This document shows, piece after piece, positions 1 to 41,121 of a DNA stretch of 41,121 bases. The stretch is taken from the NCBI GenBank assembly GCA_944326555.1, contig CALVEK010000018.1:1-41121 (forward strand). Direction: 5' to 3'. Origin of the DNA: Candidatus Gastranaerophilales bacterium (GTDB lineage Bacteria; Cyanobacteriota; Vampirovibrionia; Gastranaerophilales; Gastranaerophilaceae). Each line of letters begins with the position of its first letter. The stretch's first letter is position 1. Below the pieces are notes generated by a model. It was not told the origin of the DNA. It made no database searches and saw nothing but the letters and a program-made list of their open reading frames with translations. The translations under genes were made by a program, and so were the position numbers.

Positions 1-1
1 C

Positions 2-187
2 TTTTTTCGGATTATTGGCGGTTCGGCAAAAGCGTGGTTTTTCCTCACCTGACGTGCTGGGTTACTTCGTAACACGGTGCACTAGCCAAAATCCTTTTTT
101 CGGATTATTGGCGGTTCGGCAAAAGCGTGGTTTCGCCTCACCTGACGTGCTGGGTTACTTCGTAACACGGCGCACTAGCCAAAATCC
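2..187 (-). repeat. Two tandem copies of a 93-bp palindromic repeat, next to the gpsA stop codon
   Basis: Two copies (2-94 and 95-187) repeat with an exact 93-bp period and differ at only three positions. Read in the gpsA direction, each unit begins right after the gpsA stop codon with GGATTTTGGC and ends with GCCAATAATCC. The two ends pair with one bulge. Inside are two smaller hairpins: GTTAC-gaa-GTAAC within a GTGC/GCAC stem, and GGCgAAA pairing with TTTTGCC. Units are joined by a 7-nt A-rich spacer. On the plus strand each unit end reads AATCC then T6, so it could also terminate rightward transcripts. The same family lies after ahcY. The open frame running through these copies is a by-product of the period being divisible by three. 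Confidence 0.9.
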
Positions 188-1192
188 TCATTCCTGTTTG
201 AGTTTTCTGTTCATTAGTTTATCTAAAAGTTCTTTTGGTGTGATATCTGTGTATACTGCTTCGTATATTGCAGAGGAAATTGGCACCTCTATTTCAAGTT
301 TTTTTGCAAGTTCACACACCGCTTTGGATGTTTTAACACCCTCTGCAACAGATCCCAGTTCTTTTAGAATGTCATCAATCTTTTTGCCGTGTCCAAGCAT
401 AGAACCTACCGTAAAGTTTCTGGACATGGGGCTTGAGCAGGTTGCGATTAAATCCCCCATTCCAGACAAACCGTAGAGTGTTGTTGGTTTTGCCCCTAAT
501 GCTACGGAGACTCTTGTTATTTCAGCCATTCCTCTGGTAAGCAATGCTCCTCTGCAGTTATCTCCTAATTTCATTGCATCTGCAAATCCTGAGGCAATCG
601 CAATTACGTTTTTTAAACTTCCGCCAAGTTCTAACCCGATTACATCATCATTGGTGTACAAACGAAACTTTGACGGTACTGTCAATTTTTCTTGCAAGAA
701 TTTTGATATTTCGGGTTTGTTTTCGCAAGCTACAGATGCGGCAGTAGGACATCCCATCAAAACTTCTTTTGCAAGAGTAGGGCCTGATAGAATAGCAATA
801 TTGGCGTTTGGAAGTTCTTCTTTCATTACTTCACTCATTCTCATAAGTGATGGAAGTTCTAAGCCTTTGGATGTATTTACGAGTATCTGATTATCTTTTA
901 ATCCTTTACCGTCATTTAGTTTTGCAAGGTTTTTACATACTTCTCTTATACCTGATGTTGCTACAACCAAAAGAATTATATCTGCATCTTTTACTGCTTC
1001 TTCCAAGTCTGACGTTACCTGTACTTTGTCTTTTAGTTGGATTTGAAGCGGTTTTGACACACGTTTTTGGGTGCGTAATTCCTCTGATATATCAACATGT
1101 CTTCCCCACACACATACTTCTTCAAAGTTATCAGTCAAAAGCCAAGTAAGAGTTAATCCCCAGCAACCAGCTCCCAAAACCGTAAGTTTCAT
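188..1192 (-). CDS. gpsA: Glycerol-3-phosphate dehydrogenase [NAD(P)+]
   Basis: Reduces dihydroxyacetone phosphate to sn-glycerol 3-phosphate, the backbone for phospholipid synthesis, in the cytosol. The 334-aa product has the dinucleotide-binding GAGCWG loop at residues 7-12, NTSKG at 106-110, SGPTLAKEV from 136 and the catalytic Lys of GGSLKN at about 194. The length is normal for the family. An in-frame ATG nine codons upstream exists, but the start chosen here has GAGG at a good distance and places the nucleotide-binding strand at the N-terminus, as in homologues. It is divergent from ahcY. The stop codon touches the first base of a hairpin repeat, so any native terminator has been displaced or replaced by that repeat. 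Confidence 0.96.
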   Translation of the reverse strand: MKLTVLGAGCWGLTLTWLLTDNFEEVCVWGRHVDISEELRTQKRVSKPLQIQLKDKVQVTSDLEEAVKDADIILLVVATSGIREVCKNLAKLNDGKGLKDNQILVNTSKGLELPSLMRMSEVMKEELPNANIAILSGPTLAKEVLMGCPTAASVACENKPEISKFLQEKLTVPSKFRLYTNDDVIGLELGGSLKNVIAIASGFADAMKLGDNCRGALLTRGMAEITRVSVALGAKPTTLYGLSGMGDLIATCSSPMSRNFTVGSMLGHGKKIDDILKELGSVAEGVKTSKAVCELAKKLEIEVPISSAIYEAVYTDITPKELLDKLMNRKLKQE

Positions 1193-1227
1193 ATCATATC
1201 CTCGTTTAGTCTGTTTCAATTGTATTA

Positions 1228-1257
1228 ATTATAGCGTTATTTGTGATTAAATTACAA
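1228..1257 (-). promoter_or_regulatory. Promoter of gpsA
   Basis: Minus strand: TTGTAA, 18-nt spacer, TATAAT, about 35 nt before the gpsA ATG. Both boxes match sigma-70 consensus well (4/6 and 6/6). Called by eye. Confidence 0.6.
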
Positions 1258-1390
1258 GATTAATTGTTTTTTTGTAATTTTGTAAGAATTATTAAGAACA
1301 ATTGCCTTAAAGTATTATAAATTCTACTTTGAATTATATCCGTGATACAATTTTGTAAGATAACAATGTCTAAACATAAGGAGATATTAA

Positions 1391-2668
<1,278 letters not shown>

Positions 2669-2868
2669 CGGATTAATGGAAGTGCGCCGTGTTACGAAGT
2701 AACCCAGCACGTCCTGTGAGGCGAAACCACGCTTTTGCCGAACGCCATTAATCCAAGAAGCGGATTAATGGAAGTGCGCCGTGTTACGGAGTAACCCAGC
2801 ACGTCCTGTGAGGCGAAACCACGCTTTTGCCGAACGCCATTAATCCAAGAAGCGGATTAATGCAAGTG
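2669..2868 (+). repeat. Tandem 92-bp palindromic repeat array next to the ahcY stop codon (two full copies plus a 16-bp start)
   Basis: Full copies run 2669-2760 and 2761-2852, with a one-base difference (ACGAAG against ACGGAG). A third copy stops after about 16 bases at 2868, just before the terminator. Each unit starts GGATTAATGG and ends CCATTAATCC, a perfect 10-bp pair. The internal core (GTGCGCCGTGTTAC to TTTTGCCGAAC) is nearly identical to the repeats after gpsA, but the terminal arms differ in sequence and still pair. The orientation relative to the host gene is the same in both arrays. The 92-bp period is not a multiple of three, which argues against a coding role. Confidence 0.9.
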
Positions 2869-2870
2869 TT

Positions 2871-2900
2871 AAGACCCTCTTTTATTGAGGGTCTTTTATT
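2871..2900 (+). terminator. Rho-independent terminator of ahcY
   Basis: AAGACCCTC pairs with GAGGGTCTT around a 7-nt loop, followed by TTTATTT. The right arm lies inside the last codons of the convergent minus-strand gene, whose TAA stop is in the loop. Confidence 0.8.
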
Positions 2901-3634
2901 TGGTAATCTACTTTGTATTTTTTAAATAAAGTATTGAAAAAGTCCTTGTTTTCAAGAATTTTTTCTCTGGTTAAAACCATATCAAATCCGCTGGGGAAAC
3001 CGTATTCTTCTCTTTCTTCTTGTGAAAGTTTTTTTGTATTAACCTTTTCAATATATTCTGTAACTATGTCTGATGCTTTTTTTAAATTTTTAGGGCTTAA
3101 GCAGTAAAACCCGCCTGTATAGACTATTTCGTTTAAATATTCTGTTGCTTTTTCAACAGATTCTTTTATTTGTGGGAATTTTTCGTAGTCTTTTAATGAT
3201 ATTACATAAAGTGCGTTCTCTATATCATCTTTGTTTGTAAATACAGGTTCGAATTTGCATTTTCCGTGGAATAATACGGCTTTCCCCATAGAGTAGAGCT
3301 CAATTTTATCTAAATCATTTTCTAGTAATTCCATTATGTTGTTAAGATGCAAGACTACGCCCAAACCTTTGCCTCTTTGATTTTTACTCCAAACATCCAT
3401 TCCACCGTTTTTTATAGTTTTTGTTTTTTCATCAAATGCAAATTGATTGCGGGCAAGATTGTGATAATTTCTGTTATCTATTACGGTTTCATAATGATTT
3501 TTTTCGTAATCAGGTTCAATCCTTACAAATACATCAGAATCGTTTTGGACAGGGAGTTTATAATCTTGTGCAATTTTAAAATTGTCTTGTTTTTTGAACT
3601 GTAGTTGTTTAAATGAAATTATCTTATGTATCAT
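2882..3634 (-). CDS. Unknown protein, possible acetyltransferase-like fold; paralogue of its upstream neighbour
   Basis: This is a 250-aa protein I do not recognise as a named family. It resembles the gene directly upstream across its length. Both have a helix entry with MELLEN or MEMVEN, then a block reading hELYSMGKAVLFHGKCKFEP here (111-130) and hRIYSKETAVYFHTKYKFEP there. The RGKGLGVVLHL stretch (87-97), followed by a strand and an A-x-x-F-H-x-K-x-x-F-x-P block, resembles the acetyl-CoA loop and final strands of GNAT acetyltransferases. This is a weak, unproven resemblance. There is no signal peptide or membrane segment. Its ATG overlaps the TGA of the upstream paralogue (ATGA), so the pair is translationally coupled. 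Confidence 0.8.
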   Translation of the reverse strand: MIHKIISFKQLQFKKQDNFKIAQDYKLPVQNDSDVFVRIEPDYEKNHYETVIDNRNYHNLARNQFAFDEKTKTIKNGGMDVWSKNQRGKGLGVVLHLNNIMELLENDLDKIELYSMGKAVLFHGKCKFEPVFTNKDDIENALYVISLKDYEKFPQIKESVEKATEYLNEIVYTGGFYCLSPKNLKKASDIVTEYIEKVNTKKLSQEEREEYGFPSGFDMVLTREKILENKDFFNTLFKKYKVDYQIKDPQ

Positions 3635-4398
3635 ATTTTATAATCTATTCCTTGTTGTTCGAATAGTTTATTGAAAAATTCTTTGTACTTTTCTATTGTT
3701 TCTTTTTTCAAAATCATGTCAAAACCGTAAAAAAACGGATGGTTTTTGTCCGGTTGTTTATCTTTAACTGCACGTTCCAAGTATTCTTTTAAAAGAACAT
3801 TTGTTTTTTTACATAAATCTCTTTGTTTTTCACCATTACCAATTGTGTCAATAGCTTCGTCAAAAAGTATTTCAGCTTTTTCGCTCAAGTCTTTAAATTG
3901 CGGGGTTTGGTCTTTCATTATTGTTTGTAATGCCAAATCGCGTTCCGTAAAGGCAGTTATATTTGGTTCAAATTTGTATTTGGTATGGAAATATACGGCG
4001 GTCTCTTTTGAGTAGATTCTTATATGAGGGCTTTTATTTTCTACCATTTCCATGATACTGGCAAGTCTTAGCAGTTCTCCAATGCGGAAGGATTTTTTTC
4101 TTCTATAATCTTCTTCTACCTCCATAATAAAACCAAATATTTTTTTGTTTTTATCTTTTTCCAATGACATGAGTTCATGTCCAAGTAATTTACCTAACCT
4201 GTTTTTTACCTCTATCATGAGGTTTTCTTCACCATGAAAGTGTTTTGATATATTAACGAAAACGTCTCCGATTGAGTCCTTATTCACGCTAAAAGTTTCA
4301 AAAATTTTGCGTTCATCGTTATATGCAACATTTTTCCATTGAATATGTGCAAGAGTTTTTTGTGAGATTTTATTTGGAGTTAAAAACGGGATTTTCAT
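3631..4398 (-). CDS. Unknown protein, possible acetyltransferase-like fold; paralogue of its downstream neighbour
   Basis: This 255-aa protein is related to the next gene downstream, most clearly at residues 105-146: FRIGELLRLASIMEMVEN, then IRIYSKETAVYFHTKYKFEP. The position of the putative GNAT-type loop is kept, but the sequence is FRIGELLRL instead of RGKGLGVVLHL, so glycine content is lower and cofactor binding may be lost. It lies 35 nt after pheA on the same strand and probably shares its transcript. No good Shine-Dalgarno sequence precedes the ATG. The pair looks like a tandem duplication followed by divergence; function is unknown. Confidence 0.78.
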   Translation of the reverse strand: MKIPFLTPNKISQKTLAHIQWKNVAYNDERKIFETFSVNKDSIGDVFVNISKHFHGEENLMIEVKNRLGKLLGHELMSLEKDKNKKIFGFIMEVEEDYRRKKSFRIGELLRLASIMEMVENKSPHIRIYSKETAVYFHTKYKFEPNITAFTERDLALQTIMKDQTPQFKDLSEKAEILFDEAIDTIGNGEKQRDLCKKTNVLLKEYLERAVKDKQPDKNHPFFYGFDMILKKETIEKYKEFFNKLFEQQGIDYKI

Positions 4399-4433
4399 AG
4401 TTGTATGAAAGCCGCTAAAAAAATAATTTGCTA

Positions 4434-5291
4434 TTAAAATTTTCTGTAAGAGCCGATTAATTTAATATAGTTGGTATTTAGTTTAATTAAATCGAGAACT
4501 TTTTGAGCTGCATTGTCTGAGACATGACCTTCAAAATCTACAAAAAATACGTATTCTCCAAGATTCTTTTTAGAGGGGCGTGAATCAATATAGAGCAGAT
4601 TTATATTAAGACTGTCAAAAACGTTTAAAACTTTAACCAATGCTCCCGGTTGATTTTTTGTTGTAAAAGCGATACTTGTTTTGTCATTGTCGCTTGAGGT
4701 TGTTTTGAATCTTGAAATCATGACAAAACGCGTTTTGTTGTCTTTTTCGTCGTTAATATTTTTGGCTAAAATATTAAGTCCAAAAAGTTCTGCTGTGTGT
4801 TGGTTTGCTATTGCAGCATAGGTTTCATCAAGTTCATTTAATTCAGAAGCCGCTTTGCCTGTTGAGGCTTTTTCTATTTGTTCTATATTTGAACCGAATG
4901 ATTTTGCGATAAAGTTTTGACATTGTGCCAGTGCTTGTGGGTGTGAGATAATTTTTTTTATTTTTTTTATGTCTTTTGATTTTGATACAAGGCAATGATT
5001 AACAGGTATTACTGTCTCTGCTGTAATTTTAAGATTATTATCTTTCACATTCAACAAATTATCCATTGTTTCCCTGACGACCCCTTCAATAGAGTTTTCT
5101 ATTGGGATTACGGCCACTGTATTTGGATTTTTGTCTGTATATTCAATTATGCTTTTTACCGTAGAAAAAGGTATTTGTTGTATATTTTTTTGTGAAAATA
5201 TGCTTAAAAATTGATTTTTAGCAATTTCGCAATACGTGCCTTTTGGCCCTAAAAACAATAGTTCTTTAATATCTTCATTTATCTCAATCAT
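4434..5291 (-). CDS. pheA: Prephenate dehydratase
   Basis: Converts prephenate to phenylpyruvate in phenylalanine synthesis. The 285-aa product has the catalytic domain at about 10-195, with FLGPKGTY near the N-terminus, IPIENSIEG at 62-70, HPQAL at 117-121 and the catalytic TRF at 187-189. An ACT regulatory domain (about 205-285) carries GALVKVLNVF and DSRPSKKNLGEY, the phenylalanine-binding motifs (usual ESRP, here DSRP). No chorismate mutase domain is fused, so this is the monofunctional form, expected to be feedback-inhibited by phenylalanine. It is divergent from the mutase gene and likely leads the transcript containing the two paralogous unknowns. Confidence 0.95.
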   Translation of the reverse strand: MIEINEDIKELLFLGPKGTYCEIAKNQFLSIFSQKNIQQIPFSTVKSIIEYTDKNPNTVAVIPIENSIEGVVRETMDNLLNVKDNNLKITAETVIPVNHCLVSKSKDIKKIKKIISHPQALAQCQNFIAKSFGSNIEQIEKASTGKAASELNELDETYAAIANQHTAELFGLNILAKNINDEKDNKTRFVMISRFKTTSSDNDKTSIAFTTKNQPGALVKVLNVFDSLNINLLYIDSRPSKKNLGEYVFFVDFEGHVSDNAAQKVLDLIKLNTNYIKLIGSYRKF

Positions 5292-5370
5292 TTTGCAGCT
5301 AACCGTTTCTCTGGTAAAATACAGTAATATAAATTTATCTTATTAATTATTGTACAAAAAGGTGAGGAAT

Positions 5371-6786
5371 ATGACAAATAGTGCATCGGGCATAAAGTTT
5401 GGTACAGACGGTTGGAGAGCCGTTGTTGGTAAAGATTTTAATTTTGAAAATGTTGAAATTGTTACCAAGGCAATTGCTCAATATGTTATTGATAAAGATG
5501 GCATAGATAAAAGAATTATTATTGGTTATGACCCGAGAAATATGGCGAAAGAATTTGCGGAGTTTTCTGCAAAATTATTATCTGATGCAGGATTTAAAGT
5601 GAGTTTGTCTGAGGCTGTTATTCCTACACCTGTATTGGCGTATAATGCAAAAATTCTTGATGCGAATGCTTTGATGTTTACGGCTTCTCACAATCCTCCC
5701 GAGTATCTTGGAATAAAATTTATCCCTGATTATGCAGGGCCTGCAACTACAGAGATAACTAATGCAATTGTTGAAAATATAAAGAAAATTGATTCAATAG
5801 AATTTAAGCCAGAAAAAATCTTTGATGTTGAAAGAGTTTCTTTTAAAGAAAAATATTTTGAACATATCGAATCTATAATAAATTTTGATAAAATTCGAGA
5901 ATATTTTACCAGAGAAGATGATGATGGGGAAATAATCTATGACGGTCTTTACAGCGCTAGCATAGGCTATTTTGATGAGCTTTTAAAGCGTAATAATATA
6001 AGTTTTGAGTCATTGCATATGTATCACGATACAAATTTTGGCGGGGGTATGCCTGAGCCAAAGGCAAAATATATGCAGGAGTTGATTCATCTTATTGCCA
6101 GAAGAACAAGTGCAATAGGCTTGAGTAATGACGGAGACGGAGACAGATTTGGTGTAATTAACGAAAAGGCAGAATACGTTACACCAAACGAAATAATTGC
6201 TCTTTTGTTGGGACATTTGATAAAAAACAAAAAATATGACGGCAAATTGGTTAAGACTGTCGGTGCAAGCCAGATGCTTGATATAATTGCAAAACAGTAT
6301 GATATTGATGTTGTAGAAACTCCTGTCGGATTCAAATGGGTGGGCGCTGCAATGAGAGAATATGACACCATTATCGGCGGAGAAGAATCAGGCGGTTTGA
6401 GTATTAAAGGTCATATCCCCGAAAAAGACGGTATAATTGCTGATTTGCTTGTTCTTGAGATGTTAGCTTATGAAGATAAACCTCTATGGGAATTGCAAGA
6501 GGAGCTTAAACAAAAAGCAGGTTGTTCTTTTATCAATGAAAGAATTGATGTAAAGTTGCAAGATAATCAGCAGCTCGAAATTTTGATGAAAAAATATTCT
6601 GAGCTTGAAAGTATATCTTCTTTTGGAATTTTGGGAAAAGATACAAAAGATGGTGTAAAATATTACCTTGATGATGAAAGGACATGGGTTTTGATTCGAC
6701 CAAGCGGTACTGAACCACTTTTGAGAATCTACTTTGAATCAGATTCTAAAGATAAAATTGACAAGTTAAAGGAATTTTTTAACTAG
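5371..6786 (+). CDS. Alpha-D-phosphohexomutase (phosphoglucomutase/phosphomannomutase family)
   Basis: Interconverts hexose 1- and 6-phosphates. The 471-aa, four-domain product has the phosphoserine loop TASHNP (Ser106), the metal loop DGDGDRFG at 254-261, the sugar loop GEESGG at 337-342 and the phosphate-binding RPSGTEP at 443-449. GEESGG rather than the GlmM-type loop favours glucose (or mannose) phosphate over glucosamine phosphate. A TTG seven codons upstream also opens the frame, but the ATG used here follows AGGTGAGG, which matches the 16S rRNA tail over six bases. It is convergent with zupT, with only about 50 nt between them and no obvious terminator. Confidence 0.93.
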   Translation: MTNSASGIKFGTDGWRAVVGKDFNFENVEIVTKAIAQYVIDKDGIDKRIIIGYDPRNMAKEFAEFSAKLLSDAGFKVSLSEAVIPTPVLAYNAKILDANALMFTASHNPPEYLGIKFIPDYAGPATTEITNAIVENIKKIDSIEFKPEKIFDVERVSFKEKYFEHIESIINFDKIREYFTREDDDGEIIYDGLYSASIGYFDELLKRNNISFESLHMYHDTNFGGGMPEPKAKYMQELIHLIARRTSAIGLSNDGDGDRFGVINEKAEYVTPNEIIALLLGHLIKNKKYDGKLVKTVGASQMLDIIAKQYDIDVVETPVGFKWVGAAMREYDTIIGGEESGGLSIKGHIPEKDGIIADLLVLEMLAYEDKPLWELQEELKQKAGCSFINERIDVKLQDNQQLEILMKKYSELESISSFGILGKDTKDGVKYYLDDERTWVLIRPSGTEPLLRIYFESDSKDKIDKLKEFFN

Positions 6787-6837
6787 ATTCTCTGACAATA
6801 GCAGACCAAGATAATAAATTATAGGAGTTTGATTGAG

Positions 6838-7635
6838 TTAAACAAGCAACAAGCCTATTCCTATAAAGAACATTCCTGCCAAGATACCTGCCATAACATC
6901 GTGGTTATCACCGTATTCTCTGGCTGTAGGCAAAAGTGTGTCTAATGATATGTAAACCATGATTCCTGCAACAATTGCAAAGAGTATTCCTATAGCCATT
7001 TGCGGCATAAATATTTGAATTATTCCATATCCGATTAATGCACCTATAGGCCCTGATATGCCTGCAATTGCCGAGAATAACATAGCATAACGTTTTTTGC
7101 CTGTTGCATGATACATTGGCAACCCTATTGCAATTCCCTCAGGCAAGTTGTGTATAGCAATTGCTATAGCAAGAGGAATGCCAAGTTTTACATTCGTACT
7201 TGCAACAAGAAACATTGTTAACCCTTCGGGAAATCTGTGCAAAGATATTGCAATGGCTGTTAAAAGACCTGCTTTTTTGATTTTTTCATCTTCTTCCGAG
7301 ATGTTGTGAGGGTCTTTATCAATCAGTTCATCTCCAAAGTGAGCAGGTAAAAAGTAGTCAATAAGTCCTGCAATGATAATTCCTGTAAAAAATCCCGCAA
7401 AAGTAATCCAGCCTGCAGTTGTATTAAAATACTGTGCTGTATATTCTTTGGATTCTTTTAGAATTTCCGTAAGCGACATATAAATCATAACACCTGCGGA
7501 AAAACCAAGTCCTGTAGCAAGCATCTTGAGGTTGCTTCTTTTAACAAAGAAAGAAACCGAGCCGCCGACAATTGTTGCCAGTCCTGCAAATAATGTTAGG
7601 ACAAATGCTATTATGTGTTGATGTTCTATATGCAT
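6838..7635 (-). CDS. zupT: ZIP-family divalent metal transporter (ZupT-like)
   Basis: An inner-membrane importer for Zn2+ and related divalent cations. The 265-aa product has eight likely membrane segments and the ZIP signature helices: HRFPEG at 133-138 and HNLPEG at 162-167, whose His, Glu and Asn/Pro residues form the binuclear metal site. The cytoplasmic loop near 100-120 is acidic (GDELIDKDPHNISEEDE) rather than His-rich. Its ATG overlaps the TAA of prfA by one base (TAATG), so translation is coupled to the release factor gene. The pairing with prfA suggests only shared transcription, not shared function. Confidence 0.92.
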   Translation of the reverse strand: MHIEHQHIIAFVLTLFAGLATIVGGSVSFFVKRSNLKMLATGLGFSAGVMIYMSLTEILKESKEYTAQYFNTTAGWITFAGFFTGIIIAGLIDYFLPAHFGDELIDKDPHNISEEDEKIKKAGLLTAIAISLHRFPEGLTMFLVASTNVKLGIPLAIAIAIHNLPEGIAIGLPMYHATGKKRYAMLFSAIAGISGPIGALIGYGIIQIFMPQMAIGILFAIVAGIMVYISLDTLLPTAREYGDNHDVMAGILAGMFFIGIGLLLV

Positions 7636-8714
7636 TATATTTCTGCCAATTTTTCTAACTTAAGTTTTTGGTCATGTTCCATAAGCAAGTTGATAAGTTC
7701 ATCCAATTCACCATCAATTACCGTCCAAACATTAAGGTTTTGGTTAATCCTGTGGTCAGTCAGACGACCTTGAGGGAAGTTGTATGTTCTTATTCTTTCG
7801 GATCTGTCGCCTGTTCCGACTTGTGAACGGCGCAAATCAGTTATTTCTTGCATTTGTTTTTGTACTTCCATATCATAAAGTTTTGCTTTTAAGATTTGCA
7901 AAGCACGTTCTTTGTTTTGTAATTGAGAACGTTCTTCAGTACAAAAAATCATAATACCTGTAGGTTTGTGGAAAACTCTAACAGCAGTTTCAACTTTGTT
8001 AACGTTTTGACCGCCTGCACCACCTGAACGTGCTGTTGAAATTTCCAAATCATTTGGGTTTAGTTCTACTTCAACATCATCAACCTCAGGCATAACCGCA
8101 ACTGTTGCAGTAGAAGTGTGAACACGACCTTGAGATTCGGTTTGAGGAACACGTTGTACTCTGTGTACACCTGATTCGTATTTTAATTTTGAATAAATAC
8201 TGTCGCCCTTGATAGAGATAATGACTTCAGACACTCCGCCTGCTTCGCAATCAGTTTTGCTCAGTATTTGAGATTGCCAGCCTTGTTTGTCTGCATATCT
8301 GAGATACATTCTCATAAGGTCGCCTGCAAAAATGTTTGCTTCGTCTCCGCCGGCACCGCCTCTGATTTCTAGCATAATGTCTTTGTCATCCATCGGGTCT
8401 CTTGGCAAGAGCAAGACTTTCATTCTTTCTTCGAGTTCTGCATTTTTTGCTTCATTAGTTTCTATTTCTGCATGCAAAAACTGTTTCATCTCACTATCAG
8501 ATTCTGATTTGAGCATTTCTTTTGCATCTTTAATGGCGTCCTCGTTGTTTTTCCACTGACGATAAACCTCAACGGTTTCTTCCATTGCTTTTCTTTGTTT
8601 TGACAAATCTCTGAACTTTTCATAATCTGCTATTACCGCAGGGTCAGAGAGTATTGTACCTAATTCCGTGTATTTTTCTTCTATTTGAAGAATTTTATCT
8701 AGCATATCTTTCAT
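7635..8714 (-). CDS. prfA: Peptide chain release factor 1
   Basis: Recognises UAA and UAG stop codons and triggers peptide release on the ribosome. The 359-aa product carries the RF1-type codon-reading tripeptide PxT (PQT at 190-192, in [10 protein letters not shown]) and the catalytic GGQ at 234-236 in [12 protein letters not shown]. Gln235-Gln236 numbering aside, this loop is the PrmC methylation target. The PxT rather than SPF motif separates it from RF2. An alternative ATG lies three codons in. The upstream start sits 6 nt after a TATAAT box with no Shine-Dalgarno sequence, so the gene may be made both from the rsmD transcript and from a near-leaderless message of its own. Confidence 0.97.
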
Positions 8715-8720
8715 AATACA

Positions 8721-8750
8721 ATTATATTATCTCAAACATAAAAATGTTAA
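8721..8750 (-). promoter_or_regulatory. Candidate internal promoter of prfA
   Basis: Minus strand: TTAACA, 18-nt spacer, TATAAT, then 6 nt to the prfA ATG. It overlaps the last codons of rsmD. The expected transcription start falls at or next to the start codon. Confidence 0.5.
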
Positions 8751-9272
8751 AACTTTATCAGCATAGACTTTTTGTTTTATTAAATTGTAGTTTTCTGTTT
8801 TGATATCAAGTGATTTTGGGTGTTCTAATATTATTATGCCGTTTGTATTTAGAAGTTTGTTGGAAAAAATTGTGTCTAATACATCATCATAAAGACCGCC
8901 CATATATGGTGGGTCTACGTATATTATGTCATAAGTTTTTTGCAGTTTTTTTAAAACTTTTAGGCTGTCTCCGAGATAAAAATCAACCTGATTATTTTTT
9001 AATCCGAGTTTTTCGGAGTTACTTTTGATTAGGTAGAATGTTTTTTTATCTTTTTCTATAAAATCAGCTTTCGAAAATCCTCTTGATATCGCTTCAAAAC
9101 CCATTATCCCTGAGCCTGCAAATAAATCCAAGAATGATAATTCTTCAAAATCAGTCATTGAAAACAATGTGCTAAAGATGCTTTCTCTGATTTGCGATAA
9201 TGTTGGTCTGACATTGTTTGTTTTTGGAGAATCAATTTTTCTTGATTTTAAAAAACCGCCTGTAATTTGCAT
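8727..9272 (-). CDS. rsmD: 16S rRNA (guanine966-N2)-methyltransferase
   Basis: Methylates G966 of 16S rRNA on the small subunit. The 181-aa product begins with the family's MQITGGFLKSRKI and VRPTLSQIRESIF, then has the SAM-binding DLFAGSG at 49-55 and the catalytic DPPY at 120-123. Its length is typical. It starts one base after the aldolase stop codon, with AGGTAA as the ribosome site, and ends 12 nt before prfA. It thus forms an operon of aldolase, rsmD, prfA and zupT with translation-related genes in the middle. Confidence 0.93.
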   Translation of the reverse strand: MQITGGFLKSRKIDSPKTNNVRPTLSQIRESIFSTLFSMTDFEELSFLDLFAGSGIMGFEAISRGFSKADFIEKDKKTFYLIKSNSEKLGLKNNQVDFYLGDSLKVLKKLQKTYDIIYVDPPYMGGLYDDVLDTIFSNKLLNTNGIIILEHPKSLDIKTENYNLIKQKVYADKVLTFLCLR

Positions 9273-9273
9273 T

Positions 9274-9927
9274 CTACTTACCTGCCGATTTTACGGATTC
9301 TTTCAGTTTATAAATTTCTTCTATATCCTTTTGAGAGAGCTCTTTTGCTCCGCCTAAGATAATAGAATTTATGTATATTTGTGCAAATGTTTCTGCTGTT
9401 TCCATAAGGTAATAAGCATTTTTGAGGTTGTTTGCTCCTATTATTATTCCGTGATTTGCAAGTAAAACAGCATCGTGTTTTTCAAAGTATTTTACAGTAT
9501 TCTCTACAAGTTGTTCTGAACCCGGAAGTGCATAATCTGCTATGGGAATTTCACCAAAATAAAACACGTTTTCTGAAATTATCGGTTTGGATAATGGTAT
9601 ATGACAAACCGCAAAGGATGATACATAAGGCGAATGACAATGTACAATTGCATTTATATCAGGCCTTAATGCGTAAATTGCGTTATGAAGATTCTTTTCG
9701 GAGGATGGCTTTTTTGTTCCGTCAATTACTTTAGCTTCTTTGTCTATAAGGACGATGTCTTCTTCCGTTAAATCGTACAGGCATGTGCCTGAAGCTGAGA
9801 TTAAAGTGTTATCGTCAAATCTCACGCTTATGTTACCGGAAGTCGCAGGAGACATGTTTTTTTCTCCAAGTAATTTTCCGTATTTTATAATTTCTTTTCT
9901 TGAATACGCTAATTCATTTATGTTCAT
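9274..9927 (-). CDS. Class II aldolase/adducin family protein (fuculose-phosphate aldolase-like)
   Basis: A zinc-dependent aldolase or epimerase of the FucA/AraD family, likely acting on a sugar phosphate; the exact substrate cannot be read from sequence. The 217-aa product has SGNIS at 30-34 and SASG at 44-47 for phosphate binding, Glu77 in SSEKNLH as catalytic base, and zinc ligands in HCH (96-98) and ANHG (His159). A longer frame of 28 extra residues has no family match and would overlap the divergent promoter region, so the ATG giving MNINELAYS was chosen. A TAGAAT box ends 7 nt before this ATG and there is no Shine-Dalgarno sequence, so a leaderless message is possible. Confidence 0.88.
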   Translation of the reverse strand: MNINELAYSRKEIIKYGKLLGEKNMSPATSGNISVRFDDNTLISASGTCLYDLTEEDIVLIDKEAKVIDGTKKPSSEKNLHNAIYALRPDINAIVHCHSPYVSSFAVCHIPLSKPIISENVFYFGEIPIADYALPGSEQLVENTVKYFEKHDAVLLANHGIIIGANNLKNAYYLMETAETFAQIYINSIILGGAKELSQKDIEEIYKLKESVKSAGK

Positions 9928-9958
9928 GATTTTTATTCTACCAAATTTTTTATTAAAA

Positions 9959-9967
9959 TGATATAAT
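9959..9967 (+). promoter_or_regulatory. Extended -10 promoter of the sigma factor gene
   Basis: TGATATAAT is a full extended -10 (TGnTATAAT), 27 nt before the TTG start. No convincing -35 box is visible, as is common for extended -10 promoters. Confidence 0.55.
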
Positions 9968-9994
9968 CGGAATTGTAGAAGAGAGGAAGTACAA

Positions 9995-10816
9995 TTGTCT
10001 GAATTAGGCACTAAAGTTTTATCTGTCCAAGTACCAAACGCAATAGACTTTGAACAAGTTACTTTGTGGTTGGATGAATACCGTTCTATAGATTCTCAAA
10101 GGAATAAAGATCACTTACAGAATCTTATAGCGATGACTTGCATGCCGCTTGTTAGAAGAATTGCTCACACTCTTGCAAGAAGAAGTACTGACCCTGTTGA
10201 AGATATAATTCAAGTAGGAAGTTTGGGGCTTATAAAGGCGATTAAGTCGTATAATCCTGAAATCAGCAAGAATTTTAAATCCTATTCAACATATCTTATT
10301 ACAGGAGAAATCAGACACTATTTGAGAGATAAGGCTTCTATGATTAGACCACCGAGAGCAATACAAGAACTTGCTTATCGTGTGCATAAGCTGACTCTTG
10401 AAATGGTCGAAGAACAAGGTGAATATCCTACGGATAAAGAAATTGCGTCAAAAATGGCTGTTCCTGTTGATCAGATTCAAGAAGCTATTGCAGCAGATAG
10501 AAGAAAAACAATAGTATCTCTTGATCAGTTAACATTTCAAGACGATGACGAATTTTGTAATTGGGGCGACAAGATTGCAGATGTCAGCTATGAGAATATG
10601 CAAAGTCTTACGGAAGACAGGATTATGTTGACCGAGTCTTTAGAAAATATTGCTCCTATTTTGAAAAAAATTGTTGAATATACTTATTTTAAAGATATGA
10701 GTCAATTAGAAATTGCCAATGAACTTGGAATATCCCAGATGCAGGTTTCAAGAAAACTTAAAAAAGCGTTGAATCTTTTGCATAATATAATTAAAGAAAA
10801 GTATGCGGATGTATAG
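9995..10816 (+). CDS. RNA polymerase sigma factor, SigF/SigB group 3 type
   Basis: An alternative sigma-70-family factor of 273 aa. Region 2 is at about 40-115 (DIIQVGSLGLIKAIKSYNP, then the -10-recognising FKSYSTYLITGEIRHYLRD). Region 3 is at about 120-190, and region 4 has an HTH at about 230-265 (SQLEIANELGISQMQVSRKL). There is no region 1.1, so it is not the housekeeping factor. The start is TTG: GAGAGGA lies 7 nt upstream and the next ATG would delete much of region 2. The coupled downstream gene is a prepilin peptidase. In cyanobacteria the group-3 factor SigF controls type IV pili and motility (known), so a pilus or surface role is inferred. No anti-sigma factor gene is adjacent. Confidence 0.9.
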   Translation: MSELGTKVLSVQVPNAIDFEQVTLWLDEYRSIDSQRNKDHLQNLIAMTCMPLVRRIAHTLARRSTDPVEDIIQVGSLGLIKAIKSYNPEISKNFKSYSTYLITGEIRHYLRDKASMIRPPRAIQELAYRVHKLTLEMVEEQGEYPTDKEIASKMAVPVDQIQEAIAADRRKTIVSLDQLTFQDDDEFCNWGDKIADVSYENMQSLTEDRIMLTESLENIAPILKKIVEYTYFKDMSQLEIANELGISQMQVSRKLKKALNLLHNIIKEKYADV

Positions 10817-10818
10817 TT

Positions 10819-11793
10819 ATGACTGTTTTTTGGACGATATATGCATTTGTTATAGGTCTTTGTATCGGCAGTTTTTTGAATGTTGTTGTTCTTAGAGGAC
10901 TGTCGGGGGAATCCGTTGTTTTGCCTCCGTCTCATTGTACAAAGTGTAATCATAAATTAGCTTGGTATGATAACATTCCTTTGATTTCGTATCTTTTTTT
11001 GCGTGGAAAATGTCGATATTGCCAAGAAAAAATAAGTATTCAATACTCATTGGTTGAACTTTTTACTGCCATTGTATTTGCAGGTATTTTTTACAAATAC
11101 GGATTTAATTTGAATATGTTCTTTTTGATGGCTGCTTCTGCATTGTGTATTGTTTTGGCGGTTACGGATATTAAAGAGAAAGTTATTTTAGACGGGCATG
11201 CATATATACTTGCTGTATTGGGTATTGTTTATAACTTTTTTAATATCGGTGCTGAAAATACTACAAAAATTACATTTTGGCTTTTGGGTTTAAAAATTAC
11301 AATATATCAGGCATTTATATATTCAATTTTGGGTTTGATTGCTGGGTTTGTTGTAATGGCAGCTATTGCCGGTGTATCAAAGCTGATAACAAAAAGAGAT
11401 TGCTTTGGTGAGGGTGATGCATATATACTTGCGGCTTTGGGGGCATTTTTTGGCATTGCAAATGCAATTTTAATCTTGATATTGAGTATCTTTATATGGG
11501 GTGGTTTAGCTGTTCCTGTATTTTTGTACAAGTGGTACAAGGATAAAAATTATAAAATATTCAGTGCAATAATTCTTTTTATAGTTGCGGCTGTTTTGTT
11601 TGCTGCAGGTGAATATTTTGATATTTTTACGTCAAATTTGTTCCACTGGTTTGCTTATATACTTGTTGCAAGTATAGGGCTGTATTGTTGCCAGTTGTTG
11701 GTTAAATCAATCAAGGTCGGCAATAAACTTTCTGTTATACCTTACGGGCCTGCTCTTATTTTTGGAGCATTTGTGATTATATTTCTTTTGTAA
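10819..11793 (+). CDS. pilD: Prepilin peptidase (type IV leader peptidase)
   Basis: An inner-membrane aspartyl protease that cuts and N-methylates prepilins. The 324-aa product has two CxxC pairs (Cys40/43 and Cys65/68) in the cytoplasmic loop for the methyltransferase half. The two catalytic Asp residues are in AVTDIKEKVILD (Asp117) and GEGD (Asp200). It is longer than most PilD proteins (about 250-290 aa): extra hydrophobic segments lie between GEGD and the C-terminal IPYGPAL motif. It starts two bases after the sigma factor stop, so the two are co-transcribed. Likely substrate: the pilin-like product encoded at 26518-27171. Confidence 0.93.
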   Translation: MTVFWTIYAFVIGLCIGSFLNVVVLRGLSGESVVLPPSHCTKCNHKLAWYDNIPLISYLFLRGKCRYCQEKISIQYSLVELFTAIVFAGIFYKYGFNLNMFFLMAASALCIVLAVTDIKEKVILDGHAYILAVLGIVYNFFNIGAENTTKITFWLLGLKITIYQAFIYSILGLIAGFVVMAAIAGVSKLITKRDCFGEGDAYILAALGAFFGIANAILILILSIFIWGGLAVPVFLYKWYKDKNYKIFSAIILFIVAAVLFAAGEYFDIFTSNLFHWFAYILVASIGLYCCQLLVKSIKVGNKLSVIPYGPALIFGAFVIIFLL

Positions 11794-11852
11794 TTTTTTG
11801 AGAACTTAGATAATCAAGACAGTATTGCAGTGTTGGATGTTGTTTTATAAAC

Positions 11853-11890
11853 AAAAAAACACCAAATATAATGTTTTTGGTGTTTTTTAT
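11853..11890. terminator. Bidirectional terminator between pilD and aroF
   Basis: AAACACCAAA pairs with TTTTGGTGTTT, with A-run and T-run flanks on both strands. It serves the two convergent genes. Confidence 0.8.
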
Positions 11891-11907
11891 GATTAATTTT
11901 TTTGTTT

Positions 11908-12936
11908 TTATTTTGTTACGGGTTCACTTATTTTTTTTCCGATAATCGGAGCAATTTTTTCTATGTCATTTTTAAGTGATTCAAATTGTTCCGGATAAAG
12001 TGATTGAGCTCCATCGCAAAGGGCTGTATCGGGGTCATAGTGTACTTCGATGATTAATCCATCACAACCTGCAGCGACTGCGGCTCTCGACATTGGGGCT
12101 ACCTTGTCTCTTAGGCCTGTGCCGTGAGATGGGTCAATAATAATCGGCAGATGGCTTAGTTTTTTGACTACCGGTATAGCGCTTAAGTCAAGAGTATTTC
12201 TTGTTATTCTTTCAAAAGTTCTTATTCCTCGCTCACAAAGTATAACTTCTCTGTTTCCTCCTGCCATAACGTATTCTGCCGCCATAAGAAGTTCTTCAAT
12301 CGTGTTGGCCATACCTCTTTTAACCATTACGGGTTTGTTGATATAACCAAGTTCTCTTAAAAGATTGAAATTTTGCATGTTTCTTGCGCCAACTTGAAGA
12401 ATATCAACATATTTAAGGCACATTGGGATTTGAGAGATTTCCATTACCTCGGATGTAACAGCCATATTGTATTTATCTGCAACATCTCTTATGATTTTGA
12501 GTCCTTCTTCTCCCATACCTTGGAATGCGTAGGGTGATGTTCTCGGTTTAAAAGCTCCACCTCTGAGTATTCTTACGCCCATTTTACTCAATTTTTTGGC
12601 GGTTTCATCCATTTGCTCATAGCTTTCGACAGTGCATGGGCCTGCTATTAGACCTATATTGTCGCCTCCGAATTTTACACCGTTTACTTCGATTATTGTA
12701 TCTTCGGGCTTAAATTGTCTGCCTGCAAGTTTGTAACTTGATGTAATTCTTATAACTTCTTTTACTCCATCAAGCAGCTCAATATCTCTGGGGTCAATAA
12801 TTTTACCGCCTACGGCACCGATTACCGTTTGGACTTCGCCTTTTGAGATGTGTGCATCAAAGTTTTTTCTTTTAATAAAGCTCACTACATTTTGAATTTG
12901 TTCATCTGTAGCACTGGGATTCATAATTATAAGCAT
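11908..12936 (-). CDS. aroF: 3-Deoxy-7-phosphoheptulonate (DAHP) synthase, type I-beta
   Basis: Condenses phosphoenolpyruvate with erythrose 4-phosphate, the first step of the shikimate pathway. The 342-aa product has a ferredoxin-like regulatory N-terminal domain (1-70, MLIIMNPSATDEQIQ) followed by the barrel with IAGPCTVES at 97-105, KPRTSPYAFQG, QVGARNMQNF, CERGIRTFE, DPSHGTG and EVHYDPDTALCDGAQSL. This architecture is the Thermotoga/Bacillus-type I-beta enzyme, typically inhibited by Tyr or Phe through the N-terminal domain. AAAGGA is 8 nt before the ATG. Together with pheA in this window it supplies phenylalanine synthesis, though the genes are not linked. Confidence 0.95.
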   Translation of the reverse strand: MLIIMNPSATDEQIQNVVSFIKRKNFDAHISKGEVQTVIGAVGGKIIDPRDIELLDGVKEVIRITSSYKLAGRQFKPEDTIIEVNGVKFGGDNIGLIAGPCTVESYEQMDETAKKLSKMGVRILRGGAFKPRTSPYAFQGMGEEGLKIIRDVADKYNMAVTSEVMEISQIPMCLKYVDILQVGARNMQNFNLLRELGYINKPVMVKRGMANTIEELLMAAEYVMAGGNREVILCERGIRTFERITRNTLDLSAIPVVKKLSHLPIIIDPSHGTGLRDKVAPMSRAAVAAGCDGLIIEVHYDPDTALCDGAQSLYPEQFESLKNDIEKIAPIIGKKISEPVTK

Positions 12937-13041
12937 TCGTTTTGTCCTTTTGTTATTAATGTTTTTGTATTGGCAATTTTATTTTTTTTTATGTTTTAAT
13001 AATCTTGCCGAAATATTATTAATCTTTTTAATATATATGAT

Positions 13042-13131
13042 GGTACTACAAAAATTATTTTTGTAGTAGTATGTAGATTACCTGATATCTTTTTAAGATT
13101 AAACGGATGAGTCAGGTTGGCGTATCGCCAA
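13042..13131 (+). promoter_or_regulatory. Folded leader upstream of the Orn/Lys/Arg decarboxylase
   Basis: Four stems lie close together. TACTACAAAAA (13044-13054) pairs perfectly with 13058-13068. CCTGAT (13081-13086) pairs with GTCAGG (13111-13116) and encloses the hairpin ATCTT-TTT-AAGAT (13087-13099) plus an 11-nt single strand TAAACGGATGA. Directly after it comes TTGGCG-TAT-CGCCAA (13117-13131). None is followed by a T-run, so they are not simple terminators. The region is the presumed 5' leader of the decarboxylase and could be a cis-acting RNA; I match it to no known riboswitch. Confidence 0.45.
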
Positions 13132-13161
13132 ATTGTGTGTATCAAGTTTAGTGGAGACTTT

Positions 13162-13197
13162 ATGCTAAATGTTGAAAGCAAAGACAAAAATACATAA
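13162..13197 (+). CDS. Short upstream ORF overlapping the decarboxylase start
   Basis: An 11-codon frame (MLNVESKDKNT) starts 5 nt after GTGGAG, the best-placed ribosome site in this leader. The decarboxylase ATG in another frame lies 12 nt after the same site. The short frame overlaps the beginning of the decarboxylase, so it could control its translation. It may instead be fortuitous. Confidence 0.3.
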   Translation: MLNVESKDKNT

Positions 13198-14626
13198 GTT
13201 CCGTCGTGTAACGGAAGATATACAGACAGATGTAAAAGCGCCTTTGGTGGAAGCGTTAGAGAAATTTTACAAAAATCCGATGATGCAGTTCCATATTCCG
13301 GGGCATACAGGTGGCCATGCTGCTTATCAACCGTTTAAAAAACTTGTCGGAAACAGAGCTTTGCTTCTTGATACAACTGATGAATTTGATAATTTGGGTA
13401 CATTACATCCCGCTACAGGCCCTATTAAAGAGGCTTTGGAACTCGCTGCAAAAGCATTTGATGCACAGCGTACATTCTTTTTGCTTGGCGGTTCCACTCT
13501 TGGTAATTTGACCCTTGCAATGTGCCAATCACAAAAGGGCAAAAAGGTTATTGTTAACCGTAATTGCCATCGTTCTATTTTGACAGGCATGATTATTTCA
13601 GGCGCCGAGCCTGTATGGATTTTGCCTGAAAAATTGGATGAATGGTCTTTGTGGGGTGAAATTGAACCTAAAGTTATAGAAAAAGCTCTTCAAGAAAATG
13701 ACGACGTCGCAATGGTTTGGATTACAAACCCTACCTATGAGGGCGTTGTCTCTGATATAAAATCAATTGCTGATATTTGTAAAAAGTACGATGTGCCTTT
13801 AATTGTTGATGAGGCTCATGGTTGTTTGTGGAACTTTAACAAAAACTTGCCTCCGTCTTCTCTGCACCTTGGTGCTGATGCAGTTGTTCATTCTTTGCAC
13901 AAAACGGGCGGTAGCATGTCTCAGAGTTCTATGTTACATATAACAAAAAATTCTAAATTTAATGCAGATGACATAGAGAGAACTCTTCAGCTATTGCAAA
14001 CAACAAGCCCGTCTATGTTGTTGATGGCAAGTCTTGATGCTGCACGTGCAAATCTTGAGTCAAAACATGGCAGACGTCAATTGAGTCGTGCCATACAGTA
14101 TGCTAGTTATGTACGTAAAAAATTGTCTAAAATTGATGGCGTTAATGTTTTAGAGGCAGGCGCTCATTTTGATCGTGATATTACAAAGATTTTTATTTCT
14201 GTTGACGGATTATCCGGCAAACGTTTAGAAAGTATTCTCGAAATTGATTTTGATATAGAGGTAGAATCCGCCAGTGATGTGGGAGTTTTACTATTAATAA
14301 ATATTGGAAATACAAAGCAGGAAATTCAGTATCTTGTTAATTCTATCGAAAAAATAGCACAGTCTAATTATTCTGATATTTATTACATCGAAAAAAGAAA
14401 GCACATGCCTATGTTGACTCCTCAGATTGTGATGAATCCGAGAGAGGCATATTACAGTGAAAAAGAAACTGTTGAAAAAGAAAAGGCAATCGGACGTATT
14501 TCTGCTGAGGTTATAGCAGAATGCCCTCCGGGAATTTCTATATTGCTTCCGGGTGAATTAATTACCGAAGCTCATTTGCCTTATCTCAATGAGTACAAGT
14601 GTATTGAAGTAATAAAAAACAGTTAA
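13169..14626 (+). CDS. speA: Orn/Lys/Arg decarboxylase family PLP enzyme (Bacillus SpeA-like)
   Basis: A fold-type I PLP enzyme; by family, a decarboxylase of arginine, lysine or ornithine feeding polyamine synthesis. The 485-aa product has HIPGHTGG at 42-49, DEAHG at 214-218 and the PLP lysine in HSLHKTGG (Lys245). It lacks the N-terminal receiver-like wing of the large inducible enzymes, so it belongs to the short SpeA/CadA-like group of about 480-490 aa. About 24 residues precede the conserved start PLVEALEKF, and the precise start is uncertain: the nearest Shine-Dalgarno sequence suits an overlapping short ORF better. The substrate is not decided by sequence; arginine is the most likely from the Bacillus homologue. 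Confidence 0.88.
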   Translation: MLKAKTKIHKFRRVTEDIQTDVKAPLVEALEKFYKNPMMQFHIPGHTGGHAAYQPFKKLVGNRALLLDTTDEFDNLGTLHPATGPIKEALELAAKAFDAQRTFFLLGGSTLGNLTLAMCQSQKGKKVIVNRNCHRSILTGMIISGAEPVWILPEKLDEWSLWGEIEPKVIEKALQENDDVAMVWITNPTYEGVVSDIKSIADICKKYDVPLIVDEAHGCLWNFNKNLPPSSLHLGADAVVHSLHKTGGSMSQSSMLHITKNSKFNADDIERTLQLLQTTSPSMLLMASLDAARANLESKHGRRQLSRAIQYASYVRKKLSKIDGVNVLEAGAHFDRDITKIFISVDGLSGKRLESILEIDFDIEVESASDVGVLLLINIGNTKQEIQYLVNSIEKIAQSNYSDIYYIEKRKHMPMLTPQIVMNPREAYYSEKETVEKEKAIGRISAEVIAECPPGISILLPGELITEAHLPYLNEYKCIEVIKNS

Positions 14627-14710
14627 TTTATCAGGTGTTTTATAAATAATTTTTAAATAATTAAACTTTCGGGGCATGATTTTTTGTGGGTAACCTTGCA
14701 TAATGCTCTT

Positions 14711-14989
14711 ATGAAAAATGATATAGAAATTTATACAATACCAACGTGTCCTTTTTGTAAAAAGGCAAAAGCCTTGCTCGAGGATAATTATCTTGAATAC
14801 AAAGAGTATGATATTTCTCACGATGAAGAAAAGGAACGAGAAGAACTGGGTAAAAAATTTAACATAAGCGGATATGTTACTGTACCACAGATAACTATTA
14901 ACGGTAAGTACATAGGCGGATATACAAATTTAAAAGAGATAGTCAGCAACGGCAAACTTTGCGACTATATAAAATGTGATTACCCCTAG
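14711..14989 (+). CDS. grxC: Glutaredoxin
   Basis: A small dithiol oxidoreductase of 92 aa for disulfide exchange in the cytosol. It has the CPFC active site (Cys13/Cys16), the cis-proline TVP at 57-59 and the GGYTNL glutathione-binding turn at 69-74. A TTG nine codons upstream opens the frame, but the ATG fits the family N-terminus. No Shine-Dalgarno sequence precedes this ATG, and a CATAAT box ends 6 nt upstream, so the message may be leaderless. It converges on the PilZ gene: the palindrome CTAG supplies the TAG stop of both genes. Confidence 0.88.
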   Translation: MKNDIEIYTIPTCPFCKKAKALLEDNYLEYKEYDISHDEEKEREELGKKFNISGYVTVPQITINGKYIGGYTNLKEIVSNGKLCDYIKCDYP

Positions 14990-15588
14990 CCTTTAAATTT
15001 CATACATTGAAGTGTTATAAAATTCATTTCTTCTTTGCTTATAGTTGTAAATGTTACCGCAGTGAGGAATTTAAAAGTGTTGTCTACTCTTATAGGGGTA
15101 GAATATACAAGCTCTGCTTTAGTATTTATTTCTTTACCTGCGAGGAAAAGCTGAACATCAAGTGATGTGTAAGCACTCATCTGGTGGTCTGCAACAAAAG
15201 CAAGACCTTTTGCGCAGATGTTTTTTGTTGTGGAAATGATTTTTTCTACCTGTGTTCCCTCAAAATTTATACGTAATGCAAAATCTGTCTCTATATTTGC
15301 TCTAAGATATTCTCGGCGTTGAGAGTGTTTTATATTGGACGGGAATGAAAGCATATAAAATGTTGTTTCGTTAAGATAATTGCTTGAAAGTATTCTACTT
15401 GTTGCGTTATAGATTCCATCTTCAGAGTAAATATTTATTTCTATTTCTTTCTCGGGTAAATCTGTTTGTTTGTCAAAAAATACCGTTAATTTATCATTTT
15501 CTACATAGTATATAGTGCAAAAATAACTTTTGTTATCTACAATAATCTCAAGTTTGTTAGATGGTTTTAAAAAATTGTATTTGTCCAA
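14986..15588 (-). CDS. PilZ domain protein with YcgR-like N-terminal domain
   Basis: A probable c-di-GMP receptor. The 200-aa product has an N-terminal beta-rich domain (1-88) like the PilZN/YcgR-N flagellar brake module, then a PilZ domain. The two ligand motifs are RxxxR in QRREYLR (92-96) and the second loop in NICAKG (123-128). The usual (D/N)xSxxG Ser is Cys here. A paralogous architecture lies beside flhA at 37085-37690. It stands alone on the minus strand, sharing its stop bases with glutaredoxin. Inferred role: coupling c-di-GMP to flagella or pili. Confidence 0.82.
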   Translation of the reverse strand: MDKYNFLKPSNKLEIIVDNKSYFCTIYYVENDKLTVFFDKQTDLPEKEIEINIYSEDGIYNATSRILSSNYLNETTFYMLSFPSNIKHSQRREYLRANIETDFALRINFEGTQVEKIISTTKNICAKGLAFVADHQMSAYTSLDVQLFLAGKEINTKAELVYSTPIRVDNTFKFLTAVTFTTISKEEMNFITLQCMKFKG

Positions 15589-15661
15589 TATAAACTCCCG
15601 TGATTATGAACTGTTTCAACATGTATATTATACCCCATTTGTTTTAGTTTTAGTCAATATG

Positions 15662-15691
15662 TTGTAATTATTAAGCAAAATATCCTATAAT
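15662..15691 (+). promoter_or_regulatory. Promoter of leuA
   Basis: TTGTAA, 18-nt spacer, TATAAT, about 40 nt before the leuA ATG. It has the same hexamers and spacing as the gpsA promoter. Confidence 0.6.
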
Positions 15692-15730
15692 TAAGAGAAT
15701 TGATACCCGATTCAAAGAGGATTTTATGGT

Positions 15731-17257
15731 ATGACAAGACAGCCTTTTTTCTATGATATAACCCTTAGGGACGGAAACCAGTCGTTAAAAAAACCTTGGA
15801 ATTTAAAAGAAAAAGAACTGATTTTTTCTAAATTATTGAATTTGGGGGTTCAAGCTGTAGAGGCGGGTTTCCCTGCTGCTTCGGAAATGGATTTTGAAGC
15901 AACAAAAAGGCTTGCGGAAATTGCCCCACAAAACCTCGTTATAAGCGGACTTGCAAGGGCTGTAGAACATGATATATCCATAGCTGTTGATGCCATCAAG
16001 CCTTGTGTTAAACCAAGGTTGCACACATTTATTGCAATGAGCCCTTTTAATATGAAGTATGTTTTGAATAAAAATCCTCAAGATGTCAGAAAAACGGCTA
16101 TAGAAGCAGTAAGTTTTGCAAAAAATCTTATACTAAAAACGGGTCGTAAAGATGGAGAGGTCCAATTTTCCGTAGAACATTTCGGTGATTGTCAGGAGAA
16201 TTTAGACTACGTTATAGAGACCCTAAAAGATGTAGTTAATGCAGGTGCGAATGTTATTAACCTCCCCAATACTGTAGAAAGAACAAGAGTAAAAACTTTT
16301 GTTGATATGGTAGAAAAGGTCTATGAATCCCTACCCAAAGACATAATGATAGCTGTACATTGTCATAATGATTTGGGGATGGCAACGGCTGCAACGGTAG
16401 AAAGCTATTTTGCAGGCGCAACACAGCTTGAGTGTTGTCTTAACGGTCTTGGTGAACGTGCAGGTAATACGAATCTTTATGAGGTTGCGGTTGTTTTGCA
16501 TAATAGCGGAGTGGATGTTCCTTTGAACCTCGGTGAAATCTATGAAACAGCACTTGTTGTATCTGATATGTCAAAGGTGGAAATACCTGAAAAAGCACCA
16601 TTGATAGGGCCTGAGGCTTTGGCGCACAGAAGCGGTATACATCAAGACGGTGCTGTTAAAACTAAAGATATGGAAAAAGGTGCTTATAGGCCTATTCATC
16701 CGACACTTATTGGTCGTAAAGATGACGAAAAAATCGGATTTACCAGTCAATCCGGCAAGACTGCGGTATTCGAGATTATTTCCGATGCAGGGTATCCGAT
16801 TACGATACAAGAAGCTGTCAGAATCACTCCAATCGTTAAAGAAGCTGCTCAAAAAGCAGGTGAATTGCCGACAAGAAACATTATTGATATCTACTTTAAT
16901 GAAGTCTTTAACATAAAAGGCGATTTCAGATTGGTAGCTTTTGAAAAACTTGCCGAAAACTTCTTTAATCTGAAATTCTTCCACAAAAACGAATTTTTTG
17001 ATATGAATGCTCAAGGTAACGGTCCTATGGATGCATGTCTTTCTGCTCTAAAACAGGCAGGATTCCCGCAAAAGCTTGTGGATTATGAACAATATGCTCT
17101 GGATGGTGAAATTTTCGGTTCTGGTGCCGTTGCAATGACTGTTATTCATTTTCAGGATTTAGACGGAAATATAATCCTTGCAAGAGGTAAGGATGAAAGT
17201 ACCATAAAAGCAAACGTGAAAGCCATATTTAACGGTTTGAATCTTATGCACAAGTGA
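15731..17257 (+). CDS. leuA: 2-Isopropylmalate synthase
   Basis: Condenses acetyl-CoA with 2-oxoisovalerate, the first committed step of leucine synthesis. The 508-aa product has DITLRDGNQS at 9-18 with the metal-binding Asp, the metal ligands in HCHND (210-214), the LNGLGERAGN loop at 238-246 and a C-terminal LeuA dimerisation/regulatory domain (about 395-508) with DACLSALKQAG, which carries leucine feedback in the family. A citramalate or homocitrate synthase remains possible because substrate choice is hard to read. AGAGGA lies 9 nt upstream. ATG-GTA-TGA, a two-codon frame, overlaps the start. No other leucine genes follow. Confidence 0.92.
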   Translation: MTRQPFFYDITLRDGNQSLKKPWNLKEKELIFSKLLNLGVQAVEAGFPAASEMDFEATKRLAEIAPQNLVISGLARAVEHDISIAVDAIKPCVKPRLHTFIAMSPFNMKYVLNKNPQDVRKTAIEAVSFAKNLILKTGRKDGEVQFSVEHFGDCQENLDYVIETLKDVVNAGANVINLPNTVERTRVKTFVDMVEKVYESLPKDIMIAVHCHNDLGMATAATVESYFAGATQLECCLNGLGERAGNTNLYEVAVVLHNSGVDVPLNLGEIYETALVVSDMSKVEIPEKAPLIGPEALAHRSGIHQDGAVKTKDMEKGAYRPIHPTLIGRKDDEKIGFTSQSGKTAVFEIISDAGYPITIQEAVRITPIVKEAAQKAGELPTRNIIDIYFNEVFNIKGDFRLVAFEKLAENFFNLKFFHKNEFFDMNAQGNGPMDACLSALKQAGFPQKLVDYEQYALDGEIFGSGAVAMTVIHFQDLDGNIILARGKDESTIKANVKAIFNGLNLMHK

Positions 17258-17357
17258 TTATTTCTCTTGTACAAAATTAAATTTAATTAGTAAAAACCTC
17301 TGTTTTAGCTTATAATGGTACAAGTAGGGAATTTAAGAATATATATGGTGAGGTTGT

Positions 17358-18344
17358 ATGCTGCAAACTTTGAATAAAATTAATTCGATATGTGAACTTG
17401 CAAAAGAAGTTTTGCAAATTGAAGCAGATTCTGTTCTTAATCTTAAAGACAGAATTAATGAAGATTTTGAACAGGCTATTGATATCCTGTACAACTGCAA
17501 GGGGCGTGTTATTGTTACGGGTATGGGTAAATCAGGGCATATCGGCAGAAAGATTGCAGCGACACTTTCTTCTACGGGGACACCGTCTTATTTTCTACAC
17601 CCTGCAGAAAGTACCCATGGCGATTCCGGTCTTATTACAAGAGATGACACTGTTATTGCGATTTCTAACAGTGGTGAGACTGCAGAGCTTATGAACTTAC
17701 TTCCGCTTATTGAACGTTTTGGTGTAAAAATGATTGCAATGACGGGTAAAAAAGAGTCTACACTTGGTAAAAAAGCAGATGTCGTTTTGGATATTTCCGT
17801 AGAAAAAGAAGCATGCCCTCTTGGTAAAGCACCTACAGCAAGTACAACTGCCACTCTTGCAATGGGTGATGCGGTTGCAATTTGTTTGTTGAAAAAACGC
17901 GGTTTTACCGAAGAAGATTTTCTTATGTTCCACCCGTCAGGTGCTTTGGGCCGTGGTGTTTTATATCACGTTTCCGATTTGATGATTACAGGTGATAGTG
18001 TACCTGTTGTTAACGAAAACAATAGCTTCCACGATACAATACAGCTTATTTCCGCCAAGAAACTCGGCTGTGCAGTCATTATTAATAACAGCGGTGTTAT
18101 GACAGGTATTTTGACAGATGGTGATATAAGAAGAACATTGCTAAAATACGACAATACTTCAAACCTCTTGGCAAAAGACGTTATGACGCATAATCCGAAA
18201 GTTATTCTTATGAATGATCTTGCCGCAAAAGCCCTGCATATTATGGAAAAACACTCAATCACATCTCTTGCTGTTTGTGATGATGACGGAAAACCTGTAG
18301 GTCTTATACATATCCATGATTTGTTAAAAGCGGGGGTTGCTTAG
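17358..18344 (+). CDS. kdsD: Arabinose-5-phosphate isomerase
   Basis: Converts ribulose 5-phosphate to arabinose 5-phosphate for KDO, the inner-core sugar of LPS. The 328-aa product has an SIS domain (about 35-175) with GMGKSGHIG at 55-63, the active-site block HPAESTHGDSG at 81-91 and SNSGET, then two CBS domains (about 205-328) ending HDLLKAG. It is the classic KdsD architecture and length. GGTGAGG precedes the ATG. It is followed with no gap by kdsC, giving a two-step KDO operon and showing that the cell has an outer membrane. Confidence 0.96.
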   Translation: MLQTLNKINSICELAKEVLQIEADSVLNLKDRINEDFEQAIDILYNCKGRVIVTGMGKSGHIGRKIAATLSSTGTPSYFLHPAESTHGDSGLITRDDTVIAISNSGETAELMNLLPLIERFGVKMIAMTGKKESTLGKKADVVLDISVEKEACPLGKAPTASTTATLAMGDAVAICLLKKRGFTEEDFLMFHPSGALGRGVLYHVSDLMITGDSVPVVNENNSFHDTIQLISAKKLGCAVIINNSGVMTGILTDGDIRRTLLKYDNTSNLLAKDVMTHNPKVILMNDLAAKALHIMEKHSITSLAVCDDDGKPVGLIHIHDLLKAGVA

Positions 18345-18890
18345 ATGACAAATGAAAAGAATATTGAATTGGAAGAGAAAGCGAGTAAGATAAAAGCCCT
18401 TGTGCTCGATGTGGATGGAGTTTTGACAGACGGTTCTTTGACTTTTGATGAGAACGGTGTTGAGTATAAAACGTTTAATGCAAAAGACGGTCAGGGAATA
18501 GTGATGCTGAATAAGGCAGGGTTTATTACTGCTATTATTACTGCAAGAAAAAACGGTACAGTTCGTCATAGGTTTAATAATCTTGGTATGACAAAACTTT
18601 TTGAAGGCAGCAAAAACAAAATAGCATCTCTAAAAGAATTGATGTCAGAATTTGATATAAAGCCTGAACAAATAGCGTACATGGGTGATGATTTGCCTGA
18701 TATATGTGTACTAAAAACCGTAGGTTTGCCTTGTTGCCCTTTAGATGCAGTGGATGAGGTACAAAAGCATGCGCTGTTTGTTTCATCAAAAAACGGTGGC
18801 AGAGGTGCAGTGAGAGAATTGTGCGATTTTATTCTTAAATCAACAGGAAAGTACGATGAAGCTGTTTCTTTGATTGTTAACAAAGAGTAA
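18345..18890 (+). CDS. kdsC: 3-Deoxy-D-manno-octulosonate 8-phosphate phosphatase
   Basis: Removes phosphate from KDO-8-P to release KDO. The 181-aa HAD-family, capless protein has the nucleophile motif LDVDGVLTDG (Asp22, Asp24) and GDDLPD at 114-119 as motif III. KdsC is a tetramer of this size. The ATG follows the kdsD TAG directly. KdsA and KdsB are not in the window. Confidence 0.95.
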   Translation: MTNEKNIELEEKASKIKALVLDVDGVLTDGSLTFDENGVEYKTFNAKDGQGIVMLNKAGFITAIITARKNGTVRHRFNNLGMTKLFEGSKNKIASLKELMSEFDIKPEQIAYMGDDLPDICVLKTVGLPCCPLDAVDEVQKHALFVSSKNGGRGAVRELCDFILKSTGKYDEAVSLIVNKE

Positions 18891-18961
18891 TTTAAAAGAG
18901 TCTATACAGGCATTGTTGTATTAACTGTGTAATTGAATATGAAATCTTACAGGACTGTATT

Positions 18962-19483
18962 ATGAAAAAATCTATTGCGGTTTTAACAGAAAATAAAAGT
19001 GTAGTGTTTGATGCAATAAGAGACTATTTTAAAGACAAAGATATTGAAGTCTTTGAAACAACAAGTATACTGGAAGCCGCTGATGCTGATTTGTGTCTTT
19101 TGGACGGGTATAAAGGTAGTTTGAATTCTGCAATTATACAGTGCGGTTGCTTTTTGAAGCTGCATGAATCTTTGTTGCCGTCTTTTGATTGCGATAACCC
19201 TGCTAAAGCTGCATTTGATTATGGAGTAAAAGTATCCGGAGTTACTATTAATTATTTAAACGAGGATGGGACTAATGGGCGTATAATTGCACAATATCCT
19301 GTGTTTTTAGACATAATGACATCGTTTGAAGATTTTCAAAAAGAAATGAAAAATGTTGCCTGTAAATTGGTGCCGTTTGTTTTGAATAGTGTAATTGAGA
19401 ATGTTTTGTTCAGCTATGATATGTTGATGGACCAAAAAGGCTGCAATGGCGGATGTAATGGAGCATGCTCAGGGCAGCAGTAA
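18962..19483 (+). CDS. Degenerate PurN-like formyltransferase domain protein with a Cys-rich tail
   Basis: A 173-aa protein resembling the C-terminal half of glycinamide ribonucleotide formyltransferase: DLCLLDGYKGSL at 43-54, KLHESLLPSF at 66-75 (PurN NIHPSLLPAF), GVKVSGVTINYL at 88-99 (GVKVTGCTVHFV) and DGTNGRIIAQYPV at 102-114. The catalytic Asn of N-x-HPS is Lys, and the catalytic Asp of DTG appears replaced, so only His68 of the triad remains. The N-terminal nucleotide-binding part is shortened. The tail GCNGGCNGACSG holds three Cys at four-residue steps (161, 165, 169), a possible metal site. CAGGA lies 7 nt before the ATG, 71 nt after kdsC. Function unknown; probably non-catalytic. Confidence 0.75.
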   Translation: MKKSIAVLTENKSVVFDAIRDYFKDKDIEVFETTSILEAADADLCLLDGYKGSLNSAIIQCGCFLKLHESLLPSFDCDNPAKAAFDYGVKVSGVTINYLNEDGTNGRIIAQYPVFLDIMTSFEDFQKEMKNVACKLVPFVLNSVIENVLFSYDMLMDQKGCNGGCNGACSGQQ

Positions 19484-19805
19484 ATTATAATTGTTAATTG
19501 TACACTTTATATCGATGAAAAACCTGATGTTTTTTGAATAAAAAAATAGGGCTTAAGTGGATAAAAAGCCCTAGCTGTCTGGAATTAAGAATAGTTGGAA
19601 GTATGAAAAAGATTTAATAATATATAATAGTAAAATGAAGATTTGAACAATTACCCGAATGGGTATTTGTAAAAAATAAAGAAAATTTTTGAGAATGGAA
19701 TAAAAAAATAATAAAAACAAATGAATAAGTGTACAAAATGCACTTTATCAATAACCCAGTAAAATCAATGCTTTTCGGAGCTTATTAAGATTTCTTTAAG
19801 AGGGG
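19484..19805. other. Intergenic stretch without a recognised gene
   Basis: Very AT-rich, with no coding frame I can support. It holds a hairpin acting as a minus-strand terminator (19547-19573), a small TACCC-gaat-GGGTA hairpin near 19653, and two copies of a TGTACA motif followed within a few bases by CACTTTAT or CTTTATAT (about 19499 and 19729). Confidence 0.5.
19540..19573 (-). terminator. Minus-strand terminator-like hairpin
   Basis: TAGGGCTT (19547-19554) pairs with AAGCCCTA (19566-19573). On the minus strand the stem is followed by T7. No minus-strand gene leads into it, so it is either unused or ends an unannotated transcript. Confidence 0.5.
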
Positions 19806-19845
19806 TTGACAATAAATCCTTTATAGTACATAATAAAAATGTACT
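19806..19845 (+). promoter_or_regulatory. Strong promoter with inverted repeat over the -10 region
   Basis: TTGACA, exactly 17 nt, then CATAAT: the closest match to consensus in the window. AGTACAT (19825-19831) and ATGTACT (19839-19845) form a perfect inverted repeat around the -10 box and expected start site, placed like a repressor operator. Confidence 0.7.
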
Positions 19846-19897
19846 AAATAGTGTAGTTGAAACACTTAATTCAAATCACAAAATAAGGACAACAAAA

Positions 19898-20188
19898 ATG
19901 AAAGTAAATGGAATTAACACATTTAACTATTCAAATATAAATAATAACAAACAATATGCTACAAGACCTGTTTTTAAACAAGACATGGCTAGTTTTACTC
20001 AAAGAGCTATTGTAGATCAGTTTATTGAATCTGCTGATGACCAAAAAAACAGCAAAAATCCTTTAGTTAGCAAAATTTCTTTCTTAAGAGATGTTCTTTT
20101 CTCTTCTGAAACTACAAGAAAGGCTAAAGAACTTCAGGAAGTTTTGGACAGCTACGATTCTAACCACAGTATATTATACAAAATATAA
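19898..20188 (+). CDS. Small unknown protein, 96 aa
   Basis: Not a family I can name. The N-terminal third is Asn-rich and probably unstructured (INTFNYSNINNN), and the rest is charged and likely helical (FIESADDQKN, ETTRKAKELQEVLDSY). There is no signal peptide, membrane segment or cysteine. Expression looks well supported: a near-consensus promoter, AAGGA 8 nt before the ATG, and a Rho-independent terminator about 70 nt after the stop, so it is a single-gene unit. The inverted repeat over its -10 suggests repression. It shares with the 101-aa product at 40007 only a general style, not alignable sequence. Confidence 0.8.
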   Translation: MKVNGINTFNYSNINNNKQYATRPVFKQDMASFTQRAIVDQFIESADDQKNSKNPLVSKISFLRDVLFSSETTRKAKELQEVLDSYDSNHSILYKI

Positions 20189-20259
20189 TATATTGTTAGC
20201 CAAAACATTATAACATTTCCCCCGTTACACAATTTTAATTTGAATAGATGCAGTAAATT

Positions 20260-20285
20260 ATCAGGCCTAGTTGCCTGATTTTCTT
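20260..20285 (+). terminator. Terminator after the 96-aa gene
   Basis: ATCAGGC pairs with GCCTGAT across a 6-nt loop, followed by TTTCTTTATTT. Confidence 0.75.
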
Positions 20286-20366
20286 TATTTAAAGCGATAT
20301 TTTGTTTTTTGATATTGATTGGTAATCTATAGCTGAAGAAATTATCATTCATCTTATATATTTTGT

Positions 20367-20395
20367 TTGAAGAAGACATGCTTTTTTAGTAAAAT
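20367..20395 (+). promoter_or_regulatory. Candidate promoter of the mur operon
   Basis: TTGAAG, 17-nt spacer, TAAAAT. The expected start site is near 20402, just before the first murF ATG. Confidence 0.45.
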
Positions 20396-20406
20396 TTTAG
20401 AGGTTA

Positions 20407-21774
20407 ATGTACAATTACGGCGTGGAAGTTATGAAGTTTACTTTTGATGAGCTTGTTAAAGCAACTAATGCAGAGGTTCTGTTATGCGCTAATCAGTCAG
20501 GAATGTTCGAGATTTCTACTGATTCCAGAAATATAAGTTGCTCCAATGTCTATCTTCCTTTAAAAGGTGAAAGATTTGACGGACACGATTTTATCTCTAT
20601 GTCTGTAGAAAAGGGTGTAAGAGGTTATTTTACCTCTGATAAAAATATAGTGTTTCCTGAGGCAAAATTTATACTGTATGTTGAAGATACTTTGATTGCA
20701 TATTTAAAATTGGCTGCTTTTTATAAAGAAAGGATTAATCCGATTACGGTTGCTGTTACGGGTAGCTCAGGCAAAACTACTACAAAGGAAATGATGGCTG
20801 CTGTATTGTCCGAAAGTTACAGAGTGCACAAGTCTATACTAAATCATAATAACGAAATCGGACTTTGTCAGACAATGCTTTCGATGCCGAAAGATACTGA
20901 AATTTTGGTTGTAGAGATGGGAATGAGAGGTTTGGGTGAAATTTCACTACTCTCTAAGTATGCTAAGCCTGATATAGCAGTCATTGCCAACACAGGGTCT
21001 GCCCATATCGGACGATTAGGCAGTGAAAAAAATATTGCAAAAGCAAAATGTGAAATTGCCGATTATCTCCATCCTGAAGGGTTGTTGATTGCGCATGATA
21101 CTGACTTAATAAAGAGTGTTAATAAGTATTCGGGTCAAACTGTATATGTTGGATTGAATTCTCCTGAACTTAAAGATGTAGTGCTTAAGGAGCATTCAAG
21201 TGAGTTTGTGTATAAAAATAACAAATATAAATTGAATGTCGAGGGATTACACAATATTCAAAATTCTCTTTTTGTTATAACTGCGGCTTTAAAGTTGGGA
21301 ATGACTCCTCAAAATATTGCAAAAGGTTTAGAAAAGTATAAACCGATTGAAAAAAGATGGGAAGTAAATGAAGTTTCAGGATACAAAATTATAAATGACA
21401 GTTACAACTCTAATCCTGAGTCTTTGAAAGCGGCTGTTTCAACGTTTTTATCCACACAAAAATCGCCCAGAGTTTTGGTTCTTGGGGACATGGGTGAGCT
21501 TGGTAAGAACGAAGAAAATTATCACAAAGAGATTGGGGAATTTTTGCAAAATTATGATGATTTTGAATTGATAACAGTTGGTTCATTATCAAAATATATA
21601 GCAAAGGGGCTTAGTTCAAAGTCAGACAAAGAATATAAGATAAACAGTTTTGATACAAACATTGAGGCTGCAAAATATATATTGGAAAATATTCCTGCTG
21701 GTACTACAATGTTGTTTAAGGCGTCGCGTTCGATGAAGTTTGAAGAAATAATCAAGGAGCTTGATAGAGGATGA
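20407..21774 (+). CDS. murF: UDP-N-acetylmuramoyl-tripeptide--D-alanyl-D-alanine ligase
   Basis: Adds D-Ala-D-Ala to the muropeptide precursor using ATP, in the cytosol. The 455-aa product has the three Mur-ligase domains. It begins KFTFDELVKATNAEVL, has STDSRNI near 38, the ATP loop TGSSGKTTTKEMM at about 118-130, NNEIGLCQTML, and INDSYNSNPESLKAAV near 330. An ATG eight codons further in (20431) would give the family-typical MKFTFDEL start. The first ATG would be nearly leaderless from the promoter seen here, so the start is undecided between them. It heads murF-mraY-murD-ftsW-murG. Confidence 0.95.
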   Translation: MYNYGVEVMKFTFDELVKATNAEVLLCANQSGMFEISTDSRNISCSNVYLPLKGERFDGHDFISMSVEKGVRGYFTSDKNIVFPEAKFILYVEDTLIAYLKLAAFYKERINPITVAVTGSSGKTTTKEMMAAVLSESYRVHKSILNHNNEIGLCQTMLSMPKDTEILVVEMGMRGLGEISLLSKYAKPDIAVIANTGSAHIGRLGSEKNIAKAKCEIADYLHPEGLLIAHDTDLIKSVNKYSGQTVYVGLNSPELKDVVLKEHSSEFVYKNNKYKLNVEGLHNIQNSLFVITAALKLGMTPQNIAKGLEKYKPIEKRWEVNEVSGYKIINDSYNSNPESLKAAVSTFLSTQKSPRVLVLGDMGELGKNEENYHKEIGEFLQNYDDFELITVGSLSKYIAKGLSSKSDKEYKINSFDTNIEAAKYILENIPAGTTMLFKASRSMKFEEIIKELDRG

Positions 21775-22736
21775 TATTAGCTATAGTAGCGGCACTAATC
21801 GCTTTTGTATTGTGTCTTTTGCTTGGAGTGCCATATATAGAATTTTTGAAAAAGAGAATGCTGGGACAGTACATTAGAGAGGAAGCTCCGGAGTCTCATG
21901 CTAAAAAAGGCGGAACGCCCACTACCGGTGGTGTATTTCTTGTTATAGCATCGGTGATTGCGGCTATTGTTTCTTTGTTTATGGCGGAAAAAACCTCAAC
22001 AGGTGCATTTTTGCTTTTGATAACATTTATTTTTTATATGTTTGCGGGTTTTCAAGACGATGCTCAAAAATTCGAACATCATGCCAATAAAGGTCTGAGT
22101 GCAAGAGGAAAGCTAATTTTGCAGATAGCTATTGCTTGTTTGCCTGTTATGTTTGTTACCATTGGCGGTAGAACTTTTTTAACTTTCGGGCATTATACTT
22201 TTAATCTCGGTTATTTTTATCCGATATTCGGCATATTTCTTATTACAGGTGTATCAAATGCGGTTAATTTGACTGATGGTTTGGATGGCTTGGCTGCTTC
22301 CAATTTGGTTATTTCTTTATCTGCTTTAACTATTATTAATTTGATAATGGGAAATGTTGATTTGGCAATCATTTGTGCTTCTGTTGCAGGTGCTTGTTTG
22401 GGATTTTTGTATTTTAACAGACATCCTGCAAAAGTTTTTATGGGCGATACAGGTTCTTTGGCTTTAGGCGGAGTTTTGGGTACTCTCGCCGTCATGGGAA
22501 AATTTGAGTTGTGGCTTATACCGATTGGTATTATTTATCTTGTAGAAACTTTGTCTGTAATGATTCAGGTTACAAGTTTTAAATTGACAGGTAAAAGAGT
22601 TTTTAAGATGAGTCCTATCCATCATCATTTTGAGTTGTGCGGATGGAACGAAACAAAAATAGTAAAAGTCTTTGCTTTGATTACTTTTTTGTGTTCATCA
22701 GGTGCAGTAGGTTTGTTTTGGTATTTAAACAGATAA
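21771..22736 (+). CDS. mraY: Phospho-N-acetylmuramoyl-pentapeptide transferase
   Basis: Transfers phospho-MurNAc-pentapeptide to undecaprenyl phosphate, making lipid I at the inner face of the membrane. The 321-aa polytopic protein has about ten membrane segments, KKGGTPTTGG in the first cytoplasmic loop, FQDDAQK, the catalytic NLTDGLDGLA, GDTGSLALGG and the MSPIHHHFELCGW signature near the C-terminus. Its ATG overlaps the murF TGA (ATGA). It is slightly shorter than the E. coli enzyme, as usual for this branch. Confidence 0.97.
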   Translation: MILAIVAALIAFVLCLLLGVPYIEFLKKRMLGQYIREEAPESHAKKGGTPTTGGVFLVIASVIAAIVSLFMAEKTSTGAFLLLITFIFYMFAGFQDDAQKFEHHANKGLSARGKLILQIAIACLPVMFVTIGGRTFLTFGHYTFNLGYFYPIFGIFLITGVSNAVNLTDGLDGLAASNLVISLSALTIINLIMGNVDLAIICASVAGACLGFLYFNRHPAKVFMGDTGSLALGGVLGTLAVMGKFELWLIPIGIIYLVETLSVMIQVTSFKLTGKRVFKMSPIHHHFELCGWNETKIVKVFALITFLCSSGAVGLFWYLNR

Positions 22737-22758
22737 ATTTGTATAGAAAGCAAATATT

Positions 22759-24141
22759 ATGATTAGAAAATGGTTTGATAAAAAAGTTTTGATTTTGGGA
22801 TTATCCAAAAGTGGTGTTGCGGCAGCCAAGTATTTAAATGAAAAAGGCGCTGATTGTTACATTACAGAAAAGAAGCCAATGTCAGAAAAGGATGCCGAAC
22901 TTGTCAAAGAACTGAATGCGCTGGGTATCAAAACGGAATTTGAAAATCATTCAGACGAGTTTATGGAGGATGTTTATGTTGCGGTTACAAGTCCGGGGAT
23001 TCCTCCTGCAAGTGAGATTATGCAAAAACTGAAAGAAAAAAATATTAAAGTAATAAGTGAAGTAGAACTTGCATATTTGGAAACTCAAGTACCTTTTGTA
23101 GCTATTACAGGTACAAATGGCAAAACTACTACAACAGAGCTTACGAATTTTATTATCAACAAAGAGTTCAAAGCACAAAAATGCGGTAATATTGGAATTC
23201 CGCCTTGTTCTTTAATAAAGTCGGGATTTGATGAGGATACTGATTTTTATGTTTGTGAATTAAGTTCTTTCCAACTTAATTACAGCCCGAGTTTTAGGCC
23301 TCAAATTGCTGTTTGGATGAACTTTACACCTGACCATATTGATTGGCATGGGGGATTGGACAATTATTTTGAAGCAAAGGCTTCTCTTTTTGCCAGTGAT
23401 AAAAAGCCGGGGTTTGCTGTTTTTTGTGCAGAAGATGAAAAAGTTTTTGAGTTCGGTAAAAATTATTGCGGTGAAAAATTCTTTTTTGGCAAAGAATTGG
23501 ACGAAAATTGCTCCTATATAAAATATGATGAAAACGGCCAAAATGGTGCAATATATTTTAAAAGAGCTGCCGGTAGTGAGGAAAAAATTATCGATTTAAA
23601 AGATATTCCTCTTGTTGGTAATCACAATTATCAAAATGTTATGGCTTCTTTGATTTGTGCAAAAATAGTTGGTGTAAGCAATGAAAAGATTATTGAAGCT
23701 ATAAAAGAATTCAAAGCTCCCGAACACAGATGCGAGTTTGTTGACAATATTCAAGGTAAGGCTGTCTACAATGATTCTAAGGCAACAAACCCTGAGGCAG
23801 CAATATTTGCTCTAAAATCATTTGAGGGCAAAACGTTAACCCTTATTGCAGGAGGAACAGATAAAAATACTGATTTAACAGAATTTTGTGAAACGGTTAA
23901 AAAATATGTAAAAAATGTAGTTCTTTTAGGACTTGCAAAAGACAGGTTTGAATCGGAATTACGTAAAAACGGATATGAAAACATAATCATAGCTGATTCT
24001 TTTACGGATGGTGTGGACAAGGCTTTTGAAACAGACAGCGAAGTAATCCTTTTGTCTCCGGCATGTTCAAGTTATGATATGTTCTCAGGATATGAAGAGC
24101 GAGGAAGAGTGTTTAAAGACTATGCCTTATCAAAGAAATAG
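22759..24141 (+). CDS. murD: UDP-N-acetylmuramoylalanine--D-glutamate ligase
   Basis: Adds D-glutamate to UDP-MurNAc-L-Ala with ATP. The 460-aa product has the nucleotide-binding LGLSKSGVAAAKYL at the N-terminus, the P-loop ITGTNGKTTTTELTN at about 115-129, NFTPDHIDWHG, HNYQNVMAS and NDSKATNPEA. It begins 22 nt after mraY, and its last codons overlap ftsW. murE and murC, its pathway neighbours, are outside the window. Confidence 0.97.
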   Translation: MIRKWFDKKVLILGLSKSGVAAAKYLNEKGADCYITEKKPMSEKDAELVKELNALGIKTEFENHSDEFMEDVYVAVTSPGIPPASEIMQKLKEKNIKVISEVELAYLETQVPFVAITGTNGKTTTTELTNFIINKEFKAQKCGNIGIPPCSLIKSGFDEDTDFYVCELSSFQLNYSPSFRPQIAVWMNFTPDHIDWHGGLDNYFEAKASLFASDKKPGFAVFCAEDEKVFEFGKNYCGEKFFFGKELDENCSYIKYDENGQNGAIYFKRAAGSEEKIIDLKDIPLVGNHNYQNVMASLICAKIVGVSNEKIIEAIKEFKAPEHRCEFVDNIQGKAVYNDSKATNPEAAIFALKSFEGKTLTLIAGGTDKNTDLTEFCETVKKYVKNVVLLGLAKDRFESELRKNGYENIIIADSFTDGVDKAFETDSEVILLSPACSSYDMFSGYEERGRVFKDYALSKK

Positions 24142-25330
24142 ACATACTCATAAATATCATAATGATGGAGGACATTCTCACGGACAGGTGAGTGATGTAG
24201 TTCTTTCTCCGCCTGATACTACTTTGATGGTAGTTGTTGCTTTTCTTGTTGTTATAGGCTTGATGGCAATATTTTCCGCAGGTGCTCCAAAATCCATGGA
24301 AATGGGTGAAAATCCTGCTTCTTTTGCTTTTAAGCAATTTATATATCTTATTTTTGGTGTTTTTGGATTAAATTATTTTTCAAAAACTGATTATAAAAAA
24401 CTCAAAAATTGGGCAGTACCTTTTGCATGGTTTGTTGTTACAATGCTTGCTTTGGTTGATTTTACACCTCTTGGTGTTGTGGTAAACGGTGCAAGACGTT
24501 GGATTATGCTTGGTCCTATTCAATTTCAGCCTTCCGAGATGACAAAGATTGCAGTAATTCTTTTGTTATCAAATGCTTTTTACAGAGATAGCAATTTATT
24601 CAGCTCTCACAAGATTGTGAATTATTTTTTCCCGATTCTTGTGATGATATTTCTTGTATACAAGCAGCCTAACCTTTCGATGGTAATATTGCTATTGTTG
24701 ACATCAATGGTAATGTATTTAAGCGTTTCGGGGTCGATAAAGTATATGATTACTTTGGGGCTTAGTGGTATAGCCGCAGCATTTGGTACATTTATGTTAT
24801 TCGGTCAAAAACTTTTGCATGGTTATCAAATGCAACGTATACAGATCTGGTTGAATCCAAATTCTGATCCTTACGGAGCAGGCTATAACATAATTCAGTC
24901 TTTGTTAGCTTTTGCCGCAGGCGGGTTTTGGGGTGTCGGATATGGAAACTCTAAACAAAAATTAGCTTGGCTCCCTGAGGGACATACGGATTTTATTTTT
25001 GCCGTTATAGCCGAGGAATTGGGCTTTTTAGGCTGTTTCTTTGTTATAGGACTCTTTTGGACATTTATTCATAGAGGTATTATTATATCTTCACGTGCAA
25101 ATGATATGTTTGGAAAGCTCATGGCCGTTGGTATAACTCTTTCTATCGGCTTACAGGCTTTTATAAATATGAGTGTATCGAGCTCTCTTATACCGGCAAC
25201 AGGTGTACCGCTGCCGTTTATCAGTTATGGCGGAACATCTTTGGTTGTATCTTTGTGTATGGTTGGAGTGCTTTTGAATATTTCTAAAAAGAGAATAAAG
25301 AGGATAAGAAATTATGACAGAGGATACTAA
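24122..25330 (+). CDS. ftsW: Peptidoglycan glycosyltransferase FtsW
   Basis: SEDS-family septal peptidoglycan polymerase in the inner membrane, working with a class B penicillin-binding protein. The 402-aa product has about ten membrane segments and the family blocks GARRWIMLGPIQFQPSEMTK, KQPNLSMVILLL, GYQMQRIQIWLNP, LPEGHTDFIFAVIAEELG and ATGVPLPFISYGGTSL. The start is uncertain: this ATG overlaps murD by 20 nt, and in-frame ATGs at 24074 and 24092 would add 16 or 10 residues. The cytoplasmic N-terminus is unusually His-rich (RNRHTHKYHNDGGHSHG), which I do not know from typical FtsW. Confidence 0.94.
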   Translation: MPYQRNRHTHKYHNDGGHSHGQVSDVVLSPPDTTLMVVVAFLVVIGLMAIFSAGAPKSMEMGENPASFAFKQFIYLIFGVFGLNYFSKTDYKKLKNWAVPFAWFVVTMLALVDFTPLGVVVNGARRWIMLGPIQFQPSEMTKIAVILLLSNAFYRDSNLFSSHKIVNYFFPILVMIFLVYKQPNLSMVILLLLTSMVMYLSVSGSIKYMITLGLSGIAAAFGTFMLFGQKLLHGYQMQRIQIWLNPNSDPYGAGYNIIQSLLAFAAGGFWGVGYGNSKQKLAWLPEGHTDFIFAVIAEELGFLGCFFVIGLFWTFIHRGIIISSRANDMFGKLMAVGITLSIGLQAFINMSVSSSLIPATGVPLPFISYGGTSLVVSLCMVGVLLNISKKRIKRIRNYDRGY

Positions 25331-26450
25331 TAAAACAGAAAAAAAATATACATATTTTGTAACAGGCGGTGGTACAGGCGGACATATTTATCCTGCTGTG
25401 GCTGTTGGTGTTGCATTGCAAAAAGAAGAAGATACTCAAAAAGTTTTTTATGTCGGTAATCCAAATAATTTGGAGAAAAAAATTGCTGAAGATAAAGTTT
25501 TTGATTTTTTGGATGTCGATATTACTGCAATGCCGAGAGGTATTTCTTTTGATTTAGTAAAATGGGCTTTTAAACTCTTTTTAGCAACGGTAAAATCAAT
25601 AGGTTATATTTTTAAATATAAACCGTCTCTTGTATTTGGTACAGGCGGGTATGTTAGTGCTCCTATTCTTTTTGCTGCTGTTTTAACATCAACACCGATT
25701 GTTATACATGAGTGCGATGCTGTTGCAGGTAAAGTATCAAAACTTCTTGCTCCTTATGCAAAATCAGTGTCTGTCGCTTTTGAATCATCAAAAGATGGTC
25801 TTAATGCGAAAGAAATTAACGTAAACGGGAATCCAATCAGAGAAGAATTTTTGAGTATGGGAAGACAACAAGCCAGAGAAGTCTGGAACTTGAAAGATAA
25901 GCTAACTATTATGGTTATGGGCGGTTCTCAGGGTGCGAAAAAGATTAACTCTGTTCTTGTTCAATGTTTAAAGAAACTATTTAAAAAATATGATATTCAA
26001 ATTATTCATCAGACAGGTTTGAAAAATTATGATGAAACAGTAAAAGAGCTGAAAAAAGTTTACCCCAATTATACTGAGAATTCTCAATACATTATCCGTC
26101 CGTATTTTAAGAAAATGTATTTGCCAATGCTGGCTTCTGATATTGCGGTTTCAAGAGCCGGTTCTTTGAGTATTTCAGAGATATGTGTATCAGGCCTTGC
26201 TTCATTGCTCATACCTTATCCTTATGCGGCTGCTGATCATCAAAGAAAAAATGCTAAAGAGATGGAAGAATTGGGTGCTTCTTTGTATCTTGATGATTCT
26301 AAATGTACACCTGAGGCCTTTATGGAACAATTGGAAATACTGATTAATGACACTCAAAAGATGATAGAACTCCAAAATAATGCCAAAAAGCTTGTAAAAT
26401 ATGATGCGACTCAGAATATTGTTAAACAAATAAAGGCATCAGCAAAATAA
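25314..26450 (+). CDS. murG: Undecaprenyldiphospho-muramoylpentapeptide beta-N-acetylglucosaminyltransferase
   Basis: Adds GlcNAc to lipid I to make lipid II, peripherally at the inner membrane. The 378-aa GT-B protein has GGGTGGHIYPAVAVG near residue 18, FGTGGYVSAP near 105, the HECDAVAGKVSKLLAP segment (usual HEQNAVxG), MGGSQGAKKIN near 203 and a donor-binding RAGSLSISEIC, then IPYPYAAADHQRKNA. Its ATG lies inside the ftsW 3' end (17-nt overlap), completing the operon, and a strong terminator follows. Confidence 0.97.
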   Translation: MTEDTNKTEKKYTYFVTGGGTGGHIYPAVAVGVALQKEEDTQKVFYVGNPNNLEKKIAEDKVFDFLDVDITAMPRGISFDLVKWAFKLFLATVKSIGYIFKYKPSLVFGTGGYVSAPILFAAVLTSTPIVIHECDAVAGKVSKLLAPYAKSVSVAFESSKDGLNAKEINVNGNPIREEFLSMGRQQAREVWNLKDKLTIMVMGGSQGAKKINSVLVQCLKKLFKKYDIQIIHQTGLKNYDETVKELKKVYPNYTENSQYIIRPYFKKMYLPMLASDIAVSRAGSLSISEICVSGLASLLIPYPYAAADHQRKNAKEMEELGASLYLDDSKCTPEAFMEQLEILINDTQKMIELQNNAKKLVKYDATQNIVKQIKASAK

Positions 26451-26466
26451 TATTATATTTTTACCG

Positions 26467-26500
26467 AAAAAGACCGACATATAACGTCGGTCTTTTTTTA
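26467..26500. terminator. Strong terminator after murG, usable from both sides
   Basis: AAAAAGACCGAC pairs with GTCGGTCTTTTT over a 7-nt loop, with T7 after it. The A-run before the stem also gives a T-run on the other strand for the convergent pilin gene. Confidence 0.9.
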
Positions 26501-26517
26501 TATTAGCAATTTGTTTT

Positions 26518-27171
26518 TTACCAAGTATATTTCTTTTCTCTTAATAATTTAGCACTGCATCCCCATCCGTTTCCACTTGTTTTATCACAGCTGCTAGTAT
26601 CACAACCTGGACAGCCGCCAAATGGGAAAATTCCGTTTCTTGTCAATGTGAAGCCAAAAATGTCAATGCCCATTGTATTTGGCTTTTTGGGACCGTTGAC
26701 GTCTACTTCAAAGTGCATACATCCGTTTTTTATATATGTTCCTTCTTTGTATGAGCAATCTTCAGATAATCCTCCAATGGCCCAGTATAATCCGTCTGCG
26801 GTAACAAATGTGTACCAACCTGTGTCGGTTTCAAATTGATTATTGTCTCCACCATTGAGACTTCTTGTTTTATATCCGTCAGCAAAACAGCGACCGCCAT
26901 TTCTACAATTTCTTATTACGTTTAATCTTGGTATGTACATTTCGTCCATTAATGTACCTGTTGTCATTCGCCAAAATCTGATTGGTCCGTATTCTTGTTC
27001 AAGTTCTCCTGTTACGTTGGATATTGTTGCCCATGCTTTTTCCAGTGCGAGTATATTTTCTCTTTTTCTCATTGCAGAGTTAAGTGTGGGGATAGTTAGT
27101 GTAAATATTACTCCAATAATTGCCAGTGTCATTAGAGTTTCTGCAAGAGTAAAACCAAGTTTTTTTATCAT
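26518..27171 (-). CDS. Type IV pilin / pseudopilin-like protein
   Basis: A 217-aa secreted or envelope filament subunit. The class III signal is clear: a short basic leader MIKKLG, cleavage before FTLAE with the conserved Glu5, then a hydrophobic helix (LMTLAIIGVIFTLTIP). The globular part has ten Cys residues or so, including RNCRNGGRC and a C-terminal GGCPGC...SSC cluster, and a DVNGPKKPNTMGID segment typical of pseudopilin C-termini that may bind a metal. Processing would need the prepilin peptidase encoded at 10819-11793. It stands alone, convergent with murG. Whether it is a major pilin, minor pilin or adhesin is not decided. Confidence 0.85.
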   Translation of the reverse strand: MIKKLGFTLAETLMTLAIIGVIFTLTIPTLNSAMRKRENILALEKAWATISNVTGELEQEYGPIRFWRMTTGTLMDEMYIPRLNVIRNCRNGGRCFADGYKTRSLNGGDNNQFETDTGWYTFVTADGLYWAIGGLSEDCSYKEGTYIKNGCMHFEVDVNGPKKPNTMGIDIFGFTLTRNGIFPFGGCPGCDTSSCDKTSGNGWGCSAKLLREKKYTW

Positions 27172-27251
27172 AAAATTTATTTCCTTCCTGATTTTATACT
27201 ATTTAGATTTTATAATTTTGTTATTATTTTAGTCAAATGTATGTCCAAAAT

Positions 27252-27280
27252 TTGTCAGTAGTTTATGTTTTGGCTATAAT
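27252..27280 (+). promoter_or_regulatory. Promoter of the FtsB/DivIC-like gene
   Basis: TTGTCA, 17-nt spacer, TATAAT, 57 nt before the ATG. Consensus -10 and 5/6 in the -35 box. Confidence 0.65.
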
Positions 27281-27337
27281 GTTCCTATCAGACTTGCTGA
27301 TTCTAAAAGGAATGTTTGACGGATAGGGGTTATTACT

Positions 27338-27736
27338 ATGAATACGTCTGAAAATAGGCCTGATTTAATAAAAAAGACTCAAGAAAAAAATAACAAACGT
27401 AAGAATAAAATTAGGTTTGGTTATTCTTTTTTGACTATAGTTTTGTTGGTTTGTCTTGTTCAAATAGGGGTAAGTGCTTTCAATAATATTACTAAGAGCA
27501 TAAGTTATCATGGCAAAATCAAAAAGATGAAAGCTCTAAATCAGCAGGCTTATATGGAAAACCAAAGACTAAAAGAAGAACTTGAAGATTTTAGTTCTAT
27601 GAAAAGCCTTGAGGCTATTGCAAGAAATAATTTGAAAATGGCAGGCAAAGATGAAGTCCTTGTTATAATCAATAAGCAGCAGCCTGTTGTTAGTGATAAC
27701 AAAAGTAAAAAGAAGGTAAACAAAAAGAACAAGTAA
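27338..27736 (+). CDS. Septum formation initiator family protein (FtsB/DivIC-like)
   Basis: A 132-aa bitopic division protein. A basic cytoplasmic N-terminus (1-27) precedes a single membrane helix (about 28-48), a coiled coil (about 58-88, IKKMKALNQQAYMENQRLKE) and the FtsB-type end MKSLEAIARNNLKMAGKDEV. The tail is unusually Lys-rich (SKKKVNKKNK). FtsB proteins link FtsL and FtsQ and activate FtsW/FtsI; its closeness to ftsW-murG fits that. The gene has its own promoter and follows the convergent pilin gene rather than the mur operon. Confidence 0.85.
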   Translation: MNTSENRPDLIKKTQEKNNKRKNKIRFGYSFLTIVLLVCLVQIGVSAFNNITKSISYHGKIKKMKALNQQAYMENQRLKEELEDFSSMKSLEAIARNNLKMAGKDEVLVIINKQQPVVSDNKSKKKVNKKNK

Positions 27737-27774
27737 CTTCGTTTTTGATTTTTAGAGGTATTTGTTTAAAAAAT

Positions 27775-27820
27775 GGAAAAAAGAAAGCTCTCCGATCATT
27801 TGACTCATATCGCGAGAGCT
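27775..27820 (-). terminator. Terminator of the 51-aa gene
   Basis: On the minus strand AGCTCTC-g-CGAT pairs with ATCG-GAGAGCT (11 bp, one bulge, 12-nt loop), followed by TTTCTTTTTT. Confidence 0.75.
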
Positions 27821-27823
27821 ACT

Positions 27824-27889
27824 TTGTTAAAATGTTTCGACGCGTAAGTAAAAACCCTACGTCGTTCTTGCTTTTCAGCTCTTTAACAA
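27824..27889 (-). other. Structured 3' region of the 51-aa gene, possible small RNA
   Basis: TTGTTAAA (27824-27831) pairs with TTTAACAA (27882-27889), enclosing a second stem (CGAC..GTA, 27838-27846, with TACGTCG, 27858-27864). Together with the terminator this makes about 110 nt of folded sequence after a 153-nt coding frame. No plus-strand T-run follows, so it belongs to the minus-strand transcript. Confidence 0.4.
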
Positions 27890-27915
27890 GTATTAAAAAC
27901 ACACTTTGTAAACTA

Positions 27916-28071
27916 TTACTTTAATGCAACAAGTTTTGCGCTTAGACCAATGTCTGAATTAATCATTTTAGCGCTGGCTATAGCCATTGATCTTCTTTTT
28001 CTTGCGCCTCTTAGAATAAAAGCTACTCCGTCATTTATATTGCTTATAGCTGTTTCTGATTTTTTTATCAT
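27916..28071 (-). CDS. Small basic protein, 51 aa, unknown
   Basis: A short frame encoding MIKKSETAISNINDGV then AFILRGARKRRSMAIASAKM and ending SAKLVALK. It is supported by a near-ideal ribosome site, AAGGGGTG six nt before the ATG, and by a terminator about 100 nt downstream. The product is a cationic helix with the RGARKRR cluster at 21-27 and small residues around it, compatible with nucleic-acid or membrane-surface binding. No signal peptide. A weak promoter (TTCAAT, 17 nt, TATAAA) lies upstream. I recognise no family. Confidence 0.65.
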   Translation of the reverse strand: MIKKSETAISNINDGVAFILRGARKRRSMAIASAKMINSDIGLSAKLVALK

Positions 28072-28159
28072 CAATTGCACCCCTTGAATCTGTATAAGAC
28101 TTTCTTTATATTTTTTTTATCGGGAGAATTGAATTTTTCTTTAGGTTTTTGTTTTGCAT

Positions 28160-28180
28160 GTTTACATTTGTTTACAAATT
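28160..28180 (-). promoter_or_regulatory. Direct repeat upstream of the 51-aa gene
   Basis: TGTTTACA occurs twice, ten bases apart (one helical turn) on the plus strand, about 95 nt before the 51-aa gene. Placed like a regulator site; no known regulator assigned. Confidence 0.3.
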
Positions 28181-28205
28181 GTATATTAAATTGGAAATTT
28201 AAATA

Positions 28206-28241
28206 GGAAATTAAAGACAGCAAAGTTAACTTTGCTGTCTT
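28206..28241 (-). terminator. Terminator after the M20 peptidase gene
   Basis: A perfect 28-bp palindrome (AAGACAGCAAAG, loop TTAA, CTTTGCTGTCTT at 28214-28241), followed on the minus strand by TTTAATTT. Confidence 0.75.
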
Positions 28242-28288
28242 GTTGTAATATTGTTTCTATAGATAATATCTGATTAGATGCTGCCTTA

Positions 28289-29551
28289 TTATTGATTATT
28301 AAAGATAATAAAACTCTCTTTTAAAAATTCATAACCTTTCAAGAAAGATTCGATGTTTACCATTTCGTCAGAGGAATGCATGTTGTATATGTCTGCAAGT
28401 CCTAAGAGGTAGGGTTTTAATGTTATGCCGTTTTTGTTTTTTTCGTGTGCGTAGATGTGTGTTTCTGCACCGGCATGGAATGATGATACATCTCCTTTTA
28501 TACCTATGTTTTGGCATGCTTTTGTACAAATTTTTTGTATAGTTTCATCATCAGATTTTTCAAATGCTTTCATTTTAGATTTTGCCGTAAAATCGGCTTT
28601 TGCTAAGCCTGCATATTTTTCATTAAATTTTTCTGTGATTTTTTTAATATCTGAGATAAGTTGATTTTCGTTTTCTTCTTCAGAACTTCTTATTGAATAT
28701 TTAGCCATCGCCTTTGTGTTTATTATATTTGTAAGACAATTGTTGGCTACGTATTCTATGTAGCTATCTTGTTCTTGCTGTTTTTGAACAATCTTTTGGA
28801 TGGTTGGTTCTACTCCGCCACCTATTACGCAGCCTATATTTATGGAAGTAACCGTGCCATATTCATCTCTTTTGTATTCACCTTGAGGGATTTCGTTAAT
28901 CAATTCACCAATCAGTTTTACGGCATTTAGTCTTGTTTTGTCTCCTATATCAATGCCGGAGTGTCCTCCTTTTAGGGATTCTACAGTCAGTGTGCCGTTT
29001 GTGTAGCTGGCTCCTGATATTTGTATTTGCCCAAGTTTATCTGCATCAAGAACAAGTACGTATTCGGAGTCGATTTCATCAAATTTGATATTGTGAATAC
29101 CTGTCATGTTTTGTTCTTCATCTTTGGTGAAAATTAATTCAATTCCACCATGTCCGTCTTTGAGCATGTCAGGATTCTTGGCAAGAGAAATCGCAAGATA
29201 CATAGCTGCAGATACGCCTACTTTGTCATCAGAACCCAGTGGTCTTTTTTTATCTGTTTCGATAAACTGTCCGTTGTCTGATATACGTATATTTACAGCC
29301 GAGGCATCGCCCACAACATCCATGTGTGCCGAAAGAGCGAGAGATTTTTTATTGGGGTTGGTGGCAGGGATTTTTGCCCTGACGTTTCCAAAGTCATCAA
29401 GTTTTGCTTCTATTCCGTTGCTTTTTAAAATTTCAACTATTTTTTGAGCTACCTTATCTTCTTCTCCTGATGGAGACGGGATTTCTGCCAGTGTACAGAA
29501 TAAGTCAATAAGTTCATTTTCTTTTCTTAGTGTGTTTATATCTTTAGTCAT
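28289..29551 (-). CDS. M20 family metallopeptidase (PepT-like tripeptidase)
   Basis: A cytosolic di-zinc aminopeptidase of 420 aa, related to peptidase T. Zinc-site motifs in order: LSAHMDVVG, PLGSDDKVGVSAAM, FTKDEEQNMTG (catalytic Glu pair) and FHAGAETHIYAH, with the dimerisation lid carrying GGHSGIDIG in the middle. An ATG five codons upstream exists, but the ATG used here has GAAGGAG 6 nt before it. It is a single-gene unit with a terminator. Family function is removal of the N-terminal residue from tripeptides; actual specificity is not shown. Confidence 0.9.
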   Translation of the reverse strand: MTKDINTLRKENELIDLFCTLAEIPSPSGEEDKVAQKIVEILKSNGIEAKLDDFGNVRAKIPATNPNKKSLALSAHMDVVGDASAVNIRISDNGQFIETDKKRPLGSDDKVGVSAAMYLAISLAKNPDMLKDGHGGIELIFTKDEEQNMTGIHNIKFDEIDSEYVLVLDADKLGQIQISGASYTNGTLTVESLKGGHSGIDIGDKTRLNAVKLIGELINEIPQGEYKRDEYGTVTSINIGCVIGGGVEPTIQKIVQKQQEQDSYIEYVANNCLTNIINTKAMAKYSIRSSEEENENQLISDIKKITEKFNEKYAGLAKADFTAKSKMKAFEKSDDETIQKICTKACQNIGIKGDVSSFHAGAETHIYAHEKNKNGITLKPYLLGLADIYNMHSSDEMVNIESFLKGYEFLKESFIIFNNQ

Positions 29552-29699
29552 TTTGCGCTCCTTCAAAACTATTTTTTTTAATCATAGGCATATTGCGATT
29601 TTTTGTAAATCGGCTGTTTTAATTATAAAACTTTTGAAAAAATCTATGTGTATGCAAATTGATAAAGTTACACAAAGCGGCAGTCCATAATATACAGGA

Positions 29700-31076
29700 T
29701 TAATTTTTTTTGTTTTTTAGAATTTTTTGCATTTCTAAAAGAGCTGTGTATGTTGGCATTATCAGGAGTTGTTCATTGTCGTTTATTTGATTTAATGAAA
29801 ACTTTAACGCTTCTTTTATATCATTTTTTATTGTAATTTTTGATTCGTCAAATCCTGCATACTTCATTCTTACTGCCATGTCATAGGCTCTTATTCCGCT
29901 TATAATTATATTTTGAGGATAATCTTTCAGTAGTTCAAAATCGGTATCCCACAACCAAGAAACATCTCTTCCGTCAGCGTAATTGTCATTGATGATAATA
30001 AGCAGAGCTTTGCTTGTATTTTGGTTAACTGTCCTTAAAACTTCAGATGCACCGGTGGGATTTTTTATTAATTGAACAAGTACATTCTTTTTGCCTATAG
30101 AAAATTTTTCTGCTCGTCCGAAAACGGATTTGTATGTACTAAGACCTTCTTGTATTATTTCGGGTTTAATGTTTAACTCTAAGGCCATGCTTATGGCAGC
30201 AAGTGCGTTGTATGCATTATACAATCCGACAAGATTGGTTTTAAAATACAATTCTTTTATTTCGTCTGTATTTTTGTCAGGCTTGTATTTAAGATAAATT
30301 TCCGAATAATCATCATAAATAACAGCGTAGCCTGTATAATCGGGTTTTGGACGTTTTCTGCCGCAATTTGGGCAGTAGTAGTTTCCAATGTGTGCATAGT
30401 ATCTGTTTTGATATGTCAAATCTGATTTACATGTGCAAGAAACAGCTTCTGCAGGAGCTTGTGAGGACACTGTTTGTGTCTTGTATGTTATATTGTCAAA
30501 GCCGTAGAAAATTCTGTGATTTTCTTTTCCTAATTCAAAAAGCATTGGGTCATCTGCATTGACAAAAACTTTCAAATTTTTGTTTTTTTCTATTGCATTT
30601 TGTATTTTTTTAGCGGTTGTATCCAGCTCTCCATATCTGTCAAGTTGGTCTCTAAAAAGGTTTGTTAAAAGAAGATAATCTGCATTGATATAATCATAAA
30701 GTTTTGTCAGATATGCTTCATCTGATTCGAGCACTGCATAATCAAATTTTGAAAAAGGTTTGTAGTTTACGGCAAGAGAACTGGCAATTCCAGTCAGCAT
30801 ATTTGCGCCTTTTTCATTGTGCAATACTTTGTCATTAGACTGTTTTAGAATATGAGCGACAAGCCCTGCTGTTGTTGTTTTGCCGTTTGTTCCGGTAATT
30901 GTTATTATATTTTTTTCACAATATTTTGATAAAAACGACAAAAAATTCTTTGAAATTTTTAGTGCAACCATTCCCGGTAGAGAAGTCCCCGAGCTTTTTA
31001 AAAGGTGTAATCCTTTGTTAACTGTTTTTGCACTAAATAGTCCCGTATAAAAACTAATTTTATCCATTATTTCCAT
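29700..31076 (-). CDS. murT: MurT-like Mur ligase (lipid II isoglutaminyl synthase subunit)
   Basis: A 458-aa Mur-ligase homologue. It has the ATP loop TITGTNGKTTTAGL at 58-71, LLTNLFRDQLDRYGEL, a four-Cys zinc ribbon inserted in the central domain (CTCK about 215, CPNCG about 241) and a C-terminal DUF1727-type domain with NDNYADGRDVSWLWD. This combination defines MurT, which with GatD amidates the D-Glu of lipid II. No GatD gene is adjacent here. A second ATG three codons in is possible. The first ATG lies 7 nt after a TATAAT box with no Shine-Dalgarno sequence, so a leaderless message is possible. Divergent from folC. Confidence 0.9.
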   Translation of the reverse strand: MEIMDKISFYTGLFSAKTVNKGLHLLKSSGTSLPGMVALKISKNFLSFLSKYCEKNIITITGTNGKTTTAGLVAHILKQSNDKVLHNEKGANMLTGIASSLAVNYKPFSKFDYAVLESDEAYLTKLYDYINADYLLLTNLFRDQLDRYGELDTTAKKIQNAIEKNKNLKVFVNADDPMLFELGKENHRIFYGFDNITYKTQTVSSQAPAEAVSCTCKSDLTYQNRYYAHIGNYYCPNCGRKRPKPDYTGYAVIYDDYSEIYLKYKPDKNTDEIKELYFKTNLVGLYNAYNALAAISMALELNIKPEIIQEGLSTYKSVFGRAEKFSIGKKNVLVQLIKNPTGASEVLRTVNQNTSKALLIIINDNYADGRDVSWLWDTDFELLKDYPQNIIISGIRAYDMAVRMKYAGFDESKITIKNDIKEALKFSLNQINDNEQLLIMPTYTALLEMQKILKNKKN

Positions 31077-31119
31077 ATCAATGATTATAGCGTAAAATTA
31101 AATAGAGGGGATAGATGTT

Positions 31120-32397
31120 ATGAACTTATCTTATGAAAAAGCTGTCGAAATGATTACATCTCGAGAAAAATTCCATATATGTCTCGGTTTAGATAGAATT
31201 TCTAAAATACTTAAATTGATGGGGAATCCTCAAAATAACCTCAAAATAATTCACGTAGCAGGTACGAACGGGAAAGGGTCTGTTTGTGCAATCTTATCCA
31301 AGATATTAACCTGTGCAGGATATAAGACAGGTCTTTATACGAGTCCTCATATACTTGAATACAACGAGAGGATTAAAATTAATCAAATTAACATCCCTCA
31401 GCAGGATTTTGCAAATATTTTACAAGATATTTCTGAGCTTGCAAAAAGAAATGATGTTTACTTGACGGAATTTGAACTTTTAACTGCGTGTGCATTCAAA
31501 TATTTTGCCGACAAAGAGACAGATATATGTATTTTAGAAACAGGTCTTGGCGGCAGGTTTGATGCTACAAATGTTATTGAAAAGAATATTCTGTCTGTGA
31601 TTACATCAATAAGCCTCGACCATGTTGACAGGTTGGGTGATACCATAGAAAAAATTGCATACGAGAAAGCAGGGATAATAAAAAAAGGTTGTCCTGTTCT
31701 TATTGATAAAGATAATAGAGGTTATTCAACTGTTTGTGAAGTTGCTAATAAGAATAATAGTGAGATTGTAAATCCTAAGCATTCTGTAGATGTGTTTTTT
31801 GAAAATAAAAAAAATTATGCTCTATATGAAGATAAAAAATATGAGTTTAACATGCTTGGTTTATGGCAAGCTCAAAATCTAAAATTGGTTTTTGCCTGCA
31901 TTGAATACCTAAATTCCATAGGATATGATATTAACCAAAAATCTGTAGAAAAGGCATTGAAATACGTTAATTGGATATGTAGAATGCAGTATATTCCAAA
32001 GTACAATCTGCTTATTGACGGAACTCACAATCCAGATGGAGCAAGAGTATTGAGAGAAAGTTTGGATTATTATTTTCCTGACACAAAGCGCGTGTGGGTA
32101 TACGGTTCTTTGTCCACAAAAGATTATGCTCAGGTTATGAAAATTCTTTTTAAAGAGGAGGATGAAGTCTATTTTTATAACTTTGATTATCCAAACAGTG
32201 TTAGTTACGAAGATTTAAAAAAGGTGTATTCTAAAGGACTTTTTATTAAGCAGAAAGAGTTAGAATATCTTCTTGCGGAAAATAAAGAATCTCTGATAAT
32301 TGTTTCAGGGTCGTTTTATATGATTGGCAGTATATTGCAAAGCGGAAAAAATAACGGATTTTTCCAAAATATTGCCGAGTTGGATAATATCATCTGA
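31120..32397 (+). CDS. folC: Dihydrofolate synthase/folylpolyglutamate synthase
   Basis: Adds glutamate to dihydropteroate and to folates, with ATP. The 425-aa Mur-ligase-superfamily protein has HVAGTNGKGSVCAILSKIL at about 45-63, the TGLYTSPHILEYNERI block, the LETGLGGRFDATN motif near 143-155, TSISLDHVDRLGDTIEKIA, and DGTHNPDGARVL near 300. AGAGGGG lies 9 nt before the ATG. It shares a narrow divergent region with murT and is followed by a response regulator on the same strand. Confidence 0.94.
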   Translation: MNLSYEKAVEMITSREKFHICLGLDRISKILKLMGNPQNNLKIIHVAGTNGKGSVCAILSKILTCAGYKTGLYTSPHILEYNERIKINQINIPQQDFANILQDISELAKRNDVYLTEFELLTACAFKYFADKETDICILETGLGGRFDATNVIEKNILSVITSISLDHVDRLGDTIEKIAYEKAGIIKKGCPVLIDKDNRGYSTVCEVANKNNSEIVNPKHSVDVFFENKKNYALYEDKKYEFNMLGLWQAQNLKLVFACIEYLNSIGYDINQKSVEKALKYVNWICRMQYIPKYNLLIDGTHNPDGARVLRESLDYYFPDTKRVWVYGSLSTKDYAQVMKILFKEEDEVYFYNFDYPNSVSYEDLKKVYSKGLFIKQKELEYLLAENKESLIIVSGSFYMIGSILQSGKNNGFFQNIAELDNII

Positions 32398-32470
32398 AAA
32401 TTTAGTCAACGATAATGTCATGAAATCCAATTTCAATTTACCCCATAAAGAAAGGAAAAGGTTATCAGGC

Positions 32471-33157
32471 ATGTTGACGACTGTAGAAGAAACTAACGAA
32501 TTAATCAAAGTAGTTATTGTTGAAGATTACAAATTGACAAGAGTAGGGTTACGTTCAACTATCAACGAGTTTGAAAATGTAAAGGTAGTCGGTGAAGCCG
32601 AAGATGCAACAAGCGGTCTTGAAATTATCAAAAGAGAAAAACCGCAGGTCGTCTTGATGGATCTTGGTTTACCTGAGATGAACGGTATTGAAGCTACACA
32701 AAAAGTAAAAGAAATATCTCCTCAAACAAAAGTCATTATATTGACTTCACATGATAGAGAAGAAGAAGTGTTGGCAGCTTTAGGTTCAGGAGCTTCGGCA
32801 TATTGTCTAAAAGATATTGACCCCAAAACCCTTTCTTCTGTAATACGTAATGTTGCAAAAGGAGCTTGTTGGCTGGATTCTGCTATTGCTCAAGTGGCTC
32901 TTAATCTGTTCCCAAAACCTGAAAATACAAGTCTCAAAAATAGTGCAGAAATATCTGATGCTAGAGCACAATTGACAGAAAGAGAATTTGAAGTTTTAAG
33001 GCTACTGGTTAAGGGGAAAAGTAATACAGAAATAGCTAAGGAATTGATTGTAAGTGTTCATACCGCAAAAGCACACGTATGCAGTATTCTTCAAAAGTTA
33101 TGCGTTGATGATAGGGTTCAGGCAGCAGTTAAAGCTATTAAAGAAAATATTATTTAG
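32471..33157 (+). CDS. NarL/FixJ-family response regulator
   Basis: A two-domain transcription regulator of 228 aa. The receiver domain (13-130) has the acidic pair VEDYK, phosphoacceptor Asp64 in LMDLGLPEMNG, the TS of ILTSHD and the Lys in YCLKDI. A LuxR-type HTH (about 162-222) reads LTEREFEVLRLLVKGKSN, then EIAKEL and VHTAKAHVCSILQKL. Longer in-frame starts exist from 32324, but they overlap folC and lack a ribosome site; this ATG has AAAAGG 9 nt upstream. No partner kinase is adjacent on this strand; the nearest is the kinase at 35226-36824. Confidence 0.92.
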   Translation: MLTTVEETNELIKVVIVEDYKLTRVGLRSTINEFENVKVVGEAEDATSGLEIIKREKPQVVLMDLGLPEMNGIEATQKVKEISPQTKVIILTSHDREEEVLAALGSGASAYCLKDIDPKTLSSVIRNVAKGACWLDSAIAQVALNLFPKPENTSLKNSAEISDARAQLTEREFEVLRLLVKGKSNTEIAKELIVSVHTAKAHVCSILQKLCVDDRVQAAVKAIKENII

Positions 33158-33180
33158 GGGTATTGTTTTCGTAAAACAGT

Positions 33181-33213
33181 AAAAACCGTTTGTGTAAAAC
33201 AAACGGTTTTTTT
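33181..33213. terminator. Bidirectional terminator between the two response regulators
   Basis: AAAAACCGTTTG pairs with CAAACGGTTTTT, T7 follows, with an A-run before. It serves both convergent genes. Confidence 0.9.
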
Positions 33214-33237
33214 ATTATCAAAATTTAGAAAACTTTG

Positions 33238-33876
33238 TTAGTTCTTTTCGCAATATTCTATAAGTTCGTTTTGCCAATCTTCCACTTTTTCGATATAAAA
33301 ATCTGCACCTTTTTTCATACAAAGTTGGCGATGTTCTCTTTTTGAAGATGCTGTCATAACACCAACAACAGTATTTGCATCATTAATTTTTGAGAGTTTA
33401 ACAAGTTCATCCAACAAAATAAAACCCTCTCTGTCTGTTGGAATAAATAAGTCCATAATTACAAGTTTGTAAGGACGTTTTTTATATTTTGTTATTGCAT
33501 CGTATATTTCTTTTGCGATAGTAACATCATAACCAAGATTACGGAACATAACCCCCAATTGATATGTAATAACCCCGAGGTCATCAACAATTAGGACATT
33601 TTTTGGATTTTCTCCTTCTTCATATTCCATATCGGAACTTGATTGTATATTGTCAGAACTATGATTTCTTGTTTTTGGAGCATTAATTTCTTCAATTGTT
33701 TCTGTTTTGATTCTGTCCATTTTTCTTTTTATGTCCAAAATCAAGTCTTTTAAAAGGTCAACATTTATGCCTTTTGCTCCCGGAGGGATTTTTCCCACCA
33801 AACCATAAAGCTGCTCCAAAAATTCGTCATCAACTTCTATTGTTCGTTTTTTTGATTGTTGTTCTTCTTCGCTCAT
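33238..33876 (-). CDS. Receiver-domain protein with a charged N-terminal extension
   Basis: A 212-aa protein with no output domain. Residues 1-62 are helical and acidic/basic (EFLEQLYGLVGKIPPGAKG, then LLKDLILDIKRKMDR), 63-90 form a Ser/Asp/Glu-rich linker, and 91-212 are a CheY-like receiver with Asp98/99, phosphoacceptor Asp142 in IMDLFIP, the hydroxyl residue in MTASS and a Lys in FYIEKVE. It ends the minus-strand signalling run but has its own extended -10 (TGCTAAAAT) 6 nt before the ATG, and no Shine-Dalgarno sequence. Likely acts by protein contact. Confidence 0.88.
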   Translation of the reverse strand: MSEEEQQSKKRTIEVDDEFLEQLYGLVGKIPPGAKGINVDLLKDLILDIKRKMDRIKTETIEEINAPKTRNHSSDNIQSSSDMEYEEGENPKNVLIVDDLGVITYQLGVMFRNLGYDVTIAKEIYDAITKYKKRPYKLVIMDLFIPTDREGFILLDELVKLSKINDANTVVGVMTASSKREHRQLCMKKGADFYIEKVEDWQNELIEYCEKN

Positions 33877-33882
33877 AATTAA

Positions 33883-33891
33883 ATTTTAGCA
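33883..33891 (-). promoter_or_regulatory. Extended -10 of the receiver-protein gene
   Basis: Minus strand TGCTAAAAT (TGnTAnAAT), 6 nt before the ATG. Transcription would begin about at the start codon. Confidence 0.45.
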
Positions 33892-33924
33892 CAATTTTAT
33901 TATATTGGGTATCATAATAACTTT

Positions 33925-34113
33925 TTAAAAAATTTTCCACCATTTTTTTTCAAAATTTCTTTTTTTTAGATTGGACATACAGTTTTTTAACACTCTAATC
34001 ATTTGAGCATCTGTCAGGTTTAGATGCTTTTGGAGGTCTTTAAAGTATTTTGATGCATATTTTTCGGCATGTATTATATTTTTGTTTGGTATATTTAATA
34101 TATCTTTATACAT
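33925..34113 (-). CDS. Small unknown protein, 62 aa
   Basis: A basic, helical protein (LTDAQMIRVLKNCMSNLKKR) ending FEKKWWKIF, with no signal peptide. AAGGAG lies 5 nt before the ATG, the best ribosome site in this signalling cluster, so it is very likely expressed. It sits between the HD-GYP regulator and the receiver protein. The aromatic-basic tail could contact membrane or a partner. I recognise no family; role in the signalling pathway is only suggested by position. Confidence 0.7.
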   Translation of the reverse strand: MYKDILNIPNKNIIHAEKYASKYFKDLQKHLNLTDAQMIRVLKNCMSNLKKRNFEKKWWKIF

Positions 34114-34228
34114 TGCTTCTCCTTAGTTTTTATAATATACAGAAGCAAAAACAAAAACATTGTCAAAAAGAGCAATTATAATATAAACCGGTTTGTTGCT
34201 ATTATTATATTTGCAAAGTTAATACCGT

Positions 34229-35233
34229 TTATGATTCCGGATTTGTTGTCTCTTTTTCTATTGTTATAACTATGTCATTAAAGCAGTCTTCAAATGCTTT
34301 TACGATGACAGGATCAAACTGTGTACCTGATGATTGTTTGATTTTTTGTAGAGCATCGTTATAGTCAACTTTATTTCTGTAAATCCTATTTGAAATTATA
34401 CTGTCAAATGCATCTGCAACTGCGATGATTCTTGAACCGATAGGAATATCTTCCCCGCTTATGCCATAGGGATATCCTGAACCATCATACTTTTCGTGGT
34501 GGTATTTGATGATTTCTACCACATCTTTTAGTTGTTTTATGTCTTCCAGAATTTTAACGCTATAAGTTATATGTTTTTTTATTTCGTCGTATTCTTCCTG
34601 AGATAAGGAATCAATTTTGTATAAAATATCATCGGAAACCCCTATCATACCGATATCGTGAAGCATTCCTGCAAGCTCGACTTTGCCTACATCAATTGTG
34701 GACATTCCGAGTTTTTTTGCAATAAGTATAGAATAATATGTAATTCTTTTACTTCTTCCCGATGTATATGAATCTTTTGCATCAAGCGCTTCCATGATGG
34801 CTTTTATAGTTCCTGAGAATAACTCTTTTAAATCTTTAATAAGTTTGTCATTGTCGTATTTAAGTTGATAATATTCCAAAGCAGATGAAACTATAAGTTG
34901 TAATTCATCAGGGTTAAAAGGTTTTTTTACATATCTGTATATTTTTGCGTAGTTAATAGCATCAATCAAAATGTTTGCGTCAGAATATGCTGTGAGCAAA
35001 ATTCTCATTACTTGGGGATGGTTAACCTGGACGTGTTTTAGAAATTCAACGCCATCCATCTCCGGCATTTTGTGGTCAGAAATAACAAGTTCGTAATCTT
35101 TTTGTTTCAACATTTCAAGAGCTTGCAACGGAGATGTTGTTTTATCAAGATTATATGAACCTCTCAAGGTTCTGTATAATAACGCAAGGTTATCTTCTTC
35201 ATCGTCTACCAGTAAGATGTTGTATTTATCCAT
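34229..35233 (-). CDS. Response regulator with HD-GYP domain (c-di-GMP phosphodiesterase)
   Basis: A 334-aa RpfG-type protein. The receiver (4-125) has phosphoacceptor Asp53 in ISDHKMPEMDG, LTAYSD and Lys104 in YVKKPF. The HD-GYP domain (about 140-325) has the metal pair HD at 192-193, then HHEKYDG at 245-251 and GYP at 253-255. The canonical HDIGK reads HDIGM here, losing the usual Lys. It would hydrolyse c-di-GMP when phosphorylated; activity is uncertain given that change. Its ATG lies within the kinase 3' end (8-nt overlap), so kinase and regulator are a coupled pair. Confidence 0.92.
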   Translation of the reverse strand: MDKYNILLVDDEEDNLALLYRTLRGSYNLDKTTSPLQALEMLKQKDYELVISDHKMPEMDGVEFLKHVQVNHPQVMRILLTAYSDANILIDAINYAKIYRYVKKPFNPDELQLIVSSALEYYQLKYDNDKLIKDLKELFSGTIKAIMEALDAKDSYTSGRSKRITYYSILIAKKLGMSTIDVGKVELAGMLHDIGMIGVSDDILYKIDSLSQEEYDEIKKHITYSVKILEDIKQLKDVVEIIKYHHEKYDGSGYPYGISGEDIPIGSRIIAVADAFDSIISNRIYRNKVDYNDALQKIKQSSGTQFDPVIVKAFEDCFNDIVITIEKETTNPES

Positions 35234-36824
35234 GATTTGTTTCCATTCTCAACGGGAGTGTAATAGTAAATTTGCTGCCTTTGCCTTTTTCGGAGACAAG
35301 ATCAATATTACCCTTATGATTTTTAATTACTTTGTAACTAATTGCCATACCAAGGCCTGTTCCTTGTCCGACTTCTTTTGTTGTAAAGAACGGGTCAAAA
35401 ACTTTTTTTCGAGTATTTTCATCCATTCCGCATCCATTGTCTTCGAACTCTATTATAGCATTTTTTCCATCAGATTTTAGTCTTATCCAAACATCGCCTT
35501 TTTCTTGGATAGCAAAAGCTGCGTTGTCTAAGATGTTCATAAACACTTGGTTTAGCTGGCCTCCGTATGCTTCAACATGCGGAAGATTTTCTTGATATTC
35601 TTTATGAACGGTAATTTTGTTTTTGAATTTATTATGAAGAATATTCAAAGTTGTGTCTATTTCTTTTGGTAAATCTACGTTATTGATAACAGCTTCTTCC
35701 AGTCGTGAGAAATTTTTGAGGTCTAAGACAATATTTTTTGTTCTTTCTGTACCCTCTTGGCAACTTCGAATTAATTCAGGCAAATCATCTTTTAGGAAAT
35801 CCAAATCGATTTCTTCTTTAAGTTCTTTTATCTTTTGTTTATGTTCTTCTGACAAGTCTTCGTTAAATTCTGTATACAAATCAATAACCGACATCAAATC
35901 AGATGTATAGTTTTTCAGGTGAATTAAGTTGCCGTATATAAAATTGACAGGGTTGTTGATTTCGTGGGTTATTCCTGCAACCAGTTCACCTAAAGATTTC
36001 ATTTTTTCTGAGTGAACCATCATTGCTTGTGTGCTTTTTAGTTCTGAGTAAGCTGCTTCCAATTCTTTTGTTCTGTCTTTTACTTGTTGTTCTAATGATT
36101 GGTATAGTTTTTCCAGTGATTCTGCCATTTCATTGTATGAACGGATTAATCTGTTGATTTCCAGATAATTTGTTTCTTCTAACCTGTGTGAGAAATTACC
36201 TTTTGCAAAATCGCCTAAACTTTTTATAAGGATATTTATAGGTTTAATTAATATTCCCGCTATAAGGTTTGATAAGAAAAAGCCAAGAAATATAAAGATA
36301 AACACCATTGCAAGCATGTTATCTCTAAGCATATCAAGATAAATTTTTGTGATTGGTTCATTATAAAAACCAAGTTCTATTATTTTTCCGTCTTTTGATA
36401 CAGATAGTTTGTATATTGCATCTTCAAGAGACTTTTTCTTTTTTACTGATTTATCGGATATTTTATTTTCTTTGAAAACCTCACTTAATTTTACACTCGG
36501 GTGTGTAGAAAAAAGTGTATTTTGTGTTTTCAAATCTTTTATCATTACAGTTGCAACAATATTGCTATCAACCATCTTTTGAGCGGTTTCTTGCAATTTG
36601 TTGTATTCCTTTTGTTGGAGATGTTCTCCAAGTGTTTGAAATATTGTTATTGATATAGAATCGTTTAGTTCTTTAGATTGGGCTGTAATTTGTTGTGCCA
36701 AATTGTTAACTGTAGCAATTGAGTACCAAGCGATACAAAATACTGTTATTGCTATAAGCATTGTTGTAAATGCCGCAAATTGTGTACTTAATTTTGTTCT
36801 GAATTTTTTTATAGAATTTTGCAT
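35226..36824 (-). CDS. Membrane sensor histidine kinase
   Basis: A 532-aa kinase: membrane helix 17-38, extracytoplasmic sensor about 40-168, second helix 170-194, HAMP about 190-245, coiled coil 245-270, then a HisKA-type H box [16 protein letters not shown] with His287. The ATPase domain has [37 protein letters not shown] and the final [10 protein letters not shown]. The long insert between H box and N box (about 305-365, acidic) belongs to the ATP-binding architecture of this HK subgroup. It overlaps the HD-GYP regulator gene, its obvious partner, and lies 17 nt after the 80-aa membrane protein in the flhA-led run. Confidence 0.92.
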
Positions 36825-36841
36825 ATTACTTTACCCGATTT

Positions 36842-37084
36842 TTATTTCATAAATTTATTGAGTTTTTTCTTCTTTTTTGTTCCGTCAAAAATTTTCCCGA
36901 TATAATATCCCAAAGTCCCCACTATAAAAGCTGCAGGAGTTACGATACAAATGGCATGTATCAGGGTATTCATATCAATGGAAGTTGTTGTTCTAAGAAA
37001 AATTATTGATGAGCAAACAAATATGGTCAGACTTGCTGACATTCCGCAAAATTTTTGTGCATAAGTTATTCCTTTTGCTGCCAT
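36842..37084 (-). CDS. Small membrane protein, 80 aa, unknown
   Basis: Two predicted membrane helices (about 12-31 and 40-64) separated by a short polar turn, with a strongly basic C-terminal tail (DGTKKKKKLNKFMK) expected on the cytoplasmic side. Its ATG directly abuts the TAA of the PilZ gene, so it depends on coupled translation; no separate Shine-Dalgarno sequence is seen. It sits between PilZ and the kinase in the flagellar signalling run. I do not recognise the family. Confidence 0.75.
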   Translation of the reverse strand: MAAKGITYAQKFCGMSASLTIFVCSSIIFLRTTTSIDMNTLIHAICIVTPAAFIVGTLGYYIGKIFDGTKKKKKLNKFMK

Positions 37085-37690
37085 TTATTTGTTTTTGTTC
37101 TCCATTTGTTTTTTAAAACAGAATTGGACGATAGCTATTTTATCAATGTTTTTTAATGCAATAAATCGTCCGGATACAATATTTTTTTTGGTTTTTTCAA
37201 TCTGATCAACTCGGATAGGCTTAAAAAAGCACTGTATAGGAATATTGCTTTCCAAGGAAAATTCAATTACATAATCTTTTTCTACGGAAAGCATTTTATC
37301 CGTGGCAAATTTCATTCCACCTGCGCTGATATCGATTGTTTGACATACACATTCGGAGTTTTCGTCTTTTAGAGTAAATTCTTTTTCAAAATCTATCCTT
37401 GTAAACTCTCTCCTTTGCAGTAAGTCATATTCTTCTTTATTAAATTGGACTTTTATTATATTTTCATTTTCTAAAATTTCAGTAACTTTCGGTTTAAAAT
37501 AAAGCATCCCCTCATCAACAATTGTGAACATTTCAACTGTTTTATTTACGGAATAGTATTTTAAGTCCTCTTTACTTACTGAGACTTCTAATTTATTGCC
37601 TGAAGTTTTTTGAATATTGCTTGATGTTGCACCTTTAATATCTTCCGGAACTACCCATATTTTTTGATTCTTTTTTAGTAACTTTTTCAT
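37085..37690 (-). CDS. PilZ domain c-di-GMP receptor, YcgR-like
   Basis: A 201-aa protein with an N-terminal beta domain (about 10-88) and a PilZ domain. RxxxR is in LQRREFTR (94-98) and the second motif is a canonical DISAGG (120-125), so c-di-GMP binding is expected. It follows flhA by 23 nt, with GGAAG as ribosome site. YcgR-type proteins slow or turn off flagellar rotation at high c-di-GMP (known for enteric bacteria); the operon here suggests the same. Compared with the PilZ product at 14986-15588, this copy retains the consensus Ser. Confidence 0.87.
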   Translation of the reverse strand: MKKLLKKNQKIWVVPEDIKGATSSNIQKTSGNKLEVSVSKEDLKYYSVNKTVEMFTIVDEGMLYFKPKVTEILENENIIKVQFNKEEYDLLQRREFTRIDFEKEFTLKDENSECVCQTIDISAGGMKFATDKMLSVEKDYVIEFSLESNIPIQCFFKPIRVDQIEKTKKNIVSGRFIALKNIDKIAIVQFCFKKQMENKNK

Positions 37691-37713
37691 TATATTTTAC
37701 TTCCGTTTAATTG

Positions 37714-39828
37714 TTATACTCTGTTAGTTACAACTCTTACCACACCTATAGATTTGGCTTTTATGTTGTTGCTGATTTCATTATACGACATAACCGCAAT
37801 TTGTGGATACGTTCTTTCGATGAGTCTTCTAAATGGCAGCCTGATAGGAGATGAGCATAAAAGTACAGGTTGATTACCTGATGTGCTTATGGCTCTTTCT
37901 AATTCGCTGTTAAGATTATCCATAAGTTTTCTTGTAAATTCGGGATCCAAGGTTAGGCTTGTTCCATCAGGGCTAATACCTTGTGCAATGGTGTTTTCAA
38001 CTTCCGGTGCAAGTGTAACGGCAAGCAATTCACCCGTATCGGCAAGATTTTGTTTGCAAATACTCCTTGCAAGTGCTTGTCTTACCTGTTCTGTCAGATA
38101 ATCTGCGTTTTTGCTGACACGTGATTGTAAGCTCAAAACTTCCAGTATTGTCTTGAGGTCTCTTACGGAAACTCGTTCTTTTAGCAAGTTATAAAGTATT
38201 TGCTGCACTTCTGCCACTGTCAAATCTTTCATTAAGTCTGCAACATATTCTTCTGAGACTTCTTTTTTGAGATTATCTATTAATTGTTGAATATCTGCTC
38301 GAGAGACTATTTCTGCAGCATTTTTCTTTATCACTTCTGTAAGGTGAGTAGAGATTACGGCAGATGGGCTAACTACAGTATAACCATACGTTTCTGCTAC
38401 TTCTTTGTCTTTTTCTTCAACCCAGATTGCGGGCAAGCCGAAAGCAGGCTCAATAGCACTAATTCCGTTGATACTCAGGTCATTTTCAGAGCCGCCCGAG
38501 TTCATTGCAAGACTTCTATCCGGATAAACTTCACCTGATTCTATAGGTACACCTTTGAGTTTAATTTGGTAGCTGTTTGGTGGAAGCTGCAAATTATCAC
38601 GTACTCTGATTGATGGCAGAACTATACCCAAATCCAAAGCTGTTTGCCTTCTTATCTGTGCGATACGTTCAAGCAGGTCTCCGCCTTGTTCTACATCAAG
38701 TAATGGAACTAATCTGTATCCGATTTCCATTTCTATTGTTTCTACATTTAAAAGCTCCATTACACTTTCTCTTGTAGCTTTTTTCTTTTTCTTTGCAACT
38801 TTGCCAAGCCCGCCGTCTTGTTTTTTTGCTTCTTCTGCAGCTTTGACTTCTTCTGCTTTTTTAGCTTTTTCTGCTTTGTTTTTACTGAAAGCAAGCCAAC
38901 CGAGTGCTAAAGATACCATTATAAATGGAATTGTCGGCATCCCTGGGACCATGCCAAGCAAGAACAGTAATACTGATACAATTGCAAGTACAATAGGGTT
39001 TGAGAACATTTCTTTTTTGATGTCATCACTTAATGATTCATCTTGTCCGCTTGCACGAGATACAATTAAACCTGTTGAGAAAGAGATTAAAAGTGCAGGC
39101 AATTGTGATACAAGTCCATCACCAACTGTTAGGATGGTGAATGTCGAAAGTGCGGTCATGATATCCATTTTTAGTTGCCAAAGACCTATTACAATCCCCG
39201 CAAAAATGTTTACGACTGTGATAATAATACCGGCAGTGGCATCACCTTTAACAAACTTAGAAGCACCGTCCATGGTACCGTAAAAATCAGCCTCTCTTTC
39301 AAGTTTTCTTCTTCTTGCTTTTGCTTGTTCCTCGTTGATTAATCCCGAGTTGAGATCTGCATCTATAGATAATTGCTTACCCGGCATACTGTCCAATGTA
39401 AATCTTGCAGATACTTCGGCAACTCTGGTTGCACCGCCTGTAATTACCATAAAGTTGATAACAACAAGCAAGATAAAGATAATGAAACCGACAATGTAGT
39501 TACCTCCTACTACAAATTGTCCAAAAGAGTTGATAACCTCACCGGCAGCACCGTTTAGTAAGATGAGTCTTGTTGAACTTACATTAAGACCCAAACGAAA
39601 AATTGTCGCCACAAGAAGTATAATAGGGAAAGAGCTATACTCCAAAGGCTCTTTTATAAACAAACAAACCAAAAGTATTATTACGGAAAGAGATATATTA
39701 AGAGTTAGCAAAATATCAAGCAGCATTGGGGGTAAGGGTATAATCATCATAGCAACAATTATGACAATACCGATTGCCATGATTATGTCGTTATTTTTTA
39801 GTAAGCTGCTTAACGCACCAAAGTTCAT
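37714..39828 (-). CDS. flhA: Flagellar biosynthesis protein FlhA
   Basis: The nonameric export-gate protein of the flagellar type III secretion system, in the inner membrane. The 704-aa product has eight membrane helices in the first 320 residues. It includes the FHIPEP signature region (SSFPIILLVATIFRLGLNVS, ARFTLDSMPGKQLSIDADL and EREADFYGTMDGASKFVKGD), a Lys/Ala-rich linker about 320-350 and the cytoplasmic C-domain to the end. No frameshift. The upstream region lacks a clear Shine-Dalgarno sequence. It heads the run flhA, PilZ, 80-aa protein, kinase, HD-GYP regulator. Other flagellar genes are outside the window. Confidence 0.96.
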   Translation of the reverse strand: MNFGALSSLLKNNDIIMAIGIVIIVAMMIIPLPPMLLDILLTLNISLSVIILLVCLFIKEPLEYSSFPIILLVATIFRLGLNVSSTRLILLNGAAGEVINSFGQFVVGGNYIVGFIIFILLVVINFMVITGGATRVAEVSARFTLDSMPGKQLSIDADLNSGLINEEQAKARRRKLEREADFYGTMDGASKFVKGDATAGIIITVVNIFAGIVIGLWQLKMDIMTALSTFTILTVGDGLVSQLPALLISFSTGLIVSRASGQDESLSDDIKKEMFSNPIVLAIVSVLLFLLGMVPGMPTIPFIMVSLALGWLAFSKNKAEKAKKAEEVKAAEEAKKQDGGLGKVAKKKKKATRESVMELLNVETIEMEIGYRLVPLLDVEQGGDLLERIAQIRRQTALDLGIVLPSIRVRDNLQLPPNSYQIKLKGVPIESGEVYPDRSLAMNSGGSENDLSINGISAIEPAFGLPAIWVEEKDKEVAETYGYTVVSPSAVISTHLTEVIKKNAAEIVSRADIQQLIDNLKKEVSEEYVADLMKDLTVAEVQQILYNLLKERVSVRDLKTILEVLSLQSRVSKNADYLTEQVRQALARSICKQNLADTGELLAVTLAPEVENTIAQGISPDGTSLTLDPEFTRKLMDNLNSELERAISTSGNQPVLLCSSPIRLPFRRLIERTYPQIAVMSYNEISNNIKAKSIGVVRVVTNRV

Positions 39829-39960
39829 GATTTTTTATTTTTTATACTCTTTCCCAATTAAAATAATAGCTTATATACTTTTATTTATCGAATTCTTTAC
39901 CAAACTTAAATTTTCTGACTTAAATAGCAAAAAAATGAATTTGCACGTTTTATAATAAAA

Positions 39961-39989
39961 TAAGAATTTTTTCGAAAAATCTATTCTTA
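39961..39989 (+). promoter_or_regulatory. Hairpin in the leader of the 101-aa gene
   Basis: TAAGAAT (39961-39967) pairs with ATTCTTA (39983-39989), enclosing TTTTTCGAAAAA. It ends 5 nt before the AAAGGA ribosome site. No T-run follows. Confidence 0.45.
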
Positions 39990-40006
39990 GTGTGAAAGGA
40001 ATGTAT

Positions 40007-40312
40007 ATGCCTGTTTATGCAAGTTTATTGTCTAATGTGCCTGTTCCTGAACAAAATTGGCAAACAAAACCAAACACTCCTGCTATTGCGAGTGTAAAAG
40101 TAGGTGAAGTTTGTGATTCGGGATATTCTCAGCCGAATGTTGTTCAAAATGATTCATCAAAAACATTTTTGGGCAAATGGGTTAACAATCTGAGACAAAA
40201 ACTTGTGCAAAAAAGAATGCAAAAGCTGGAAAGTATACCTGAGGATAAAAGAACTCCTGCTCAACAGGCAGAATATGAGGCTAACCAAAAATCGCTGAAT
40301 TGTGTGGTATAA
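40007..40312 (+). CDS. Small unknown protein, 101 aa
   Basis: No family recognised. The N-terminal 55 residues are Pro/Asn/Val-rich and low in predicted structure (NVPVPEQNWQTKPNTPAIA). A basic helix follows (FLGKWVNNLRQKLVQKRMQ), then KTPAQQ-like polar sequence (EDKRTPAQQAEYEANQ) ending in NCVV. In-frame GTG and ATG codons lie upstream, but AAAGGA is 6 nt before this ATG. Divergent from flhA and 29 nt before the hydrolase start, so likely co-transcribed with it. The Cys four residues from the end is the only one besides Cys in GEVCDSG. Confidence 0.75.
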   Translation: MPVYASLLSNVPVPEQNWQTKPNTPAIASVKVGEVCDSGYSQPNVVQNDSSKTFLGKWVNNLRQKLVQKRMQKLESIPEDKRTPAQQAEYEANQKSLNCVV

Positions 40313-40341
40313 TTTGCGGGTAAAGTATTTTGGGAGAGAAC

Positions 40342-40977
40342 ATGATTATAAAAACTTTTCCTATGGGCTTAATAGGAACTAATGCATATCTTTTGATTGA
40401 CGATGCTTCTAAAGAAGCCTTGATTATTGACTTGGGCGGGGATATTTCTCCAATAAAGTCAGAGCTTGAAAATTATGGCGCAGAGCTTAAGTTTATTTTG
40501 AATACCCATGGGCATTTTGACCATATATTCGGAGAAAGAGATGCTCAAAAAATCTACGATATACCTGTTTGGGTTCATGAAGAAGATAAATATTTAGTCG
40601 AAAATCTTCCCAAACAACTCGAAAAATTTGGTTTTGTAATGAATATGGAGTCTCCACAAAATATAAAAACGTTTACTGAAAATGATATATTTAAATTGGG
40701 GGATAACGAAATAAAAGTTATGCATACCCCAGGGCATACCCCAGGTAGCGTTTGCTTTTTGATAGGTAAAAACTTATTTTCTGGAGATACTCTTTTTTAT
40801 ACTTCTGTTGGCAGGACTGATTTTGAGGGAGGCAGTTTTGCTCAAATAAGCGATTCTATTATGAATAAATTATTCAAATTGGATGATGAAATAACCGTTT
40901 ATCCGGGGCATGATGCAAAAACAACTATTGGTTATGAAAAAAAATACAATTGTTATTTTGGTTCACAAAATCTTTAA
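40342..40977 (+). CDS. Metallo-beta-lactamase-fold hydrolase (glyoxalase II-like)
   Basis: A 211-aa di-metal hydrolase. The metal ligands are seen in THGHFDH (56, 58, 60, 61), HTPGHTPGS, SGDTLF and PGHDAKTT. Its size and the PGHTPGS/GDTLF motifs match the short YcbL/GloB-like group, which hydrolyses thioesters such as lactoylglutathione; the actual substrate is unknown. The start with GGGAG 5 nt upstream was preferred over an ATG four codons earlier. Preceded by the 101-aa gene on the same strand. Confidence 0.9.
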   Translation: MIIKTFPMGLIGTNAYLLIDDASKEALIIDLGGDISPIKSELENYGAELKFILNTHGHFDHIFGERDAQKIYDIPVWVHEEDKYLVENLPKQLEKFGFVMNMESPQNIKTFTENDIFKLGDNEIKVMHTPGHTPGSVCFLIGKNLFSGDTLFYTSVGRTDFEGGSFAQISDSIMNKLFKLDDEITVYPGHDAKTTIGYEKKYNCYFGSQNL

Positions 40978-41036
40978 TCTAATTTGTCATTCTTTTGTTT
41001 TTTATGCTAAAGAAAACAATGATTACTTTTTTGTAT

Positions 41037-41121
41037 CTTCATTTCTTTTCTTTTGAATTGTGTAGCCAAAAGAAAAGAAACGAAGCAAAGAAAAGAAAAC
41101 CGACGCTTATTAAAAGAAACA
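41037..41121. repeat. Purine/pyrimidine hairpin repeat, cut by the window end
   Basis: TTTCTTTTCTTTT pairs with AAAAGAAAAGAAA across a 13-nt loop (GAATTGTGTAGCC), followed by a further AAAGAAAAG copy and a second AAAAGAAAC at the edge. It lies about 60 nt after the hydrolase stop. It resembles the intergenic AAAAGAAAAGAAAC elements seen in many bacteria (recalled, not checked). Confidence 0.5.

Follow-up and report, generated by a model that had tools for sequence, protein, structure and literature searches.

MotI/DgrA (YpfA) of Bacillus subtilis and YcgR of E. coli act on flagellar motors, and they share with the PilZ protein of the present locus a two-domain architecture, a length of about 200 aa and the c-di-GMP motifs. 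The RpfG/TM0186-type REC-HD-GYP phosphodiesterases and PmGH have in common with its response regulator the pairing of REC with HD-GYP, an overlapping kinase gene, and the HHE and GYP motifs. FliO and other small export-gate factors are, like the 80-aa protein of the locus, small membrane proteins genetically tied to the export gate, and fliO lies before fliP. CheY, whose gene stands in the order fliM-fliY-cheY in Bacillus, resembles the receiver of the locus in its intact receiver residues, in the order fliM-fliN-receiver found in two genera and in tracking the flagellum. It is routine in annotation to call a gene a flagellar regulator when it adjoins flagellar genes. A literature search found no paper combining "Gastranaerophilales" and "c-di-GMP".

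The window, that is, the whole stretch of 41,121 nucleotides that was analysed, comes from the genome of a Candidatus Gastranaerophilales member, a gut bacterium with kinship to the cyanobacteria. The seven minus-strand genes described in the first-pass annotation are all present as verified open reading frames, and are accompanied by two conserved upstream elements and a terminator-like stem:

37714..39828, minus strand, flhA, flagellar export gate (FHIPEP), 704 aa
37085..37690, minus strand, pilZ, two-domain PilZ protein, MotI/YpfA- and YcgR-like, 201 aa, QRRxxxR and DISAGG motifs
36842..37084, minus strand, 80-aa protein gene, two predicted membrane helices, flagellum-tracking family
35226..36824, minus strand, membrane sensor histidine kinase, 532 aa, HAMP, HisKA and HATPase_c
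34229..35233, minus strand, response regulator of REC and HD-GYP domains, active-site residues substituted, 334 aa
33925..34113, minus strand, 62-aa basic protein gene, invariant KKWW near the C terminus (locus alignment)
33238..33876, minus strand, CheY-like receiver gene with N-terminal extension, 212 aa, Response_reg
39849..39910, minus strand, conserved element upstream of flhA, putative promoter/operator (aligned loci)
34131..34166, minus strand, conserved element upstream of the 62-aa gene, putative promoter (aligned loci)
33181..33211, strand given as ".", terminator-like stem of 13 pairs between the receiver gene and a convergent LuxR-type regulator gene

The Pfam scan of the window proteins returned FHIPEP (5.9e-261), PilZ (5.2e-11), HD_5 (8.4e-42, together with Response_reg) and, for the receiver, Response_reg (3.4e-13); the 62-aa protein had no match and the 80-aa protein none above cut-off. 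The HD-GYP gene overlaps that of the kinase by 8 nt. Gene order was compared in 30 named related loci fetched with FlhA. The flhA-pilZ order and the kinase are kept in all 30, which means that the linkage with flhA is conserved, as had been supposed, and is not due to chance. HD-GYP is found in 29 loci, being missing only in L030, where the contig stops inside the kinase, and the 80-aa gene was recovered by tblastn in 28. The 62-aa gene and the receiver occur in 23 loci each; of the seven others, three reach a contig end (L020, L028 and L030) and four have room for them (L024, L025, L029 and L032).

The genome of the window carries three FHIPEP genes, and for this reason a non-flagellar gate was considered. 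This was rejected, given that the window protein passes the NCBI FlhA equivalog cut-off (847.7 versus 772.1 bits) and falls below that of SctV (639.6 versus 692.25), and that its orthologues in the family (71-100%) are confined to 11 flagellated genomes with flagellin and FliG. The same genome has eight flagellin, seven Flg_bbr_C and one FliG_C match. Distribution was assessed in 74 genomes of the family, 11 with and 63 without a flagellar motor gene, scored as the FliG C-terminal domain; CheA is present in 11 of the 11 flagellated ones. Gene content, order, distribution, motifs and substitutions together make it fairly probable that the stretch holds three functionally different things: a flagellar pair, a c-di-GMP-linked module and a flagellar-switch unit. 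The biochemical steps and targets proposed below for each are drawn from these observations.

The 80-aa protein and the receiver are the flagellum-bound parts of the stretch, because each is present in all 11 flagellated genomes and in none of the 63 others. Gene order was also compared with relatives that have lost the flagellum. Flagellated G142 and G144 have the order accD-accA-fliP-fliQ-fliR-flhB-flhA-pilZ-(80-aa family)-kinase-HD-GYP, and motor-less G140 and G146 have accD-accA-pilZ-kinase-HD-GYP. The lineage has thus carried out a natural deletion, in which pilZ lost the export gate (fliPQR-flhB-flhA) on one flank and the 80-aa gene on the other but was itself kept, together with kinase and HD-GYP. 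The first-pass annotation tied the signalling genes to the flagellum and named their retention in the same order in non-flagellated relatives as evidence to the contrary, and it is this that is seen in G140 and G146. Without any experiment, the deletion tells the parts that depend on the flagellum, namely the 80-aa protein and the receiver, from those independent of it (PilZ, plus the kinase/HD-GYP pair in two genomes), and so narrows the flagellar candidates to a few that can be tested.

In the tree of the signalling genes, G140 groups with flagellated G144 at 99 and G146 falls outside, and among six flanking housekeeping proteins G140 and G146 are never the closest pair, indicating that the flagellum was probably lost twice and the signalling genes retained twice. 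The frames of these genes are open, with dN far below dS (dS is saturated). Both genomes keep a CheA-like gene (the G146 copy is below the family cut-off) and G146 also one flagellin, so that flagellar loss may be of recent date and inertia may account for part of the retention.

The first of the three parts would be formed by flhA and the 80-aa protein. The latter has two predicted membrane helices, the second glycine-rich, and a basic tail; a member of its family (profile match of 98.5%) lies directly 3' of flhA in two further families (f3 and f9). It differs from FliO in having two helices and in the position of its gene after flhA, and 12 members scanned against Pfam gave no FliO and no other named family above cut-off. 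The earlier proposal that the small proteins could be new regulators survives in part, in that its distribution makes the 80-aa protein a possible new flagellar factor. Within the pair it would probably serve the export gate, by helping it to assemble in the membrane or by keeping it stable. More tentatively, it is proposed to represent an undescribed family of small two-helix membrane proteins that works for the flagellar gate of Vampirovibrionia, with genes placed right behind flhA (or flhA-pilZ) in three or more families and disappearing together with the flagellum.

The receiver, with the 62-aa gene, would form a separate flagellar-switch unit. Residues D98, D99, D142, T175 and K197 are invariant, as expected of a phospho-acceptor domain, and the orthologue lies directly after fliM-fliN in G142 and G144. 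This order and the distribution suggest a CheY-like protein that would be phosphorylated by CheA and act at FliM/FliN. Nonetheless, the receiver departs from CheY, a single domain of about 120 residues, in a conserved N-terminal extension of about 90 residues, passes no cut-off of the CheY model and adjoins unrelated genes in G135, G137, G138 and G145. The extension, for which the predicted fold is of low confidence, also means that the protein is not the bare "output-less" receiver that it was taken to be. The 62-aa protein gives a strong match in five of five genus genomes, a match of 3.5e-9 in G142 and weak ones elsewhere.

The remaining part would be a c-di-GMP-linked module made of pilZ, with kinase and HD-GYP in some genera, that rides in the export-gate operon and works for something that the cell retains once the flagellum is gone. 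The PilZ protein carries the c-di-GMP motifs (RxxxR and [DN]xSxxG) as QRREFTR and DISAGG, and both are invariant in 14 of 14 compared sequences from flagellated and non-flagellated genomes; in four of 20 genus relatives (L006, L014, L018 and L033) Cys replaces the Ser of the motif. The solved structures nearest to it in sequence are YpfA (MotI) at 4.1e-9 and, at 7.9e-4, a chain that bears the label flagellar brake YcgR; MotI ranks first in the fold comparison. With its N-terminal beta domain followed by PilZ it is built like MotI and YcgR, and may be expected to bind c-di-GMP and act on a membrane machine, which in flagellated members may include the motor. It is unlike them in being encoded after flhA and in its distribution: it is found in 74 of 74 family genomes, including all 63 without the FliG C-terminal domain, where a motor brake would have no target because the motor gene is missing.

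Gene overlap and intact residues suggest that the kinase would sense a cue and phosphorylate, at its REC domain, the response regulator whose gene overlaps that of the kinase. This partner has the HD_5/HD-GYP domain with HD, HHE and GYP motifs, and differs from PmGH in having Arg at the position of H189 and Met at that of K225 in each of the 35 orthologues compared; an HD-GYP paralogue in the same genome is free of both substitutions. According to the part of PMC4159591 considered here, mutant data show that H189 and K225 are needed for PmGH activity, the active enzyme RpfG has Phe at the H189 position, and a natural change of K225 is not mentioned. Given RpfG, which likewise lacks H189 in that account, the Arg alone is not proof of inactivity. 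With two PmGH-essential positions altered throughout, degradation of c-di-GMP by this protein is judged doubtful, and it would more likely bind nucleotide or protein, or hydrolyse weakly, than act as a standard phosphodiesterase. A conserved HD-GYP protein with two changed catalytic positions would help to test what role such domains play if they no longer cleave c-di-GMP. No diguanylate cyclase motif was found in the window or in the examined stretches, which cover part of this genome.

These observations bear on the claim that a complete sense-degrade-respond circuit serves the flagellum alone: the kinase would govern the HD-GYP protein as a phosphodiesterase, and PilZ, as a flagellar brake of the MotI/YcgR kind, would read out the result. 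The flhA-pilZ linkage in all 30 loci, the kinship of PilZ with MotI and YcgR and the occurrence of the kinase/HD-GYP pair in eight of the 11 flagellated genomes would fit such a circuit; however, the altered HD-GYP site and the presence of PilZ in every motor-less genome of the family speak against it, as do three flagellated genomes without the pair (G135, G137 and G145) and two non-flagellated ones that keep it (G140 and G146). The dedicated circuit is for these reasons considered unlikely. A flagellar role of the pair in most of its carriers is nonetheless possible, because within the genus the pair is very tightly linked to flhA-pilZ and only two of the 63 non-flagellated genomes have the pair.

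It appears quite unlikely that PilZ serves the second, flagellum-derived export apparatus found in nearly all family genomes, represented in the window's genome by FliF-, FliH-, FlhA- and FliI-like genes on contig C23. The two are of similar breadth (second gate in 73 of 74 genomes, PilZ in 74), yet two universal genes have the same profile by default, pilZ is not adjacent to the apparatus in the stretches examined, and families that gave no PilZ match also have the apparatus. A possible substrate would add to the case: eight of the 12 non-flagellated genomes sampled encode, one gene on from pilZ, a protein of 658-747 aa with the N-terminal motif MGMAAxQARLLSITSR, which could be a candidate export substrate. 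A solved-structure search with one such "QARLL" protein gave no match, and a second export gate in this class was not found named in the part of the literature considered.

That pilZ, kinase and HD-GYP are leftovers pending decay after flagellar loss is the least likely account: the CheA-like genes of G140 and G146 and the flagellin of G146 are as expected of a recent loss, but pilZ stayed in both while the genes on either side went, its motifs are invariant with or without a flagellum in the 14 sequences compared, and all 61 other non-flagellated family genomes have PilZ, in a different neighbourhood in 12 of the 12 examined.

The preferred division into a flagellar pair, a c-di-GMP-linked module and a switch unit also touches the description of the genes as one run, of which the shared strand and the linkage hold. 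At least two putative units are indicated, given that the 62-aa/receiver pair has its own upstream element and is separable, lying elsewhere in the locus and in opposite orientation in L007. The hairpin between the HD-GYP and 62-aa genes is, as a terminator, no better than shuffles (z -0.96). The flhA element consists of TTTAAGTTTGGTAAAGAATTCGATAAAT, then TATAAGCTATTA and TTGGGAAAGAG; it is present upstream of flhA in the window and in 23 of the 30 named loci, and nowhere else in the loci searched. It resembles the FliA-type consensus, but its spacer is two bases short and such a promoter is not claimed. The element of the 62-aa gene, TTGAYAATGTTTTT ... TATATTATA, travels with the gene in L007. 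Its 14-base core has 100 matches in the searched loci with two substitutions allowed, most of them due to chance, and for this reason only aligned copies were counted. The conservation of elements upstream of both flhA and the 62-aa gene suggests two transcription units, one starting from each.

All seven genes of the minus-strand run at 33238-39828 (flhA, pilZ, an 80-aa gene, a kinase, an HD-GYP gene, a 62-aa gene and a receiver) are present, as the first-pass annotation had described, but its reading of them as one flagellar c-di-GMP circuit is only partly supported. The run combines signalling and flagellar parts of known kinds in a variant form, and includes one good candidate for a new small flagellar protein. 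Among 30 named loci, which were retrieved through FlhA similarity and therefore show linkage among relatives only, the flhA-pilZ order and the kinase are found in all 30, the HD-GYP gene in 29, the 80-aa gene in 28, and the 62-aa gene and receiver in 23. Locus L029 and genome G138 are apparently one genome, with zero distance in the signalling-gene tree.

The window and 23 of the 30 loci share a conserved block upstream of flhA, which occurs nowhere else in the loci examined. A distinct block lies 5' of the 62-aa gene. It is present in the window and, as an exact or near match, in 22 of the 23 loci bearing that gene; a diverged copy is visible in the alignment of locus L015, and in locus L007 the block has relocated together with the 62-aa/receiver pair. 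These separate blocks make two transcription units likely, contrary to the single run proposed earlier. Divergent from flhA, a 106-aa protein of unknown family is encoded at 39992-40312 (plus strand), and is conserved at 30-50% identity in many related loci.

The window's contig (C18) belongs to a 2.08-Mb genome (G000). The family considered, f1, has 74 members in a class-wide sample of 147 genomes, drawn evenly across the class and at least 85% complete. Genomes were assigned as flagellated from genes alone (FliG C-terminal domain, flagellin and window-type FlhA), which gives eleven in f1: G000, G127, G132, G133, G135, G137, G138, G139, G142, G144 and G145. G146 has one flagellin match and lacks both FliG_C and window-type FlhA. 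In f1 counts, which concern related genomes and not independent events, the receiver and the 80-aa family each occur in 11/11 flagellated and 0/63 other genomes, the receiver count leaving out a 29% match in G146 (311-aa frame, receiver domain only). The HD-GYP orthologue (at least 60%) occurs in 8/11 and 2/63, and the kinase sensor part in the same ten genomes. PilZ is matched over about its full length in all 74, at 28-37% identity outside the genus.

The surroundings of pilZ were read in 20 of the 74 genomes (six flagellated, G140, G146 and 12 other non-flagellated). In all six flagellated genomes an 80-aa family member follows fliP-fliQ-fliR-flhB-flhA-pilZ, and in G142 and G144 accD and accA precede fliP. 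The non-flagellated G140 and G146 have the order accD-accA-pilZ-kinase-HD-GYP, both the five export genes 5' of pilZ and the small gene 3' of it being absent; the signalling order thus persists without a flagellum, against the proposal of a flagellum-tied run. In the signalling-gene tree G140 clusters with the flagellated G144 (support 99) and G146 falls outside, and in six flanking proteins (156, 126, 375 and 154 aa, AccA and AccD) G140 and G146 are never the closest pair, which makes two flagellar losses appear likelier than one. Because dS among the signalling-gene copies is saturated, their low dN indicates constrained frames and no more. In the 12 other non-flagellated genomes a PLP-enzyme gene (Orn/Lys/Arg decarboxylase-like) always lies 3' of pilZ, and in seven pilZ stands behind a secY block.

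Of the small proteins suggested as new regulators, the 80-aa protein is a good candidate for a new flagellar protein. It matches no Pfam or NCBIfam family over cut-off. A profile search found relatives immediately 3' of flhA in families f3 and f9, where such genes were read in loci L064-L070, and comparison of the f1 and f3/f9 profiles gives 98.5% probability. A tail motif resembling TGEExFLDD is common to most members outside f1. The genomes read from f8 and f4 showed no copy 3' of flhA. Weak matches in G023, G032, G048, G090 and G094, distant from flhA or broken, were treated as chance; in G032 the gene directly 3' of flhA was itself read.

The postulated degradation step has an HD-GYP domain with the HD, HHE and GYP motifs retained (alignment with PmGH and V-cGAP3), but the positions of PmGH H189 and K225 are Arg and Met. 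Both substitutions occur in 35/35 orthologues examined (pattern matching gave Met in all and Arg in 30, and the Arg of the other five was read by eye); a same-genome paralogue (46%) retains both standard residues. PmGH loses essentially all activity with H189A or K225A, and RpfG is active despite Phe at the H189 position (PMC4159591); Vibrio cholerae HD-GYP proteins with residues missing include active and inactive ones (PMC4212101). Given this mixed precedent, activity of the window protein is doubtful.

The PilZ protein is closest, by sequence and fold, to MotI and YcgR/MrkH-type proteins (model pLDDT 86). The fold match holds per domain: the two domains differ in their placement, which keeps whole-chain TM-scores under 0.5. 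Among 14 members compared, flagellated and non-flagellated, the c-di-GMP motifs do not vary, and within the genus the motif Ser is Cys in 4/20 sequences.

The receiver has all phospho-acceptor residues intact and a conserved N-terminal extension, which in the genus contains a segment resembling RTIEVDxEFLExLYGLVGKIPPG. Its gene lies after Pfam-confirmed FliM and FliN genes in G142 and G144, an order matching fliM-fliY-cheY of Bacillus; its neighbours in G135, G137, G138 and G145 are unrelated. CheA is present in all 11 flagellated f1 genomes, in G140 and, below cut-off, in G146. Besides CheA, the G000 cluster encodes a CheW-type protein and a membrane protein resembling a receptor, with no stand-alone CheY seen within that stretch. 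G140 (L083) and G146 (L085) retain a CheA-like kinase, membrane partner and CheW-type neighbour without FliG, and this chemosensory system may serve another output.

A second FHIPEP (the family of FlhA-type export gates), 37-41% identical to that of the window, is found in 73/74 f1 genomes (all but G081), in all 11 flagellated ones beside the flagellar gate and also in those without a flagellum. The features noted are:

C23:14192-16228 (own-genome contig), FHIPEP of a second, flagellum-related export apparatus (L002/L034), which has FliF-, FliH-, FlhA- and FliI-like proteins
L003:1051-2514 (contig C5:46036-47019), 487-aa stand-alone protein limited to the C-terminal, cytoplasmic part of FHIPEP
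L046:4883-6994 and seven further regions around pilZ, proteins of 658-747 aa beginning near MGMAAxQARLLSITSR
L060:11021-12301, 426-aa protein of the same type

In the second apparatus the protein in FliG position lacks a FliG match, and the FHIPEP, FliI-like and FliF-like proteins fall below flagellar and injectisome equivalog cut-offs. Soo et al. (PMC4040986) report full flagellar gene sets in only 3/9 Gastranaerophilales genomes and "only a subset" in the rest; to judge from the genomes read in this analysis, part of that subset may be a second export apparatus of this kind and not a remnant. Near it, an HD-domain protein (L034:7260-8513) has LQNIGK in place of LHDIGK, the HD motif itself being changed. 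C-terminal-FHIPEP proteins similar to the 487-aa one occur in other f1 genomes. The MGMAAxQARLLSITSR genes, whose L046 product has no Pfam match, lie one gene past pilZ-decarboxylase in 8/12 sampled non-flagellated genomes, and the second export system may take their products as substrates.
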